The position numbers and the translations under genes are program-made. The notes beneath the pieces are model-generated. The model was not told where the DNA came from, did no database searches, and saw only the letters and a list, made by a program, of their open reading frames with translations. Positions 1 to 64,000 of a stretch of 64,000 nt of DNA are shown here, in pieces. The stretch is from an uncultured Spirochaetales bacterium (lineage in GTDB: Bacteria; UBP6; UBA1177): NCBI GenBank assembly GCA_902774115.1, contig CACYHH010000005.1:1-64000 (forward strand), read 5' to 3'. Each line of letters begins with the position of its first letter. Position 1 is the first letter of the stretch.

Positions 1-2541
1 CCTGCTGTTAAAAGGCATGAAGTATTTCGTGAATATTGCGTTTGCCTCAGCTACAGAAACTTCGGTGCCGCCGAGAGTTACGTGACTTGCATCATTGATC
101 GTGTAGACTTTGTTGCAGTTCTGAGGCATAGTTTCCGGATTGAACCATGCACAGACAAGCTGGTCGGGATTGAGAACCGAAGAAACCGAGTTGAAGTCAG
201 GTCCTTTGGAAGAAGTTGTGATGTAGTTCGCAAAAATCATCATCTCTTTCTTCGTGGCTGCGTATCTGTCCGCCGCATTCGCGTTGCCGGTGAGTGCAGC
301 CTTTGCCTTGGCTGTGTAATCTTTCGGATTTGTTCCGTTATAAGTAAGCGGGATCATCGTGGAATCAAAGAGATCCGCCATGTTCGTGCTTCTGTTGTAT
401 GAAGTCGTTGCAGTGTAAAGTGCAGCAATCGCAGACCTGAGTTCAAGACCGTTTTTAACTGCCGCGACTGCGCCGCTTTCACGCTTTGCGTTCATGCGGT
501 TGTAAAATTCCGAAACAAAGAAGAGGTTTTCGAAAAGGTTGAGATTTCTCTGGTATCCAACAGGTTTGTTCATAAGCTCGTAGAGGTCGTTTCCGAGGTC
601 CGAGAAATGATCGCAATCAAGATAGGGAAGAAGCGAACTTTCCGGTTTATACTTTTCAAAACCCTCTTTTATGAATTTGATAGGTGAATATCCGCGGTAG
701 AATGAGCCGTCGCACCATCTTGCAACAAGAGCATCAACTGAAACCGGAAGAGAAGCCGCTTCGACTGTGAATGTCGAATAGTGGGCACTTGAGCTTGTTC
801 CCATCATAATGGGGTCGCCGGCAGCTGCCGTCATAATCGGATCACCGGCTGCGCTTGACATGATCGGATCGCCTGCTGAAGCCGACATGATAGGATCTCC
901 GGCAGCGGAGTTCATGATCGGGTCGCCCGCTGCCGAGGTCATAATCGGATCTCCCGCCGCGGCGGTCATGATAGGGTCTCCTGCTGCCGAATTCATGATC
1001 GGGTCTCCTGCCGCAGCCTGCATGATAGGATCTCCCGCTGCAGTTGTCATTATCGGATCGCCTGCCGCCGCCATCATGATCGGGTCACCTGCTGCCGAAT
1101 TCATGACATCGACCGAACCGTCGGCATTCGTTCTCGTTGCAGAAAGCATGATCGGATCGCCGCCGAAAACTGTGCCGAGTTCGTGGACGAAGTACATGCT
1201 GTCGCCTTCGAATGTGGCTCCCTCAGGCCTGAATTTAAGGCGCGAGACCTGATTCCCGCCTGCGGAAAGAACTTCATAACTTATTGAATTTATTTTGTTT
1301 CCGTTCTTTTTGACAACTGTGCCTTTCGGGATTACGCCGTAAATACCGTCATCAATCCTGAACGAAATATTCTTTGACGTGTCGCTTACATAGACCGTGC
1401 CGCCGTTTTTCTTCTGAAGGAAAAGAACTGTCGCGGAATCGCTGGATAATGTGTCATTATCAGCTGCGAGTTTTGCTCTCGCTACATACTCTCCTGGATT
1501 TGAAGTCGTGAACTTATAAGTCGCGGCTTCTGCCGATTTATTTTTCAAAGTCCATGTGATTTTGAAATTCGGAGCAACTTTCGCGCTGCCGCCTTCAACG
1601 CTGAAATTTGCACTGCTGTCGGCAGTTTCTCCGATCACGATTTCAGCTTTGTCGGAAACAACTCTGAAACCGTTGAAAAGTTTTGAAAATTCGGGAGATT
1701 CCTTCTTCGCGTCTTCCGCTATCTTTTCGGAAAGAGTCTTAGAATCAGTCGAACCGATGAAGGAAGATAGAAGTTTGAGTCCTTCGGAAATGCCCGAAAG
1801 TTTTGAATAGTCAAGCTCTCCCAGCCATTCGCCTGTTCCGAGTTTTGCGTAAGTTCTTATTTTTGTTTCGCTTTTTCTTAAATCGGCACAGGTCTTGTCA
1901 ACGAGATAAGCCGCAGTTGTGATTTCGGAAATATTTGCGACATGGTCGCTCATCCCTTTGAAGCAGCTTGCGAAATCGCCCGCTTTTACGCAGTAGGTCT
2001 TTGCTGCCGAGATGTCCGCATTGAATGAGAATTTTCCGTTTGAACCGGTATTTGCCGAAGCGATCTCTTCGGTTTTTCCGCATTCGACAAGGGCAACTGT
2101 TGAAGCGCTTCCAGCCTGAACGGTACCGCTGATCTTGTGATTTTCGGTCGCTTCGGGATTTACCGGAGTGTCGGTGTCCGGAGTTTCCGGAATATCGTTG
2201 TCTTCCGGTTCCTGAGGATTGTCGGAATCGTTGTTTTCGTCCGGAGTTACCGGAATATCGGTGTCGGAGTCGTCCTTTTCATCGGGCTCTTCCGTGTCGC
2301 CGGTATCTTCATCCGATACCTCAGTATCCGATGTGTCGGCGTCAGAGTCTTCATCGCCGTTCTCCGGCAGACAGACATCGTTTTCCTCGTCGCAGACAAG
2401 GCCTTCGTTACAGGTTTTGTTAGGATAGCAGGCGCCGTAAAGCTCACCCTGCTTCTTGCCGCTGTTTCCGCCGTTGCCGTCACCGCAGCTCACCATGAAA
2501 ACCAGACCCAGCATTGCCAGAAAAACCAACAATCTCTTCAT
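1..2541 (-). CDS. GDPIM-array lipoprotein (partial, 3' end beyond window)
   Basis: Reading on the minus strand from ATG at 2541 the frame is open to base 1, so at least 847 residues are encoded and the C-terminus is missing. A GGAGGAAAA ribosome site precedes the start. Residues 1-19 form a lipoprotein signal ending in VSC (Cys19). A short Cys-rich module and an acidic Asp/Thr/Pro linker follow to about residue 125, then an Ig-like/carboxypeptidase-regulatory-like segment and a ZU5-like segment (VIPKG near the start, P.GATF later). At 799-1095 lie eleven contiguous 27-bp repeats encoding the nonapeptide AAGDPIMxx, with a twelfth copy at 1147-1164. Directly after the array comes AHYSTF, matching the HF[S/T] strand of the three paralogues at 31386-40526. 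The remaining C-terminal part is not recognised and lacks the WRLP modules of the paralogues. Likely an outer-membrane-anchored surface protein; function unknown. Confidence 0.85.
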   Translation of the reverse strand, partial: MKRLLVFLAMLGLVFMVSCGDGNGGNSGKKQGELYGACYPNKTCNEGLVCDEENDVCLPENGDEDSDADTSDTEVSDEDTGDTEEPDEKDDSDTDIPVTPDENNDSDNPQEPEDNDIPETPDTDTPVNPEATENHKISGTVQAGSASTVALVECGKTEEIASANTGSNGKFSFNADISAAKTYCVKAGDFASCFKGMSDHVANISEITTAAYLVDKTCADLRKSETKIRTYAKLGTGEWLGELDYSKLSGISEGLKLLSSFIGSTDSKTLSEKIAEDAKKESPEFSKLFNGFRVVSDKAEIVIGETADSSANFSVEGGSAKVAPNFKITWTLKNKSAEAATYKFTTSNPGEYVARAKLAADNDTLSSDSATVLFLQKKNGGTVYVSDTSKNISFRIDDGIYGVIPKGTVVKKNGNKINSISYEVLSAGGNQVSRLKFRPEGATFEGDSMYFVHELGTVFGGDPIMLSATRTNADGSVDVMNSAAGDPIMMAAAGDPIMTTAAGDPIMQAAAGDPIMNSAAGDPIMTAAAGDPIMTSAAGDPIMNSAAGDPIMSASAGDPIMSSAAGDPIMTAAAGDPIMMGTSSSAHYSTFTVEAASLPVSVDALVARWCDGSFYRGYSPIKFIKEGFEKYKPESSLLPYLDCDHFSDLGNDLYELMNKPVGYQRNLNLFENLFFVSEFYNRMNAKRESGAVAAVKNGLELRSAIAALYTATTSYNRSTNMADLFDSTMIPLTYNGTNPKDYTAKAKAALTGNANAADRYAATKKEMMIFANYITTSSKGPDFNSVSSVLNPDQLVCAWFNPETMPQNCNKVYTINDASHVTLGGTEVSVAEANAIFTKYFMPFNSR
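799..1164 (-). repeat. 27-bp tandem array encoding GDPIM nonapeptides (11 + 1 copies)
   Basis: Eleven head-to-tail 27-bp units at 799-1095 and one detached unit at 1147-1164, read on the minus strand. Each encodes A-A/G-G-D-P-I-M-x-x. The conserved core is GG.GAY.CC.AT..ATG with synonymous third-base changes; the last two residues and the leading Ala/Gly vary. This is the longest of four such arrays in the window. Confidence 0.93.
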
Positions 2542-2595
2542 TTTTTCCTCCAGTATAATAAGTAAAACAACAATTTTTTATCAAAAGCGCGCGTT

Positions 2596-2623
2596 ATACT
2601 ATTGATTTTAGAGAAAAAAGCAA
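2596..2623 (-). promoter_or_regulatory. Predicted sigma70 promoter for the first lipoprotein
   Basis: On the minus strand TTGCTT (2623-2618) and TAGTAT (2601-2596) are separated by 16 bp, about 55 bp upstream of the lipoprotein start at 2541. Both boxes are imperfect. The spacing matches other promoters in the window. Confidence 0.4.
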
Positions 2624-2651
2624 GAATTTTGTACATTTCTTTTCTGCCTGC

Positions 2652-2679
2652 TTGAAACTGAAAGATTTAAGACTATAAT
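2652..2679 (+). promoter_or_regulatory. Predicted sigma70 promoter for map
   Basis: TTGAAA at 2652-2657, a 16-bp spacer, then a perfect TATAAT at 2674-2679, 40 bp before the map start. It lies back-to-back with the minus-strand promoter of the neighbouring lipoprotein. Confidence 0.65.
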
Positions 2680-2719
2680 CACGCGTTTTTTTTGCTAATT
2701 TGCTTTTTTTGAGGCTGAA

Positions 2720-3478
2720 ATGTGTGAAGAAATCATCATCAAAACACCGGAACAGATCGAAAAGATCAAAGCAGCCGGTCATGTCCTTGCCGAGCTTTAC
2801 CACGAACTTAAATCCTACATCAAACCCGGCGTATCGACGTTGCAGATAGATGCTTTTGCCGATAAATTCATCAAAAAACACGGCGGTCATCCCACTTTCA
2901 AATCGGTAGATGACTATGTCCACGCCACCTGTATTTCGGTAAACAACGAGGTCGTTCACGGCATTCCGAGAAAAGCTAAAATCATACAGCGCGGCGATAT
3001 CCTTTCTGTCGACTGCGGCGTTACGCTGAACGGTTACATCGGCGACAGTACGATGACCTACGTCATGCCAGGTGCGACGGATAAGGCTAAAAAACTTGTC
3101 GAAGTTACCCGCAGATGCCTTGAGCTCGGAATAGAGCAGTGCATTCCCGGCAACCACATCGGTGATATCGGCGCGGTAATTCAGGAATATGCCGAAAGCA
3201 ACGGATTTTCGGTCGTTGTCGAATATGTCGGTCACGGAACAGGCATTCATCTTCACGAAGATCCAGCGATTCCGCATTACGGCAAGCGCGGTGACGGACT
3301 TAAACTTCAGGAAGGAATGGTCGTCGCGATCGAGCCGATGATCAACGAAGGAACTTACAAAACGCGTACACTCAGCGACGGCTGGACTGTCGTCACGATG
3401 GACGGCAAACTGAGCTGCCAGTTCGAGCACACCGTCGCGATCACTGCAAACGGTCCAGTTGTTCTCACAAGTCTCTGA
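2720..3478 (+). CDS. map: Type I methionine aminopeptidase
   Basis: Removes the N-terminal methionine from nascent proteins in the cytoplasm using two divalent metal ions. The 252-residue protein has the usual length for the bacterial type I enzyme. Metal and substrate residues are all present: His80 (VVHGIP), Asp98 and Asp109 (SVDCG, GDSTM), His172 and His179 (GHGTGIHLHE), Glu205 (AIEPM) and Glu236 (FEHT), each shifted by one from the Escherichia coli numbering. The ATG at 2720 follows a weak GAGG. A consensus-like promoter lies 40 bp upstream. The stop TGA (3476-3478) directly abuts the stop of the convergent transferase gene, with no intergenic base. Function is certain by family. Confidence 0.97.
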   Translation: MCEEIIIKTPEQIEKIKAAGHVLAELYHELKSYIKPGVSTLQIDAFADKFIKKHGGHPTFKSVDDYVHATCISVNNEVVHGIPRKAKIIQRGDILSVDCGVTLNGYIGDSTMTYVMPGATDKAKKLVEVTRRCLELGIEQCIPGNHIGDIGAVIQEYAESNGFSVVVEYVGHGTGIHLHEDPAIPHYGKRGDGLKLQEGMVVAIEPMINEGTYKTRTLSDGWTVVTMDGKLSCQFEHTVAITANGPVVLTSL

Positions 3479-4882
3479 TTATTCCTTGACTTCCGCCAGA
3501 AGTTTGATCTCGTCTTCATCGCTTATCGGAGCGAATTTTGCAACGAGAGTTTTTGACATAAGTATTAGCATTGCCGATTCGCGCGAGCCGATTATCGGAA
3601 CGTTTTCAGTCCAGTAAAGTCTGACGATACGCGAACGTCTTGCCGAAATATCGAAAAAGTTGATTTTGTCCTTTTCACCGGTGGAAAAAAGGTTGTTTCC
3701 TTTGATATCGAGGATGTCGAAGCCTTTTATCGGAAGCTCCGAGAAGAAATTTTCGTTCGGATCAAGCGAAATCCTGTCGATAAAGAAGTTTTCGAGGTGC
3801 TTTTCAAGCGAATTTTCCTTCTTTACGCGGAATTTGCCGTAAATCATTTCGACATAGCCGAGCTTTTTGATGATTACGAAAACGATTATCGCGAAAACAA
3901 TGACTATCAGGAATGTATCAATGTTGGTGTCAAGGCTTTTCTTGAAGATCATCAGCATCGAAAGGATCGTGAAAAGGATCGAAATCGAATACATTATAAG
4001 CACGGTCTTGCGCTGATTGAAGCCGAGTGAAAGGAGAAAATGGTGTATGTGCTGCTTGTCGGCTGAGAAAATGGACTGGTGCCTGAGAAGACGCCGCATG
4101 AAAGCGAGAGTCGTGTCGAGGATCGGAAGACCCATCGCAATGATCGGAACAAGTATCGAAACCACTGCATGCGCTTTCGACTGGCTGCGAAGCGAAAGAA
4201 TAGCCAGAATGTAACCTATGAACATCGAGCCTGAATCGCCCATGAAAATTTTCGCCGGATTGAAGTTATAAATGAGAAAGCCGGTTACTGCACCGGCGAG
4301 AGCCAGAGCGACGAGAGCAGTCGGAAGATAGCCGTTTACAATTGCAAGCATCGCGATCGTCAGCGACGAGAAAAGGGTGATTCCGGAAGAAAGTCCGTCC
4401 ATTCCGTCAATCAGGTTGAACGCGTTAATGATGCCGATTATCCAGAAAACTGTGAGAATGTAGCCGAAAAATCCGAGTTCGAGCCTTCCCCACGGCATCG
4501 GGAGCGACGTGATCAAAGCTCCGTGCAAGGTCGCCATAACGGCGATTGCGATCTGGAAAAGGAATTTTACTTTTGCGTTTATTCCCCTGATGTCGTCAAA
4601 GAGACCGACAAGGCTTATTCCGAGACCGCCGGCAAAAAAGAGAAAAATGCTGTTGTTTGTTCTTATTTCAATTCCGCTGTGAACGTAAAAAAGAAGGAAT
4701 ATCGGAAGCAAAGTCCCGAGCGAAATGCCGATTCCGCCGATTCGCGGGATTGCGCCGCGGTGGATCTTCCTCTGATTTACCTGATCTACAAAGCCGAATT
4801 TGAGCCCGATTTTTATGAGTATGGGTGTCGCGATACAGACAAAGATAAACGAAATTATGAAAGAAGTTAAATAAGTTGTCAT
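3479..4882 (-). CDS. Undecaprenyl-phosphate sugar-1-phosphate transferase (WecA/TagO/MraY superfamily)
   Basis: Integral inner-membrane enzyme that moves a sugar-1-phosphate, usually GlcNAc-1-P, from a UDP-sugar to undecaprenyl phosphate, starting polysaccharide or O-antigen-type chains. About ten or eleven membrane segments fill residues 1-340. Motifs: DD at 96-97, NAFNLIDGMDG at 153-163, GDSGS at 215-219 and HIHH at 278-281; the last marks the WecA/TagO branch rather than MraY. Residues about 345-467 form a soluble C-terminal extension that I do not recognise and that ordinary WecA/TagO proteins lack. GGAGG lies before the ATG at 4882. No other glycan-assembly gene is adjacent, so the exact polymer is unknown. 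Confidence 0.9.
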   Translation of the reverse strand: MTTYLTSFIISFIFVCIATPILIKIGLKFGFVDQVNQRKIHRGAIPRIGGIGISLGTLLPIFLLFYVHSGIEIRTNNSIFLFFAGGLGISLVGLFDDIRGINAKVKFLFQIAIAVMATLHGALITSLPMPWGRLELGFFGYILTVFWIIGIINAFNLIDGMDGLSSGITLFSSLTIAMLAIVNGYLPTALVALALAGAVTGFLIYNFNPAKIFMGDSGSMFIGYILAILSLRSQSKAHAVVSILVPIIAMGLPILDTTLAFMRRLLRHQSIFSADKQHIHHFLLSLGFNQRKTVLIMYSISILFTILSMLMIFKKSLDTNIDTFLIVIVFAIIVFVIIKKLGYVEMIYGKFRVKKENSLEKHLENFFIDRISLDPNENFFSELPIKGFDILDIKGNNLFSTGEKDKINFFDISARRSRIVRLYWTENVPIIGSRESAMLILMSKTLVAKFAPISDEDEIKLLAEVKE

Positions 4883-4946
4883 TTTTCAGCCTCCAAATAA
4901 CACTGGCTTCAGTATTATGTGTTTTTCGGTCGAAAGCAAGATTTTC

Positions 4947-4974
4947 TTGATTTAGTAAAGGTTGGGAGAATAAT
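4947..4974 (+). promoter_or_regulatory. Predicted sigma70 promoter for aspS
   Basis: TTGATT at 4947-4952, 16-bp spacer, AATAAT at 4969-4974, 39 bp before the aspS start. Confidence 0.5.
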
Positions 4975-5012
4975 TAGCCGCTTTTTGAGTTTATTGTTTT
5001 TCGGAGGTTAAA

Positions 5013-6749
5013 ATGCTGCGTACTCACACTTGCGGAGAGCTCAATCTCGACAATCTGGGAGAGCATGTCGTCATTTCCGGATGGCTTACCCAGAAAAGAG
5101 AAATGGGACCGATGGTTTTCTTAATACTTTCAGACCGTTACGGAATGACTCAGGTTTTTGTCAGTGACCCCGTTCTTGCGGAATCGGCAAAAAAACTGAC
5201 GCTTGAATCGGTCGTTTCGGTAAGCGGAACAGTCATCGACCGCAAAGAAAACAGAACTGACAAATATTCGACCGGCGCGATCGAAGTCGAAGCTGATAAA
5301 ATCACGCTCATGAACCCGTCGAAGCCGCTTCCCTTCGATTTCAGAAAGGATGCTGCCGACACGATCAAGCTGAAATACCGCTACATCGATATCCGCAAAT
5401 CGGACATTCGGAAGAACCTGATCTCACGTTCCAAAGTAAGCGCACTTGTTCACGAATATTTCGATTCGCTCGACTTTGTCGAAGTCGAAACTCCTTTCCT
5501 CATCAAAAGCAGCCCGGGCGGCGCACGAGATTTCCTTGTTCCGAGCAGGCTCTGGCCGGGTTCGTTCTACGCTCTGCCGCAGTCTCCTCAGGTTTTCAAG
5601 CAGATACTGATGGTTGCAGGAATGGACAAGTACTATCAGGTCGCGAAGTGCTTCCGTGACGAGGCTCTCCGCGCAGACAGACAGCCCGAGTTCACCCAGA
5701 TCGACTTCGAGATGAGCTTTGTCGAAGAGGAAGACGTCATGGGTGTCACCGAAGGTCTGCTTTGCAAGATCTTCAAGGCGGTTAAAAACCTCGATATCAA
5801 GCGTCCTTTCAGAAAAATGTCCTTCAACGAGGCTATGGACAAGTACGGAAGCGACAAGCCCGACCTCAGATTCGGCATGGAACTCAAGACTCTTGACGCA
5901 ATATTTGCAAATTCTGAGTTTGCCGCTTTCAAAAACGCCGCAAACGATCCGAAAATGGTCGTAAAAGGTGTCGTTTTGGAAGGTCATGCGAAAGAACTTT
6001 CCAAAAACCAGATCAAAAAAATCGAGAAGGATGTTCAGGGCGACGGCGCGAAGGCGCTTGCCTGGATAAAGAAGGAAGATGGCGCGCTCGACTCACCGCT
6101 TATGAAATTCTTCAACGATTCCGAGAAAGCGCAGCTTGCTGAGATCATTCCTGAAAACGGGATAATGTTCATCGTTGCGGATAAAACGGGAGTCGCTCTC
6201 ACGGCACTTGGAAACCTGAGAAAAAGACTCGCTGCGGAATACAATCTTTACGACAAAAATTCCTACGAATTCGTCTGGATCACCAATTTCCCGGCTTTCG
6301 AAGTTGACGAAGAGACGGGCGAATGGGTCGCAAAACACCACGCTTTCACCGATTTCGATTTTGAGGCGGCAAAACGCGGAGATGACCTCGGCACGATCAA
6401 TTCGCGTGCTTACGATATCGTCATCAACGGTTACGAAGCAGGCGGCGGCAGCATAAGGATCCACAACACCGACAAGCAGAAAGAGGTTTTCAAATTCCTT
6501 GGGATCAGCGACGAAGAGGCAAAGGAGAATTTCGGATACCTCGTCGAAGCACTCGAATTCGGTGCTCCGCCTCACGGCGGCCTGGCACTCGGCTTTGACA
6601 GACTGATGATGCTCCTCAACAATACGGACGCGATCAGAGACGTCATCGCGTTTCCGAAAACTACGAGTGCGACATGTCTCATGACTGCTGCACCGGCACC
6701 CGTCACCGAAAAGCAGCTCAAGGAACTCTGTATTAAGACTGAGAAATAG
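5013..6749 (+). CDS. aspS: Aspartyl-tRNA synthetase (bacterial type)
   Basis: Class II synthetase charging tRNA-Asp (or tRNA-Asp and tRNA-Asn) with aspartate. The 578-residue protein has the N-terminal OB-fold anticodon-binding domain (about 1-105), the class II catalytic core with motif 2 [14 protein letters not shown] (from residue 214) and motif 3 GLALGFDRL (from about 523), and the GAD-type insertion of bacterial AspRS between them. TCGGAGG precedes the ATG. Whether the enzyme is discriminating cannot be decided here because no gatCAB or asnS is in view. The stop codon lies inside a perfect inverted repeat that looks like the transcription terminator. A tRNA-Asp gene is at 11901. Confidence 0.97.
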
Positions 6750-6775
6750 CGCGGCCGCGCTATTTCTCTTCTTTT
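6741..6775 (+). terminator. Rho-independent terminator overlapping the aspS stop codon
   Basis: Bases 6741-6768 form a perfect 28-bp palindrome (14 bp each arm, centre CGGCCG), followed by CTTCTTTTT. The TAG stop at 6747-6749 lies in the left arm. Confidence 0.75.
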
Positions 6776-6838
6776 TGGCGCGCCGTGTCGTCGTGACGAC
6801 GTAACGACGGGACGCCGTGACGTTGAAGGCGCGCGTCG
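6776..6838. repeat. Octamer-type intergenic repeat (ACG-rich variant)
   Basis: Between the aspS terminator and the next lipoprotein is a GC-rich stretch with an 8-bp period; successive units include ACGTAACG, ACGGGACG and CCGTGACG. GGCGCGCC lies at the left edge and GGCGCGCG at the right. A related stretch on the other strand lies at 12030-12059. No reading frame or promoter is evident. Confidence 0.5.
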
Positions 6839-6920
6839 ACAAGAACGAAATTTTTCTCTTGTTTTTTTTCTGAAAACTCTTAAAATCATTTGTTTTGGTC
6901 ATTTCTATTTGGAGGAGCTT

Positions 6921-9050
6921 ATGAAGAAAAGATTTTTGATTTTCTCACTGATGTTTTTAGCTCTGATCATTGCTTCCTGCGGCGGTTCCGGCAAAGACAA
7001 TTCGAACACCGGCGGTGATGACAACGGCACGGGTGACAACTCAAGTGACAACTCCGGTGATAATTCCGGAGACAATTCAGGTAGCGGCGGCAGCGGCGGA
7101 AATCCCGATGCAGTATGTGGCAACAGAATGCAGGAAGACGGCGAAGTCTGCGACGGCGGCGCGAAAGAGTGTGCTGAAATCGATTCGGGTTACACCGGCG
7201 GCTACGCGATCTGCAAGGCTGACTGCACAGGCTGGGACAAAAGCAGCTGCACCGGGACACCGACGGATCCTGATGACGGTGATACTGACAGCAGCACCGA
7301 TCCTGATGACGGCGGTGATGCCGGCAACACAAACCCAGGCACATCGGATTCTTCGGCTGATGCTGACAACAGCGATCCGAGAGACGATGCGGACAAAATA
7401 AATTATATCCATCTTAAAGGTACTTCGATAAGTGTTGACGGCAAGAATGTCGATGTTTCCGGCACAACGGCTACGATCACCGCTTCAGGTGTTTACGAAA
7501 TCGACGGCACTTTGAGTGACGGACAGATCCTTGTCGATGTCGATAAAGACAAAGATGACGGAATGGTCCACGTTGTGTTCAACGGAATGAATGTCACAAA
7601 TTCGAAAAACTCTCCTTTCGCGGTAATGGGTGCGAAAGATGTCAGGATCTTCATCGTAAAAGATACGCAGAATTCCCTGACGGACGCAGTAAACTATGTT
7701 TTTACCGACGGTGCGGACGAACCTAATGCAGCGCTTTACAGCAAATCAGATCTTAAGATTGCAGGTTACGGAACTCTGACGGTAAAAGGCAGCTACAACG
7801 ACGGTATATCTTCGAAAGATGACCTTGATATCGACGGCGCAACCCTTGTTGTGAACGCTAAGGACGACGGTATCCGCGGCAAGGATTCGGTCGTTATCCG
7901 CGGCGGAAACATCACGGTAACTTCAGGCGGTGACGGCATAAAATCCGATAATACCGAGGCCTTGACGCTTTCAAGCAACGAAGATGATCCTTATGAGAAT
8001 GTCAAAGGTTACATCAAAGTAAAAGGCGGTTCTCTCACTGTAACTTCGACCGGCGGTGACGGGATCCATGCGATTTCGTACATCGAGATCAAAAACGGCA
8101 TCATCGACATTCAGTCGGGCGGCGGAAGCATTATCGAAGCAACATCAGGCGGCTCAGGCATGGGCGGAGGCGGCTGGGGAGGCGGCGGCGGTCCCAACGG
8201 CGGCGCACAGCAGTACAGCGGCACTGATTCTCTCAAAGGAATCAAGGCAAGTATTCCGAGTACGGTTACAGACTATGAAAACATCAACATGAACATGGTC
8301 TACATCAAGATTTCCGGCGGAACTATCAAGGTCAACGCGAGGGATGACGCGGTCCACAGCGGCGGAAATGTTGAAATCAAAGGCGGTGAGGTCGAGATCG
8401 CTTCGGATGATGACGGCATTCATGCTGACAACGAGCTTTATATCATCAACGGAACTGTCAATGTCACGAACTCTTTCGAAGGGCTCGAGGCGTGGTATCT
8501 CACTGTCACAGGCGGCGTAACTTCTGTTTTCGGCAGAGACGACGGCTGGAATGCGGCTGGCGGTGCCGACAGTTCGGCTTCTTCAGGCGGTCCCGGAGAC
8601 TGGGGCGGCGGACACGGCGGTCCCGGCGGCGGCAGTTCGAGCACAGGTTATCTCACGATTTCAGGCGGGATCCACTATGTAAAGACCGGTTCAGGCGATG
8701 TTGACGGTATCGACAGCAATGGTACGCTTACGATCTCTGATCCGGCTGTTGTTGTTGTCGAATGTCCTATCAGCGGCGGTATGGGCGGTTCTTATGACGC
8801 GGACGGCACTACGACACTCACAGGAACCAAGATGCTCGGGTTCAGCACTTCACGTTCCGAGCGGGCAACTAACTATAATGTAAGTTTCAACACGAACAAC
8901 TACTACGGAACTCAGAATGTCGCATTCAAGCCCACGATCTCCGGCAACTACATGCAGTCGGTCCAGGGGCAGCAGCCTTCGCAGATAAACGATGTTTCGG
9001 GCTACACTGCGCAGACAATGCCTAACGGTGTTGTGATTTACTACAAATAA
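6921..9050 (+). CDS. Beta-helical lipoprotein, Cthe_2159/DUF4353-like carbohydrate-binding family
   Basis: A 709-residue lipoprotein. The ATG at 6921, seven bases after GGAGGAG, gives a signal ending IIASC; an upstream in-frame TTG at 6909 lies within the ribosome site and is less likely. After an Asn/Asp/Gly-rich linker comes a Cys-rich CGN..E.GE.CD module of the type common in Myxococcota, then a second acidic linker to about residue 155. The rest is a chain of short Gly/Asp repeats such as DDGI, GGDGI and SGGTIKV, interrupted by Gly-rich loops (GMGGGGWGGGGG). This matches the Cthe_2159-like carbohydrate-binding family, predicted to be a Ca-binding parallel beta-helix. The assignment rests on sequence style, not an alignment. 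The next gene starts 9 bp downstream. Confidence 0.8.
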   Translation: MKKRFLIFSLMFLALIIASCGGSGKDNSNTGGDDNGTGDNSSDNSGDNSGDNSGSGGSGGNPDAVCGNRMQEDGEVCDGGAKECAEIDSGYTGGYAICKADCTGWDKSSCTGTPTDPDDGDTDSSTDPDDGGDAGNTNPGTSDSSADADNSDPRDDADKINYIHLKGTSISVDGKNVDVSGTTATITASGVYEIDGTLSDGQILVDVDKDKDDGMVHVVFNGMNVTNSKNSPFAVMGAKDVRIFIVKDTQNSLTDAVNYVFTDGADEPNAALYSKSDLKIAGYGTLTVKGSYNDGISSKDDLDIDGATLVVNAKDDGIRGKDSVVIRGGNITVTSGGDGIKSDNTEALTLSSNEDDPYENVKGYIKVKGGSLTVTSTGGDGIHAISYIEIKNGIIDIQSGGGSIIEATSGGSGMGGGGWGGGGGPNGGAQQYSGTDSLKGIKASIPSTVTDYENINMNMVYIKISGGTIKVNARDDAVHSGGNVEIKGGEVEIASDDDGIHADNELYIINGTVNVTNSFEGLEAWYLTVTGGVTSVFGRDDGWNAAGGADSSASSGGPGDWGGGHGGPGGGSSSTGYLTISGGIHYVKTGSGDVDGIDSNGTLTISDPAVVVVECPISGGMGGSYDADGTTTLTGTKMLGFSTSRSERATNYNVSFNTNNYYGTQNVAFKPTISGNYMQSVQGQQPSQINDVSGYTAQTMPNGVVIYYK

Positions 9051-9059
9051 TAGGTCGAT

Positions 9060-9974
9060 TTGAAAAAAATCTCTTTTTTTCTCTTATTTTTTCTCATTTT
9101 CAGTTCAGTTTTCGCGGATGAAGCGGTCCGGAAATACGACGAAAAAAGTTTTGACGCCCTTTTTAATGCGGTTTCAAAGCACTATACCAAAGAGGAATTG
9201 AGGAAAATCGTTGAAAAATCTCTTGTTTCAGATGAACTTACAGAGAAAAATCTCGCTTTCATCTATTCACCGCTTTCGATAAAAAAGCAGGCAGAAGACC
9301 ACACCGGCTATCTCGACAAGCTGATAAACGACGAAACGGTGAAAAACGGAATCGATTTCTTTAATAAATACAAAGATTTGTTCTGTGAAACTTATTCTGA
9401 AACCAAGGTCGAGCCGAGCGATATCATCGGGATCCTGAACTGGGAAAGCAGGCTCGGAACTGTCACCGGAGAGCAGAAAATAGCCAAAATTTTCGCGGCT
9501 CAGTATTTTTTCGGAGAGGCGAGAAACAGCGGGCTCATAAAAAGCGGCGAATACGAAAAAGAGGGAGCGATGACGGTCGAAGCGGGTAAAAAGCGCGTCG
9601 AAAGGCTGAAAAAAAACGCTTTTTCCAACTTCAAAGCGCTTCTCATCCAGGCAAAAGAGAAAAATTTCGATCCGAGTGAAGTCAAGGGCTCGTGGGCCGG
9701 TGCGATCGGGTTCCCGCAGTTCATGCCGGCATCGATGAAATTCGCCAAAGACGGAAACGGAGACGGAAAAATCGATCTTTTTGTTATGGAAGATGCTATT
9801 GTGTCAGTGGCTAACTATCTGAAATTGCATGGTTATTCCGAAAAAGGAAATGTCGCGGCGTTTAAAGCCTACAACAATGACAGAATCTATGCCGAAGGAG
9901 TGAAAAAATACTCCGATCTTGTAAAAAAGGCTGGTGCGGCAGCCGGTTCATGCGGAAAACAGAGCACAAATTGA
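9060..9974 (+). CDS. Lytic murein transglycosylase, MltB/SLT_2 family
   Basis: Cleaves the MurNAc-GlcNAc bond of peptidoglycan with formation of a 1,6-anhydro end, in the periplasm. The 304-residue protein has an N-terminal signal peptide ending VFADEA without a lipobox. The catalytic Glu is in LNWESRLGT; GAIGFPQFMPASM and the DGNGDGKIDLF loop followed by SVANYLKLHGY are characteristic of MltB. The start is TTG at 9060 with no strong ribosome site. The 9-bp gap suggests co-transcription and translational coupling with the beta-helical lipoprotein. Unlike MltB of enterobacteria it appears to be a soluble periplasmic form. Confidence 0.9.
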   Translation: MKKISFFLLFFLIFSSVFADEAVRKYDEKSFDALFNAVSKHYTKEELRKIVEKSLVSDELTEKNLAFIYSPLSIKKQAEDHTGYLDKLINDETVKNGIDFFNKYKDLFCETYSETKVEPSDIIGILNWESRLGTVTGEQKIAKIFAAQYFFGEARNSGLIKSGEYEKEGAMTVEAGKKRVERLKKNAFSNFKALLIQAKEKNFDPSEVKGSWAGAIGFPQFMPASMKFAKDGNGDGKIDLFVMEDAIVSVANYLKLHGYSEKGNVAAFKAYNNDRIYAEGVKKYSDLVKKAGAAAGSCGKQSTN

Positions 9975-10027
9975 CTTTTTTCTTTTGAAAATTAAAATCT
10001 TCCGGCTTTTTTTTGAAGGAGTTTGAA

Positions 10028-10441
10028 ATGAAAGGCGTCCTTAAATCGTTTTTTTACGGTAACATGCTGATTTTGTTGGCTTTTGCTGCTTTGGCGGCTC
10101 CGATTCCGCTTTTTGCTGCCGAAGGTGAAAACCCGACGGTTGAGGTGACTTTCAAAAAATCTGCAAAAAGCGTGATTTATACGATAACTTACGGAAAAAA
10201 CACGAAATTCAACGACAACGAGGCGGCTCCCTACAAATTTCTCTTTCTTGATCCCGAAAAAAAGGAGCTGGGAAAGATAGAGCGCGCTTTCTTTGCGAAA
10301 AACAAGGAAGGAAAGGCTGAATATACCTCGAATTTCGGCGAATCTTCAGCAAAAATAGTGCTTCCGGTATGCCTTTACAACGAAAAAACGGGGCTTGCCG
10401 AAAAGTGCACGGTAAAAAATTTGAAACTTGAAATAAAATAA
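10028..10441 (+). CDS. Small exported protein of unknown function
   Basis: A 137-residue protein starting at ATG 10028 after GAAGGAGTTTGAA. Residues 1-30 form a signal peptide ending PLFAAEG. The mature part is about 107 residues, rich in Lys and beta-prone, with two Cys near the C-terminus (PVCLYNE and EKCTV) that could form a disulfide. I recognise no family. It is followed 11 bp later by the charged winged-helix-like gene, suggesting an operon with the next two genes. Confidence 0.7.
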   Translation: MKGVLKSFFYGNMLILLAFAALAAPIPLFAAEGENPTVEVTFKKSAKSVIYTITYGKNTKFNDNEAAPYKFLFLDPEKKELGKIERAFFAKNKEGKAEYTSNFGESSAKIVLPVCLYNEKTGLAEKCTVKNLKLEIK

Positions 10442-10452
10442 CGGAGGAAAAG

Positions 10453-11460
10453 ATGGGTTTAATCAAAAACATCAAAGATGCTGTTAAAAAAGAGGTCAAG
10501 GACTACATTTTCCAGATGGTCGAGGTTGAGAAGGAAAACGAGAAGAAGCCTGAACAGCCGTCAACTGAAAGTGTTCAGAAAAATATTGAAGTCAAAGCTG
10601 AACAGCCGGTTCCGAAAGCCGAGGAAAAACCGGTCGTAAAAGAGGAAAAGGTTCAGCCCGGGAAAGTCGAAGAAGTCGAAAAAGTCGTTGAAAAACCGCG
10701 CAAAAAAGAGATTTATCCGATTTCCAACGATCTTGAATTTGTCCGGGTTTCATACAAGAAAAATCAGGATGTCGTCACGATCCCGAAAGAACTTTCCGAA
10801 CTTATAAAAATGCTTCCGCTTGAAGAGTACGCATGTTTCGTAAAACTTTACTGTTTTGCGCTTGAGCAGAGGAAAAATTACGGCTACTGGGGCGGCACTC
10901 TGAAGCGCAGGATCGGGCTTGACAACCTGACTACCGCTGAATTTGAGGAACTTGGAAACAATCTGGCGGCTTACGGGCTTCTGCTGCTTGAACAGCTTAC
11001 CGAAAACCAGAAGACTTTCGTGCTCTATGTTCCGTTTGACGAAGATACCATGGTGAAACTCAGTACGGCTAAAAAACCTGAGAAAGAACCCGGGAAACCG
11101 GCAGCAAAAAAGGCTGAAAAACCTGCTCCGAAAGCGGCTAAAACGAAACCGGAACCGAAAGAGGAGCCCGAAACCCAGCGCGCCGAAGATATTCCCGGAA
11201 AAATGGTCGAAGGGATGGAAAACGACGAGATGTACAAATCCTACAAAACTTTTGTCAGCCTCGAGATCGACAAGGCGAAAATGCGCGTCGGAAGGGCAAA
11301 TTTCGACAAAATCTACATGGAAGCAGTCAAGTACATCGATAAAAAATACGGTTTCAAAGTGCTTTCAGATTCAGACAAGTTCAAGGAATATCTGACGAAT
11401 TACTATATTTCGGCGTTTGATATCCCGACATTCGAGAACTGGAAGAAATCGAAAGGTTAG
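10453..11460 (+). CDS. Charged protein with a central winged-helix-like domain, unknown function
   Basis: 335 residues, cytoplasmic by appearance, with no signal or membrane segment. Residues 1-90 are a Lys/Glu/Pro-rich low-complexity arm beginning with an amphipathic helix. About residues 95-195 look like a folded helical domain resembling a winged helix (TIPKELSEL, LEEYACFVKLY, LKRRIGLDNLT, LAAYGLLLLEQ). A second Lys/Pro/Ala linker (about 205-245) leads to a C-terminal helical domain of about 85 residues ending FENWKKSKG. Ribosome site ACGGAGG. The fold suggestion is weak: it could be DNA-binding, or a scaffold. Neighbours do not help, as both are unknown. Confidence 0.7.
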   Translation: MGLIKNIKDAVKKEVKDYIFQMVEVEKENEKKPEQPSTESVQKNIEVKAEQPVPKAEEKPVVKEEKVQPGKVEEVEKVVEKPRKKEIYPISNDLEFVRVSYKKNQDVVTIPKELSELIKMLPLEEYACFVKLYCFALEQRKNYGYWGGTLKRRIGLDNLTTAEFEELGNNLAAYGLLLLEQLTENQKTFVLYVPFDEDTMVKLSTAKKPEKEPGKPAAKKAEKPAPKAAKTKPEPKEEPETQRAEDIPGKMVEGMENDEMYKSYKTFVSLEIDKAKMRVGRANFDKIYMEAVKYIDKKYGFKVLSDSDKFKEYLTNYYISAFDIPTFENWKKSKG

Positions 11461-11472
11461 GCGGAGTCGAAG

Positions 11473-11721
11473 ATGCTTCAGGATATTAAGATTCTTATGA
11501 AATCGCTCAGCGATATAGATGTAAGGATAATGCTTTGCAAATCGGCGTTTGAGTGGGAGCTGCTGGCGAAAAAGTACAATGCTTTGCGCGACGAGATCGA
11601 GGCTTTCTGCACATCCGGGCTTCCGGAAGATGTTGAGACGGCTCTTGAAAAGACGAGGGCTTATCTGGTCGAAAAGAAAGGAGAGCTTCCTCCGCTTGAT
11701 TTGTCCGATTTTTTCAAATAA
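11473..11721 (+). CDS. Small helical protein, unknown function
   Basis: 82 residues, predicted mostly helical (LMKSLSDIDVRIMLCKSAFEWELLAKK) and cytoplasmic, starting 12 bp after the preceding gene with GGCGGAG in front. No family recognised. Position suggests it is the last gene of the 10028-11721 operon. Confidence 0.6.
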   Translation: MLQDIKILMKSLSDIDVRIMLCKSAFEWELLAKKYNALRDEIEAFCTSGLPEDVETALEKTRAYLVEKKGELPPLDLSDFFK

Positions 11722-11765
11722 ATTCAGTTAATTACCTTCTTATTACAAAAATTTTCATTTTTTAT

Positions 11766-11793
11766 TTGACTTTAAAACAATTCCGGCTATATT
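11766..11793 (+). promoter_or_regulatory. Predicted sigma70 promoter of the tRNA pair
   Basis: TTGACT at 11766-11771, 16-bp spacer, TATATT at 11788-11793. Transcription would begin a few bases before the tRNA-Val 5' end at 11807. Confidence 0.65.
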
Positions 11794-11806
11794 ACCTGCC
11801 GCTGAT

Positions 11807-11882
11807 GGGCGCTTAGCTCAGCTGGGAGAGCATCGGCCTTACAAGCCGGTGGTCGCAGGTTCGAACCCTGCAGCGCCTACCA
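11807..11882 (+). tRNA. tRNA-Val (anticodon UAC)
   Basis: A 76-nt cloverleaf. Acceptor GGGCGCT pairs with AGCGCCT (first pair G-U), D-arm GCTC..GAGC, anticodon stem CGGCC/.CCGG enclosing TTACAAG (anticodon TAC), T-arm GCAGG TTCGAAC CCTGC, discriminator A and an encoded CCA at 11880-11882. Confidence 0.96.
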
Positions 11883-11900
11883 TTCTTTCACAATCGAGAC

Positions 11901-11977
<77 letters not shown>

Positions 11978-12029
11978 TCTTTTTTTGTTTTTCCCAAAAG
12001 TTTTTTGAATTTTTTAATTGGAGTTTTTT

Positions 12030-12059
12030 CGTTACGTCGTTTCGCCGTTACGCTGTCAC
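12030..12059. repeat. Octamer-type intergenic repeat (ACG-rich variant)
   Basis: Three units with 8-bp period, CGTTACGT, CGTTTCGC and CGTTACGC, between tRNA-Asp and ptb. They are the reverse-complement style of the units at 6776-6838. Confidence 0.4.
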
Positions 12060-12144
12060 TTTTCTATTTTTCTTGATTTAACTCCTTTAAAATGCAACTA
12101 TTGCCCGATTTTTGTGATTGTTATTTTAATCCAAGGAGGACATT

Positions 12145-13068
12145 ATGTTCAGAAGTTTTGACGAAATGATTGATTTTGTTAAGAAAATGGAAAAGAAGCA
12201 GGTCGTTGCGGTTGTCGGTGCCGACAAGCCGGTCGCAGTCGAAGCTGCGATTGATATGGTTACCGAAAACCTTGCGATCCCGGTTCTTTTCGGAAACGCT
12301 GAAAAGATAAATCACCTTATCGAAGGAACGGTTCTTGAGGGCAAAGTCGAGATAGTTCCGTGTGCCGACAACGTTGAAAGCTGCTCGAAAGCTGCCGATT
12401 ACGCTGCTGACGGAAGAGTCAACATCCTCCTCAAAGGAAGCGTCGAAACCGCACAGATCATGAAAGCCGTTTTCAGAAAAGAGAACGGACTTAAAGCGGC
12501 GGCGGTAGTCAGCGACATCCTCATTTATGAAGATCCGCTTTCAAAAGGCGATGGCAAGAGGCTCGTCGGCCTTATGGACGGCGGCATAATCCCGCTCCCG
12601 ACTCTTGAGCAGAAAATCGAGATGACACGCGGCGCGGTTCAGGTTTTCCACAAACTCGGCTTCGAAAAACCGAGAGTTGCATACATTTCAGCAATCGAAA
12701 CGGTTTCTCCGAGAATCCAGTCCACAGTTGACGCTGCCGAGATCCAGAGAATGAAGGCTGAAGGCGAGCTCGATGACATCGACGCTTACCTCGAAGGACC
12801 TTACGCGATCGACAACGTAATTTCGGAATACGCCGCAAAGGTCAAAGGGATCAACTCCGTCATGGCTGGATGCGCCGACATCCTTATTTTCCCGAACATC
12901 GAAAGCGGAAACGTTCTCGGCAAGCTCGTCCACTACTGGGGCGGCGCTCAGACAGGCCACGTAATCGTCGGAGCGAAGGTTCCCGTTCTTCTGAGTTCGC
13001 GTGCCGACGATGCAAGGGCGAAAATCAATTCGCTCGTTCTCGGAATCACCGTAAACGCTCACAGTTAG
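12145..13068 (+). CDS. ptb: Phosphate butyryltransferase
   Basis: Converts butyryl-CoA and phosphate to butyryl phosphate and CoA, the first step of the phosphotransbutyrylase-butyrate kinase route that yields ATP in fermentation. 307 residues, the normal length. Family features include VVAVVGADKPVAVEAA near the N-terminus, NILLKGSVETA in the middle, LMDGGIIPLPTLEQK, and the C-terminal VGAKVPVLLSSRADDA. AAGGAGG stands before the ATG. Pairing with butyrate kinase downstream supports butyryl- over acetyl-specificity, although branched or acetyl substrates cannot be excluded by sequence alone. Confidence 0.92.
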   Translation: MFRSFDEMIDFVKKMEKKQVVAVVGADKPVAVEAAIDMVTENLAIPVLFGNAEKINHLIEGTVLEGKVEIVPCADNVESCSKAADYAADGRVNILLKGSVETAQIMKAVFRKENGLKAAAVVSDILIYEDPLSKGDGKRLVGLMDGGIIPLPTLEQKIEMTRGAVQVFHKLGFEKPRVAYISAIETVSPRIQSTVDAAEIQRMKAEGELDDIDAYLEGPYAIDNVISEYAAKVKGINSVMAGCADILIFPNIESGNVLGKLVHYWGGAQTGHVIVGAKVPVLLSSRADDARAKINSLVLGITVNAHS

Positions 13069-13071
13069 ACC

Positions 13072-13341
13072 ATGACAGCGCAGCACGAAGTCAAATACCC
13101 GGTGACGATTCCTTTGAAAGTCGTCATGCACTCAAAGGAAGAAGCGGGAAAAAATGTCGCTGATCTGATGGATATCCTTGCAAAGACAGAGATCCCGCTC
13201 AGAGGAAAGGTGACCGAAAACAAAAGTTCCGCCGGAAAATACACTTCCTACACAGTTCCGGTCTATGTCGAAAACAAGGAGAAGATGCACGCTCTTTACG
13301 AGGCTTTGAAGGCCCATCCCGATGTAAAATTCGCAATTTAA
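13072..13341 (+). CDS. DUF493 (YbeD-like) protein between ptb and buk
   Basis: 89 residues with the ACT-like alpha/beta layout of DUF493/YbeD: a strand YPVTIPLKVVM, a helix, the strand KGKVTENKSSAGKY-like region, and a final VYVENKEKMHALYEALKAHPDVKFAI. The family is usually next to lipoyl or other metabolic genes and is thought to be regulatory; no reaction is known. It starts 3 bp after ptb and ends 13 bp before buk, so it sits inside the butyrate-forming operon. No strong ribosome site precedes the ATG, which implies coupling to ptb translation. Confidence 0.75.
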   Translation: MTAQHEVKYPVTIPLKVVMHSKEEAGKNVADLMDILAKTEIPLRGKVTENKSSAGKYTSYTVPVYVENKEKMHALYEALKAHPDVKFAI

Positions 13342-13354
13342 TATGGAGAGAAAA

Positions 13355-14428
13355 ATGACAAAAACAGAAGTCGCAATCGTTGTAAATCCAGGTTCAACTT
13401 CAACGAAATTCGCCATTTTCAGCCGCGAAGGCTCGCTTTATGAAGAGACTGTGAGACATCCGCAGGAAGAACTCGCGAAGTTCAAACTTGTTTCGGAGCA
13501 GTTCGATTTCAGATACACGATGATAAAAAAGGCAGTTGACAAAGTCGTCGCCGAAAAAGGATTTCAGGTTGTCGCGTCTGTCGGCCGCGGCGGTCCGGTA
13601 AAACCGCTTGAAGGGGGCACTTACCTTGTCAATCAGGCACTTCTGGATGATTTAAACAGCTGCAAATTCGCGAACCACGCATCCAACCTCGGCGGAATAA
13701 TCGCAGATCAGCTGGCGAAGGATTTCGGACTCAAAGAGAGCTACATCGTTGACCCGGTAACGACCGACAATATGTGGGACAAGGCGCGTCTCAGCGGACT
13801 TCCGGGAATCACGAGGATATGCCGCGTTCATGCTCTCAACATCAAGGCAGTTGCAAGAAAAATCGCCGAAAAGCAGGGAAAGGATTTCTACAAAGCTAAC
13901 TATGTCGTTGCTCATCTTGGCGGCGGAATCTCGATCGCGGCACTCGAAGGCGGTAAAGTAGTAGACGTCAACGACGGACTTCTCGGAATGGGACCTTTCA
14001 GCATGAACAGGGCAGGCGCGATGCCGCTCATCGGAATCATAAATATGTGCTATTCGATGCCGAAAGAGGAAGTCATCCGCATTTTCTCGAGGGAAAGCGG
14101 ATTCAAGGCATACATAGGGACAGAAGATTTCCGTGACATCGAAGACCGCGTCAAAGCGGGCGATCCCGAAACACTAAAGGTTTTCGACGCATTTGAGTAT
14201 CAGGTCGCGAAAGAAATCGGCGCGTATGCCGCAGCTCTGAAAGGAAAGATCGACGGTATCATCGTCACCGGCGGATGCGCATACTTCAAGAAATTTGTCG
14301 AAGATCTCAAAGAATACACCGGCTGGATGGGCGAATTTTTCGTTTATCCGGGCGAAGACGAGCTGGCTGCCCTTGCGGAAGGTGCTTTCAGAGTTGTTGA
14401 CGGAAAAGAAAAAGCGAAGAATTATTAG
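13355..14428 (+). CDS. buk: Butyrate kinase
   Basis: Converts butyryl phosphate and ADP to butyrate and ATP; member of the acetokinase/ASKHA superfamily. With the ATG at 13355, which follows GGAGAG, the protein has 357 residues, the family norm; the upstream ATG at 13343 overlaps that site. Visible motifs: phosphate-1 loop VVNPGSTSTKFAIF, RGGPVKPLEGG, FANHASNLGG, VAHLGGGISIAA and IIVTGGCAY. Third gene of ptb-DUF493-buk. Its stop codon overlaps the first arm of an octamer repeat element. Confidence 0.95.
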   Translation: MTKTEVAIVVNPGSTSTKFAIFSREGSLYEETVRHPQEELAKFKLVSEQFDFRYTMIKKAVDKVVAEKGFQVVASVGRGGPVKPLEGGTYLVNQALLDDLNSCKFANHASNLGGIIADQLAKDFGLKESYIVDPVTTDNMWDKARLSGLPGITRICRVHALNIKAVARKIAEKQGKDFYKANYVVAHLGGGISIAALEGGKVVDVNDGLLGMGPFSMNRAGAMPLIGIINMCYSMPKEEVIRIFSRESGFKAYIGTEDFRDIEDRVKAGDPETLKVFDAFEYQVAKEIGAYAAALKGKIDGIIVTGGCAYFKKFVEDLKEYTGWMGEFFVYPGEDELAALAEGAFRVVDGKEKAKNY

Positions 14429-14528
14429 CCGCCGCATTTCTTGTCGATATATCGATATTTCGAGATTTCGATATTTCGACGGCGGCAAAACAAGGGCGGC
14501 GAATCGAAATTTCGGCCGCGGCGGCGGT
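14428..14528. repeat. Octamer array between GCCGCCG and CGGCGGC arms (copy 1)
   Basis: GCCGCCG at 14428-14434 and CGGCGGC at 14480-14486 enclose the octamers TCGATATA, TCGATATT, TCGAGATT, TCGATATT. The left arm begins at the last base of the buk stop. A second GC-rich half (GGGCGGCG, then the palindrome CGAAATTTCG, then GCCGCGGCGGCGG) continues to about 14528. Confidence 0.8.
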
Positions 14529-14540
14529 GGAATGACAATT

Positions 14541-14568
14541 TTGACAAAAAAATCGTTGTTATTATAAT
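14541..14568 (+). promoter_or_regulatory. Consensus sigma70 promoter for the lipid-kinase operon
   Basis: Perfect TTGACA at 14541-14546, 16-bp spacer, perfect TATAAT at 14563-14568, 30 bp before the ATG at 14598. Confidence 0.8.
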
Positions 14569-14597
14569 CTTCCGTTAAATTTTTAGAGGTGTTCTCT

Positions 14598-15521
14598 ATG
14601 CCGGGAATCGGTCTTGTCTCCAATCCTTATTCGAAAAAGAACAGAAAACATCCTGACAGGTTGCAGAAACTGATCGACTGCGCTCCCGACAAAGATCTTG
14701 TCAGACTGCCGGATTCATTCGACAAAATGGATGCGGCGATGGAGCATTTCAAGCAGAAAAAAGTCGATGTCATCGCGATAAACGGCGGTGACGGAACGGT
14801 TCATGTTGCGCTCACTTCGATGATGAAGATCTATCGCGGCGAGCAGCTGCCTAAAATCGCGATCCTCAAAGGGGGAACGATGAATATGACCGCTACCAAC
14901 CTCAAGCTCAGAGGCAATACTGTTTCGATTTTCAGACGTGTTGTCAAGGCATATAAGGAAAGGGAACTCAACTGCAGGCAGATTTCGCTTCTGAAAGTTA
15001 ACGAGCGTTACGGTTTTATTTTCGGAAGCGGCGCGGTCTGTACTTTCATGGATTTGTACCACCGGAGCAGTAATCCGTCTCCGCTTGTCGCGGCTAAATC
15101 GGTGCTTGCAATGGCGGGTTCGATGCTCGTCCACGGAAAACTTGCCGCCGAGTTCTTCAAACCGACGTGGCAGGAGCTCAACGCCGACGGTTTTTCGTTC
15201 GGCAGGGCGCCTTATTTAGCTTTCCTCATCACGACTCTTCCGTCGGTAGGGCTCGGAATGGATCTCACTTTCAGGGCGAAGGTCGATCCGAAAAAAGCGC
15301 AGATGATAGCCTTCCGTGACAAAGCGAAAATCGTGCCTCAGGTTCTCAGAGTATGGCTCGGCCGTTCGGTTCCGCCGGATGTCGTTGACGATACGGTGGG
15401 AAGCCGCTTCTTTATAAACGGAGAAAAATCGTTCAGATATACTTTGGACGGCGATATGTACTCGTCGTCAGGCAAACTTGTGGTCGAAACCGGACCGTTG
15501 TTGGATTTAGTTACGGAGTAA
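14598..15521 (+). CDS. Diacylglycerol-kinase-family lipid kinase
   Basis: 307 residues with the DAGK/sphingosine-kinase catalytic domain. The ATP-binding motif GGDGTVH is near residue 58 and KGGTMNMTA near residue 90, followed by a C-terminal beta-sandwich domain ending with YTLDGDMYSSSGK, the usual D-G-E/D lipid-binding element. It probably phosphorylates diacylglycerol or a related membrane lipid at the inner membrane; the substrate is not fixed by sequence. The ATG at 14598 is preferred over an in-frame GTG at 14589 because AGAGGT lies between them. First gene of an operon; PP2C starts 3 bp after it. Confidence 0.85.
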   Translation: MPGIGLVSNPYSKKNRKHPDRLQKLIDCAPDKDLVRLPDSFDKMDAAMEHFKQKKVDVIAINGGDGTVHVALTSMMKIYRGEQLPKIAILKGGTMNMTATNLKLRGNTVSIFRRVVKAYKERELNCRQISLLKVNERYGFIFGSGAVCTFMDLYHRSSNPSPLVAAKSVLAMAGSMLVHGKLAAEFFKPTWQELNADGFSFGRAPYLAFLITTLPSVGLGMDLTFRAKVDPKKAQMIAFRDKAKIVPQVLRVWLGRSVPPDVVDDTVGSRFFINGEKSFRYTLDGDMYSSSGKLVVETGPLLDLVTE

Positions 15522-15524
15522 AAA

Positions 15525-16292
15525 ATGCATTATAAGAGTGCTGCAAAGACGCATCCCGGCATGAAAAGGGAGCTTAACGAGGACAGTTACGTCATTCTTG
15601 AAAATGAGGGCGTTTTTGTTGTTGCTGACGGAATGGGCGGACACAACGCCGGTGAAGTCGCTTCAAAAATCGCGATCGACACAATTGCCGAGTTTTTCCA
15701 CGCTTCTGAGGAAGATGACGACATGACGTGGCCTTACAAACTTGATCCGACGCTCGCTCTTGACGCGAACAAACTCATGGTCGGTATAAAATTCGCGAAC
15801 AAGCGCATTTTCAAGCAGTCTTCCGAAGATGCTGCGTGCAGCGGAATGGGAACGACAGTCGTTTCTATAATAGCCAAAGACGGCGGCGAAGATCTTTATG
15901 TCGCGCATGTCGGTGACAGCCGCTGCTACTGTTTCTACGAGGGTGAACTGGTTCAGGTTTCGGAAGATCATTCGCTCGTCAACGAATACATCAAAGCCGG
16001 GCAGATCACGAAAGAGCAGGCCAAGACTTTCCCGCACAAAAACGTGATAATGCGTGCTCTCGGCATGAAGGACAACGTTCTTGTCGATATCCAGAAACGC
16101 ACGGCGAGAGCCGGAGAGATCTATCTTCTCTGCTCTGACGGACTTTCGGACATGGTTTCCGATCACGACATGGAAGTAGTGCTCGGCAGCGACGTTTCTC
16201 TCGAAGAAATGACGAGGCAGCTTGTCAATATGGCGAACGCGAACGGCGGGAAGGACAATATTACGGTTATTTTAGTTAAAGTTGAACCTTAA
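15525..16292 (+). CDS. PP2C-family Ser/Thr protein phosphatase
   Basis: 255 residues, full-length bacterial PP2C (Stp/PrpC type). Metal-binding and catalytic motifs are visible: R.LNEDS near residue 16, ADGMGGHNAGE at about 35, GMGTTVV at about 107, HVGDSRCY at about 128, EDHSL, LLCSDGLSDM at about 204 and GGKDNITVILV at the end. It dephosphorylates phospho-Ser/Thr targets, so it is a natural counterpart to the two Hanks-type kinases at 27095 and 61619. GGAG at the end of the preceding gene serves as ribosome site. Confidence 0.95.
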   Translation: MHYKSAAKTHPGMKRELNEDSYVILENEGVFVVADGMGGHNAGEVASKIAIDTIAEFFHASEEDDDMTWPYKLDPTLALDANKLMVGIKFANKRIFKQSSEDAACSGMGTTVVSIIAKDGGEDLYVAHVGDSRCYCFYEGELVQVSEDHSLVNEYIKAGQITKEQAKTFPHKNVIMRALGMKDNVLVDIQKRTARAGEIYLLCSDGLSDMVSDHDMEVVLGSDVSLEEMTRQLVNMANANGGKDNITVILVKVEP

Positions 16293-16306
16293 TAATGGAG
16301 ACGTTT

Positions 16307-17074
16307 ATGAAAAAATTTTTGATCTCAGCTGCAGTTGTCTGTGCTATGTTTTTCTTTGTTTCGTGCGGCGGAAGCAGTGAAGAAAAAGGCGGCGAAAGCA
16401 ATGAACCTTCAGAAAATTCTGATTCTGAAACAGCCGATGATGAGATTTCTGATTCCGAGGTCGCCGATTCCGAAGTGACCGACGGTGAAGTTGAAGATCC
16501 TGAAGAGCAGGAAGGACCGAAGGAACTCGTTTATCCAGAAGTTACCCCGTCATCGCGTGAAGAAGGCGACATAGCGCAGAATATCACAATTTATGATGAT
16601 CTTGACATTGAACACAAACTTGCAGAATGGTATAAGCCGAACAATCCGTCAAGCAAGCTGATCTGGCTCATTTTCACGACTTACGATTGTGCTCCGTGCC
16701 AGATTCTCAAAGAGGATTTGCTTGAAATAAACAAGCCTGAATATAAAAATCAGGGATTGAAAATTCTCCTTGTTTTCAACGGTTTGCTTGAGGGACCGCA
16801 GCCGGAACTTGAGCCTGAAAAGTTGTCGAACTATAAAGATCTCTTCCTTTCAGAATATCCTGAAACAGCCGATTTCGAGCTTTACGGTTACCTTAGAGAA
16901 GAAGAGCAGAAAGTACTCCGCAAATTTTTCAGCAGTCCTTTGGGCGGCGCATATCCGACATGGATGTTTATCGATGCTTCAACTATGGAAATTATTGAAT
17001 ACGGCGAAGGCTGGGGCTACGACATGGTTGACAGCGCTTGTGACGAGATAGAAATACTCCTTGAAGAGTTGTAA
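16307..17074 (+). CDS. Thioredoxin-fold lipoprotein with CAPC motif
   Basis: 255 residues from the ATG at 16307, which lies six bases after GGAGA; an ATG at 16295 is upstream in frame but overlaps the ribosome site. Lipoprotein signal ends FVSC, followed by a long Ser/Asp/Glu linker (about 20-75). From about residue 90 it has a thioredoxin-like fold: SKLIWLIFTTYDCAPCQILKEDL with a CxxC pair, then LKILLVFNG and a putative cis-Pro near AYPTWMFID. Probably a membrane-anchored periplasmic thiol-disulfide protein related to TlpA. It is followed by a second thioredoxin-like lipoprotein 3 bp downstream. Confidence 0.75.
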   Translation: MKKFLISAAVVCAMFFFVSCGGSSEEKGGESNEPSENSDSETADDEISDSEVADSEVTDGEVEDPEEQEGPKELVYPEVTPSSREEGDIAQNITIYDDLDIEHKLAEWYKPNNPSSKLIWLIFTTYDCAPCQILKEDLLEINKPEYKNQGLKILLVFNGLLEGPQPELEPEKLSNYKDLFLSEYPETADFELYGYLREEEQKVLRKFFSSPLGGAYPTWMFIDASTMEIIEYGEGWGYDMVDSACDEIEILLEEL

Positions 17075-17077
17075 GAT

Positions 17078-17611
17078 ATGAAAAATATTATATTTTTTCT
17101 TTTTGTTGCGTTGCTTTTCGCTTCCTGTGGAAGTGCTTCTCCGAAATCGGAGGAATCTGCCGCTTCGGCGAAAACGCAGGCAGTCTCAGGCTTTTCGCTG
17201 AACCTTGAAAAAGTCGACGGCGGAACTTTTTCGTTCGAAGAAATCCGCGGGAAGAAGCATCTTGTTGCGGCTTTTTGGGCTACATGGTGTGAACCGTGCA
17301 AGCAGGAACTTAAAAAACTTGCCGAAATGTACGGCGATTTTTCCGGTTCGGTCGAATTTGTCGGGATTTCCACAGATACCGAAGAGATGATCGACAAAGT
17401 CAGCGAGTTCGCTGCTGAAGCCGCTCTTCCCTTTCCGATACTCGTTGATCCGAGCGGAAACACTGTCGGTTCGATGATCCCGGGCGGCGATTCAGTGCCT
17501 TATATGATGGTTGTCGATAAAAACGGCGTTGTCGTTTCACGTCACAGCGGGTATAATCCTGGGGATGAAGAGGCTTTGAGGCATGAGCTCGAAACTCTTG
17601 TTTCTCGTTGA
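17078..17611 (+). CDS. TlpA-like thiol-disulfide lipoprotein
   Basis: 177 residues. Lipobox LFASC at residue 18, short Ser/Ala linker, then a TlpA/ResA-like thioredoxin fold: FWATWCEPCKQELKKL with the CxxC active site, VEFVGISTD, FPILVDPSGNTVGSM and the cis-Pro segment VPYMMVVDKNG. It likely acts as a periplasmic disulfide reductant anchored in a membrane. Fourth gene of the 14598-17611 operon, immediately after a related lipoprotein; the pair may act on the same substrate or relay electrons. Confidence 0.88.
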   Translation: MKNIIFFLFVALLFASCGSASPKSEESAASAKTQAVSGFSLNLEKVDGGTFSFEEIRGKKHLVAAFWATWCEPCKQELKKLAEMYGDFSGSVEFVGISTDTEEMIDKVSEFAAEAALPFPILVDPSGNTVGSMIPGGDSVPYMMVVDKNGVVVSRHSGYNPGDEEALRHELETLVSR

Positions 17612-17761
17612 TTTTTATGGTTTTTTTAGTGTTTTTTTGTTTCAATAGGAAAAATTATTCGTGAAACTTCGAAAAAACTTGAAATTAGATGCTCTTTTAC
17701 TACTCTCTTTCAGATTTTTTTGATTGTTTTGCAAGTATTTTGACTTTTTTAGGAGGATTTG

Positions 17762-19210
17762 ATGTTCAAGAAAATGTTCACACTGCTTATCGCAGTCCTT
17801 TTTGTAGTTCCGTTCGTTGTAGCGGCAGACGATTTTGATGATGATTTCGGCGGCGATGAAGAAGAAAGCGAAGAAGCCGAGGAAGAAGAGGAGGAAGAGG
17901 AAGCTCCTGCCAAGAAAAAATCGAAAGAAATGTCTGAAAGCGATGCGGCAATGAAAGATCTCATGGGAGATCCGGAAGAGGAAAAAGCTGAAGAAAAAGA
18001 GCAGAAAGCTTCAAATGAAGCTGATGCTGAAGAAGCTGCACCGGCTGATAAAAATGCTGCTGCAGGAAAATCGTTTAAAGGTATTAAACCGGTTCTTCTC
18101 GTAAAAGGCGGTTTTACGGTTTTGGGACAGTATAAACAATACAACGGTGCCGGACAGAAAACATCCAGTCCGAATTCGATGTTCGGTAGTGTAGACGAAG
18201 GTCTTCTCGGTATCGAATATGCCGGAAAACATGTCATTGCGAAAGGCACGCTCAACCTGAGAACCGACAACGCTCTCATTGACCATGCTGTAAATAATCC
18301 GCTTATGAAAATCAATCTTCATTCTATTCAGAACGGTGCTGCAAATGCTCTTTACGAGATTTACGGCGGTGTAAAGTTCTATGATGTTTTTATCAAAGCA
18401 GGAAAAATGCTTCCGGAATACGGTCTTGTCGATACATGGCAGGAACTCGGAATGGGTTTTGCAACTCCTTTCCTTACCAGAAGCCTTATCGTTGTCGAAG
18501 GTTTTCTTCCTGAAACTGATGCAGGAATCTCACTTGGTTACAACGGCATAATCAAAAAAGACCACAATGTTTTCGTAGGTCTTTCTCTCGGAACAGGTTC
18601 CAACGCAAGCGAATTCTGGTACTCCGACAAAACTTTGGGAATTTACGGAAGAGTCGGATACGGTTTCAAAGATTATCTCAAGGCTGCATTCGCATTCCAG
18701 TACAGACAGGATTATTTTGCTTCTGACACTGTTGCGAAAAAAGTGGACATGACCGGCATAGGTATCCACCTGAAAGGCGGTTATGCAGGTTTCGAAATGC
18801 CTCTTACTTTCGATTACAACATGATGAAGATGATGAAAGGCGCTTTAAGGAAAAATACTACCGGAATGCTTCTTTCGGCAGCTCCCGGTTATGCGTACCA
18901 CTTTGATCATGAATGGATCGACAAAGTTGCTGTTGCTCTGAGATTCGACTTCATTCAGGGTGTTTATCTCAGCAAAGAAGGAAGTTATCTTGATTACAGC
19001 AATTACAGAAGCAACTCAAGCTATATGAGAATCGGTGTTACTGCAAACTTCTTCACAAAAGAGCTCGCAGGTGTCGTCCGCGGTATGGCAGGTCTTACAT
19101 TCCTTATGCAGCCTGAAAGCAAGGTCGGAAACAACACATATAATGACAACGGCAGAAAGAAAGATTACGGTTTCACTACGATCGTTCTTCAGGCTGGTGC
19201 CGAATTCTAA
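17762..19210 (+). CDS. Predicted outer-membrane beta-barrel protein with acidic N-terminal linker
   Basis: 482 residues from ATG 17762, five bases after AGGAGG. Signal peptide ends VVAADDF. Residues about 25-105 form a highly acidic Glu/Asp segment with Lys/Ala, then residues about 115-482 consist of alternating short amphipathic strands with Gly/Tyr turns. The C-terminus LQAGAEF ends in Phe, as expected for BAM substrates. No known porin family is recognised; it resembles phosphate/polysaccharide-type porins of deltaproteobacteria in style only. A strong terminator follows. Confidence 0.75.
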   Translation: MFKKMFTLLIAVLFVVPFVVAADDFDDDFGGDEEESEEAEEEEEEEEAPAKKKSKEMSESDAAMKDLMGDPEEEKAEEKEQKASNEADAEEAAPADKNAAAGKSFKGIKPVLLVKGGFTVLGQYKQYNGAGQKTSSPNSMFGSVDEGLLGIEYAGKHVIAKGTLNLRTDNALIDHAVNNPLMKINLHSIQNGAANALYEIYGGVKFYDVFIKAGKMLPEYGLVDTWQELGMGFATPFLTRSLIVVEGFLPETDAGISLGYNGIIKKDHNVFVGLSLGTGSNASEFWYSDKTLGIYGRVGYGFKDYLKAAFAFQYRQDYFASDTVAKKVDMTGIGIHLKGGYAGFEMPLTFDYNMMKMMKGALRKNTTGMLLSAAPGYAYHFDHEWIDKVAVALRFDFIQGVYLSKEGSYLDYSNYRSNSSYMRIGVTANFFTKELAGVVRGMAGLTFLMQPESKVGNNTYNDNGRKKDYGFTTIVLQAGAEF

Positions 19211-19218
19211 GATTTGAA

Positions 19219-19245
19219 GGGGACGAAAGTCCCCGTTTTTTTTAT
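19219..19245 (+). terminator. Rho-independent terminator after the outer-membrane protein
   Basis: Stem GGGGAC/GTCCCC with a GAAA loop at 19219-19234, then a run of eight T. Confidence 0.92.
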
Positions 19246-19281
19246 TTTTTGCTTTTCCGCTGAGGAAAAATGGAGGGTTTT

Positions 19282-19899
19282 ATGAGAAAATCGGTTCTTA
19301 TTATGGTCGTTTTTGCAGTGTTTTTTGCTTTTTCCGCAGTTTCGTGCGGTGAGAAAAAAACAGTAGACGAAAGGGCTAATGTTAAAATGCTCGTCGAAAA
19401 AGGCGAATATCAGCAGGCAAAGGCGAAACTCGTAACTTTGAGAGGACAGTATCCGAACGATCAGGAACTGACCGAACTCAACAGACAGGTCGACGAGAAA
19501 ATCGCTGAAAGTTTCTACCAGAAATACTGGGATGAAGCAGAGCAGAAAGGGGATCATAAGGCTTGGATCGAAGCTATGATCAGAATCAAAAAAGTTGAAA
19601 ACATCAACAAGGAAATGGTAAACGGCTGGATCAAGAGAGCGGCTGAAAAATGTGTTGATGCGGGTGCTAAAAGCCTTAATGACGGAATGCTTCTTGCACT
19701 TCTCGACCAGCTTGTTCAGCGTTATCAGGTCATAACGATAAACGACAGGCTTATGTACATCACGATGTTCGTAAAAGAAGGAAGATTCCCGCTCAAAGAG
19801 TGGAAAGACACTTTCATCACGAAGTATCCTGAACTCATGGATGAGGAAACTGAAGAGTTCCTCGGCTGGCCGAGACCTGAAAAACCGGCTAAAAAGTAG
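19282..19899 (+). CDS. Helical-repeat lipoprotein of unknown function
   Basis: 205 residues from ATG 19282 (GGAGGG lies just upstream; an ATG at 19270 overlaps it). Lipobox FSAVSC at residue 22. The mature part is helical and TPR-like: VKMLVEKGEYQQAKAKLVTL and YPNDQELTELN at the start suggest one TPR, followed by long helices. No family name assigned. It stands alone between a terminator and the rseP-tol region. Confidence 0.75.
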   Translation: MRKSVLIMVVFAVFFAFSAVSCGEKKTVDERANVKMLVEKGEYQQAKAKLVTLRGQYPNDQELTELNRQVDEKIAESFYQKYWDEAEQKGDHKAWIEAMIRIKKVENINKEMVNGWIKRAAEKCVDAGAKSLNDGMLLALLDQLVQRYQVITINDRLMYITMFVKEGRFPLKEWKDTFITKYPELMDEETEEFLGWPRPEKPAKK

Positions 19900-20089
19900 T
19901 TTTTCCCCGTTTTTTCTCACTTTTTTTACATTTCCTGAAATTTTTACAGCAACCGGTTTGTTTATTATGTTGTAGTTTGTGTGTTATAGTGTGATAAAGA
20001 TGGATAAAAAATATAAAAATATATGCATTTATCTCTTTTCTTATTTATTTTTATGTTTATAATCCGATGCTTTGATTGTTTTTTCAAGT

Positions 20090-21724
20090 ATGGAATTTGA
20101 GATGTATATGTATTTGTTCGGAGTAGTTCTTCTCGGAATAGTTGTTCTGGTTCATGAGTTCGGGCACTTTATTGTTGCCAGAATGTGCAAGGTAAGGGTC
20201 GAAATTTTTTCGATAGGCTTCGGCCGACCGCTTTTCAAGAAAAAATCTGGTGAAACCGAATATAGAATTTCGCTTGTTCCGCTCGGCGGATATGTCAAAA
20301 TGCTGGGGGAATCGACTTCCGAAGAAGGAAATGTTGAAGAGAAGGATCTTCCGTTTGCTTTCAGCACGAAAAAGTGGTGGCAGAAGGTGCTCATAGTCTG
20401 CGCGGGTCCTGTTTTCAACCTGATTTTCGCGTTTCTGCTTCTTATGGTTGTCGCATGCTTCATGTTTTCCGCTCCTTCATCTGTTCTCGAATTCGTTTCT
20501 TCAGACGGTGCGGCTTATGCGGCGGGGATTTCCGACGGCGACAGAATAACGAAAATAAACGGTGAGGATATTGCGGTTTGGGATGATATTCCGTCAACTC
20601 TTGCTCCGTTTCCCGAATCAGGAAATTGTGAAAACGTCACTGTCGAAGTCGAAAAGGCGTTTACGAAAGAGCTCAAAACCTACACTGTTACTCCGAAAAA
20701 AGGTTTTTACAAAGATCCTTTCGGTGATACTCATTCACGCTGCGAACTCGGTGTCGTACGTTCTCCGAGAGAACCTAAAATATTCCTGCTCAAAGAGTTC
20801 CCGGGGCTTGAAAACGGTGACATCATCCGTTCGGTTGACGGAGAAAAAATAGAGAGATTCTATGAACTTGCCGAAAGGATCAAAAAACCTTTCAAAAAAA
20901 TGACCGTTTCCCGCGGCGGAAAGGAGATCCCGGTCGATTTTCCGGAACAACCTGCCGAAAACAAGCCGGAAGAGCTCGTCATCGCTTACGGCGGTCTTGT
21001 CATTGACGAGGTCAAGAGCGGCAGTTATTCCGAAAAAGTCGGTGTTAAAAAAGGTGATTTCATAACGGCTGTGAACGGTGCAGGAGTGACCGCTCCTTTC
21101 CAGTTCTATTCGGTTATGGGCAAGCTCAAGGAAGGCGATAGCGTGAAACTTTCGCTCATCAGAGATAAGGAGCCTGTCGATATAGAATTTACCGCTTCTT
21201 TCGATGAATCTGAAAACGAGATGACGGGTATGCGCGACAAAAAGATAAACTGGGGCGCATATTTCGACTACGATCCGAATGTCAGGGAGTTTTATGCTAA
21301 GCGAAACAACCTTCTGACTTTTCCGGTCAGGTACGCCGCGAAAGAGCTGGTTGATGTCACCAGCGCGACTTTCAAAGGTCTGGCTTACATGATAAGCGGA
21401 AAAATTTCGACAAAAGGACTCGGCGGACCGATCATGATTTTCGACATTTCGAAGCGTGCCGCCGATGCCGGAGTGCGCTATTTTCTGGCGATCATGGCGA
21501 TGATAAGCATAAATTTAGGGCTTATAAACCTGTTCCCGATCCCGGTTCTTGACGGCGGATACATTGTGATTTACGGGCTTGAAGGGATATTCAGGCGGAC
21601 AATCCCGCAGAAAATAAAGGAAAGGGCGCTGATGGTCGGTTTGTTTCTGCTGGTTGCGCTGATGGTTTTTGCGATATTCAATGATTTCGCGAGATATATC
21701 CCGATGTTTTTGAATCGTAACTGA
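20090..21724 (+). CDS. rseP: RseP-type site-2 intramembrane metalloprotease
   Basis: Zinc protease of the inner membrane that cleaves transmembrane segments, e.g. anti-sigma factors or remnant signal peptides. HEFGH Zn site in the first membrane segment (residues 22-26 from ATG 20090), a periplasmic region with two PDZ domains (about 125-215 and 230-320), and C-terminal membrane segments with INLFPIPVLDGG, the third Zn ligand motif. About 544 residues, longer than the usual 450 of RseP. The start is uncertain: ATG 20090 has no ribosome site, ATG 20102 has a weak GGAA, and a TTG lies at 20072. Upstream 190 bp is AT-rich without a recognised element. Confidence 0.92.
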   Translation: MEFEMYMYLFGVVLLGIVVLVHEFGHFIVARMCKVRVEIFSIGFGRPLFKKKSGETEYRISLVPLGGYVKMLGESTSEEGNVEEKDLPFAFSTKKWWQKVLIVCAGPVFNLIFAFLLLMVVACFMFSAPSSVLEFVSSDGAAYAAGISDGDRITKINGEDIAVWDDIPSTLAPFPESGNCENVTVEVEKAFTKELKTYTVTPKKGFYKDPFGDTHSRCELGVVRSPREPKIFLLKEFPGLENGDIIRSVDGEKIERFYELAERIKKPFKKMTVSRGGKEIPVDFPEQPAENKPEELVIAYGGLVIDEVKSGSYSEKVGVKKGDFITAVNGAGVTAPFQFYSVMGKLKEGDSVKLSLIRDKEPVDIEFTASFDESENEMTGMRDKKINWGAYFDYDPNVREFYAKRNNLLTFPVRYAAKELVDVTSATFKGLAYMISGKISTKGLGGPIMIFDISKRAADAGVRYFLAIMAMISINLGLINLFPIPVLDGGYIVIYGLEGIFRRTIPQKIKERALMVGLFLLVALMVFAIFNDFARYIPMFLNRN

Positions 21725-21755
21725 TGTTTGAATTTTAATTTATACGGAGGCTTTG

Positions 21756-22478
21756 ATGGTTATCAATCTTAATTTGGCGGCAACTTCACTCACGTCCGGT
21801 CTTAATCTTGCCGAAACTATGAAAAACTCTTCGCTGCTTGTAAATATCATGCTTATCGTTCTTATTCTGGCAAGCGTAATATCGCTCGCGATAATCGTAA
21901 CGAAGTTCATTCAATACCGGCTTGCTGCAATAGAAACGGCAAAATTTGTTGATATTTTCTGGAAAAACAAGGATCTTCAGGATGTTTCCGCAAAAACCGC
22001 GGCGTTGGTCAAATCTCCGATCGCATCGGTATTTGCGGCGGGTTACGCCGAGTTTAAAGAGACGAAGGAAAGCTGGGAAGACAAAGGGATCGTCCTTATC
22101 GGAGGAAAGGTCGATGAGCTTGCGGCAAACGTCGACAGGGCGATGAGACGCGAGACCCACGTAAGGATACAGCTCCTCGAAAACGGTCTTTCGTTTCTGG
22201 CGACGACTGCCACCGCATCCCCCTTCATCGGTCTTTTCGGAACGGTTTACGGCATTATGAACGCATTCCAGGAAATCGGAAAAACAGGCAGCGCGACGCT
22301 CGGTTCGATAGCTCCGCACCTTTCCGACGCACTTGTAACTACGGCGTTCGGACTTATCGCTGCGATTCCGGCATCGGTCGCTTTCAACTATTTCAACGCG
22401 CGTCTTCAGAAATTCGAGAACGAAGCCCTGAATATTTCAGCAGATTTCCTTAATCAGATCAAAAGGAGCAACGTCTGA
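21756..22478 (+). CDS. tolQ: TolQ/ExbB-family proton channel
   Basis: Inner-membrane component of the Tol-Pal complex that uses proton motive force for outer-membrane constriction at division. 240 residues, three membrane segments (about 30-50, 140-165 and 180-205). The family signature GLSFLATTATASPFIGLFGTVYG-like segment and the LVTTAFGLIAAIPA third helix are visible. CGGAGG precedes the ATG at 21756. TGA overlaps the tolR ATG by one base. Surrounding tolR, tolA, tolB and pal settle the choice of TolQ over ExbB/MotA. Confidence 0.95.
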   Translation: MVINLNLAATSLTSGLNLAETMKNSSLLVNIMLIVLILASVISLAIIVTKFIQYRLAAIETAKFVDIFWKNKDLQDVSAKTAALVKSPIASVFAAGYAEFKETKESWEDKGIVLIGGKVDELAANVDRAMRRETHVRIQLLENGLSFLATTATASPFIGLFGTVYGIMNAFQEIGKTGSATLGSIAPHLSDALVTTAFGLIAAIPASVAFNYFNARLQKFENEALNISADFLNQIKRSNV

Positions 22479-22915
22479 TGGCAAATTACGGAATTGAAGA
22501 GCCGCGGAAAAGAAACGTCCGCGCCGAAATGAACATCACTCCGATGGTCGATATCGTTTTCACGCTGCTGATAATCTTCATGGTCGCAGCCCCGCTTATC
22601 GAACAGGGGGTCGACCTTGATCTGCCGCAGACCGAGACTGTTCCCATCGAAAGCCCGAAGGACAAGTTCATAGTCAGGGTTTTTGACGGTAAAAAAGAGT
22701 CGGAAAACCAGATTTTTATCGACAAAACCGAGGTCCCGCTCAAAGAACTTGAAATGAAGCTCAAAACAAATGCATTCCTGCAGGAAAAGAAGGAAATTTA
22801 TCTTCATGCAAGCCGTAATCTTTCGTACGGTTACATCGTCAGAGTCATGGCGATAATGAAAAAAGCCGGTATTAACAATATAAACCTTGTTACTGAACCT
22901 TTGGAAAAGGAGTGA
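22478..22915 (+). CDS. tolR: TolR/ExbD-family protein
   Basis: 145 residues. A single N-terminal membrane helix bears the conserved Asp (ITPMVDIVFTLLIIFMV, Asp near residue 24), needed for proton coupling. A C-terminal periplasmic domain of about 95 residues follows. The start ATG overlaps the tolQ stop (TGATG), a sign of translational coupling. Confidence 0.95.
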   Translation: MANYGIEEPRKRNVRAEMNITPMVDIVFTLLIIFMVAAPLIEQGVDLDLPQTETVPIESPKDKFIVRVFDGKKESENQIFIDKTEVPLKELEMKLKTNAFLQEKKEIYLHASRNLSYGYIVRVMAIMKKAGINNINLVTEPLEKE

Positions 22916-22920
22916 GCCGG

Positions 22921-23775
22921 ATGGCGGGCAACGTAAGGAACGGATCTTTTATTTTCGGGAAAAATTCTGGTGGAATGAACCGGAAGACTTTTCTCGGATG
23001 TTCAGCCGGATCGCTTGTTCTGCATATTCTGGTGCTGATATTTTTCGGGAGCGGTCTGTGGTTTGCAGAAAGTCACAGGATCGAGTTCGAAAGCGTTCAG
23101 GCAAAGCTCGTTAAATTAGGCGAAGAGCGCGACAAAAAGCTGCTGCCGCGTATAACCCAGCCGAAACCGGCACCGAAATCGGAGAAGAAAGATCCGAAAC
23201 CGGAGCCTAAAAAAGAGGAACAGCCGGCCGAAAAAGTTCAGCCGAAGCCTGATGACGGAAAGGCAAATTCGCTGAAACCGAAAGAGCAGCCGAAACCGGC
23301 GGAAAAAACGCAAAAAGAGGAACCTCCGAAAGAGGAAAAGAAAAAACCGTCTTCGCTTGACGACCTTCTTGCCGGAGACGTTATGGAAAAAATCAAGCGC
23401 GACGCCCGTGCCGAAGAGAGCAAGGAAGGCGCCAAGGACGGAGTAGATGACGGCGATGTCACCGATCCGGCACTTGCGCTCAAAGCAAATATGTATGCCC
23501 GGCTGATCAGCAAAAAGATTAAGGAAAACTGGAATATCCCGAGTATAATCTCGGCTGACGAGCGTAAAAAACTGATGACGAAAATCTATTTTAAAATAAC
23601 CTATTCCGGCGAAGTTTACGATATAAAAATCAAATCTTCATCGGGAAATCAGGTCTACGACAGTTCGGTAATCGAAGCCGTCAAAAAAACCGGAAGGCTT
23701 CCTTTGCCTGACGATAAGAATTTGAAGAAACTTGTATTAAAGGAGGGTTTTGAATGTCCGTTCACTTCAGATTGA
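22921..23775 (+). CDS. tolA: TolA/TonB-like energy transducer
   Basis: 284 residues from ATG 22921 (AAGGAG eight bases upstream; GTG 22912 and ATG 22977 are alternatives). One N-terminal membrane anchor (LVLHILVLIFFGSGLWF), a long Lys/Pro/Glu periplasmic arm (about 75-150) and a C-terminal TonB/TolA domain ending in ITYSGEVYDIKI and VIEAVKKTGRLPLP. It links TolQR in the inner membrane to TolB/Pal in the outer membrane. The gene overlaps tolB by 22 bp. TolA is named from gene order. Confidence 0.88.
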   Translation: MAGNVRNGSFIFGKNSGGMNRKTFLGCSAGSLVLHILVLIFFGSGLWFAESHRIEFESVQAKLVKLGEERDKKLLPRITQPKPAPKSEKKDPKPEPKKEEQPAEKVQPKPDDGKANSLKPKEQPKPAEKTQKEEPPKEEKKKPSSLDDLLAGDVMEKIKRDARAEESKEGAKDGVDDGDVTDPALALKANMYARLISKKIKENWNIPSIISADERKKLMTKIYFKITYSGEVYDIKIKSSSGNQVYDSSVIEAVKKTGRLPLPDDKNLKKLVLKEGFECPFTSD

Positions 23776-25055
23776 TCACCCTGAGTGCGGTGATTTTTGC
23801 CTGCTTCAATCTTTTTGCCCAGCTTCAGGTTGAGGTAAAAGACGGTGCTGTTGCCGAGTACAACATGGCTGTTTCCCCAATGCACGTTCTTGACGGCGCC
23901 GATGGCGCACAGGCTTCGGAAATTTCTTCAGCTGTAGAAAAAGTGCTTGATATTACGGGATATTTTAAAATCCTTGATAAAAGATCCTTTTTGGAAAAAC
24001 CCGAAGTTGCCTTCAAGGATGTCAATTTCAAATCGTGGCTCAATGTCGGCGCTAACGGTCTTATCAAAGGAACGTTGAAAGGAAAGGACGATGTCGAGCT
24101 CGAACTCGCGTTTTTCGATGTCGCAAAAGGAAAAGCGCTTATCCAGAAGAAGTACACTTCCAAAGCGGCTCTTGCTAAAAAGTCGGCTTACCGCTTTGCT
24201 GCCGAAGTTATCAGGCTGCTCACCGGCGAAGAGATGAACTTCATGTTCTCGAAAATCGCGTTTGTTGAAAAAAACGGTGAAAAATACTCGCTCGTCGTTA
24301 CTAATTTCGACGGTTCGGGCAGAAAAGAGCTTTACTCCACGTCGAAAACGATCCTTCTTCCCGAATGGTCGGCTGACGGACAGAAGATTTTCTTCACGAG
24401 CCATGAAAAGAACAATCCGAACCTTTACTCATACGATCTCAAAACAGCGCAGATAAAGACCGTTTCGGCTTATGAAGGACTCAATGTTTCGGCAAGCGCT
24501 TATCCCGACAACAAAACGATCGCGCTCTGCCTTTCGAAAGACGGAAACTCCGAAATCTACTCGCTCGATACGACCACGAACGAACTCAAAAGACTGACTG
24601 TTAACTCCGAAATCGACGCTGCTCCGAGTGTAAGCCCGAAAGGTGACGAAATAGTTTTTGTTTCCGGCAGATCGGGAAATCCGCAGATTTACAGAATGTC
24701 TCTTTCCGACCTCAACAAAGTCGAAAGGCTTACCGAGCAGGGAAACTACAATCAGGATCCCGAATACAGTCCTGACGGCACTAAAGTGGCCTTCAGCGGC
24801 CGTGACGAAAAATATCAGTTCGATCTTTTCATCATTGATTTGGCTTCGAGACAGATCAGCAGACTTACGCAGAATCAGGGAAAAAACGAATCCCCCACAT
24901 TCTCGCCGGACAGCAGGATCATCGGTTTCTCTTCGAACAGAAGCGGGAAAAACAGACTTTTCCTTTCGAATTTAAGCGGAACGAAACAGATCGCGGTTTA
25001 TTCGGGCAACGGCGAAGTACTCATGCCTTCGTGGTCCCCTGCGGAAACTAATTAA
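23754..25055 (+). CDS. tolB: TolB periplasmic beta-propeller protein
   Basis: 433 residues with a signal peptide (end NLFAQ), the TolB N-terminal domain (about 25-165) and a six-bladed propeller of WD40-like/PD40 repeats with the S..G..I.F.S pattern (e.g. PSVSPKGDEIVFVSGRSGN, FSPDSRIIGFSSNRSG). It binds Pal and TolA. AAGGAGG precedes the start, which lies inside the end of tolA. Confidence 0.95.
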   Translation: MSVHFRLITLSAVIFACFNLFAQLQVEVKDGAVAEYNMAVSPMHVLDGADGAQASEISSAVEKVLDITGYFKILDKRSFLEKPEVAFKDVNFKSWLNVGANGLIKGTLKGKDDVELELAFFDVAKGKALIQKKYTSKAALAKKSAYRFAAEVIRLLTGEEMNFMFSKIAFVEKNGEKYSLVVTNFDGSGRKELYSTSKTILLPEWSADGQKIFFTSHEKNNPNLYSYDLKTAQIKTVSAYEGLNVSASAYPDNKTIALCLSKDGNSEIYSLDTTTNELKRLTVNSEIDAAPSVSPKGDEIVFVSGRSGNPQIYRMSLSDLNKVERLTEQGNYNQDPEYSPDGTKVAFSGRDEKYQFDLFIIDLASRQISRLTQNQGKNESPTFSPDSRIIGFSSNRSGKNRLFLSNLSGTKQIAVYSGNGEVLMPSWSPAETN

Positions 25056-25067
25056 GAGAGGTGAGAT

Positions 25068-25805
25068 ATGAAACAGTTTTTCAATTTTTGTGCAATAGCG
25101 GTTTTCGTTTTTACAGTGTTCTGCTCCTGTGCGGGCAATCCTCCGAAAGATGAAAGGGAACTTGCCGAGAAGGCTTTTGCCGATGCTGAAGCAGGCAAGG
25201 ACTGCGACAGAGAGAACTATCTTGCCGCAGAAGAACTTCTGAGACAGGCGAGAGAGGAGATCAACAACAAAAATTACGACAAGGCGAAGGAACTTTTCAA
25301 CGCTGTCAAGGAAAAAAGCGACGCGATCGCAAAATATTACCGCGAACATCCGGACGAGTGCATGACGAAAAAGGAAGGCAACGGAAACGGAGAAGAGGAC
25401 GGTACCATAAAAGAGGAGAATGTCACTTCAAATGACGCGGCCGATCCTTCCGCCGATCCGAAAAATCCCGAAATGGATTTTCAGGTCGTCCACTTTGAAT
25501 ACAACCAGTACGCCGTTCTTGAAGAAGATCTCCCGAAGATAGATCTTATGGCGCAGTGGATGATTAATTTCCCCGAAAGAGTCGTCAGGATCGAAGGTCA
25601 CGCTGACGAACGCGGCAGCAATGACTACAACCTTTCGCTCGGTGAAAAGAGAGCTCTGGAAGTCAAAAACAAACTGATACAGGCAGGTATCGACGGCGAA
25701 AGAATAAAAATCGTTTCATACGGTGAAGAACTTCCCGTTGATCCAGCTTCAAACGAAGAAGCGTGGTTCAAAAACAGAAGAGCCGAATTCAAGCGCGAAA
25801 ATTAG
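25068..25805 (+). CDS. pal: Pal peptidoglycan-associated lipoprotein
   Basis: 245 residues. Lipobox VFCSC at residue 21, a helical TPR-like segment (about 30-100), an acidic linker, and a C-terminal OmpA domain (about 135-245) with the diaminopimelate-binding pattern IEGHADERGSNDYNLSLGEKRA. It tethers the outer membrane to peptidoglycan. The insert between anchor and OmpA domain is longer than in enterobacterial Pal (about 170 residues). Last gene of the tol operon, 12 bp after tolB; an octamer repeat element begins 8 bp after its stop. Confidence 0.95.
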   Translation: MKQFFNFCAIAVFVFTVFCSCAGNPPKDERELAEKAFADAEAGKDCDRENYLAAEELLRQAREEINNKNYDKAKELFNAVKEKSDAIAKYYREHPDECMTKKEGNGNGEEDGTIKEENVTSNDAADPSADPKNPEMDFQVVHFEYNQYAVLEEDLPKIDLMAQWMINFPERVVRIEGHADERGSNDYNLSLGEKRALEVKNKLIQAGIDGERIKIVSYGEELPVDPASNEEAWFKNRRAEFKREN

Positions 25806-25813
25806 TTTTTTTA

Positions 25814-25875
25814 GCCGCCGCATTTTTGAACGGTATCCCGATATTTCGATATTTCTACATTCCGACCGCGGCGGC
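25814..25875. repeat. Octamer array between GCCGCCG and CGGCGGC arms (copy 2)
   Basis: GCCGCCG at 25814-25820, CGGCGGC at 25869-25875. Between them are CGATATTT, CGATATTT and CTACATTC. A run of T follows the right arm, so in this copy the hairpin could act as a terminator for the tol-pal operon. Confidence 0.8.
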
Positions 25876-25894
25876 GAATTTTTTCCCCGAATAG

Positions 25895-25922
25895 TTGAAA
25901 TTTTTCCTTAATTTATTAGAAT
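25895..25922 (+). promoter_or_regulatory. Predicted sigma70 promoter for the following lipoprotein
   Basis: TTGAAA at 25895-25900, 16-bp spacer, TAGAAT at 25917-25922, 30 bp before the start at 25953. Confidence 0.6.
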
Positions 25923-25952
25923 AATCAGACTTAATTTTTTCAGGAGTGAAAA

Positions 25953-27053
25953 ATGAAGGAAAAGTTCTTGTTTTTGTTGCTTGTTTCGGTCGTTGCCCTT
26001 GTTTTTGCGGTTTCTTGTTCGGATGATGAAGAAGGTGAGAGCGAGGCAAAGACAAACTGCAATTCAAATGTTGACTGCAACAGGGATTCTTACTGCGATC
26101 TCGACAATCCTCAGCAGGATGCCGAACTCGGAATGCTTGTTTATTTCTGCAAAAAAAGACAGATCTGCTCTACTCAGGCTGACTGTCCCATCAACTGGAA
26201 GTGTAAGGAAAATGAAGGTTTCTGCATAACGAAAAAGGAAGCCGAAGGAATTATGTGCAAGTCGAATGACGACTGCAAGGATCCGAATTACCCGATATGT
26301 AATCTTGCAAACGGAGAATGCCGTTCTTCCGGCGGTGAAATCAGTGACAACGACGATCCGTTGGAAGACAATGATGAAGACACTCCCGGCACGGAAGTCG
26401 ACGATGAAGAAGAAGTGAACGACAACGAGCCTTCCGGGAAGGACGATGATGTAAGTGACAACGATGCCGATAATTCATCCGATACGGGTCTCGGAAAAAC
26501 CGTTATGACCGAAAATTTTGAAGACGGCGGCTTGCAATGGACGATAGTTCCGGCAAACGAGGAGAATCCGTGCTGGAAAATCGGCACTCCGACGAGCGGA
26601 CCGGGAGAAGCTCGCAGCGGAAACAATGTCGCGGCGACCAACCTTGAAGAAACTTATTCTTCAAACTGCAAGGATCTGATGTATTACAGCACGTCAATAT
26701 CGGTTCCGTCTAATGGAAAACCCGAAATATCGTTCTATGCATGGGTCGATCTTATCGGAAACGGCTATTCACCTTACGATTATGTCGAAGTCTTAGTTAA
26801 GAAAAGCGACGATATGTGGGAACTTGTCGATGACGGTATCCTTCTTTCGGCGGACACTCCTTCTTCGCCGCTTGCAGCTCTTGACAACCACAAGACAAAA
26901 ATTACGAAGCAGCTCGGAACCCAGTACTACAAGTTCACCGGCGACCTTTCGGCTTTTAAAGGGAAAAGTATCGATATCGGTTTCCGTTTTACGACGGATG
27001 ACTCCGATGAAGCTGCCGGTTTCTATCTCGATGATATAACTGTATCTTATTGA
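25953..27053 (+). CDS. Cys-rich lipoprotein with C-terminal jelly-roll-like domain
   Basis: 366 residues, AGGAGTG before the ATG. Lipobox FAVSC at residue 22. Residues about 35-125 contain three Cys-rich modules (NVDCNRDSYCD, ADCPINWKC, DDCKDPNYPIC), typical of myxobacterial surface lipoproteins. An Asp/Glu-rich linker spans about 130-185. The C-terminal 180 residues (TENFEDGGLQWTI to FYLDDITVSY) read as a MAM/immune-inhibitor-type beta-sandwich. Probably a surface-exposed binding protein; ligand unknown. Confidence 0.8.
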   Translation: MKEKFLFLLLVSVVALVFAVSCSDDEEGESEAKTNCNSNVDCNRDSYCDLDNPQQDAELGMLVYFCKKRQICSTQADCPINWKCKENEGFCITKKEAEGIMCKSNDDCKDPNYPICNLANGECRSSGGEISDNDDPLEDNDEDTPGTEVDDEEEVNDNEPSGKDDDVSDNDADNSSDTGLGKTVMTENFEDGGLQWTIVPANEENPCWKIGTPTSGPGEARSGNNVAATNLEETYSSNCKDLMYYSTSISVPSNGKPEISFYAWVDLIGNGYSPYDYVEVLVKKSDDMWELVDDGILLSADTPSSPLAALDNHKTKITKQLGTQYYKFTGDLSAFKGKSIDIGFRFTTDDSDEAAGFYLDDITVSY

Positions 27054-27094
27054 TCAGGACGGCTCTTGTTCTGAATGTTTTGTGAGAGGAAGTT

Positions 27095-28612
27095 TTGATA
27101 ACGAATATTACTGCTGATTTTGAAGAAAAATATATAGGAACGGTAATAAACGACCGCTATAAAATAATCGAACTCGTGGGAACAGGCGGAATGGGAAGCG
27201 TCTATCTCGCCGAACATGAGATCCTGAGGAAAAAAGTCGCGATCAAGATTCTGCATTACGAGCAGAGTAAGCGCAAGGACACGGTGGAAAGGTTCAAGCG
27301 TGAAGCCATCGCGGCATCGAACATCGGTCAGGACAACATTGTCGACGTTACCGATTTCGGATACACCGAAGAGGGAAACGCCTATTTCGTCATGGAGTAT
27401 GTCGAAGGACGTTCTCTTGCCGACGTTATGAAGGAACAGCCCGTTCTTCCGCTGGAATTCGCTGTTTCGGTTGCCGCACAGATAGCGGTTGCGCTCTATT
27501 CGGCGCACGGAAAAGGGATAATCCACAGGGATCTCAAGCCTGAAAATATTCTGCTGACAAACAAGGACGGCAACTATCCTTTTGTCAAAATCGTTGATTT
27601 CGGTATTTCAAAGATACTTCAGGCCGATGCAAAACCGGACGAGCGTCTGCGTACTCTTACGAAATCGGGCGCGATTTTCGGAACTCCGGAGTATATGTCG
27701 CCGGAGCAGGCTGCGGGAGAGAGTGTCGAACCCGCTTCCGACATCTATTCTCTGGGTGTCATAATGTATGAGATGCTCACTGGCAGACTTCCGTTTTTTG
27801 ATGATAACTACATGAAAATACTGCATAAACATCAGTATGAATTTCCTGAGTTGCCGAGCAATGTAAACCCCGACATTCCGTCCGATGTCAATGCGCTGAT
27901 AATGAAATGCCTCGAAAAGAAGCCTTTCAACAGATACGGCACAATGATGCTTCTTCTCAACGATCTGAAAAATATTTACCTGAAATACAATCTCGAAGAA
28001 AAGATCAGTCTTGCATTCCTTTTCAATTCGGGAACCGTCAGAAGCATGAATCCCGCTGCTGACATGATTTCGAGCGAAGATATAATCAGGATGCTCAATT
28101 CGTCGCATGATGAAAAGGTAAAGCATGTTTCGATCGAAGAAAACCGTTCTTCGGGAACAATTCTCAAGGTTTTGGTCGTCTGCATTCTTCTGATCGTGGC
28201 AGGAATTGCGGTCTATACTTTTTTGAGAAAGCAGAATCCGCCGATGATGGCTGAACGTACCGAAATTTCGAAGTATGACACTCCGAAAACTGCCAAGGTC
28301 TCGGGCGAAAAGGAGAAACCGGATAAAAAAACCGCTGAACAGCCCAAAAAAACGGCGTCAAACGGCAAAAAAAGCGTTCCGATGATGAAGCTGACAGTTA
28401 ATTCGAATATCAAAGGTGTCAGAGTTTTCAACAACGAAAACGGCAAAACGATCTGCAGGACGCCATGCACGAAAAAGCTGCCGAGAAAAGAATCGGAAGT
28501 GCTGATTCTCGGTTTTGAATACGAAGACTATTCGATAAAACCTATGGCGGTCACGCTTGACAAGGATATGACGGTCAATTTGAACCTTAAACAGGAGGTG
28601 GATAATGGCTAA
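27095..28612 (+). CDS. Hanks-type Ser/Thr protein kinase with transmembrane anchor and PEGA-like tail
   Basis: 505 residues. The start must be the TTG at 27095, preceded by GAGAGGAAG: the next in-frame ATG lies inside the glycine loop. Kinase domain about 22-295: loop VGTGGMGSVY, Lys51, HRDLKPEN with Asp146, DFG 168-170 and the activation segment GTPEYMSPEQ. A single membrane helix lies at about 352-373 (LKVLVVCILLIVAGIAVYTF), and the extracytoplasmic tail ends in a PEGA-like domain (LTVNSNIKGVRVFNNENG.T.C.TPC). It probably senses the envelope and phosphorylates cytoplasmic proteins. It overlaps phoH by 8 bp. The PP2C at 15525 may reverse its action. Confidence 0.92.
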   Translation: MITNITADFEEKYIGTVINDRYKIIELVGTGGMGSVYLAEHEILRKKVAIKILHYEQSKRKDTVERFKREAIAASNIGQDNIVDVTDFGYTEEGNAYFVMEYVEGRSLADVMKEQPVLPLEFAVSVAAQIAVALYSAHGKGIIHRDLKPENILLTNKDGNYPFVKIVDFGISKILQADAKPDERLRTLTKSGAIFGTPEYMSPEQAAGESVEPASDIYSLGVIMYEMLTGRLPFFDDNYMKILHKHQYEFPELPSNVNPDIPSDVNALIMKCLEKKPFNRYGTMMLLLNDLKNIYLKYNLEEKISLAFLFNSGTVRSMNPAADMISSEDIIRMLNSSHDEKVKHVSIEENRSSGTILKVLVVCILLIVAGIAVYTFLRKQNPPMMAERTEISKYDTPKTAKVSGEKEKPDKKTAEQPKKTASNGKKSVPMMKLTVNSNIKGVRVFNNENGKTICRTPCTKKLPRKESEVLILGFEYEDYSIKPMAVTLDKDMTVNLNLKQEVDNG

Positions 28613-29933
28613 AAAGATTTTTGTCCTCGACACCAATGTTCTGATTTCCGATCCGAAGGCGATCTTCAATTTCGATGAGCACGACATTGTCGTTCCGATC
28701 GTCGTTATCGAAGAGCTTGACAAGTTCAAAAAAGATATGAATCAGGTCGGTCTGGCGGCTCGAGCCTTTGCGCGTCATATCGAAGAACTCCGCCAGCAGG
28801 GAAGCCTTCTTGACGGTGTTGCGCTTCCTGGAGGAGGTTCGATAAGAATAGACATTACAGGCGAATTCGAGCTTCCGGGCGCAAAACTCGCTTCGGGATA
28901 CGCTGACAATGTAATTCTCTGCGCCGCTTACAAAATCACGAAAGACAATCCTGACAGAGAGGTCATTCTCGTAAGCAAGGACGTAAATCTCCGCATCAAA
29001 GCTGATGTTTACGGCATAAAGGCTGAAAATTACAGAAACGATACAGTCAATTTCAACAAACTGCCTACAGGATACGAAACTTTGAGTATCGAAGGTGCCT
29101 TCATCGACCGCGTTTTTGAGGAAAAGAAGATCCCGCTTGATTCTCTTGCTGGAACTCCTTTCGAAACGGCGCATGCGAACCAGTTCTTCAAACTTGTCGA
29201 TGCCGAGATCGGCGAGCAGCACACGGCGACAGTCAGGTTCGATCCTTTTGAAAACGCCCTTGTTCCGCTCAAACAGTTCAAGGAAGTCTGGGGGCTCAAG
29301 GCGAGGAACTTTGCCCAGAGGCTTGCTCTGGATCTTCTGATGGACGACAGAGTAAAGCTCGTCAGCCTTATCGGAACGGCGGGAACGGGAAAGACCCTTC
29401 TTGCGATCGCGGCAGGTTTGCAGAAGTGCCTTGAAGAGGGAAAATACACGAAAATGCTCGTTGCAAGACCGATCTATCCGATGGGAAAAGATATCGGTTT
29501 CCTTCCCGGTACGATCGATGAAAAGCTCAAACCGTGGATGCAGCCCGTTTTCGACAATCTGGAATATCTTCTTGCCGATCACGACATGAACAGCATGGGC
29601 AAGATGAACGAGCTCATGGCGAGCAAAGTAATTGAAGTCGAAGCTCTCACCTACATCCGCGGAAGAAGCATTCCCGAGCAGTTCATCATCGTCGACGAAG
29701 CGCAGAACCTTACTCCGCATGAGATCAAAACGATCGTTTCGAGAGTCGGCGAGAACACGAAAATGGTTCTCACCGGTGACCCGTTCCAGATCGACAACCC
29801 GTACATGAACGAGTCGAACAACGGTCTGAGCTACATCGTAGACCGTTTCAAAGACCTTGCCCTTGCAGGACATATAACTCTTGAAAAAGGCGAGCGTTCC
29901 GCACTTGCAAACGCAGCCGCAGAGCTTCTGTAG
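28605..29933 (+). CDS. PIN-PhoH ATPase/ribonuclease
   Basis: 442 residues with two domains. N-terminal PIN nuclease (about 1-145): FVLDTNVLISDP and the acidic residues near VSKDVNLR. C-terminal PhoH-like AAA-type ATPase (about 240-442): Walker A GTAGTGKT, Walker B FIIVDEAQNLT and the GDPFQID sensor. This is the PhoH2/YlaK arrangement, linked to RNA unwinding and cleavage in other bacteria. AGGAGGT before ATG. Overlaps the upstream kinase gene by 8 bp. Confidence 0.93.
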   Translation: MAKKIFVLDTNVLISDPKAIFNFDEHDIVVPIVVIEELDKFKKDMNQVGLAARAFARHIEELRQQGSLLDGVALPGGGSIRIDITGEFELPGAKLASGYADNVILCAAYKITKDNPDREVILVSKDVNLRIKADVYGIKAENYRNDTVNFNKLPTGYETLSIEGAFIDRVFEEKKIPLDSLAGTPFETAHANQFFKLVDAEIGEQHTATVRFDPFENALVPLKQFKEVWGLKARNFAQRLALDLLMDDRVKLVSLIGTAGTGKTLLAIAAGLQKCLEEGKYTKMLVARPIYPMGKDIGFLPGTIDEKLKPWMQPVFDNLEYLLADHDMNSMGKMNELMASKVIEVEALTYIRGRSIPEQFIIVDEAQNLTPHEIKTIVSRVGENTKMVLTGDPFQIDNPYMNESNNGLSYIVDRFKDLALAGHITLEKGERSALANAAAELL

Positions 29934-29936
29934 AAT

Positions 29937-30689
29937 ATGAAGATCGTAGTTCTTGGCGATGTCCATTCGAATCTGCCCGCTCTGGAAGCGGTTATGAAAG
30001 AGATCAGGGAAAACATCAGACCCGATCTCATTCTGTTTTCAGGCGATGCTGTGGGTTACGGGCCGTGGCCGGGAGAAACTATTGATATTCTTAAGGAAGT
30101 TGTTGACTTCGGCGTGCTTGGCAACCACGATGCAGGTATAGTCGGAAAGACTGATATCAACGATTATTACGATGCTGTGAGATATGTCATCAACTGGACG
30201 ACTGATATTCTGACGAACGAGCAGTTCGCGTTTCTTGACCGTCTGAAATACATTCATGTCTACGATGCGGCGCACTGTCTCCTTTCGCACGGTTCTCCGA
30301 GAATGCCGGAAAGATACGACTACATCTTCAACTGCCGTGGTGTGAACCGCCTTTATGATGTCGCGCCGTTCCTTCAGAGAGTGAATTTCGTCGGTCACAG
30401 CCACTACACGAATCTTTTTCTGCTGACAGGCAACAATCAGTCGGTCGAGCTTAATATCGCAGGCGGAGAAATCGATATTTCGACTCTCCCGAATCCGGTC
30501 GTATGCGTCTGCGGTTCGGTCGGTCAGCCGCGTGACGGAGATCCGAGATCGAGTTTCGTTTCGTACGATACAGACACAAAAATCATCAAATATCACAGAG
30601 TCGAATACAATTTTGAGCTGACCATCAACAAAATCAGGGCTCTGCGTCTGCCTGCTTCATTCGGAGAAAGACTTAGAAATGGCTGCTGA
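29937..30689 (+). CDS. Calcineurin-like metallophosphoesterase
   Basis: 250 residues with the family metal motifs: GDVHSN (about residue 7), GDAVGYGPWP (about 36), LGNHD (about 61), a mid-protein LSHGSPR and GHSHY (about 150). Cytoplasmic by appearance. Substrate not predictable, though this subgroup (YfcE/YmdB-like architecture) includes phosphodiesterases acting on nucleotides. The start is 3 bp after phoH; the end overlaps lipB by 11 bp. Confidence 0.88.
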   Translation: MKIVVLGDVHSNLPALEAVMKEIRENIRPDLILFSGDAVGYGPWPGETIDILKEVVDFGVLGNHDAGIVGKTDINDYYDAVRYVINWTTDILTNEQFAFLDRLKYIHVYDAAHCLLSHGSPRMPERYDYIFNCRGVNRLYDVAPFLQRVNFVGHSHYTNLFLLTGNNQSVELNIAGGEIDISTLPNPVVCVCGSVGQPRDGDPRSSFVSYDTDTKIIKYHRVEYNFELTINKIRALRLPASFGERLRNGC

Positions 30690-31311
30690 AATTCCGTTCA
30701 GGATATTTGAAAACACCTGCGATTACGGCGAAATCCTTGAGCTTCAGGAAAATCTTAGAAACGATGTCATTGCAAAAAACAGCGCAGGCTGTGTCCTGTT
30801 TCTTGAGCATGATCCCGTCTACACTTCGGGGCTTCGCGGCAAACAAGAGGATTTCATCAAACCGACAGGAAACATTCCGGTTTACAACATCAGGCGCGGC
30901 GGAGAGCTCACTTTTCACGGACCGGGACAACTTGTTGTATATCCGGTGATCGATTTCAGAAATTACGGATTCGCTTCGATTAAAGAGTTTGTTCTCTTTT
31001 TTGCAAACGCTATAAAAAATGTCCTGACCGGTTTCTGCGGAGTGAAAAACCTTGAATGGCACGATGAAAAGGCGGGGCTCTGGGTCGAAGACCGTAAAAT
31101 TGCCTTTACAGGAATGCACTTTAAAAAATTTGTTCCGATACATGGATTTTCTGTCAACATTTCCAATGACTTATCCTATTTCTCAAGAATTGTCCCGTGC
31201 GGAATGCCTAACTGCAGGATCACTTCTGTCAAAAATGAAACCGGAACAATTTTCCAAGTGAAGGACGTCGCTGCAGAAATAGTTGCCGAAATAAATAAAA
31301 ATAACAGTTAA
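30679..31311 (+). CDS. lipB: Octanoyl-[ACP]:protein N-octanoyltransferase
   Basis: Transfers octanoate from acyl carrier protein to lipoyl domains, first step of lipoic acid attachment. 210 residues. Motifs: RRGGELTFHGPGQL at 72-85, catalytic Lys140 (RKIAF) and catalytic Cys174 (IVPCGM), with NISNDLSYF before it. lipA is not in the window. Last gene of the kinase-phoH-phosphoesterase-lipB run. Confidence 0.94.
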   Translation: MAAEIPFRIFENTCDYGEILELQENLRNDVIAKNSAGCVLFLEHDPVYTSGLRGKQEDFIKPTGNIPVYNIRRGGELTFHGPGQLVVYPVIDFRNYGFASIKEFVLFFANAIKNVLTGFCGVKNLEWHDEKAGLWVEDRKIAFTGMHFKKFVPIHGFSVNISNDLSYFSRIVPCGMPNCRITSVKNETGTIFQVKDVAAEIVAEINKNNS

Positions 31312-31325
31312 GGTGTTGTTTTTTA

Positions 31326-31353
31326 TTGCTTTTTCGTTCAAAATTCCGATAAT
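31326..31353 (+). promoter_or_regulatory. Predicted sigma70 promoter for the GDPIM lipoprotein cluster
   Basis: TTGCTT at 31326-31331, 16-bp spacer, GATAAT at 31348-31353, 32 bp before the start at 31386. Confidence 0.45.
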
Positions 31354-31385
31354 TGAACAGGAAGATGAAAAATAAGGAGGTTTCC

Positions 31386-34300
31386 ATGAGAAGGTTTTTG
31401 ATTCCGGTTCTTGTTTTTGTCGCGGTTTTCGCTGTTTCATGCAGCGGCAAGAAAAAAACGCAGGAAGAAAACGACTATATCGAGAAAGTGTCGAAGGAAA
31501 TCAAGGCAGAGGAAGGCGGAAAAGTCGAAAGTTCCGACGGAAAGACTTCGGTCGAGATTCCAGCAGGAGCGCTGGATGGCGACATGACAATCACTATGAC
31601 TATTTACGAGGCTGCTGCTTTCCCGAATGATGAAAGCGGAAAAATCGTGAGCAAAGTAGTGGATTTTGAACCATCGGGCACGATTTTCAAAAAACCCGTT
31701 ATAATTACGATGGCTGTGGAAGAGACTTTTGAAAAGAAAATTCTGACTGCAGCGGTTTTCAAAGATACCGAAAGCAGGTGGAGTTATAACGAGCACGGGG
31801 TTTATGCGGTTCTTGCCGGAAGAGATGCCGGCGGTGACCCGATAATGCTGAGTGCAGGAGGCGATCCTATAATGCTCAACGCAGGCGGTGATCCGATTAT
31901 GATGGATGCAGGCGGCGATCCGATTATGCTTGCGGCTGGCGGCGACCCGATAATGCTTGCTGCCGGAGGTGATCCGATAATGCAGAATGCGGCAGGCGAC
32001 CCGATCATGAACTCGGCTGCCGGAGACCCGATCATGATGACAACAGGTCATTTCACAGCTTATACTTTCATCGTGCTTGAGTCTGAAGAGGAATCGTCGG
32101 ATACTGAAATATCAGATATTGATGATACTGATACGGCCGGACCCGATGATGATACCGATTCAGATACAACCAAACCTGACGATGATACAGATACAGACAC
32201 TGCTGAGCCGGAGCCTGAACCGGTTTATTCCAAAGTTCTGTGTACAAACATGGCAATATGTACCGACGGCAACAAAAGCCAGATTTATTGTCCGAAAGAA
32301 GGTGAACCTTTCTATGGTCAGGATGCTCAGTATGCGGCGAGAAAAGGGTGTGTTCCTCATCACAGCTACACCGAAATTCCTTCTGATAATGAGGAAGTAC
32401 CTTTTGTAAAGGACAATGTCACAGGTTTGACATGGTGGTTTACCGGTGAAAGCGGAACTTTTGAAAATATGAAAAACAACTGTGATGTTTCTTACGGCGG
32501 AATAGACAGCTGGCGTCTGCCGACCCAGAAAGAACTTCTTACTCTTACTGACCTCGGCAGGATTCGCGGCGCAATGATAGATCCGGTGTATTTCAGCATA
32601 ATTTATGAAGATTATGAAGTTAACGGACAATATACCTATACGCTGAGTGCCGGTGGAAATTATATCTATATCGCGGCTTTGGGTATGATTGTAAACAAAG
32701 ATATTTTCGGCGGTGAGGAACCTGAAGGTTTGCTCATCTGTGTCAGCGGAGAAGAATACGGAAAAGTCAATGCGGAAAATTACACTACTGTCACGCGAAA
32801 CGGCGAAAATATGATTTCTGATTCAGCAACGAATCTGTTCTGGGAAGGTTATTCCATGGATGTGGATAGTTGGCAAGGGGCTCTTTCCTATTGTGCAAAC
32901 CTTCAATATGCAGGATATTCAGACTGGAGGCTTCCCAACAGGAACGAACTTGCGAGCCTTGTCGACTATTCAAAAGCAGGAACGGGAGCGGAAGTGATTT
33001 CATCTTTCCCGGGTATGACTCCTGATATGTTCTGGACTTCGACTCCGGGAAATATCGGTAGCAACAACTGGATCGTCGATATGAAGAGCGGAGTTGTCTC
33101 TCAGATGACAACGGATGAAATGGAAGAAGAACAAACTTTCTTAGTGCGCTGCGTAAGGAGCGATCTTATTGAAAAACCTGAAATTCCCAATTGCGACGAA
33201 ACAGGAATCGCACCTTGCAAGGATGCAAACGGAACAATCTGGTCTTCGGTAATATATCCCGAAATTTTTGCGGATTTCGACCAGTCTGGATTGTACGAGG
33301 AAGAATGCGGGGATTATCTTCCGGAAGAGGGAGAATGTGAAGAGGAAACAATTGTCGAATGGTCGGTTCTCGCTGATATGTGCCGTTATCTGAGCGAAAA
33401 TGATTCGAACAAGTGGAGACTTCCGACAATAGATGAAATCCGCGGAATCATGACGAGCGAAAAACTTAAAAAGGGCGGCGCATGCGGTTTGACGGACGAA
33501 TGTTATGAAGTTTCATGCGTAAGCGGAGCAGTGGAAGAAGAGAATTGTACGACTGAAGGCGCATCGCAGACGGCTCTGTACGATTACGGATTGATTGTTT
33601 CTGATGTCTGGCAGTTTGGGTCAGGCTACATTGGGCTGTGGGGGTTCAATTTGAATGAGGGGAGCCTGAAATATCCGGCTGAAGTATTCCGTGTTTCCAA
33701 ACTTGTCCAGCGTTGTGTTCTTGACGAAAGCCTGAACTATGAAAAAACCCCGTATTATGATGCTGACAGAGGACTTCACTGGTCTGATATTTCCCCTTAT
33801 TATATAGAAGCAGACGATGCTTATGCATATTGCAGCGGGCTTGCCGCAGAAGATCCTGATCACGACTGGACACTTCCGACAGTAGCGGCGCTCACGACTC
33901 TTCTCAGAGAGTGCGAAGACTCTTCCTGTGCAATAGATGTTACCGGAAAATATTCCGTTCTCGGAGATACTGCATGTTTATGGTCATCGGATTTTGATTT
34001 AAGCATTGCTGTGGAGATGAACTTTAAAGAGGCATATCCTGAGAATATCTATTTTGATGCTGATGACTACAAAGTTTTTGTTAAAGTCCGCTGTGTTTCC
34101 AGTGAACAGGAATGCGGTCCGGCAGACGAAACTCCATGCACAGATTCGTCGAGTGCTTTAATGTGGTCCGCTATGGCACCTGACCAACTGGATGTCGATG
34201 CAGCAGCTGCGTATTGTGAGAACCTGACTGAAGGAGGCTATCACGACTGGAGACTGCCTGACATCAATGAGCTGAGAACACTTATCGAAGAATGTGACGA

Positions 34301-34553
34301 GACGGTTACCGACGGTTCTTGCAGGATATCCGATCCGGATTATTTGAGCAGTGATGATTGGAATGAAGATAATTGTAAGTGCGAAGCTGGCGACAGTGGT
34401 TACAGCAAATTCGGAGATGCGGGAGAAGTTATACTCTGGTCGTCTTCAGTTAGGAGTGATAATTCTGATTTCAACTGGTATGTCGATTTTAGCTTCGGAG
34501 CTGTTGATAGTTCGCTTAATTCGGGTGGTCTTAATGTCCGCTGCGTGAGATAG
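31386..34553 (+). CDS. GDPIM-array DUF1566 lipoprotein, paralogue A
   Basis: 1055 residues from ATG 31386 after AAGGAGG; an earlier ATG at 31353 has no ribosome site. Signal ends FAVSC (Cys18, then Ser at +2). ZU5-like domain at about 40-145 with the marks VEIPAGALDGD and FEPSGTIFKKPV. Eight GDPIM nonapeptides occupy residues 148-219 and are followed by GHFTAYTF (His222-Phe-Thr). An Asp/Thr linker leads to five DUF1566-type modules, each with TGL.W or similar and a D/SWRLP..EL motif. The tail ends in the typical VRCVR strand. Likely a surface lipoprotein binding polymer or protein; function unknown. First of three tandem paralogues. Confidence 0.9.
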   Translation: MRRFLIPVLVFVAVFAVSCSGKKKTQEENDYIEKVSKEIKAEEGGKVESSDGKTSVEIPAGALDGDMTITMTIYEAAAFPNDESGKIVSKVVDFEPSGTIFKKPVIITMAVEETFEKKILTAAVFKDTESRWSYNEHGVYAVLAGRDAGGDPIMLSAGGDPIMLNAGGDPIMMDAGGDPIMLAAGGDPIMLAAGGDPIMQNAAGDPIMNSAAGDPIMMTTGHFTAYTFIVLESEEESSDTEISDIDDTDTAGPDDDTDSDTTKPDDDTDTDTAEPEPEPVYSKVLCTNMAICTDGNKSQIYCPKEGEPFYGQDAQYAARKGCVPHHSYTEIPSDNEEVPFVKDNVTGLTWWFTGESGTFENMKNNCDVSYGGIDSWRLPTQKELLTLTDLGRIRGAMIDPVYFSIIYEDYEVNGQYTYTLSAGGNYIYIAALGMIVNKDIFGGEEPEGLLICVSGEEYGKVNAENYTTVTRNGENMISDSATNLFWEGYSMDVDSWQGALSYCANLQYAGYSDWRLPNRNELASLVDYSKAGTGAEVISSFPGMTPDMFWTSTPGNIGSNNWIVDMKSGVVSQMTTDEMEEEQTFLVRCVRSDLIEKPEIPNCDETGIAPCKDANGTIWSSVIYPEIFADFDQSGLYEEECGDYLPEEGECEEETIVEWSVLADMCRYLSENDSNKWRLPTIDEIRGIMTSEKLKKGGACGLTDECYEVSCVSGAVEEENCTTEGASQTALYDYGLIVSDVWQFGSGYIGLWGFNLNEGSLKYPAEVFRVSKLVQRCVLDESLNYEKTPYYDADRGLHWSDISPYYIEADDAYAYCSGLAAEDPDHDWTLPTVAALTTLLRECEDSSCAIDVTGKYSVLGDTACLWSSDFDLSIAVEMNFKEAYPENIYFDADDYKVFVKVRCVSSEQECGPADETPCTDSSSALMWSAMAPDQLDVDAAAAYCENLTEGGYHDWRLPDINELRTLIEECDETVTDGSCRISDPDYLSSDDWNEDNCKCEAGDSGYSKFGDAGEVILWSSSVRSDNSDFNWYVDFSFGAVDSSLNSGGLNVRCVR
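31827..32042 (+). repeat. 27-bp GDPIM array, 8 copies (paralogue A)
   Basis: Eight head-to-tail 27-bp units, the first six with AGGDPIM and the last two with AAGDPIM; the final two units end in NS and MT as in paralogues B and C. Confidence 0.95.
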
Positions 34554-34561
34554 GATTCGTA

Positions 34562-34584
34562 GAGACGTCATAATATGGCGTCTC
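34562..34584. other. Inverted repeat after the stop of paralogue A
   Basis: GAGACGTCAT and ATGGCGTCTC separated by three bases; one G-U pair in a 10-bp stem. Six A, not T, follow, so it is not a canonical terminator on the plus strand. Confidence 0.6.
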
Positions 34585-34603
34585 AAAAAATAGGGAGGGT
34601 TCC

Positions 34604-37600
34604 ATGAGAAGGTTTTTGATTCCGGTTCTTGTTTTTGCCGCGGTTTTTGCTGTTTCATGCAGCGGCAAGAAAAAAACGAACGAAGAAAACAGCTATGTCG
34701 AAGAAGTTTCGAAAGAAATTTCAGCCGAGGAAGGCGGAACGGTCGAGAGTTCCGACGGAAAGACTTCGATTGAAATTCCGGGCGGAGCGCTTGAGAGCGA
34801 CACTGTGATCACGATGAGGATTTACGATGCCGAAGGCTACAAAGGAACTGAAGGCAAGGATGTCGTCAGCAAGGTAGTCGAGTTCGAGCCAAGCGGCACG
34901 GTTTTCAAAAAACCTGTCATGATTTCGATGACAGCGCTTGAGGATGTCAAAGGCGATATCCTCAGAGCTTCCAAAAAGAAAGTTATCACGGCAGCGGTTT
35001 ACCGCGAGGAAAAAGGCGCATGGAGCTACAGTCCTATCGGTGCGGCGGTCAAAATTTCAGGGTACGATGACGGCGGAGACCCGATCATGACAAATGCTGC
35101 CGGTGATCCTATCATGCTGAACGCTGCAGGAGATCCGATAATGATGGATGCAGCGGGTGATCCTATTATGCTGAGTGCTGCCGGCGATCCGATAATGGTC
35201 ACCGCTGCGGGTGATCCGATAATGAACTCCGCTGCAGGCGATCCGATCATGATGACGACAGGCCACTTCACCTCTTACGCTTTCTTTGAGGTAGAGGCTG
35301 AAAATGAGGAAGGACCAGTTGAAGAACCTGACACTGAATTGCCTGTTAAAGAAGATGACTACGAGCCTGCGGAAACTGACGATGATGAACCGGCTGAAAC
35401 TGATGACGACGAACCGGCTGAAACAGACGAAGACGTTATTCCGGAGCCGGAAGAACCGCAGTATTCCAAAGTTGTCTGCACGAATATGACGATCTGTACG
35501 ACCTTGAGCGGAAGACAGATCATCTGCCCGGCGGAAGATGCAGAGCTTTACGGTCAGGATGCGCAGTATGCGGCAAGAAAATCGTGTGTTCCGCATCACT
35601 CCTTTGCAAAAATCCCGAAAAACGAATTTATTGAAAACGATTTTATCGAGGTTAAGGATAATTCCACCGGTCTTACGTGGCTTTTCACCGGAGAAAAAGG
35701 CGCTTACGAAGACCTTAAAACCGGCTGTGACATTTCCTACGGCGGAAGCGAGGACTGGAGACTTCCGACTCCGAAAGAGCTTCTCACGCTTGCTCACAAC
35801 GAGATGCTTTTCCGGGATATGCCGGCAGTCGAGCTGTTTTATTTCTGGGAGATTTTTGAAAACATCGAAAGCAGCAGCTATTTCGGACCTTACACATGGA
35901 GCTCGGCCGAAGGTTATCTTTATTCGCTGGAAAAGGGACAGTTCCTGCCTCTGGAATACTACGCGAATTACTCATCTTATTTCGAAGACGGTCTTCTTGT
36001 CTGCGTAAGCGGCAAAGAATACGGAAAAGTCAAGGCGGCAAGTTACGTTCCTCTTGCCGAAAGCGAAGGAAATGTGATTTTTGATGCCGGAACAAACCTT
36101 TACTGGCAGAAAGATTCTGCTCAGATCGACTCGTGGAAAGAGGCTCTTTCATACTGCGAAAACCTTGAATATGCAGGGTATGACGACTGGAGACTTCCGA
36201 ACAAAAACGAGCTTCTTAGCCTTGTCGATTATTCAAAAGCAGGGACGGAAACGGATGTCCTTTCTTCATTCCCCGGCATGACACCCGATATTTTCTGGAG
36301 CTCTACTGGTGCAGACTACGGAGCGTGGGCTGTCTATATGAAGGACGGAACTTTAGATGCAACCGGCGGTGAAGGCGGCGGAGATATCGTTGTCGATGCC
36401 TACTATACAAGGAGCATCAAAAGAGACGAAATTGAAGCGGAAGAAGAGGAATACGAACCTGTTCTTACAGTGCGCTGCGTAAGAAGTCTTCTTGATGAAA
36501 AAAACGACATTCCGGATTGCGGCGAAACAGGCATTGCTCCCTGCAAAGATGCGATGGGAACAGTCTGGTCATCAGTTATATACTTTGATAGCTTTGCCGG
36601 TTTCGATAATTCGGAAATTTATGAAGGCGGAGAATTCCTCGCTCCAAGAAAAAACGCTGACAGATCAGAAAATACAGTCTATGTTTATTCTCTTGTTGAT
36701 ATGTGTCGCAATCTCTATGAAAGCGGTTCGCACAAGTGGAGACTTCCGACGATAGACGAGATCCGCTCGCTTGTTACGACCGATAAACTCAAAACGGGCG
36801 GAAGCTGCAGCGTAACGAACGAACATTTTGAAAATTCCTGGTTTACAGAGGATACCTGCACCGGCGACGATCCCTCGGAAACGATCCTTTTTGATTACGG
36901 CTTTATGCTTTCAGGAACACTGAACCTTGAATATTATAATCCTGAGGAAGAGGTTTATCCTGAATTGTGGGGTGTGAGCGTCTATGACGGCGCACTTGTG
37001 ACTGTTTCCGAAGAAATTCCTCTTTCTGCACTTGCCCAGAGGTGCGTCCTCGACGAAACTCTAAACTACAAGGAAACGCCATATCTTGATCCTGAAACGG
37101 GGCTTCTCTGGTCTGATATTTCATCAGGTTATTTGGATTTCGAAGAAGCGAAAAGCTATTGTTCCAGTCTTATGGAAGGGACGGATCGCTACTGGAGACT
37201 TCCGACGATTGATGAACTCAAGACGCTTGTTGTAAACTGCAGCGAAGAGAATGCGCCGTGTCCGATTGATCTCAACGGAAAATATTCCGTTTTAGGCGAC
37301 AACAACGGTTTGTGGTCGTCAACTTGGGGGAGAGATTTGGCGCAATACCAGGTCCTCTTTTTTGATTATGTCGAAGTTGATAATGAATACCAAGCTTCCT
37401 GGGCACTTCCGGCACGCTGCGTTTCAGACGGGCTGAACCCGTGCAGAAACGATCCTTGTGCAGTCGATTCGCATGCAACCGGATGTTTCCCTGATTCTTC
37501 TGAAATATATCACTGCGGATGCGTGGAAAACTATTTCTGGAACGGCTCACAGTGTGTAAACCCGTGCGACGCAGAACCGTGTGCCGATGTTTCGCACGGA

Positions 37601-37909
37601 ACCGGATGTTTCCCCGATTCTTTTGAGGCATATCACTGCGGATGCGAGGAAAACTACACCTGGAACGGCGACGACAAGGTGTGTAAGGCAAATACCAAAA
37701 CTGAGAACTGTACCGCTGAACTGCCGGAAAATGCGGAGTGGTGGAGTGAAAGCATAACCCAGACATGGAGCGGAAACGCGTGGCTGCCTGAAATAACAGG
37801 CGAAGCAATTTACAGCGAAGAAGAGGTCGAAAACGAATGCCGCTTCAAATGCATTGCCCTCTTCGTCTGGAACAGCGAATCACAGCAGTGTGACCCGCCG
37901 TCTCGGTAG
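34604..37909 (+). CDS. GDPIM-array DUF1566 lipoprotein, paralogue B
   Basis: 1101 residues, ATG after GGGAGGG. Its first 20 codons are nearly identical in DNA to paralogue A. Lipobox FAVSC with Ser at +2. ZU5-like domain (IEIPGGALESD, FEPSGTVFKKPV), seven GDPIM nonapeptides at residues 156-218, then GHFTSYAF (His221-Phe-Thr). After an acidic repeat linker (EPAETDDDE three times) are four DUF1566-type WRLP modules. The C-terminus differs from A: two EGF-like Cys modules (NPCRNDPCAVDSHATGC and NPCDAEPCADVSHGTGC types) and a final Cys-rich domain ending in CRFKC...FVWN. Probably a surface adhesin-like lipoprotein. Confidence 0.9.
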   Translation: MRRFLIPVLVFAAVFAVSCSGKKKTNEENSYVEEVSKEISAEEGGTVESSDGKTSIEIPGGALESDTVITMRIYDAEGYKGTEGKDVVSKVVEFEPSGTVFKKPVMISMTALEDVKGDILRASKKKVITAAVYREEKGAWSYSPIGAAVKISGYDDGGDPIMTNAAGDPIMLNAAGDPIMMDAAGDPIMLSAAGDPIMVTAAGDPIMNSAAGDPIMMTTGHFTSYAFFEVEAENEEGPVEEPDTELPVKEDDYEPAETDDDEPAETDDDEPAETDEDVIPEPEEPQYSKVVCTNMTICTTLSGRQIICPAEDAELYGQDAQYAARKSCVPHHSFAKIPKNEFIENDFIEVKDNSTGLTWLFTGEKGAYEDLKTGCDISYGGSEDWRLPTPKELLTLAHNEMLFRDMPAVELFYFWEIFENIESSSYFGPYTWSSAEGYLYSLEKGQFLPLEYYANYSSYFEDGLLVCVSGKEYGKVKAASYVPLAESEGNVIFDAGTNLYWQKDSAQIDSWKEALSYCENLEYAGYDDWRLPNKNELLSLVDYSKAGTETDVLSSFPGMTPDIFWSSTGADYGAWAVYMKDGTLDATGGEGGGDIVVDAYYTRSIKRDEIEAEEEEYEPVLTVRCVRSLLDEKNDIPDCGETGIAPCKDAMGTVWSSVIYFDSFAGFDNSEIYEGGEFLAPRKNADRSENTVYVYSLVDMCRNLYESGSHKWRLPTIDEIRSLVTTDKLKTGGSCSVTNEHFENSWFTEDTCTGDDPSETILFDYGFMLSGTLNLEYYNPEEEVYPELWGVSVYDGALVTVSEEIPLSALAQRCVLDETLNYKETPYLDPETGLLWSDISSGYLDFEEAKSYCSSLMEGTDRYWRLPTIDELKTLVVNCSEENAPCPIDLNGKYSVLGDNNGLWSSTWGRDLAQYQVLFFDYVEVDNEYQASWALPARCVSDGLNPCRNDPCAVDSHATGCFPDSSEIYHCGCVENYFWNGSQCVNPCDAEPCADVSHGTGCFPDSFEAYHCGCEENYTWNGDDKVCKANTKTENCTAELPENAEWWSESITQTWSGNAWLPEITGEAIYSEEEVENECRFKCIALFVWNSESQQCDPPSR
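35069..35257 (+). repeat. 27-bp GDPIM array, 7 copies (paralogue B)
   Basis: Seven contiguous 27-bp units; variable pairs after GDPIM read TN, LN, MD, LS, VT, NS, MT. Confidence 0.95.
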
Positions 37910-37912
37910 TAG

Positions 37913-37932
37913 AGACGTGACCTGACACGTCT
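37913..37932. other. Inverted repeat after the stop of paralogue B
   Basis: AGACGTG at 37913-37919 and CACGTCT at 37926-37932 form a perfect 7-bp stem with a 6-base loop. The left half (GAGACG, 37912-37917) can instead pair with CGTCTC at the end of the coding sequence (37899-37904), with the stop codon in the loop. Confidence 0.55.
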
Positions 37933-37941
37933 TGGTTTATT

Positions 37942-38043
37942 CCCCCGCTAAGTTAGAGGGGGTGCCGCGGAAGCGGCGGGGGCGTGTGTTGTGTGACACA
38001 CTCCACAGTCAGTAAACTGACAGCTCCCCTAACTTAGGGGAGC
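37942..38043. repeat. Five-hairpin intergenic element (MITE/REP-like)
   Basis: Five hairpins in 102 bp: CCCCC..GGGGG arms (37942-37962) around CTAAGTTAG; GCCGC-GGAA-GCGGC (37964-37977); GTGTGT/ACACAC (37984-38001); GTCAGT-AA-ACTGAC (38008-38021); GCTCCCCTA/TAGGGGAGC (38023-38043). It ends 9 bp before the ribosome site of paralogue C. Similar hairpin strings with CTAAGTTAG and GTCAGT..ACTGAC parts are familiar to me from gut-bacterial genomes as dispersed repeats; only one copy is here. Confidence 0.8.
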
Positions 38044-38063
38044 AGAATATAAAGGAGGTTTCC

Positions 38064-40526
38064 ATGAGAAGGTTTTTAATTCCGGTTCTTGTTTTTATCG
38101 CGGTTTTCGTTGTTTCGTGTGACGAAGACAAAAAAACGAATAACGGCGGCAGCAGCGAAGCGAAGCCTGTTGAAGAGGTTTCTCAGGATATTCCGGCTGA
38201 AGAAGGGGGAAAAATCGAGGCAGAAACCAAAGATGAGGCTGTATCTATCGAGATTCCCGGCGGAGCTCTTGACGAAGACGTCAAAATCACGATGAAAATT
38301 TACGATGCCGATGGTTACAAAGGGACGGAAGGGCTTGATGTAATCAGCAAAGTAGTCGAATTCGAGCCAAGCGGCACGGTTTTCAAAAAGCCCGTCATAA
38401 TCACGATGAAAACACTCAAAGATGTCGGAAGCGTCACAAGAGCGGCTAAAAAGAAAGTCATAACGGCAGCGGTTTACCGCGAGGAAAAAGGCGAATGGAG
38501 CTACAGCCCGATAGGTGCAGCCGTTAAGATTTCAGGACGCAACGAAGGGGGTGATCCGATAATGACAAGCGCAGCTGGAGACCCGATAATGCTGAATGCT
38601 GGCGGAGATCCGATCATGATGCCGAGCTCAGGCGGTGATCCGATAATGCTGAGTGCTGCAGGAGATCCCATCATGGTTACGGCTGCAGGTGATCCGATCA
38701 TGAACTCGGCTGCGGGGGATCCGATAATGATGACTACAGGTCACTTCTCCTCTTACACATTCCTTGTTGTCGATCTTGAAGCTGAAGCAGAACCGGATGA
38801 CGGTATTACGGACAACGATATTACGGACAACGATGATAATGACGATACAGATGACAGCGATACCGACACGCATGAATCTTCCGGGGATGATCCTTGTGAC
38901 CCGAACCCTTGCGGCAGCATTGAAAATTCAAACGGAGTCTGCCATGTCATTTTTCTGGGTCGGGAGGGCGATATAATGAGTTTTGCATGTGACTGCATTG
39001 ATTCTTACGGATGGGACGGGCTGGGATGTTCACCTGTAGATATGTCAGATCCCTGCGAGAGTGATCCGTGTACCGATATCGTTCATTCCGACGGTGAGTG
39101 TTATGTGGTTTACAATACCGATCATGTCAAAACTTTCAGCTGCGGCTGTGAGGCTCCATATTCGTGGGACGGCTCTAAGTGTTCAAGCAGCTGTGCAGAT
39201 GATCCGTGCTCGACAGTTTATCATTCAACCGGAATATGCCTCCCGAAACCGGACGGTAAATACGAATGCGGATGCGCGGAAAACTATTACTGGGACGGCT
39301 CGGCAAAGAAGTGTTCTAACCCGTGCACGGCAGATCCGTGCGGCAGTGTTCCGCATACCACCGGATGCGTTCCGAAAACGGGAACCGAATATGTCTGCAC
39401 ATGCGAAGATGTCTATTCGTGGGACGGCATAAAGTGTGTAAGCCCGTGTGATTCCGAGCCGTGCTCAGCATTCGAACATACGACTGTTTGCACGGCGCAG
39501 GCTCCTGATTTCTACAGCTGCAAATGCGATGACGGCTTCTACTGGTGGGGAACGGTGAAAGGATGCATCACTGAACAGCCGACAGTAGGCAGGATCTGCA
39601 CTTCACAGTTTAAATGCTACGATGAAAGCAAGGAAATTCCGTGTCCGGCGCCGGGAGAACCTTTCTACGGTCAGGATGCAACCAAGGCGCGTGAAGGTTT
39701 GTGCGCTCCTAAGAGTTTCACGATTGTTGAAACCGGAATCGAAAACGAGGACATCGTCCGTGACGACAATACCGGTCTTGAATGGATGAGAACACCGGAC
39801 GAAAGCGGAGATTACCGTTGGAGTGGTGCCGACTATTACTGCGAAAATCTTGAATACGGCGGCTACGATGACTGGAGACTGTCCACTCCGAGAGAGTATA
39901 TGACCATTGTCCACAACAACAGATGGCCTACGATAGATATGAACTATTTTGATATCCCGCTTCCTGCTGACGGTAGTTATTACGACTACATATCGTGGGC
40001 GTCCTACAGTGCTCCTTACGGTAATTACTGGGGCGTTAACTTCGAGTCTGGGGCAGTTTCTGATTACGGGAACAATCCGACGAATTTCGTGCGCTGCGTC
40101 CGCGGTGAGACTATGCCGGAAAGCAGTTTCATAATTCCGGAAGCATACGAAGAAGCCGAAGAAAAGATAGTTGTTGATACCGTAACCGGACTTCAGTGGC
40201 AGTATCACGATGCCGATGTTCCGGACAACTCTTCTTTCTGGAAAGGTGCTATGGATTACTGCGAAAACCTGACTTATGCAGGATTTTCTGACTGGAGACT
40301 TCCCAATAAAGACGAACTTATGACTATAGTAGATTTCGGCAGGTCGGATCCTGCATCATCTTTCCCGGATATTCAGGCTGTGAATTACCTGCTCACTTCC
40401 ACCACGATGCCTGATGAGCATGATGCCGTTTTCCGTCTTTACCTGACCAGAGGCAGCATGAATACCACAATGTATAAGAATAGTGCAGGAGTTGATTACC
40501 ACGTCCACTGCGTACGTTCGGAATAG
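38064..40526 (+). CDS. GDPIM-array lipoprotein with EGF-like and DUF1566 modules, paralogue C
   Basis: 820 residues, ATG after AAAGGAGG. Lipobox VVSC with Asp-Glu at +2/+3, unlike A and B. ZU5-like domain (IEIPGGALDED, FEPSGTVFKKPV), seven GDPIM nonapeptides, one with an extra residue (MMPSSGGDPIM), then GHFSSYTF (His227-Phe-Ser). After an Asp/Thr linker come five EGF-like modules with the DPC...C..H..G.C pattern (about 275-510), then two DUF1566-type modules ending in WRLSTPRE and WRLPNKDE. Function unknown; surface binding is an inference. Confidence 0.9.
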   Translation: MRRFLIPVLVFIAVFVVSCDEDKKTNNGGSSEAKPVEEVSQDIPAEEGGKIEAETKDEAVSIEIPGGALDEDVKITMKIYDADGYKGTEGLDVISKVVEFEPSGTVFKKPVIITMKTLKDVGSVTRAAKKKVITAAVYREEKGEWSYSPIGAAVKISGRNEGGDPIMTSAAGDPIMLNAGGDPIMMPSSGGDPIMLSAAGDPIMVTAAGDPIMNSAAGDPIMMTTGHFSSYTFLVVDLEAEAEPDDGITDNDITDNDDNDDTDDSDTDTHESSGDDPCDPNPCGSIENSNGVCHVIFLGREGDIMSFACDCIDSYGWDGLGCSPVDMSDPCESDPCTDIVHSDGECYVVYNTDHVKTFSCGCEAPYSWDGSKCSSSCADDPCSTVYHSTGICLPKPDGKYECGCAENYYWDGSAKKCSNPCTADPCGSVPHTTGCVPKTGTEYVCTCEDVYSWDGIKCVSPCDSEPCSAFEHTTVCTAQAPDFYSCKCDDGFYWWGTVKGCITEQPTVGRICTSQFKCYDESKEIPCPAPGEPFYGQDATKAREGLCAPKSFTIVETGIENEDIVRDDNTGLEWMRTPDESGDYRWSGADYYCENLEYGGYDDWRLSTPREYMTIVHNNRWPTIDMNYFDIPLPADGSYYDYISWASYSAPYGNYWGVNFESGAVSDYGNNPTNFVRCVRGETMPESSFIIPEAYEEAEEKIVVDTVTGLQWQYHDADVPDNSSFWKGAMDYCENLTYAGFSDWRLPNKDELMTIVDFGRSDPASSFPDIQAVNYLLTSTTMPDEHDAVFRLYLTRGSMNTTMYKNSAGVDYHVHCVRSE
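38544..38735 (+). repeat. 27-bp GDPIM array, 7 copies (paralogue C)
   Basis: Seven units, six of 27 bp and one of 30 bp because the third unit has an extra Ser codon. The last two units (NS, MT endings) match those of A and B. Confidence 0.94.
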
Positions 40527-40591
40527 TCAAAACCTTGCCTTTTTCTTCTTTCCCCGTAACATGGCGCGTAATCGTTTTTTTTAGGGTCAGA

Positions 40592-42436
40592 ATGAAAAAA
40601 TTTCTCATTGTTTTTGTGCTGATTTTAATATTTTTTCCTGTTTTTGCCGAAACGGATGAAAAACCTGCGGAAAATACCGAAAATACCGCTCAATCCGTAG
40701 AGACGTTTCAGAATGAAACCGTCAATAAACCAACGGAACAGGAAACAAAAAAACCGGAAATAAAATGGAAATTCTATTCGAAAAACAAGGCTCATGTTTT
40801 CATTGACCAGAAAATACAGAAAATACGGAACGGCGAGCTGGTAGACGCCTATGATAACTACGGAGTACTGCAGACGGAGGATTTCGGCGAGATTTCCTAC
40901 AAAAACTACTCTTTCGGAATCAGAAAAACGCTCCTTTTCTTTGCTGACAAAGACAGTGACAGTTCCGTTAAAAATTTTGATTACGTTTACAGCGACGAAC
41001 ACTTCAACCACTGCTGGGAACAGTACCTTGACAGACTTTACGCCAAGGGAAAATGGAAAAATTTTCAGTTCACTGCGGGCGATTTTTACGAGAGCATGAA
41101 CCGCGGAATGGCGTTTTCGATGAAAAACGATCAGGTTTACGGCGACAATTCGATCCGCGGCGGCAACATTGCGGCGAACTACAACGGTTTTTTTATCAAG
41201 GCATTCGGCGGCAGGGCAAATCCGCAGCTTCGTGACAGCGCGACATTCAAAAGAATGAACGAGTCCGACGACTGGCTTGCAGGCATGGAAACGGGATACA
41301 AGTGGAAAGTTGCCGAAGCGGCGGTGCAGTACGGCTACGGAAACTACGGGAAATATGACCTGATCAACGTGAATAAAGAGACATCCAAAAAAAATGTCTT
41401 TGCCGAAAAGGAATTCCATTTCATCGGAAGTTATGTCGCGCTGCGGAATCCGTTCCCCGGATTTTCATTTTACGCCGGTGCGGTATATGTGCCTTACGGT
41501 TATGAGAATACGACTGAAAAGAATCAGATAAGGGAAAACGAGCCGAAAACAGATAAGGAAAAGAAAGATCTGCAGAATGCCGCGGCGTTTTATTCATCGG
41601 TTCTTTACTATTTCGATTTCGGCGAGAAGAAAAGCCGCCTGACTTTCAAGCTCGAAGGAAAAATGTACAATAAATTTTTCCTCAACTACAACAGAATGGA
41701 AGACAAGGACTATCAGAAACGCCGCTATTTCAACCCGCCGACACTGCTTCCGAAAGAGCTGCAGATCGATAATGAATTCGACACATGGGCCGTTGGCGGA
41801 AGAATAAGTTTCAACGAGAATCATTCGGGTATTAAGTTCCACGCCGATCTCGTCAAAGGCGATTCTCTCGGAAACAAAAAAGCGCTCCCTTCGAGTAAAA
41901 ATAATCTTATTCTCGATTATCAGGCGGAGGATTTCTGGTATTCGGCGCTTAGCGGCGAAAAAGAGTGGAAACACGTTTCGCTTTCCGCCGGAGTCGGCTG
42001 GCACACAGTTGACGGCAATTCAGACAGAAAAAACAGCCGCGACTGGATAATTTCATTCATTCATGTCGGCGGTTTCGTCTCAGACTGGTCGATGAAACTT
42101 ACGAACGACTACTATCACAAGGACTACTGGCTTGACAATGTTCACGAAATGGATCACGTTCACGAACTCAAGACTGTCGCCGAAGTTTCCTGGAAATATA
42201 TGCGTACGCACGAGCTTTTTGCTGCCGTCAAAAACACGACATGGATCGAAAAAGAGAACGGCGGGAGCTATTCTCCCGATTTCTATACAGGCGGATCAAT
42301 CGGCTACAAATACAAATTCCTGAGAACTTACGTTTTCGGCGGTCTTGAGAAAGGCGGTTTCACCTGCGACGGCGGGACATGCCGCTATCTTCCCGATTTC
42401 AAAGGGGTGAAGGCCGAAATCGAGATAAATCTGTAA
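40592..42436 (+). CDS. Exported beta-strand-rich protein, probable outer-membrane barrel
   Basis: 614 residues from ATG 40592, preceded by AGGGTCAG; an ATG at 40535 is in frame but has no ribosome site. Signal peptide ends FPVFAE. A Glu/Thr/Asn linker (about 22-55) is followed by about 560 residues of alternating amphipathic strands, with aromatic ends and motifs such as GDFYESMNRGMAFSMKND and GDNSIRGG. The C-terminus KAEIEINL ends in a hydrophobic strand residue. It resembles DUF6029-type outer-membrane proteins in style, but this is a weak match. acpS follows 13 bp later. Confidence 0.7.
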   Translation: MKKFLIVFVLILIFFPVFAETDEKPAENTENTAQSVETFQNETVNKPTEQETKKPEIKWKFYSKNKAHVFIDQKIQKIRNGELVDAYDNYGVLQTEDFGEISYKNYSFGIRKTLLFFADKDSDSSVKNFDYVYSDEHFNHCWEQYLDRLYAKGKWKNFQFTAGDFYESMNRGMAFSMKNDQVYGDNSIRGGNIAANYNGFFIKAFGGRANPQLRDSATFKRMNESDDWLAGMETGYKWKVAEAAVQYGYGNYGKYDLINVNKETSKKNVFAEKEFHFIGSYVALRNPFPGFSFYAGAVYVPYGYENTTEKNQIRENEPKTDKEKKDLQNAAAFYSSVLYYFDFGEKKSRLTFKLEGKMYNKFFLNYNRMEDKDYQKRRYFNPPTLLPKELQIDNEFDTWAVGGRISFNENHSGIKFHADLVKGDSLGNKKALPSSKNNLILDYQAEDFWYSALSGEKEWKHVSLSAGVGWHTVDGNSDRKNSRDWIISFIHVGGFVSDWSMKLTNDYYHKDYWLDNVHEMDHVHELKTVAEVSWKYMRTHELFAAVKNTTWIEKENGGSYSPDFYTGGSIGYKYKFLRTYVFGGLEKGGFTCDGGTCRYLPDFKGVKAEIEINL

Positions 42437-42449
42437 ATCTGGGAAAGAA

Positions 42450-42782
42450 ATGATCACAGGTGTCGGAACTGATATTGTCGAAGTCGAAAGATTCAAAGAC
42501 AAACCGGAACTCTGGAACCGCTTCCTGAGCGGAAAAGAACATGAATATATCGGAAAATTCAGGTTTAAAGAAGAGCATATAGCCGGATTCTGGGCGGCGA
42601 AAGAGGCTCTTGTAAAGGCGATCAACAGAAAAGATTTCAACTTTTCTTCAGTCACTGTGGCGCATGACGAAAACGGAAAGCCGTTTTTTGAATTTGACGG
42701 GATCGAGATCGAAGGAAATCTGCACCTTTCGATAAGTCACGAACGGAAATTCGCGACAGCCGTGGTCGTTTGGGAAAAATAA
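42450..42782 (+). CDS. acpS: Holo-[acyl-carrier-protein] synthase
   Basis: Transfers 4'-phosphopantetheine from CoA to the serine of acyl carrier protein. 110 residues, slightly shorter than the usual 120-126. Metal-binding Asp8 (GTDIVEVERF) and Glu near residue 48 in FWAAKEALVKAI are present, as is the HLSISHERKFATAVVV C-terminal strand. It starts 13 bp after the barrel-like gene and converges with topA, 37 bp away. Confidence 0.93.
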   Translation: MITGVGTDIVEVERFKDKPELWNRFLSGKEHEYIGKFRFKEEHIAGFWAAKEALVKAINRKDFNFSSVTVAHDENGKPFFEFDGIEIEGNLHLSISHERKFATAVVVWEK

Positions 42783-42819
42783 AATCAGACAGATAAAAAA
42801 TACGTTGATATGATGACGG

Positions 42820-45048
42820 TTATTTGTCGATTTTTTTGCCGCACTTCTGGCAGACTTTGCCGCTTCTTTTCTTTTCAACGACATATTTGAAGCCGCATTC
42901 GGGGCAGACTTCGCCTTCGACCGGTTTGTACCAGCTGACGAAATCGCATTTCGGATAATTCGAGCAGCCGTAGAAAAGTCTTCCTTTTTTGGAGCGTTTC
43001 ACAGTTATAGCGCCGTCTCCGCATACCGGACAGTCGCATATTTTCTTGTCTTCCTTGATTATCGTCTTGCATTTCGGATAAGCGCTGCACGCCTTGAATT
43101 CGCCGAAACGTCCTTTTTTGATGACGAGTTTGCTTCCGCAGTTCGGGCACACTTCATCAAGTTCGACATTCTTTTCCTCTTCGGTTTCCTCTTTGAGATG
43201 GTAGATATCGCCGTCTTTTTCAAATGTTCCGGCAAAGTCGCATTCGGGGTAGCCTTCGCATGAAAGGAAAGGAAGATTTCCTTTTTTCGACCATCTGAGA
43301 ACGAGTCTTTTGCCGCATTTAGGACACGGTTCTTCGGCATAAATTTTCTTTTTGCCCTCTTTCTTGACTTCGGTGATCCCTTTGTCGAGGACTTTAGAGA
43401 ATGTCGCGTAGAAACTTCTGAGAACGTCAAGCCAGTCTTTCTCGCCGGTTTCGACGGTGTCGAGATCAGATTCCATTTCAGCGGTGAAGTTGACGTTGAT
43501 GATTTCCGGGAAGAATGAAACGAGCGTATCGCTGACCAGAATCCCGAGGTCTGTCGCCATGAGTGCGCCGCGTGGTTCTTTCATGCGTTCGACATAGTTG
43601 CGCTGAACGATCTGTTTGATGACGGTCGCATAAGTCGAAGGTCTGCCGACTCCCTTTTCTTCGAGCTCTTTGACGAGGCTGCCTTCGGTAAATCTCGGCG
43701 TCGGCTTGGTGAAATGCTGCTCGCATACCGGATTTTCAAGATTTACGGTTTCGTTTTCGGTAACCTTCGGAATGGTGTCGTCCTTGCCCGTTTTTTTGTA
43801 TATCTTGCGGAAACCTTCGAACTGGATGACACTTCCCGTCTTTTTGAAGGAATATTTCTTGTCGGTGTCTTCGATCGTGATCGCTGTCGTTTCGTAAACG
43901 GCATCCTTCATCTGGGTAGCAACGAATCTTTTCCAGATGAGAGTGTAGATGTTGAGTTCGTCTTTTGTGAGTTTCGACGCGATTTTTGTCGGAGTGAGCT
44001 CGACGTTTGTCGGTCTGATCGCTTCGTGCGCATCCTGGGTCTTTCCTTTTTTGTTTGCGTAATATTTCGTTTTCGGTGCAAGGTATTCTTTTCCGACATT
44101 TGCCGCAATGTAGTCTCTGAGAGCCGCGTTCGCCTCTTCGGAAATTCTGAAAGAGTCGGTTCTCATGTAGGTTATAAGACCGGTGAAGCCGTCTTCGCCA
44201 AGATCTTTACCTTCATAGAGAGACTGCGCGATTCTCATCGTCTGCTCACCTGTGTAGTTGTGCAGGCGAGAACCTTCCTGCTGAAGATTACTCGTGTTGA
44301 GCGGAGGAAGCGGAGACTCCTTTTTTTCCTTTTTTTCGACAGAAACTATCGAGAAAGAATTGGTTTTTGCGATATCGTCTCTGATTGCATTCGCCTCTTT
44401 TTCGTTTGAGACTTCGACTTTTTCCCCTTTGATTTTTTCAAGAAGGGCTTCGAATCTGCCGTTTTTCCCTGCGAAATCGGCTTTGAACGACCAGTATTCT
44501 TCGGGAACGAAGGAGCGGATCTCTTTTTCGCGGTCAACTATCATTTCAAGTGCTACCGACTGAACTCTTCCCGCGCTGAGTCCTTTCTTTACGCTTCTCC
44601 AGAGGAACGGGGAAAGTTTGTAGCCGACTATTCTGTCGAGAATTCTGCGTGCCTGCTGCGAATTGTAGAGATCTTCGTTAAGCTCTGCCGAAGTCGAAAG
44701 AGCTTTTTCTATTCCGCTCTTCGTGATTTCGTGGAAAAGAACGCGGTGGATGACTTTGTTCGTGAAAAGTGACGCGATATGGAACGCTATAGCTTCTCCT
44801 TCACGGTCAGGGTCGGAACCGATATAGATTTCATCAGCCGCATCGGCCTCTTTTTTGAGCATCGAAATCGTTCCTTCCTTGCCGGGAATCACTTCGTAAT
44901 CGGGTTTGAAGTTGTCGTCAATGTCGATTCCCAGAGTTTTTGACGGAAGATCGATGATGTGACCCATTGATGCCACGACTTTGAAATCGGGCAGATATTT
45001 TGTAAGAGTTTTTGCCTTTGTTGGTGATTCCACAATAAGAAGTTTCAT
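42820..45048 (-). CDS. topA: DNA topoisomerase I
   Basis: Type IA enzyme that relaxes negative supercoils. 742 residues. Toprim motifs ESPTKA (Glu7) and DPDREGE (79-85), active-site Tyr294 in TYMRTDS, and at least four C-terminal four-Cys zinc modules (CPKC, CPNC, CPVC and CPEC, each with a distal Cys pair). The last is degenerate and ends CQKCGKKIDK. It overlaps dprA by 4 bp, as the last gene of cmk-ispH-dprA-topA. Confidence 0.97.
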   Translation of the reverse strand: MKLLIVESPTKAKTLTKYLPDFKVVASMGHIIDLPSKTLGIDIDDNFKPDYEVIPGKEGTISMLKKEADAADEIYIGSDPDREGEAIAFHIASLFTNKVIHRVLFHEITKSGIEKALSTSAELNEDLYNSQQARRILDRIVGYKLSPFLWRSVKKGLSAGRVQSVALEMIVDREKEIRSFVPEEYWSFKADFAGKNGRFEALLEKIKGEKVEVSNEKEANAIRDDIAKTNSFSIVSVEKKEKKESPLPPLNTSNLQQEGSRLHNYTGEQTMRIAQSLYEGKDLGEDGFTGLITYMRTDSFRISEEANAALRDYIAANVGKEYLAPKTKYYANKKGKTQDAHEAIRPTNVELTPTKIASKLTKDELNIYTLIWKRFVATQMKDAVYETTAITIEDTDKKYSFKKTGSVIQFEGFRKIYKKTGKDDTIPKVTENETVNLENPVCEQHFTKPTPRFTEGSLVKELEEKGVGRPSTYATVIKQIVQRNYVERMKEPRGALMATDLGILVSDTLVSFFPEIINVNFTAEMESDLDTVETGEKDWLDVLRSFYATFSKVLDKGITEVKKEGKKKIYAEEPCPKCGKRLVLRWSKKGNLPFLSCEGYPECDFAGTFEKDGDIYHLKEETEEEKNVELDEVCPNCGSKLVIKKGRFGEFKACSAYPKCKTIIKEDKKICDCPVCGDGAITVKRSKKGRLFYGCSNYPKCDFVSWYKPVEGEVCPECGFKYVVEKKRSGKVCQKCGKKIDK

Positions 45049-45992
45049 AATGTTGCCTCACTTGGTTTATAAATTTTGCCGTTAAGCTCGCTCACTATCC
45101 CTTCAAGAACAAGCGAAAGCAGTACAGCCGGAAGCTCAGCCGCGCCGATTCCCGAAAGAACGGTGAGAGTGTCAAAGTCGATCCCCGACGGGTTTGACTT
45201 TATTATGTTATAAACAATTTTTTTAGTTCCATCAAGTTGCACTTCTTTTTTATCGCCTGAGACAGTATTTTTGCCTGAAATTTCAGTGCATTCCGCGTTT
45301 TGTCTTTCTGAAAGAAGTCCGAAATCGTGATCAAAGCATCCGCTTTCTCCTGATAACATGTCGAAATCGGAAAGTATACTGAGATTTCTGCTGTTACGGT
45401 ATTTTTTCAAAAATCCGTAATTTCCTTCAAAAAGCGGATCTCCGATTTCTCCCGGGCAGACGAAAACTTTTTTGCCGTATTCGAGCGCAAGACGTGCCGT
45501 GATGAGACTTCCGCTCTTTGCCGCAGCCTGAACGAGAACGAGCGAGCTGCACATTTTTGCCACAGTCTCGTTTCTTATCGGAAAGTTTCTGCCGATAGGC
45601 GGCGTGTCCGGCGGAAACTGTGAAATGACAGCGCCGCTGTGTTTGATTTCCTCGGCAAGACCGACATTTTCTTCAGGGTAAATGATGTTTATTCCGGTTC
45701 CTAAGACCGCGATCGTTCTTCCTCCGGCTCTGAGCGCCGCGCGGTGTGATTCTGTGTCGATTCCGCGCGCTAAACCGCTGATAACCGTTTTACCGCTTCT
45801 GACTGCCGCTTCCGCCGCTTTTTCAGCTAATTTTATGCCGTAAAGAGATGGCTTCCTGCTTCCGACGATTGCGATTCCGTCCGCGTCACACGGAAGGAGC
45901 GAGCCTTCGATGTCAAGAGGCAGTCCGATTACCGGATTGAGTTTTAAAATTCTGTCGGGATGGTTTTCCGCGGTGTTGCTTATTTTAGCCAT
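45045..45992 (-). CDS. dprA: DNA processing protein DprA
   Basis: Loads RecA on incoming single-stranded DNA in transformation. 315 residues: Rossmann-like core with IVGSRKPSLYG, SGLARGIDTESHRAAL, LGTGINIIYPEEN, FPIRNETVAKM and AAAKSGSLITARLALEYGKKVF. The C-terminal ~60 residues form the winged-helix domain (LTVLSGIGAAELPAVLLSLVLEG). The N-terminal SAM domain of longer homologues is absent or reduced. Between ispH (8-bp overlap) and topA (4-bp overlap). Confidence 0.94.
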   Translation of the reverse strand: MAKISNTAENHPDRILKLNPVIGLPLDIEGSLLPCDADGIAIVGSRKPSLYGIKLAEKAAEAAVRSGKTVISGLARGIDTESHRAALRAGGRTIAVLGTGINIIYPEENVGLAEEIKHSGAVISQFPPDTPPIGRNFPIRNETVAKMCSSLVLVQAAAKSGSLITARLALEYGKKVFVCPGEIGDPLFEGNYGFLKKYRNSRNLSILSDFDMLSGESGCFDHDFGLLSERQNAECTEISGKNTVSGDKKEVQLDGTKKIVYNIIKSNPSGIDFDTLTVLSGIGAAELPAVLLSLVLEGIVSELNGKIYKPSEATL

Positions 45993-46881
45993 TGAGCGAG
46001 CCTAAAAACGATTTCATTTCCTCGATCTGCTCGTCCGGAGTGGATGCGCCTGCGGTGATCCCCACAGATTCCGAATTTTTCAGTATTTCGATATCGGATG
46101 CGCTGAAATCTTCGGGTGATTCGACCCAGAACGAATTTTTGTTCTTTTCCGAAACGACCTGAAAAAGTTTTGACGTGTTCGACGAGTTTCTGCCGCCGAT
46201 AACGACCATCGCGCCGGTTTTTTTTGCAAGTTCGCCCGCCGAATCCTGCCTTTTGAGAGTTGCCGTGCATATTGTTTCCGCTGCGATAAACCTGTGACCC
46301 GGCATAGTTCCTACAGTTTTACGCACTTTTTTGAGGAGGAAATCGTAATTCGCAGGGCGCGAAGTCGTCTGCGCGACGGCGAAAATCCTGTCGTGAACTT
46401 TTATGAATTCGGAGAGTTCTTCGCTTTTCGACTCGAATTCAGTCGGATGGATCACGAAAAAACTGCCCGAAATTTTTGAAGTGATCCCTCTTACTTCGGA
46501 GTGTTCCCGGTCTCCCATGATGAGGACTGCGAAACCTTCGGCAGAGCGCTTTTCAACGAGCTGATGTATCCTCTGGACGTAAGGGCATGTCGTATCGATC
46601 AGCGTGATGCCTGTAAATCTGTCAAGCTGAGCGCGTTCATCCTTCGTGATGCCGTGGCTTCGTATCACGACGCACGAATTTTCCTGAATCGAGTCGATAC
46701 CGATGACGTCGACCCCTTTTTCAGCGTACTGCGCGATCACTCTCGGATTGTGGATAAGAGGTCCCAGCATAAACACTTTCATTCCGCTGCTTTTAGCGTT
46801 TTTTACTGCATCTTCGAGCAGGGAGAAGGCTCTCCTTACGCCGAAGCACACACCTGAATTGTCGGCAACCGTTATTTTCAT
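45985..46881 (-). CDS. ispH: 4-hydroxy-3-methylbut-2-enyl diphosphate reductase
   Basis: Last step of the MEP isoprenoid pathway: HMBPP to IPP and DMAPP. 298 residues. The Fe-S cluster cysteines are Cys12 (GVCFGVRR), Cys99 (TCPYV) and Cys205 (TICTAT); HGI and the conserved Glu126 region (REHSEV) are also present. It overlaps cmk by 4 bp and dprA by 8 bp. Confidence 0.96.
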   Translation of the reverse strand: MKITVADNSGVCFGVRRAFSLLEDAVKNAKSSGMKVFMLGPLIHNPRVIAQYAEKGVDVIGIDSIQENSCVVIRSHGITKDERAQLDRFTGITLIDTTCPYVQRIHQLVEKRSAEGFAVLIMGDREHSEVRGITSKISGSFFVIHPTEFESKSEELSEFIKVHDRIFAVAQTTSRPANYDFLLKKVRKTVGTMPGHRFIAAETICTATLKRQDSAGELAKKTGAMVVIGGRNSSNTSKLFQVVSEKNKNSFWVESPEDFSASDIEILKNSESVGITAGASTPDEQIEEMKSFLGSLNG

Positions 46882-47546
46882 TTTTCCTCTCTTTCATGAG
46901 CATATTTGACGATGAGATCGACTGTCTGCTCCAAATTTATGTCGGAATTGTCGAGCAGAACGGCGTCTTCAGCCTGTTTAAGCGGGGAAACTGCGCGTGT
47001 CGAATCCTTGATGTCGCGCTCTTTTATCTCTTTTACGAGTTCGTCAAAATCGACTTTCAGCCCTTTAGCCTCTATTTCGAGCATTCTGCGTTTCGCCCTT
47101 TTTTCAGGGGATGCCGTGAGGAAGATCTTGAGTTCCGCATCCGGCATGATGACTGTGCCGATGTCGCGTCCTTCCATGACGACTCCGCCGGCTTCGGCAT
47201 ATTTTCTCTGCATGTTGAAAAGAGCTTCTCTGACAAACGGGATTGCCGAAACCGAACTTGCCTTCATGCTGATTTTTTCGGCGCGGATCTCGGTTGTTAC
47301 ATCTTTTCCGTTGAGAAAAACGCGGTTGATACCGTTTTCGATTTTGAAAGAAACTTCGAAATTTTTCAGAAGTTCCCTGATTTTGTCGTGTTCTTCAACG
47401 CCGGTTTCGCCCATAAAGACGGCTAAAGCCCGGTAAATCGCGCCGGTATCGATATAGGCATAACCAAGTTTTTCAGCCGTGAGCCTGCTCACGCTGCTTT
47501 TACCTGCACCTGCGGGACCGTCGATTGCAACTCTGATTTTTTTCAT
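46878..47546 (-). CDS. cmk: Cytidylate kinase
   Basis: Phosphorylates CMP and dCMP. 222 residues from ATG 47546, preceded by GGAGGG; a TTG at 47558 lies within the ribosome site and is not needed. P-loop GPAGAGKSS at residues about 9-17, the NMP-binding region YIDTGAIYRAL, MEGRDIGTVIMPDAELKIFLTAS and the C-terminal LLDNSDINLEQTV. First gene of a four-gene operon, with a TATAAT-type promoter upstream. Confidence 0.96.
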   Translation of the reverse strand: MKKIRVAIDGPAGAGKSSVSRLTAEKLGYAYIDTGAIYRALAVFMGETGVEEHDKIRELLKNFEVSFKIENGINRVFLNGKDVTTEIRAEKISMKASSVSAIPFVREALFNMQRKYAEAGGVVMEGRDIGTVIMPDAELKIFLTASPEKRAKRRMLEIEAKGLKVDFDELVKEIKERDIKDSTRAVSPLKQAEDAVLLDNSDINLEQTVDLIVKYAHEREEK

Positions 47547-47570
47547 AGCACCCTCCAAAAAACGGTGTAT

Positions 47571-47600
47571 TATAATTTTGGATTTTTAGAAAATCAAATT
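47571..47600 (-). promoter_or_regulatory. Predicted sigma70 promoter for cmk operon
   Basis: On the minus strand TTGATT followed 17 bp later by TATAAT (complement of the ATTATA near 47571-47576), about 25 bp upstream of the cmk start at 47546. Confidence 0.5.
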
Positions 47601-47636
47601 TCTTTTTGAATTATTGTTATTGTTGTTTTTTGATTT

Positions 47637-47693
47637 GCCGCCGTCGATATTTCGATATTCGACATTTCGAAATTTCGACAAAGATCCGGCGGC
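47637..47693. repeat. Octamer array between GCCGCCG and CGGCGGC arms (copy 3)
   Basis: GCCGCCG at 47637-47643 and CGGCGGC at 47687-47693 enclose TCGATATT, TCGATAT, TCGACATT, TCGAAATT and TCGAC. It lies 7 bp past the moxR stop, in the gap before cmk. It includes the palindrome TCGAAATTTCGA-like core. Confidence 0.82.
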
Positions 47694-47700
47694 ATTAAAT

Positions 47701-48678
47701 CTAAGGAACTTCAACCCGGTTCAGGAGTTCGGAGATGATCTTGTCGGTGGAGATTTTTTCGGCTTCGGCTTCGAAAGAGGGGATGATTCTGTGGCGGAGC
47801 ACCGGATATGCGACTTCCTTGATGTCTTCCGGGGTTACGAAAGTCCGTCCTTCGATGAAAGCGCGGATCCTTCCTGCAAGAATGAGGAAAATGCTTGCTC
47901 TCGGGCTTGCTCCTACATCGATGAGCTGCGCGATCGCCTTTTCTTTCGGCTGCCTTGTTTCCGAAACGATCGAAATGACATATTTTTTGATCCTGTCGTC
48001 GGTGTAGATCTGTTTCGCGATCTCCTGCCACTCCTTTATTCCGTCTCTGCTCAGGATTTTATTGAGTTTCTGCGTGAGTTCGCGTCTCTCGAATTTCTCG
48101 ATTATTTTAAGCTCTTCATCCGGAGTCGGGTAATCAATGAGAACTTTGAACATGAACCTGTCGACCTGCGCTTCGGGAAGCGGGTAGGTTCCTTCCTGCT
48201 CAAGCGGGTTCTGCGTCGCTAAAACGATGAACGGATCAGGCAGTTTGAAAGTGTCTCCGCCGATTGTGACCTGACGCTCCTGCATCGCTTCGAGAAGAGC
48301 CGACTGGACTTTTGCCGGTGCACGGTTTATCTCGTCGGCAAGGATGACATTCGAGAAAATTACCCCTTTCTTTGTCTCGAAATTGTGCTCGGTCATGTTG
48401 AAGATCCTGCTTCCGATTATATCCGCGGGAAGCAGATCGGGCGTAAACTGTATCCTCTGAAAATCGAGGTCGGTCGAGTCTGCAAAAGCCTTGACGGCGG
48501 TCGTTTTTGCAAGTCCCGGAACGCCTTCGAGCAGGATGTGACCTTCGCCGATCATGCCCATTATGAGCGCTTCGACCATCTCTTCCTGACCGACTATAAC
48601 TTTTGAAATTTCCGATTTCAGAGCGTTTATCGTCAGCGCGTGAGCTCTGATTTTTTCATTCAATTCGCCGAATTCCAT
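47701..48678 (-). CDS. MoxR-family AAA+ ATPase
   Basis: 325 residues. Walker A LLEGVPGLAKT, Walker B LADEINRAP, sensor FIVLATQNPLEQEGTYPLPEAQ, arginine finger region VDRFMFKV and a C-terminal lid ending in LLNRVEVP. MoxR ATPases act as chaperones for metal-cofactor or cell-envelope complexes, usually encoded next to DUF58 and VWA proteins; none of these is adjacent here. CGGAGGG precedes the ATG at 48678. Divergent from rodA. Confidence 0.92.
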   Translation of the reverse strand: MEFGELNEKIRAHALTINALKSEISKVIVGQEEMVEALIMGMIGEGHILLEGVPGLAKTTAVKAFADSTDLDFQRIQFTPDLLPADIIGSRIFNMTEHNFETKKGVIFSNVILADEINRAPAKVQSALLEAMQERQVTIGGDTFKLPDPFIVLATQNPLEQEGTYPLPEAQVDRFMFKVLIDYPTPDEELKIIEKFERRELTQKLNKILSRDGIKEWQEIAKQIYTDDRIKKYVISIVSETRQPKEKAIAQLIDVGASPRASIFLILAGRIRAFIEGRTFVTPEDIKEVAYPVLRHRIIPSFEAEAEKISTDKIISELLNRVEVP

Positions 48679-48740
48679 ATAACCCTCCGTAAAAAAACCG
48701 AACCAGAAACAAGCGGCATATTAAATTTATTTCATTTTTC

Positions 48741-48768
48741 TTGCAAGTCGGCGCGAAAACTATATATC
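48741..48768 (+). promoter_or_regulatory. Predicted promoter for rodA, with shared palindromic -35
   Basis: TTGCAA at 48741-48746, 16-bp spacer, TATATC at 48763-48768. TTGCAA is its own reverse complement and can also serve a minus-strand promoter for moxR. Confidence 0.45.
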
Positions 48769-48799
48769 CGATACAACTTTTGTTTGTTCGGAGTCTGCA

Positions 48800-49888
48800 G
48801 TGCCCAAGAAAAAGATAGACATTTTTTTGATTCTTCCGCTTGCAGCGATACTTTTTCTGGGTCTTCTTTCTCTCAGCAGCGCTCTTCTTTCGAAATTTTA
48901 CATCCAGTCGATCTGGGTCGTACTTGCTGCGGTTGTCTTTATTTTCGTTTCGTATTCTGATCTCCGTATGTTCGAGCGTGCGGCTATCCCGATGTATTTC
49001 GCGAACGTCATACTTCTTGCCCTCGTTCTGTTGATCGGCAAGACGAGCGGCGGCGCGCAGAGGTGGCTCGATATCGGGTTCATGAACTTCCAGGTCAGCG
49101 AACTTAGTAAAATTTCAGTAATATTATTCATAGCTTATCAGTTTAACTTAAAACCGACTCTCGAAGACGGTTACAACCTTATCGACATTTTGCCGGAAGC
49201 GTTCGGTATATTCATCCCGGTTTTTCTGATCTACAAAGAACCCGATCTCGGAACGGCGATCCTTGTCGGAGCTGTCGCGGCGGCGATGATCCTTTCAACC
49301 AAAATAAACCGGAAATGGCTCTTCGGAGTTCTGCTTTTCATCATAGTTTCTGTGCCGATACTCTGGATGTGGGGACTTCACGACTATCAGAAAACACGCG
49401 TAATTTCGCTTGTAACGATGCTTCTTGGCGAAGAATCGCAGGAACTCAGCCAGACTTCGCAGTACCACATCAAACAGTCGATAATCGCGGTCGGAAGCGG
49501 ACGTCTGCACGGCAAAGGCTACAACCGCGGCACGCAGAACATGCTCCGTTTCATTCCGGAGCACCACACCGACTTCATTTTTTCGGTCTATGCTGAAGAA
49601 TTCGGTTTTTTCGGAGTCATGCTGCTCCTTTTTCTCTATTTCCTGCTTTTAGTCAGGATTCTTCTCCTTGTCGGTAAGGTCAAGGACAAGTTTTCGGCGC
49701 TCATTCTCGTCGGTTCCTGCGCCCACATCTGGCTTCAGGTTCTTGTCAATATCGGGATGGTCACGGGCATCCTGCCTGTCGTCGGGATCCCGCTGCCGTG
49801 GTTTTCATACGGCGGAAGTTCGCTCATTTTCAACATGCTGCTTATGGGGCTCGTGCATAATGTCAGTTTGCACCGGTGTTATGTCTGA
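48800..49888 (+). CDS. rodA: RodA-type SEDS peptidoglycan polymerase
   Basis: Polymerises lipid II glycan strands for cell elongation, in partnership with a class B PBP. 362 residues, about ten membrane helices. SEDS landmarks: GAQRWLDIGFMNFQVSELSK, the conserved KEPDLGTA segment, HHTDFIFSVYAEEFGFFG, and the C-terminal PLPWFSYGGSS. Shorter than FtsW, and without its long N-terminal tail. The start is GTG 48800 after TCGGAG. No mreBCD or pbp2 is adjacent. Confidence 0.92.
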   Translation: MPKKKIDIFLILPLAAILFLGLLSLSSALLSKFYIQSIWVVLAAVVFIFVSYSDLRMFERAAIPMYFANVILLALVLLIGKTSGGAQRWLDIGFMNFQVSELSKISVILFIAYQFNLKPTLEDGYNLIDILPEAFGIFIPVFLIYKEPDLGTAILVGAVAAAMILSTKINRKWLFGVLLFIIVSVPILWMWGLHDYQKTRVISLVTMLLGEESQELSQTSQYHIKQSIIAVGSGRLHGKGYNRGTQNMLRFIPEHHTDFIFSVYAEEFGFFGVMLLLFLYFLLLVRILLLVGKVKDKFSALILVGSCAHIWLQVLVNIGMVTGILPVVGIPLPWFSYGGSSLIFNMLLMGLVHNVSLHRCYV

Positions 49889-50015
49889 TTTTCGGCGGCG
49901 TCGACAAAAAATTGACAAGAAAAGCTCTTTTCGTTACCTTTCGCGCGCTTTTTTTGTTATTTATTAAGAAATTAAACGTTTTTTGGAATTATTCACTAAT
50001 AAAAGGGTAGAAAAA

Positions 50016-53000
50016 ATGTTCAGAAAATCTTTTCTTTTTGTGTTCATGCTTTTGGTTTCTCTTTCTATTTTCGCTGCCGATCCGAAAATGGCGGTTGTTC
50101 CGGCTGCCGGTGAAGGCGATGCTGCGACAATGGCGAAAAATCTCTCGAAAGAGTTCAAAATCCTTTACAAAACCGTTAAGGGTGCACAGCTTTCCGATAT
50201 AGATTCAGCTGCGGCAGGCAAGTTCAAAAAATGCGGTCCGAAGCTGAAATGCGCGCGTGACGAGGCGAAAAAGGTCAAAAAGTCGCAATATGTCCTTTTC
50301 CCGCTCGTAAAGGCTAACGACGAAGGATTCTCTGCGATACTTTACATCTTCGACAAGAACGGCAAAATAGCTAAAAAACAGACCGTTGATGTCGGCAGCG
50401 ATACCGATGCCGAAGATTTTGCTTCGGAAGTTGCCGGAAAACTCATGGAAGCCATTGCAAAACTTTCGGAAGGAAGTGACGAAGGCGGCGACGAGGAAGA
50501 AGCTGAAGAAGCTGCGCCTAAGGAAGAGGCTCCGCAGATGACCGAAAGAGAGAAAAAGGAAGTTCTCCGTTCGGCGTTCAAAGCATACAAAGCAGGTAAA
50601 GGCAAAGATGCTTCATCACTTTTCAGAAAGGCTGAAAACGTAAATCTGGCAGATACTGTCGACGAGGTCATGCAGGCTCTCGACGATGCGAAAGCGATGA
50701 CCAAAAACGGTGACGCTTCGAAAGCTGTCGAAACTGTAAACAAAATCGAAAGAAAGGATCTCGACCTCAGGGAAAAAGGCTACAAAGAGCTTCAGTTTGT
50801 CAAGGAAACCAACAAGAAACGCCGTTACAACGAGCCCGGAAAAGATGAATACGACAAGGCGAGACGTACTTTCAAGAGCGTCAAGAAAGAAATGAAGACC
50901 ATTTCGGTATGGCGCGACGGCGAAATGAAAAAGCTCGAAGATTCTATGGCCGGAAAACTCGACGAGCAGAAAAAGCTCAACGAAAAATTCGAGCAGGACG
51001 AGAAAAAACAGGCAAAAGCCGAGAAAAAACAGGAGAGAGAGCATCAGAAAAAGCTCGAAACCCTCAGAGAAAATGTCGAAAATATGGATGCTATCTACCG
51101 CGACAAGCTCAAAAAGACCGAGAGAGAGATCGAAAAGCTGAACAAACAGCTTGAAGACGAGAGACCTGCCGAGGAGATCTACCAGAAAGAGATCGAAGCA
51201 GAACTTGCGGCTATTGATGAGAAATACAAAAAAGGCGGCAAGGACCTCAAAAAACAGCTCATTCATGCAAAAAAACAGTCCAAAGCCGATATAGAAGCTG
51301 CCGAAAAAGAGTATAACGACAAGATTCAGGCTCTCGACAAATCGAATTCCGACCTCGAAAAACAGATCGCCAAACTTTCCAAAGAAGTTGAAAAGATGGA
51401 AGGTGATTTCGAAGCTGAAGAGCAGAAAGAATCGGAAAAGTTGGACAAGGCTGCGGCTGAAGCTGAAGAGAAGGATGCAAAAGACCTCGAAGCTGCCGAG
51501 AAAAAGGCTGACGAAGAGACCGAAAACCTCAACAAACAGCTTGAGGATTACGACAAAAAACTTTCCGGTTATACCGAAAAATTCGACAAAATAGATTCCG
51601 AAATCAGCGATTACAACGACAAACAGGAAGAAAAACTCAGCAAGAATCAGGAAAAGTTCGACAAGAAGAGAGAAGATGCTGAGCGCAAGTTCGAATCTGA
51701 AAAAAGCGCTGCCGAGGAAAAGGCTGAGCAGGCTTACAGCAAAGGTCAGGCTGAGCGCGCAAAGAAAGTCGAAACAATAGAAACCCAGATGTTCGAGATT
51801 CAGGACAAAGTCGAGAAATACGAAAAGGATCCGAAGTGGCAGAAACTCAAAAAAGATCAGGCTGCCGCATCGAAAGATCTCGCTTCTTTCGAGGACGGTC
51901 ACGACAAATTCGTAGAAAAAGAGACCGCTTCCATTACGAAAAACTATAAGTCGGAACAGGCTAAGATCGATGCCGAGCAGAAGAAAGGCGAGGCTGACAT
52001 CAAGAAGGAAACCGCTGCTTTCAAAGCTAAAAAAGCCGACGAAAAGAAGGTTCTCAACGCAGAAATGAAGAAAGTCGAGCAGGAAAAAGCGGCTTTCGAA
52101 AAGGATATCAAAAAGAAACAGGCGACAATCAACGCAAACAAAAACAACAAGATCAAAGAGATCGAAGGCCGTGCGGCTAAACGCGATGCTGAAAGAAACG
52201 CAAAGGCTAAACAGAGAAAGGCTCAATACGACAAGACTTCGGCTGAAAAGAGAAAACAGCTCGCAGCTCTTGAAAAACAGCGCGAAGCGGCTGATGCAAA
52301 CACTGAAAAGACAAAAGACACCCTTGCACAGCAGCTCGAAAACAAAAAGGCTGCCGCTGAAAAGAAGGTAAACGATCTCGAAGTCGCAATCGAACAGAAG
52401 AAAGACGCTAACGAAAACGCGATAGAAAAAGAGAAACAGGCGGTTTATGCGAAATACGAGAAAAAGGCCGAGACAGACAAAAAAGCGATAAACGGAAAGA
52501 TCGCACAGCTTGAAAGCAACTCGAAAAAAATGATCGCCGGCAAAGAAAAAGACGAGGTGAGATTACGCGCTGAACTTGAAGCTGCCGAAAAGAAGACCGA
52601 TACGATGAAAGACGAGTGGGAAAAGGCTGCTGCAAAGAGAAAAGCTGCACACGAAGCAAACCTCAAAGCTGCCGAAAAACGCGAAGAGGCTGCAAAAGCG
52701 AAGTACGAACAGTCGAAAAACAACATCGAAAAGCAGTACAAGGCTAAGGTCGACGCTCTCATCAAGTCGAAATCGATCTCTTTTGCAGGCGGAAGCGAAT
52801 TCAAGGAAGAGAGAGACAGAAACTTCGAATACAGCGCATACACGAAACAGCTCAATGCCGTCAAAGCCGATGCTCTTGCCGCTCAGGGAATGGAGATCCT
52901 GAAAGACGAAAACATCGCCGAGGCAAGAAAATACTTCTTTGACGCTCTTTATGCCGATGCAAACAGTAAAGCCGCCCAGAACGGTCTCAAAGAGATCGAA

Positions 53001-53177
53001 AAGACTGCTGCCGCAATGTTCGACAGAGCTTATGCAGACCTTCAGGCAGGCGATGTAAGCGCGGCAAAGAAAGTCCTCATCAAGCTCAGAAAGGAACTCA
53101 GCCCGAGAAGTGCTTACTATCTCAGAGTCCTCGCTCTCATTGAAGATACGAAGGACAGCGGCGATTCAGAGGATTAG
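50016..53177 (+). CDS. Giant exported coiled-coil protein with C-terminal TPR-like repeats
   Basis: 1053 residues from ATG 50016 (AAAGGGTAG upstream; a TTG at 49983 is in frame). Signal peptide ends LSIFAAD. Residues about 20-155 form a folded alpha/beta domain, including KCARDEAKKVKKSQYVLFPLV and an acidic linker. From about 175 to 960 the sequence is Lys/Glu/Ala/Asp-rich, almost without Pro, with heptad-like spacing: a long coiled coil interrupted by a few breaks. The last ~110 residues look like TPRs (AAQGMEILKDENIAEARKYFFDALYADA). Not recognised as a named family. It may span the periplasm or scaffold the envelope; this is inference. TTGACA at 49912-49917 may be its -35 box. Confidence 0.82.
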   Translation: MFRKSFLFVFMLLVSLSIFAADPKMAVVPAAGEGDAATMAKNLSKEFKILYKTVKGAQLSDIDSAAAGKFKKCGPKLKCARDEAKKVKKSQYVLFPLVKANDEGFSAILYIFDKNGKIAKKQTVDVGSDTDAEDFASEVAGKLMEAIAKLSEGSDEGGDEEEAEEAAPKEEAPQMTEREKKEVLRSAFKAYKAGKGKDASSLFRKAENVNLADTVDEVMQALDDAKAMTKNGDASKAVETVNKIERKDLDLREKGYKELQFVKETNKKRRYNEPGKDEYDKARRTFKSVKKEMKTISVWRDGEMKKLEDSMAGKLDEQKKLNEKFEQDEKKQAKAEKKQEREHQKKLETLRENVENMDAIYRDKLKKTEREIEKLNKQLEDERPAEEIYQKEIEAELAAIDEKYKKGGKDLKKQLIHAKKQSKADIEAAEKEYNDKIQALDKSNSDLEKQIAKLSKEVEKMEGDFEAEEQKESEKLDKAAAEAEEKDAKDLEAAEKKADEETENLNKQLEDYDKKLSGYTEKFDKIDSEISDYNDKQEEKLSKNQEKFDKKREDAERKFESEKSAAEEKAEQAYSKGQAERAKKVETIETQMFEIQDKVEKYEKDPKWQKLKKDQAAASKDLASFEDGHDKFVEKETASITKNYKSEQAKIDAEQKKGEADIKKETAAFKAKKADEKKVLNAEMKKVEQEKAAFEKDIKKKQATINANKNNKIKEIEGRAAKRDAERNAKAKQRKAQYDKTSAEKRKQLAALEKQREAADANTEKTKDTLAQQLENKKAAAEKKVNDLEVAIEQKKDANENAIEKEKQAVYAKYEKKAETDKKAINGKIAQLESNSKKMIAGKEKDEVRLRAELEAAEKKTDTMKDEWEKAAAKRKAAHEANLKAAEKREEAAKAKYEQSKNNIEKQYKAKVDALIKSKSISFAGGSEFKEERDRNFEYSAYTKQLNAVKADALAAQGMEILKDENIAEARKYFFDALYADANSKAAQNGLKEIEKTAAAMFDRAYADLQAGDVSAAKKVLIKLRKELSPRSAYYLRVLALIEDTKDSGDSED

Positions 53178-53230
53178 TTCCATCGAAAATTTTCTTGTAA
53201 CTTTCACTTTTTAAAAAATCAGGGGTTTCA

Positions 53231-55090
53231 ATGACAGAAGAAAACAAAAATGAAAATTTTTATGCCGGAAACGGTGTCTCGGCGAAAGTCGCTCCGAAAA
53301 GACCGCTCACTCTGGAAGAGCAGTACGAGGAAGACGACCGCCGGTGGCTCAAAAACGTCTATCAGGGCGACGTCAAGCAGCTCACCGTCCGCGCAGTCGT
53401 CATGGGAATGATAATCGGCGGACTAATGAGTCTGACAAACCTTTACATCGGTCTCAAAACAGGCTGGGGGCTTGGTGTCACGATCACGGCGTGCGTCCTT
53501 TCGTTCAGTATCTGGAAACTTCTGCGCGTGATTTTTCCTAAAATTTTCACGACCGATATGACGCTTCTCGAAAACAATTCGATGAAATCGACCGCTTCGA
53601 GCGCAGGTTACACTACCGGCGGAACGATGGTCAGCGCGATCGCGGCTTACATTTTAATTACCGGACAGCATCTCAACTTCTGGGTGCTCACGGCGTGGAC
53701 CGTTTTCCTCGGGATTGCGGGCGTCGTCATGGCGATACCGATGAAAAAACAGATGATCAACATGGAAAAACTGCCGTTTCCGTCCGGAACTGCGACTGCC
53801 GAAACCCTTAAAAGCCTTTACGCAGGCGAGGAAAGCAAGAAACAGACGCGTACTCTGCTCGGGTTTGCGCTCGGCGGCGCGGTGCTCACGGTGATCCGCG
53901 ACTTTTTTGAATGGATAAAGTACACCTACGCGGTTTTCGGCGAAAAACTTGCAGAATACACAGTTTCGATGGAAACAAGCCTCATCATGGTCGCGGCAGG
54001 CGGGATCATGGGCTGGAGAACGGCGTGGAGCATTCTTTTCGGAGCAATACTTAATTATATAGTTTTAGCACCTTATATGGTCAAAATCGGAGCGATCACC
54101 GAGCTCGGCTACCGCGGAATCAGCAGCTGGAGCCTCTGGTTCGGCGCTTCCGTCATGGTTTCCGCCGGATTCACCTCGTTCCTCATGCAGTGGAAAGTCG
54201 CTCTGAAAGCGTTCGCATCGCTCAAAGACCTTTTCTCGCGCAAAAAACGCGAGCTCACCGAGATCGAAAAAGTCGAAGTTCCTATGAGCTGGTTCTTCTG
54301 GGGAATTCTGGTAGGCGGCACGGGAATCGCCCTCATCATGCTTTTCGCGTTCGACATTCCGGTCTGGGTTTCGGTACTTGCTGTCATCCTTTCGTTCTTC
54401 CTTTCGATAGTTGCATGCCGCGCTACAGGCGAAACCGACACGACTCCGGTCGGTGCGCTCGGTCAGGTCACTCAGGCTTTCTACGGAATGCTCCGCCCCG
54501 GCAGCAAAGTCACGACTCTTATGACCGCTTCGATCACTTCAGGTATCGCTGGCTCGTCGGCTGACCTTCTGACAGACCTCAAAACCGGTTACATCCTCGG
54601 CGCAAACCCGCGAAAAATGTTTCTGGCACAGTTTATCGGCATTTTTGCAGGAACGATCGTCATTGTTCCCGCGTTCTATCTCATAGTTCCGACTCCTGAC
54701 GTTCTCGGAAGCGACTACTTCCCGGCTCCTGCGGCCCAGGTATGGTCAAGAGTAGCCGATCTGCTGGCTCAGGGTTTCTCTACGCTTCATTCAACCGCTA
54801 AAATCGCGATGATAATCGGTGTTGCGGTCGGCATAATCATTCCGCTTCTCGAAAAATGGTTCCCGAAAGCGGCGAAATATATCCCGTCGTCGATGGGTAT
54901 CGGACTTTCGTTCGTCATTCCGTTCTGGAACTCGCTTTCGATGTTTCTCGGCGCGCTCATAGTTCTTTTCATCGAGCACAAAAAGAAAACTTTGGAAGAA
55001 TACATCGTTCCGGCCGCTTCCGGAATCATCGCCGGAGAATCGCTTGCCGGGGTTTTCATAATTCTGCTTTCGACTGTTTTCGGCGGTTAA
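53231..55090 (+). CDS. OPT-family oligopeptide transporter
   Basis: 619 residues with about 14-16 membrane helices. Family features: LTVRAVVMGMIIGGLMSLTNLYIGLKTGWGLG near residue 50, NNSMKSTASSAGY, LPFPSGTATAETLKSLY and the later GANPRKMFLAQ and PLLEKWFPKAAKYIPSSMGIGLSFVIPFWNS segments. It imports small peptides across the inner membrane by proton symport in characterised homologues. AGGGG lies before the ATG. The 50-residue cytoplasmic N-terminus is charged. Confidence 0.93.
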   Translation: MTEENKNENFYAGNGVSAKVAPKRPLTLEEQYEEDDRRWLKNVYQGDVKQLTVRAVVMGMIIGGLMSLTNLYIGLKTGWGLGVTITACVLSFSIWKLLRVIFPKIFTTDMTLLENNSMKSTASSAGYTTGGTMVSAIAAYILITGQHLNFWVLTAWTVFLGIAGVVMAIPMKKQMINMEKLPFPSGTATAETLKSLYAGEESKKQTRTLLGFALGGAVLTVIRDFFEWIKYTYAVFGEKLAEYTVSMETSLIMVAAGGIMGWRTAWSILFGAILNYIVLAPYMVKIGAITELGYRGISSWSLWFGASVMVSAGFTSFLMQWKVALKAFASLKDLFSRKKRELTEIEKVEVPMSWFFWGILVGGTGIALIMLFAFDIPVWVSVLAVILSFFLSIVACRATGETDTTPVGALGQVTQAFYGMLRPGSKVTTLMTASITSGIAGSSADLLTDLKTGYILGANPRKMFLAQFIGIFAGTIVIVPAFYLIVPTPDVLGSDYFPAPAAQVWSRVADLLAQGFSTLHSTAKIAMIIGVAVGIIIPLLEKWFPKAAKYIPSSMGIGLSFVIPFWNSLSMFLGALIVLFIEHKKKTLEEYIVPAASGIIAGESLAGVFIILLSTVFGG

Positions 55091-55145
55091 AAGTTACTGC
55101 TTTTTTTTTGTTTTTTTCAATTGAGGCGTTTTTTTGTTTTTTTAC

Positions 55146-55173
55146 TTGACAAAAAAAAAGGTGACCATAAAAT
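55146..55173 (+). promoter_or_regulatory. Predicted sigma70 promoter for the Pro-Thr lipoprotein
   Basis: TTGACA at 55146-55151, 16-bp spacer, TAAAAT at 55168-55173, 68 bp before the ATG at 55241. The leader is T-rich with repeated TTTTTTT tracts. Confidence 0.65.
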
Positions 55174-55240
55174 TTTCGACGGTTTTTTTACAACATGAAT
55201 TTGAGGGTTTTTTTACTAACTTTTTTTTAGGAGATTTGAG

Positions 55241-56440
55241 ATGAAGAAATTCACACTTGCTCTTATGGCGATTGTTTTCGCCCTCTTTGTTGTCAGCTGC
55301 GGCGACAGCAAGAAAGATGAACCGACAGATCCGACTGTCGAGCCGACCGACGAGCCGACAACTGAGCCGACCGACGAGCCGACAAACCCGGACAATCCGA
55401 CAAACCCGGACGATGATCAGACAAATGACGACGATCCGACAACTCCAGACACCTGCAAAATCGATGATTCCTATGCTTCATCGAATTTTGACAACTACTA
55501 CACCTTCAAAGGTGCAGGCACCATCAACGACGAAAATGCTGATGATGTTGACTTCACGACTCTTACCAAAACATCGCTTTACCTTGAGAACCAGACTGAG
55601 TACAACCTTAAACAGGCTCAGTCCTACATCCTCAATGCAACTCTGAACAACGGATGGAAATCTGTTGTTCTTATCGGCATGGGCTACGGCGGTGCAAACG
55701 GTTACCCGAACGTTCAGGTTCAGGCTATTATTCCTGATCAGTGGTTCGAAGTTATGGATCAGCTTAAGGAAGAAGATCCTGAAGAGTATGCTCATGCTCC
55801 GTTCGCTCCGATGATCCAGGTTGCTTCTCTTGACCTTCACGTTAAAGGTCAGAGCGTTGACTGGTACAAGATGTGCACAGTCGCAATCAACACTTACGCT
55901 CCGGCAGACATCGCTGATGGCGACATGCCGGAAGGTTCTTTCCAGTACTGCTACGGCAAAGCTGGCACGATCGATGCTGGTCAGACCATCAAACTTGGAA
56001 TTGATGCAAGACTTAACAACAAGTTCGAAGACATCCAGGCAGCTTACAATGTTGATGAAAACGGCGAACCTCTTGAAGAAGGCGCAGAAGGCTACATAGC
56101 AACTCCTGCTGACCTTTGCACATGCATTTCTTTCGCAAGCGGCAACGGCGAGTACATCGACTGCCCGACTGACGAACCGACAGAGCCGACTGAACCGACT
56201 GAGCCGACTGAACCGACAGAGCCGACTGAGCCGACTGAACCGACAGAGCCGACCGACGAGCCGACCAATCCGACTGACGAGCCGACCAATCCGACCGACG
56301 AGCCGACCAATCCGACTGACGAGCCGACCAATCCGACCGATGATCCGTCAGATCCGAGCGAGCCGGAACCGGAATGCGAAAGCAACGCTGACTGCGAAGA
56401 AAACGAAGTATGCAATGAAGGCGTTTGCGAAGTTGAATAA
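55241..56440 (+). CDS. Lipoprotein with flanking Pro-Thr-Glu/Asp repeats
   Basis: 399 residues, TTAGGAGAT before ATG. Lipobox FVVSC at residue 20. Residues about 27-75 and 309-386 are tandem PT(E/D)P and DEPTNPT repeats that flank one globular beta-rich domain (about 80-300, containing VDWYKM and two Cys near ADLCTCISF). The C-terminus ends with a Cys-rich CESNADCEENEVCNEGVC module as in myxobacterial lipoproteins. The Pro-Thr stretches probably act as spacers, and might be glycosylated. Own promoter and own terminator, so monocistronic. Codon choice is strikingly uniform, suggesting high expression. Confidence 0.85.
   Translation: MKKFTLALMAIVFALFVVSCGDSKKDEPTDPTVEPTDEPTTEPTDEPTNPDNPTNPDDDQTNDDDPTTPDTCKIDDSYASSNFDNYYTFKGAGTINDENADDVDFTTLTKTSLYLENQTEYNLKQAQSYILNATLNNGWKSVVLIGMGYGGANGYPNVQVQAIIPDQWFEVMDQLKEEDPEEYAHAPFAPMIQVASLDLHVKGQSVDWYKMCTVAINTYAPADIADGDMPEGSFQYCYGKAGTIDAGQTIKLGIDARLNNKFEDIQAAYNVDENGEPLEEGAEGYIATPADLCTCISFASGNGEYIDCPTDEPTEPTEPTEPTEPTEPTEPTEPTEPTDEPTNPTDEPTNPTDEPTNPTDEPTNPTDDPSDPSEPEPECESNADCEENEVCNEGVCEVE
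56166..56346 (+). repeat. Tandem CCGAC-type repeats encoding PTEP/PTDEPTN
   Basis: Twelve-base (ACTGAACCG/GAGCCGACT) and 18-base (GAGCCGACCAATCCGAC) units repeat within the lipoprotein reading frame. Confidence 0.85.
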
Positions 56441-56465
56441 CTTTCGTTTCTTCGGATTTTTTAAA

Positions 56466-56490
56466 GGGCGCTCCGGCGCCCTTTTTTTTT
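56466..56490 (+). terminator. Rho-independent terminator after the Pro-Thr lipoprotein
   Basis: Stem GGGCGC/GCGCCC with loop TCCG at 56466-56481, then nine T. Confidence 0.94.
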
Positions 56491-56502
56491 GCCCTGAATT
56501 GC

Positions 56503-56531
56503 TTGCTTTTTTTAAATTTGGTTCCTATACT
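56503..56531 (+). promoter_or_regulatory. Predicted promoter for the methyltransferase-like operon
   Basis: TTGCTT at 56503-56508, 17-bp spacer, TATACT at 56526-56531, 32 bp before the ATG at 56563. Confidence 0.5.
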
Positions 56532-56562
56532 GAATTTATCGAACTTTGAAAGGTGAGAAAAA

Positions 56563-58158
56563 ATGGATAAAAGAAAGAAACTTGTAAAACTTTTTTACGA
56601 AATTGATGAGTTTATTAGACAAAAACAGGTCAAATCTGATCCTTATGCCTTTCTGCTGAACAAATTCTGGCTTTCACTTCAGAACAAGCGGCCGGCGGCA
56701 AACACTCTGGTAGGGATAACCAAAAGCGATTTTTCCGTTCTCAACAACGAATTTTCTGACAGGCTCGGCCGGGATTTCGTTCTTTCGCTTTCTGTCAGCG
56801 AAATTCTGTCGCTTCCGGCTGAAAAAGTAATCGAACTTCAGAATGTCAAAGTTCAGCCGAAACAGGCTGTTCTTCTTCTCACCGATTCGATAGTTCTGTC
56901 TTACGAAACCGAGAAAAAAATCCAGCTTTTCATCGGCTACTGCTCCGAAAGGACAAAAGAATCGCCTTTCAAAAACATTGAATATTATCCTGTGGCGAGA
57001 GATGCTGCGCTTTCGATTTCGATGCAGACGACTTTGTTCGATCTGATGAACGACGACGGCACGCAGCTCCGGCCGCAGAGTTTCGATATTGTCATAGACG
57101 ATTCGGCAAACTATCCGTTTGCAAGCGAAAGTCTGCTCGGCACTTTGTCGGTTCTGCTGAAATACGACGCCGTTTTTTATCTCATGGTTAAGAAGACATT
57201 TCTTTCTTCTCCGCTCACCCGAAAGGATAAAAAAAGTCTTTATGCTCATTTCGAAACGGAAGAAATCGACCGTTTCGACGATTTTCTTCAGCTTAAGCTG
57301 ATTAAAAAAATCGAAGGGATGATCCCGATGCAGCCGCAGAATGTCGTTATCCGCGATCTGTCGGAAGGAAAAGTGCTTGAACTTGACCGCAACTGTCTTG
57401 ATTTCAACCATCTTTTCACATTCAACGACAAAGTGACTGCCGAACAGCTGGCTTTGGTTTCAAAAATAGAGAAAATTGCGGGCGGAACCTGCGGGGATCA
57501 CTTCAGATTCTTCCTCGGAATGTTCAGAAACGCTCCGGTCGACGATCTTGTCCAGACGCTCAGAAGAAGTGCTGCCTACCGGCCGCTTGTAACATCGAAG
57601 GAGATCCTTCCGTTCAGGACTCCCAAAATCAAAAAATATATTTATCCCGATCCGCAGGCTTTTTTCAAGATCCCGGCGGAGAGCAGTTTCGAAAGCAGAA
57701 AACTGCTTATGCGCTATCTTTCGGTAAAACCTGTTTTTGCCTGCGACGAAGACGGACTTTACTTTATGAACGATGTCGCGGCAATCGTTCCGCGCACGCC
57801 TGATATCGATCTTTATTTCGCGGAGGGGTATCTCAATTCAAAGCTGGTCGAATTTTTTTATAAAATAAAATTTCCGCATCATAACAAGTTTTTGAAGAAA
57901 AATTTCAACAAGATCCCGTTCATGCTTTGCGGAAAGAATTTCCAGAACCTTATTTCAAAAGAGGTGCTCGATATCCGCAGGATTTACCGTGAAATGTCTC
58001 TTTCGAAGGAGAGTGCCGCTCTGCAGAAAGAGCTTGAAGCCGTTTCTGAACGACTCGACGGCTTTGTCTATCAGCTTTTCAAACTGTCTATGGGCGAAGT
58101 CGCTGTCATCGAGCGTTATCTCGGCGTAAATTGTGAATCGAAGGAGTCCGAACAATGA
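56563..58158 (+). CDS. Degenerate N6-adenine-methyltransferase-like protein (TaqI/Eco57I type), probably inactive
   Basis: 531 residues, GAAAGGTGAG before ATG. The first part (about 1-200) has the order of an N6-methyltransferase but without a clear SAM-binding FxGxG. At about 179 it reads FDIVIDDSANY where active enzymes have FDxVIxNPPY, so the catalytic NPPY is absent. The C-terminal half resembles the TaqI-like specificity domain: YFAEGYLNSKLVEFFYKI, then KFLKKNFNKIPF, and near the end RLDGFVYQLFKLSMGEVAVIERYLG, corresponding to the terminal VyeLYgLteeE helix. Its stop overlaps the next gene (ATGA). A DNA- or ligand-recognition role in the regulatory operon is possible. The family relation is by pattern and needs structure prediction. 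Confidence 0.6.
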   Translation: MDKRKKLVKLFYEIDEFIRQKQVKSDPYAFLLNKFWLSLQNKRPAANTLVGITKSDFSVLNNEFSDRLGRDFVLSLSVSEILSLPAEKVIELQNVKVQPKQAVLLLTDSIVLSYETEKKIQLFIGYCSERTKESPFKNIEYYPVARDAALSISMQTTLFDLMNDDGTQLRPQSFDIVIDDSANYPFASESLLGTLSVLLKYDAVFYLMVKKTFLSSPLTRKDKKSLYAHFETEEIDRFDDFLQLKLIKKIEGMIPMQPQNVVIRDLSEGKVLELDRNCLDFNHLFTFNDKVTAEQLALVSKIEKIAGGTCGDHFRFFLGMFRNAPVDDLVQTLRRSAAYRPLVTSKEILPFRTPKIKKYIYPDPQAFFKIPAESSFESRKLLMRYLSVKPVFACDEDGLYFMNDVAAIVPRTPDIDLYFAEGYLNSKLVEFFYKIKFPHHNKFLKKNFNKIPFMLCGKNFQNLISKEVLDIRRIYREMSLSKESAALQKELEAVSERLDGFVYQLFKLSMGEVAVIERYLGVNCESKESEQ

Positions 58159-59546
58159 AAAACAAGTGGAAAATACTCATAGTCGACGACGATCTCTCGA
58201 TTCTGCGCAGCTATCAGAAGTATCTTGAATCGGAAGGCTACTCCGTTTTTACCGCCGATGACGGAAGAAACGGTTATATTGCGATAGAAAAAGAGCATCC
58301 CGATCTTGTCCTGCTTGACATAAACATGCCTGTAAAAACCGGTCTGGAGCTGCTTGAAGACCTCAACAGGACTTTTAACAAAAAAGATATCCCGCTTATA
58401 GTGATGCTGACAGCTTTCGGCGATCTTGATGCGGCTGTAAAGGCAATGAATTTAGGTGCTTATGAATTTTTGACGAAGCCGGTTCCGCTTGAAAAACTTC
58501 GCTCGACCGTTGAATGCGCGCTTGAAACACTCACTTTGAAAGAGCGTGTGGCATACTTTATCGAGCCCGACAGCACTCCGTTCAAAGACACGATAATCGG
58601 GCGAGATCCTCTGATGATAGATATTTACAAAACCATCGGAACGCTGAAGGGAAACAAGGCGACGATCCTTGTCACGGGAGAAAGCGGAACCGGAAAGGAG
58701 ATGGTTGCGAAAGCGATACACGAAAACACCGTGCCTGACGAGCCTTTTATCGCGATAAACTGCGCCGCAGTGCCGGAAAATCTGATCGAAAGCGAACTTA
58801 TGGGATACGTCAAAGGTGCTTTCACAGGTGCTGCTGCGAACCGCGAGGGCAAACTTGAAGCTGTGAAAGGTGGAACGCTCGTTCTCGACGAAATTTCGGA
58901 AATGCCCTACGAATTTCAGACGAAACTTCTGCGCGTCATTCAGGAAAAGGATTTCTATCCGATAGGCGCGACCGAAAAAAAACGTTTCAACGGCAGGATC
59001 GTCGCTCTCACGAACAAAAACCTGAAAGAACTTGTCGAAAAAGGTAAGTTCAGAGAGGATCTTTTCTACCGCCTCAACGTCATTACGATTTCCGTGCCGC
59101 CCCTGCGTGACCATCTGAACGATCTGGAAATGCTGATCCTGCACTTCATAAAAAAGGCGAATTTCATGATGAACACTTCGATCCAGAGCATCACGAAAGA
59201 GGCTGTCGATTATCTCAGATCGCACACATGGCCCGGAAACATCCGCGAACTTGAAAACACGATACAGCGCGCTTCGATAAAGGCGAAGGACAAGGTGCTC
59301 ACGCGCGACAGTTTTTCTTTCCTTGTCGCCGAGAAAAAAGAGACTGCGAATACAAAGCAGAATACGGTCGAGGAACTTGTTCAGCCGGAGACGCTGATGC
59401 CTCTGCGCGATGTCGAAAGAAATTATATCGAATACGTTCTCAAGCAGACCAACTGGCATAAAGGCAGAACTGCGGAACTGCTTGGGATAACACGTCCGAC
59501 GCTTGATAAAAGAATAGAGGAATTCGGTTTACGTAAAGATGTCTGA
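58155..59546 (+). CDS. NtrC-family sigma54-dependent response regulator
   Basis: 463 residues. Receiver domain (1-125) with DDD at 11-13, phospho-acceptor Asp55 (LLDINMP) and Lys near FLTKPVP. AAA+ domain (about 150-385) with Walker A GESGTGKE, the sigma54-contacting GAFTGA, Walker B GGTLVLDEI and RVIQEKDFYPIG. The C-terminus has a Fis-type helix-turn-helix (GRTAELLGITRPTLDKRI). It overlaps the methylase-like gene by 4 bp and the kinase by 8 bp. It is therefore predicted to be phosphorylated by the adjacent kinase and to activate sigma54 promoters. Confidence 0.96.
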   Translation: MKNKWKILIVDDDLSILRSYQKYLESEGYSVFTADDGRNGYIAIEKEHPDLVLLDINMPVKTGLELLEDLNRTFNKKDIPLIVMLTAFGDLDAAVKAMNLGAYEFLTKPVPLEKLRSTVECALETLTLKERVAYFIEPDSTPFKDTIIGRDPLMIDIYKTIGTLKGNKATILVTGESGTGKEMVAKAIHENTVPDEPFIAINCAAVPENLIESELMGYVKGAFTGAAANREGKLEAVKGGTLVLDEISEMPYEFQTKLLRVIQEKDFYPIGATEKKRFNGRIVALTNKNLKELVEKGKFREDLFYRLNVITISVPPLRDHLNDLEMLILHFIKKANFMMNTSIQSITKEAVDYLRSHTWPGNIRELENTIQRASIKAKDKVLTRDSFSFLVAEKKETANTKQNTVEELVQPETLMPLRDVERNYIEYVLKQTNWHKGRTAELLGITRPTLDKRIEEFGLRKDV

Positions 59547-61539
59547 GTCACCTTCTTTTTTATATTTTGTCATTTTTTTCGCGACAGTCATCTCTTCGGC
59601 CGGATGGCACATCATGATAAAGGGCAGGGGACTGCCCCAGAATCTCTGGATGTTTTTTATTATGATGTCGGATGTTTTTATTTTTTCTTCTCTTGCTGCG
59701 GTCTATTTTCCGTTTTCAAAAGTCTATTTTTTTGTTGCGTTGCTCTGTTTTGTAATATTTTCAACGCTTTATATTTATTCATTCCCTCATGCCGTCCTTC
59801 CCAATCTGATATGGATGGTAACCATAGCCCTTTCAGTGGTTTTTATGGTTATCCTGTTTATTTATATGAAAACAAGGCTCTATTTTGTCTATTTTGTGCT
59901 CCCTGTTTCCGCACTTGTTCTTGATATTCCGATAATATTCAGGAAAATCAAATACTTGAACGCAAATATGAAAAAATTCGTTCTTGTGAATATTTCCGCA
60001 ACGGCGCTGCTTTCGCTCCTTGTTCCTGCGGCATCGGCTTTTTCGGTGATGCTTTATAATTCGCTCTATTTCAATGTCGCCGCGATGATCCTTTCTGCAC
60101 TTTTTCTGGTTTGTACCGGGATTTTTCTTTATGTGAATCCGAGGTCTTCGACCGGACTCAACAGAATGAATTTCTGGCTCATAATACTGTTTGCCCTTCC
60201 GGCGTCTTTTTTAGTCAACTTTTTGTTTTCACTGAGATTTCTGGTGACGCGCGCTTTCGGCAGCGCAAATTTCTCGCTGGTTGTTCTCTGCGCTCTGTTC
60301 ATGCTTTTCATGCTGACGGGAATAGCCATTTCCTATTTTTCCTCTTCGGTTGAAAGTTTTATCTATAAAAGCCGCAATTACTATCAGACCTATCTGAACA
60401 AGTTCCGTCTCGAAATCGAAGATATTACCGAAGCGCCGCTTCTTTTCGACAAATTTTACGGGTGTGTCCGCGAATGGTTCCACGAGGTGAAGCAGATAAA
60501 GTATGTTTATATTGAAGATCTTCTGTGGCAAAGCAGCATGATGCCGGTCGAACTTTACGACGGGAATGACGATTTTCAGCCGCTTCTCAGCGAGCAGTTT
60601 CTTCTGCATGAAACCTATATTTCAAGGGATTTTGCTCTCATTTCCGTTCCGACGCTCGAAGGTTTTGTCAAGAAAACGGGCGGCGATTTTTTTCTGCCTG
60701 TCATATATCACAACGAACTTTCGGGATTTTTCGTAATAAATTCGAGGAATATTTCGCACAATGCCATGCTCTGCATCAGCAATCTCGCCGAAATGACGCT
60801 GAATAAGTTCGAAAAAATATCTCTTTTCGCAACTGTCATCGAGACAGAGAAAAAAATTGAAATGCTCAAACATTTCAAGGAAGTAGATAAAATGCTCTCG
60901 TTTGTCGCCCACGAACTGCGTTCTCCGATGACTTCAATAATGTTCAACATCGAAGTTGTAAAGGATTCGATCGACAGAAAAAAAGAGATCGATACGGAAT
61001 ATCTGGATATTTCGCTTAAAGAGCTGAAACGGATCAACGAAACTATCGAAAAGATGCTCGTTTACGGAAGAAACATAAAACTTTCGCCTTATCCGTACAA
61101 TTTCAGGTCGTTTTTTGCAGAAATGAAGCAGTTTTTCAGCTATGCCGACCGCACTGTCGATTTTGCCGACCAGACCGGCGGCAGGGAATTCATGTTCGAC
61201 TGGGACGTGCTGAAAAACGTTTTCGTGAACCTCGTGAACAACAGTCTTCAGGCGCTCGAAAAAACCGACAGGGTAGGGCGTGTCAAAGTTTCGGTCGCGA
61301 AAAAACGTAAAAAACTGCTGATCGAAGTAAGTGACAACGGTCCGGGAATTCCGTCTGAACACAAAGATTCGATTTTCGAGCCTTTCTATACGACGAAAAA
61401 GAACGGAAACGGACTCGGACTGGCGACCTGCGAGAAAATCGTGAAACTTTCGGGCGGCTCGATCGTTCTGTGGGATACTTCTCCTGCGGGCACGGTTTTT
61501 CACATCACTTTTCCGATAGAATCGGTCAGCGTGAAATAA
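59539..61539 (+). CDS. Multi-pass membrane sensor histidine kinase (PrsK-like)
   Basis: 666 residues. About nine hydrophobic helices fill residues 1-280, followed by a GAF-like sensory region (about 290-440), a HisKA domain with phospho-acceptor His in FVAHELRSPM (about residue 457), and a HATPase with NLVNNSLQAL (N box), DNGPGIP, FEPFYTTKKNGNGLGL. This resembles PrsK of the XrtA/PEP-CTERM PrsK-PrsR pair. No exosortase gene is in the window. Last gene of the three-gene operon. Confidence 0.92.
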   Translation: MSESPSFLYFVIFFATVISSAGWHIMIKGRGLPQNLWMFFIMMSDVFIFSSLAAVYFPFSKVYFFVALLCFVIFSTLYIYSFPHAVLPNLIWMVTIALSVVFMVILFIYMKTRLYFVYFVLPVSALVLDIPIIFRKIKYLNANMKKFVLVNISATALLSLLVPAASAFSVMLYNSLYFNVAAMILSALFLVCTGIFLYVNPRSSTGLNRMNFWLIILFALPASFLVNFLFSLRFLVTRAFGSANFSLVVLCALFMLFMLTGIAISYFSSSVESFIYKSRNYYQTYLNKFRLEIEDITEAPLLFDKFYGCVREWFHEVKQIKYVYIEDLLWQSSMMPVELYDGNDDFQPLLSEQFLLHETYISRDFALISVPTLEGFVKKTGGDFFLPVIYHNELSGFFVINSRNISHNAMLCISNLAEMTLNKFEKISLFATVIETEKKIEMLKHFKEVDKMLSFVAHELRSPMTSIMFNIEVVKDSIDRKKEIDTEYLDISLKELKRINETIEKMLVYGRNIKLSPYPYNFRSFFAEMKQFFSYADRTVDFADQTGGREFMFDWDVLKNVFVNLVNNSLQALEKTDRVGRVKVSVAKKRKKLLIEVSDNGPGIPSEHKDSIFEPFYTTKKNGNGLGLATCEKIVKLSGGSIVLWDTSPAGTVFHITFPIESVSVK

Positions 61540-61553
61540 CAGCTCTGTTTAAG

Positions 61554-61581
61554 TTGACTTATACAATTCAATAATTAAAAT
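61554..61581 (+). promoter_or_regulatory. Predicted sigma70 promoter for the second PEGA kinase
   Basis: TTGACT at 61554-61559, 16-bp spacer, TAAAAT at 61576-61581, 37 bp before ATG 61619. Confidence 0.6.
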
Positions 61582-61618
61582 ATTGAGACTTTTTTTTGAT
61601 CGTTTGTGGGAATTTTCT

Positions 61619-63535
61619 ATGGAAGAAAATAATTCGACTTACAAGTTACCGAGATTATTCGGGAAATACTATCTTTTAGAGCTGATCAACGTCGGCGGTA
61701 TGGCCGAAGTTTTCAAAGCCAAAATGTTCGGAGTCGAAGGTTTTGAAAAGATCGTTGCGATAAAAAGGATTCTGCCTGAAGTCGCCGAAGATGCCGAATT
61801 TATCAAAATGTTCGTCGATGAGGCGAAGATCGCGGTAAAACTTCAGCATCCGAACGTCGTTCAGATTTTTGAACTCGGAAAAATCGAAGATTCATACTTC
61901 ATCGCGATGGAGCTCATCAACGGAAAGGATCTTAAAACCATCCGCAAAAGACTGAAAAGAGTCGATCTTCTGATGCCGGTCGAGCAGAGCGCATACATCA
62001 TTTCGCAGGTTTGCGACGGCTTGGATTACGCTCACCGCAAAACGGACGAGAAGATGAATCCGCTCAATATCGTTCACCGCGATATTTCACCCCAGAATAT
62101 GATCGTTTCTTACGAAGGTACGGTAAAACTCATCGACTTCGGAATCGCGAAAGCGAAGAGCAAATCGACTAAAACCCAGGTCGGAATGCTCAAAGGAAAG
62201 TTCAGCTATATGTCTCCGGAACAGGTGAGCGGCCAGCCGATCGACAGACGAAGCGATATTTTCTCGCTCGGTGTCGTTTTCTTTGAAATGCTCACCGGAA
62301 AACGCCTTTTCCTCGGCAAAAACGATGTCGAGACGCTTGAAAAAATCAGAAAGGCGGAAGTTCTTCCTCCCAGCGTTTTCAACAGCGCGGTGCCGCCGGA
62401 ACTTGACAGGATCGTCCTTAAAGCGCTTGCAAAAGACAGGGAAGACCGTTATCAGTGGGCAAGCGAATTTTCCGAAGACCTCAAAAAGTTCAGCTATTCG
62501 AGCGGAAAAAGTTTCTCCCGTCAGGATATGATGAACTTCATGAGCGAGTTCTTTGCCGACGAGCTTGAAGAAGAAACGGCGAAACTTGAAGAATACCACA
62601 AAATCAAAAAGCCGGTCGATATGCCGCTCAGAGAGGCTGCACAGACGATCCGCAGCGATGCCCCGTCAAGAGAGGATGAAGGCTCGGCTATTCACACGAC
62701 AAGCTCTTCTCCGAAAAAGCTGGTGCTTATTTTTGCAGCTGTTCTTATCGTTCTCGGTTTTGCTGTAGCACTGCTGTTTGTTTTGGGTGGAAGCAAGAAA
62801 GACGCGGCTTCTCTCATCGTCGATTCGAACGAGAGGAAGACAATAGTCGTCGTTGATGAAAATACGATGTATCAGAAGCGGTGCGAAACTCCGTGCGTCA
62901 TGGAAGGTCTTCTTGCAGGCCAGCACGAAATTTCGTTCTCAAAAGCCGGTTTTGTTGACGTGAAAGAGAGTGTTTTCCTGAGCAAAGGCGACAAACTTGA
63001 AAAATTCGTGAAAATGTACCGCATCGGCGAGCAGAAGACGATGATAACGGTCAAGTCCGATCCTGACGGAGCCGTTCTCTATATCAACGACAAAAAGGTC
63101 CAGGCAGCGACTCCGACCATCGTGAACGATATTCCGGTAGGACTTGATATCGTCGTCAGAGTTGAAAAACACGGCTACTTCCCTTACGAAGAGAACATCG
63201 GCAAAGTTCCGGCCAATATGAATAAGGAAGTCAGCGTAATACTTAAGCCGATGAAAAACGCGCCTGCCCAGTCAAAATCGAAAAAATCCGAGTCTTCCGC
63301 CAAATCGGCTGCTGCAGAATCGGGCGAGTCTGCATATCTCACGATCAACAGCATGCCGTGGGCTAATATCTACATCAACGGCAAACTGATAGGTGCGACT
63401 CCTATATCAAAGCACAAACTTCCTGCCGGAAGCTACAAGATCCAGTTCAAAAATCCGAAAGCTAAGATTGATAAAACTATTCCTGTCGAGCTGGAAGCCG
63501 GTGAAACCAAAAGGCTGATAGAAAAATTTGACTAA
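61619..63535 (+). CDS. Hanks-type Ser/Thr kinase with membrane anchor and PEGA domains
   Basis: 638 residues from ATG 61619; a TTG at 61583 is in frame but unsupported. Kinase domain about 15-295: loop INVGGMAEVF, Lys49, HRDISPQN (153-160), DFG 173-175 and the segment GKFSYMSPEQ. A membrane helix lies at about 375-398 (LVLIFAAVLIVLGFAVALLFVL). Outside are a PEGA-like region with a CETPC pair and two clear PEGA domains (TVKSDPDGAVLYINDKKVQAATP and SMPWANIYINGKLIGATPISKHKLPAGSY). HRDISPQN is typical of myxobacterial kinases. Probably senses the envelope through the PEGA part. Confidence 0.93.
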   Translation: MEENNSTYKLPRLFGKYYLLELINVGGMAEVFKAKMFGVEGFEKIVAIKRILPEVAEDAEFIKMFVDEAKIAVKLQHPNVVQIFELGKIEDSYFIAMELINGKDLKTIRKRLKRVDLLMPVEQSAYIISQVCDGLDYAHRKTDEKMNPLNIVHRDISPQNMIVSYEGTVKLIDFGIAKAKSKSTKTQVGMLKGKFSYMSPEQVSGQPIDRRSDIFSLGVVFFEMLTGKRLFLGKNDVETLEKIRKAEVLPPSVFNSAVPPELDRIVLKALAKDREDRYQWASEFSEDLKKFSYSSGKSFSRQDMMNFMSEFFADELEEETAKLEEYHKIKKPVDMPLREAAQTIRSDAPSREDEGSAIHTTSSSPKKLVLIFAAVLIVLGFAVALLFVLGGSKKDAASLIVDSNERKTIVVVDENTMYQKRCETPCVMEGLLAGQHEISFSKAGFVDVKESVFLSKGDKLEKFVKMYRIGEQKTMITVKSDPDGAVLYINDKKVQAATPTIVNDIPVGLDIVVRVEKHGYFPYEENIGKVPANMNKEVSVILKPMKNAPAQSKSKKSESSAKSAAAESGESAYLTINSMPWANIYINGKLIGATPISKHKLPAGSYKIQFKNPKAKIDKTIPVELEAGETKRLIEKFD

Positions 63536-63566
63536 ATTTCCGCTTTTTTCGCATAAGAGGTCCTAC

Positions 63567-64000
63567 ATGACTAAAAAATCATTATTGACACTTGTTTGGG
63601 CAATTTTTCTTGTTTTAATGTTTGCTGCCTGCGGAAGCGACAAAAAAGAGCCTGATAAACCCGATACAGGCGACACTGAAGCTGTCACGGACACAGATCC
63701 GACTGATACCGGTGACACTCCCACTGTTCCGGACGAAGAGCCGGCTGATACCGGAGATGCAGAAGTGATTCCTGACGAAGACAACACTGACACTGGGAAT
63801 GTCACGCGGGAAGGATGCACGATAAAATCGTCTTTCGGGTCACATTCCGCAAAAAGAGACTTGATGGAGAGTTGTGTCAAAGAAATTGCTAAAGCTGATT
63901 CCGCCACTTGTGACTGGAACTACAAAAATGAAGAAGTAACAGTTAAGCATATTGCATATTTGCAAAGACTTGTAATTACTTTCGGCAATGAATGCAAAGA
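63567..64000 (+). CDS. Acidic-linker lipoprotein (partial, truncated by window end)
   Basis: ATG 63567 after AAGAGG; the frame stays open to base 64000 (at least 144 residues). Lipobox FAAC at residue 22 followed by an Asp/Thr/Pro linker (about 30-85, with DTGDT repeats). A globular region with four Cys starts at about residue 90. No family recognised. It starts 31 bp after the PEGA kinase. Confidence 0.8.
   Translation, partial: MTKKSLLTLVWAIFLVLMFAACGSDKKEPDKPDTGDTEAVTDTDPTDTGDTPTVPDEEPADTGDAEVIPDEDNTDTGNVTREGCTIKSSFGSHSAKRDLMESCVKEIAKADSATCDWNYKNEEVTVKHIAYLQRLVITFGNECK

Follow-up and report, generated by a model that had tools for sequence, protein, structure and literature searches.

A GDPIM repeat array set into the ZU5 domain of surface lipoproteins from an uncultured bacterium, just before a candidate self-cleavage motif

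The window analysed here, a stretch of 64,000 nucleotides from the genome of an uncultured Spirochaetales bacterium (GTDB lineage UBP6; UBA1177), carries three paralogous genes in tandem, all of which encode a lipoprotein signal, a ZU5 domain, an array of GDPIM units, an HF[S/T] motif and C-terminal Lcl_C domains (Table 1). The Cys-rich stretch of paralogue 3 is called EGF-like from an EGF_3 match slightly below Pfam's cut-off. The order given in the original prediction, namely ZU5 marks followed by the GDPIM array and then GHF[S/T], is seen in all three full paralogues, and the HF[S/T] sites that it had placed are exact and in frame (HFT, HFT and HFS). This arrangement of parts is confirmed, and it is not a product of chance, since GDPIM units followed by GHF[S/T] are found in all 12 Pfam ZU5 domains of this genome, in which GDPIM-encoding DNA occurs at 114 sites and the reversed pattern at none. 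The 12 proteins all have a lipobox-like N-terminus. Among the matches listed for the window's genome, GDPIM sites fall in the 12 ZU5 genes, in the partial gene at the window edge and in two relatives of that gene.

Table 1. Features of the GDPIM-bearing genes in the window (positions in the 64,000-nucleotide stretch)
Feature	Position	Strand	Basis
Paralogue 1: lipoprotein signal, ZU5, GDPIM array, Lcl_C domains	31353..34553	+	ORF, Pfam, lipobox (as L010)
Paralogue 1, Pfam ZU5 match	31509..31715	+	Pfam
Paralogue 1, GDPIM array, 8 units, period 9 aa; last unit within penultimate ZU5 strand as modelled	31833..32036	+	
Paralogue 1, HFT, at the predicted break before the last strand (model residues 187-189)	32049..32057	+	
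Paralogue 2: order of parts as in paralogue 1	34604..37909	+	ORF, Pfam
Paralogue 2, Pfam ZU5 match	34724..34933	+	Pfam
Paralogue 2, GDPIM array, 7 units	35075..35251	+	
Paralogue 2, HFT motif	35264..35272	+	
Paralogue 3: ZU5, array, Cys-rich EGF-like stretch, Lcl_C	38064..40526	+	ORF, Pfam
Paralogue 3, Pfam ZU5 match	38202..38411	+	Pfam
Paralogue 3, GDPIM array, 7 units (one 10-aa step)	38550..38729	+	
Paralogue 3, HFS motif	38742..38750	+	
Partial gene (runs past window edge): PKD-like domain, divergent ZU5-like domain, array, AHYSTF	1..2541	-	
Partial gene, GDPIM array, 12 units; unit 1 to unit 2, 24 aa	805..1161	-	
Partial gene, HYS motif	775..783	-	

In the three paralogues the array has a period of nine residues, with a single step of ten as the exception, and the nine-residue unit has the consensus GDPIM-x-[SANT]-A-[AGS]. 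Six-residue units of the form (A/S)GDPIM are found in sister genera and families, and one ZU5 domain (L168, G002:C4:14400-16200), in an open frame of 3845 aa, has 18 units in which six- and nine-residue steps are mixed. Across all loci, 796 of 836 inter-unit steps are multiples of three residues, a regularity for which none of the explanations considered here accounts. That the array is tandem and variable between paralogues would fit a recent, functionless minisatellite expansion, yet nearly all the codons within an array differ while GDPIM stays constant. The 34 units of the window keep GDPIM unchanged over 31 distinct 15-base spellings, counted per array (8 of 8, 7 of 7, 6 of 7 and 10 of 12), and such varied codons beneath an invariant peptide point to selection on the peptide and not to fresh slippage. 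Array length moreover holds steady among orthologues; in one case, for example, 9 of 10 genomes share a length of 65 aa, and in another all 5 of 5 have 35 aa. On codon diversity, on the register of the steps and on this steadiness of length we reject a recent minisatellite expansion, which we rate as extremely improbable. Asp-Pro self-cleavage of the GDPH type was also considered for the GDPIM units, in which the His of GDPH is absent.

That the host domain is ZU5-like, as had been proposed, is borne out for the three paralogues by Pfam and profile matches and, for paralogue 1, by the predicted structure. PF00791 (ZU5), whose cut-off is 21 bits, matches paralogues 1, 2 and 3 with scores of 25.7, 28.3 and 27.1, over positions 7-79 of the 97 in the profile. 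A profile of 49 array-bearing domains (A1) finds the ZU5 domains of ankyrin-3 (E 1.2e-7) and ankyrin-2 (E 1.6e-7) in the PDB, and hhalign places the paralogue cores with array-less ZU5 domains of other lineages (9 of the 18 out-of-phylum domains described below) at 98.8 per cent probability. The AlphaFold model of the paralogue 1 domain with its array (203 residues, window positions 31491-32099) has a mean pLDDT of 74.7 and a pTM of 0.74, with the core mostly above 80 and the middle of the array below 50. Compared by VIA-align, this model is closest to the ankyrin ZU5 domain 3ud2_B (Z 12.7, rmsd 2.8, 135 residues aligned); it also matches UNC5b 3g5b (Z 8.5, rmsd 3.2, 139 aligned), the GAIN domains of CD97 (9mqr_A; Z 9.6, rmsd 2.7, 123 aligned) and BAI3 (4dlo_A; Z 9.2, rmsd 3.0, 128 aligned) and, weakly, GPR56 (Z 6.0, rmsd 3.0, 117 aligned). 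The structure prediction suggested as a check of the fold thus returns ZU5 and not another fold. For the three paralogues, the profile matches and the fold search rule out a fold other than ZU5, and the predicted ZU5 fold, together with insertion of the array into it, is well supported by profiles and model.

In the model, the array occupies residues 115-182 and its last unit enters a strand at residues 180-187; the chain breaks between F188 and T189, and the last strand spans residues 190-197. The idea that the array is an expanded loop before the last strand holds as far as the place of insertion is concerned, but the last unit is modelled as the penultimate strand itself. As this unit is also fixed in register, with exactly four residues between it and the His in 105 of 111 array-bearing domains, the array is probably not purely a loop. 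The first unit lies 27 to 153 residues from the His in array-bearing domains, and Trp and His are 17 to 22 residues apart in nine aligned array-less ZU5 domains from outside the phylum (alignment A3). We make no statement on a solenoid fold, because the middle units have a pLDDT below 50 in the AlphaFold model.

The original prediction also held that the partial gene has AHYSTF in the corresponding place, and the motif is indeed there, in reverse orientation to the paralogues. In the family of this gene, the first GDPIM unit lies one hairpin earlier than the remaining units. In several of its relatives the PKD-like domain also carries an array in a loop, with one to eight units, and in others this loop has none (alignment A2); the modelled PKD-like domain of the partial gene resembles the PKD domain 4jrw_A (Z 8.4, rmsd 2.3, 74 aligned). 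The Pfam search gave no ZU5 match in the ZU5-like domain of the partial gene. In profile comparisons this domain matches the ZU5 cores of the paralogues at 73 and 67 per cent, against 0.2 per cent for a PKD control, and the array-less ZU5 domains of other lineages at 14 per cent. The partial-gene model has a mean pLDDT of 60.3 and a pTM of 0.49 and is poor beyond residue 196; a fold search with it gave no ZU5 match, the match list being filled by the PKD-like domain. The identification of this domain as ZU5 is only suggestive. In a paralogue of the partial gene in the same genome (L245, C1:1-2600), the last unit is followed by a short, unlike reading that lacks the HYS strand, and this paralogue looks broken or rearranged. 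Because second arrays sit in PKD-like loops, we regard the array as a module that hairpins can host, with ZU5 as its main site.

Conservation of the motif was assessed in a census of PF00791 hits in 61 genomes, selected on neither array nor motif. Of these genomes, 28 belong to the window's phylum (G000-G027), and 23 of the 28 have between them 117 hits, all of which were read. The array is present in 112 hits and absent from 5, with one of each cut by a contig end. HF[S/T] is found in all 111 readable array-bearing domains (62 HFT and 49 HFS), which comprise 108 distinct sequences and are related, not independent; the residue following the Ser/Thr varies. It is found in none of the four readable array-less domains of the phylum, which make up only two independent groups: one reads HLG (L141, with an array-length stretch lacking GDPIM), and three, of one orthologous group, read NFH. 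A second count took array loci by DNA pattern, under a rule that omitted 29 arrays of other type and those clipped at a locus end. It gave H[F/Y][S/T] in 125 of 128 ZU5-type arrays. Of the three exceptions, one reads NFS, one is a spirochaete protein that the rule had caught, and one is cut at the locus end.

Outside the phylum, 18 ZU5 domains (2 from this census and 3 and 13 from two further searches) were read by eye, with no GDPIM array seen in any of them. Eleven have H[F/L][S/T] (8 HFS, 1 HFT and 2 HLS), while the remaining seven read TLS, ELS, EFC, SFC, ECG, HGG or TGL. The motif is thus conserved throughout the array-bearing domains and in a majority of wider homologues. The expectation that bacterial ZU5-like domains often end in an HFS-like strand is right in that such strands are common, but it does not extend to the seven. 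Within the phylum, the readable array-less relatives lack HF[S/T] as well, which hints at a link between array and motif. Tight coupling is less probable in view of a gene in the window's own genome (L005) with a largely decayed array and a retained GHFT, of the small array-less sample (four domains, three of one group), and of the HFS motifs that occur without an array outside the phylum.

As to the distribution of the array, a pattern scan of a collection of 84,980 species returned 99 stretches, mostly from UBP6_UBA1177, UBP6_UBA1209-type records and rumen or gut assemblies; two isolated matches (L022 and L029) look like chance when inspected. Among the 61 genomes, the pattern is present in 19, all inside the window's order. 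Four short secreted or lipoprotein-like proteins of Spirochaetales or Sphaerochaetaceae (L014:992-1354, L020:2451-2864, L026:7354-7749 and L062:5933-6325) are made up of a signal sequence followed by a GDPIM array reaching nearly to the C-terminus, with neither HF[S/T] nor a visible ZU5 domain. Three unrelated secreted proteins (L028:5834-7999, L102:2058-4985 and L037:2957-4711) also carry arrays: one precedes an alpha-amylase domain, another follows a dockerin domain, and the third belongs to a transglutaminase-like protein whose match falls short of Pfam's cut-off. A literature search for 'GDPIM' gave unrelated titles only.

The suggestion that HF[S/T] could be autoproteolytic rests on its position and chemistry. 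An HFS-like motif lies directly before the last strand in the paralogue 1 model and is present in all 111 domains, and the candidate nucleophile position after the Phe is always Ser or Thr (49 and 62 domains). In the parts of PMC3210808 available to us, HFS is described as used by Nup98 and PIDD, the Phe before the cut as a structural anchor, and Phe-296 of CARD8, the residue before the cut, as equivalent to Leu-677 of UNC5b. The UNC5b match ends at model residue 201, chain residue 690, and an ungapped back-count from these range ends would put F188 on Leu-677. The weaker GPR56 match (Z 6.0) ends at model residue 188, chain residue 382, an equivalence likewise read from range ends, and the GPR56 mutant T383A is reported as cleavage-deficient in the accessible portion of PMC7948743. 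A search for CD97 S531A found no paper.

Among the fully invariant columns of A1 are His187 and Asp125, the latter in a repeat unit; beyond His187 these columns hold no His, Glu, Lys or Asn, and Lys68 and Asp16 come close to invariance. In CARD8, further conserved His and Glu residues near the site assist cleavage. No second catalytic residue was identified in the conserved columns of A1. The autopeptidase superfamily of PMC3482391 is marked, in the part of that paper available, by a C-terminal CxH motif, and a Cys two residues before the His is found in 0 of the 111 domains, where the residue is T, V, A, M or S.

Our best explanation of these observations is as follows. We take each protein to be held at the cell surface by a lipid anchor, with a ZU5 beta-sandwich as its first folded domain. 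The GDPIM array extends the hairpin that joins the Trp-bearing strand to the last one, and its final unit, as modelled, forms the strand that leads into HF[S/T]. The motif would then occupy the self-cut position of ZU5-type domains (PIDD, CARD8, NLRP1) and GAIN-type domains (adhesion GPCRs). The His would activate, the Phe would anchor a strained turn and the Ser/Thr would attack the preceding peptide bond, so that self-cleavage would fall between Phe and Ser/Thr. The last strand might then keep the C-terminal part, with Lcl_C and others, attached to the lipid-anchored N-terminal part, which includes the array, and release from the surface would need no protease. The order of parts, the ZU5 homology with its predicted fold, the site of insertion and the conservation are what the data show, and cut, retention and release are what we infer. 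We see the chances of this explanation as evenly balanced, and we judge autoproteolysis at HF[S/T] itself, argued from position and from the His, Phe and hydroxyl, to be roughly a coin toss. The case for cleavage is weakened by the absence of the CxH motif and of an identified second catalytic residue.

The missing CxH motif also favours a purely structural role, in which a buried Phe and a capping hydroxyl sit at the strand break and the uncut domain serves as a stalk for the array and the C-terminal domains. The fold is common to ankyrin and UNC5b, the latter having Leu at the Phe position, and the anchoring role given to the Phe in the available parts of PMC3210808 would suit such a stalk. 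Since 7 of the 18 ZU5 domains of other lineages are without H[F/L][S/T], descent may have preserved the motif here as a feature of packing. However, Ser or Thr follows the Phe in 111 of 111 domains, yet array-less ZU5 domains manage with Gly, Cys and other residues, so the fold alone does not demand HF[S/T], and on this ground the motif leans towards autoproteolysis. A structural role is a serious possibility all the same, at a little under an even chance.

The array and not the ZU5 motif could also be the functional part, acting as a binding or spacing element on exposed beta-hairpins with HF[S/T] as a bystander. It recurs in the PKD-like loops of several relatives and alongside alpha-amylase and dockerin domains, and in Spirochaetales records it makes up almost the whole of a short secreted protein. 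Such occurrences are what one would expect of an element of this kind, as is the invariance of its units as protein over varied codons. The constant spacing between last unit and His fits less well, as does the fact that the array is absent from 5 of 117 ZU5 hits of which the 4 readable ones have no HF[S/T], which hints at a link. We regard this account as tentative, with an appreciable chance that falls well short of even. Finally, the array might take an active part in a self-cleaving ZU5 switch, as a handle on the strand beside the scissile bond whose binding, stretching or folding sets cut or release. Such a link would then have left its mark in the array-less relatives, where HF[S/T] is missing together with the array. 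This switch appears improbable. The best reading remains that of an old array which extends the hairpin beside a probable autoproteolysis site of ZU5/GAIN type, in a surface protein held by a lipid anchor.

In animals, ZU5 and GAIN domains serve apoptosis, the inflammasome and adhesion receptors as hinges that cleave themselves. In these uncultured gut bacteria, a GDPIM repeat is threaded into the ZU5 domain of surface lipoproteins just before the motif that is the self-cleavage site of the related animal domains. The family is a clean test set, offering many paralogues, an invariant HF[S/T], array-less HLG and NFH relatives and an insertion that touches the strand adjacent to the site. If the domains cut, bacteria would have a protease-free release of surface adhesins; if they do not, HF[S/T] would be a structural signature, and motif-based prediction of bacterial autoproteolysis would need care. 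For bacterial ZU5 relatives, self-cutting is predicted in the accessible part of PMC3482391. Our literature search, in sources seen in part, turned up no work that goes further than predicting cleavage of bacterial ZU5 domains, and this does not prove that there is none.

The RTX beta-roll is built on a nine-residue period with the nonapeptide GGxGxDxUx. The GDPIM array shares the nine-residue period, but its unit is GDPIMxxA[AGS], GGxGxDxUx was not found in it, and RTX-type toxin chains appeared in the profile search only at E values of 3.8 to 6.5, which are not meaningful. The ZU5 domains of ankyrin, UNC5b and ZO-1 give the best fold and profile matches; unlike the present domains, they belong to scaffolds or receptors, and UNC5b has Leu at the Phe position (PMC3210808, available parts). 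The chain of the ZO-1 ZU5 structure 2kxr ends in ...IDHF, where bacterial ZU5 domains read HF[S/T], although the local alignment score alone is not significant. The bacterial ZU5 autopeptidases of Zhang et al. (2012, PMC3482391) are also surface proteins with ZU5 near the N-terminus and a proposed self-release. Those ZU5 autopeptidases of surface and toxin proteins differ in having the C-terminal CxH, absent here, and no array is described for them in the part of the paper available.

GAIN domains of adhesion GPCRs match the model with Z of 6.0 to 9.6; for GPR56 the matched range stops at the residue that precedes the cut, opposite F188 of the model. The GPS reads HL[S/T] and has disulphides. 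It precedes a receptor, whereas here the motif is HF[S/T] in 111 of 111 domains, with no HL[S/T], and lies in a lipoprotein. The ZU5 (FIIND) domains of PIDD, CARD8 and NLRP1 are eukaryotic, are followed by UPA and death-fold domains, lack a repeat array and have proven cleavage, which is predicted for the present domains; what they have in common with them is the ZU5 fold and, as described in the available parts of PMC3210808, [H/S]FS just before the last strand, with Phe followed by Ser.
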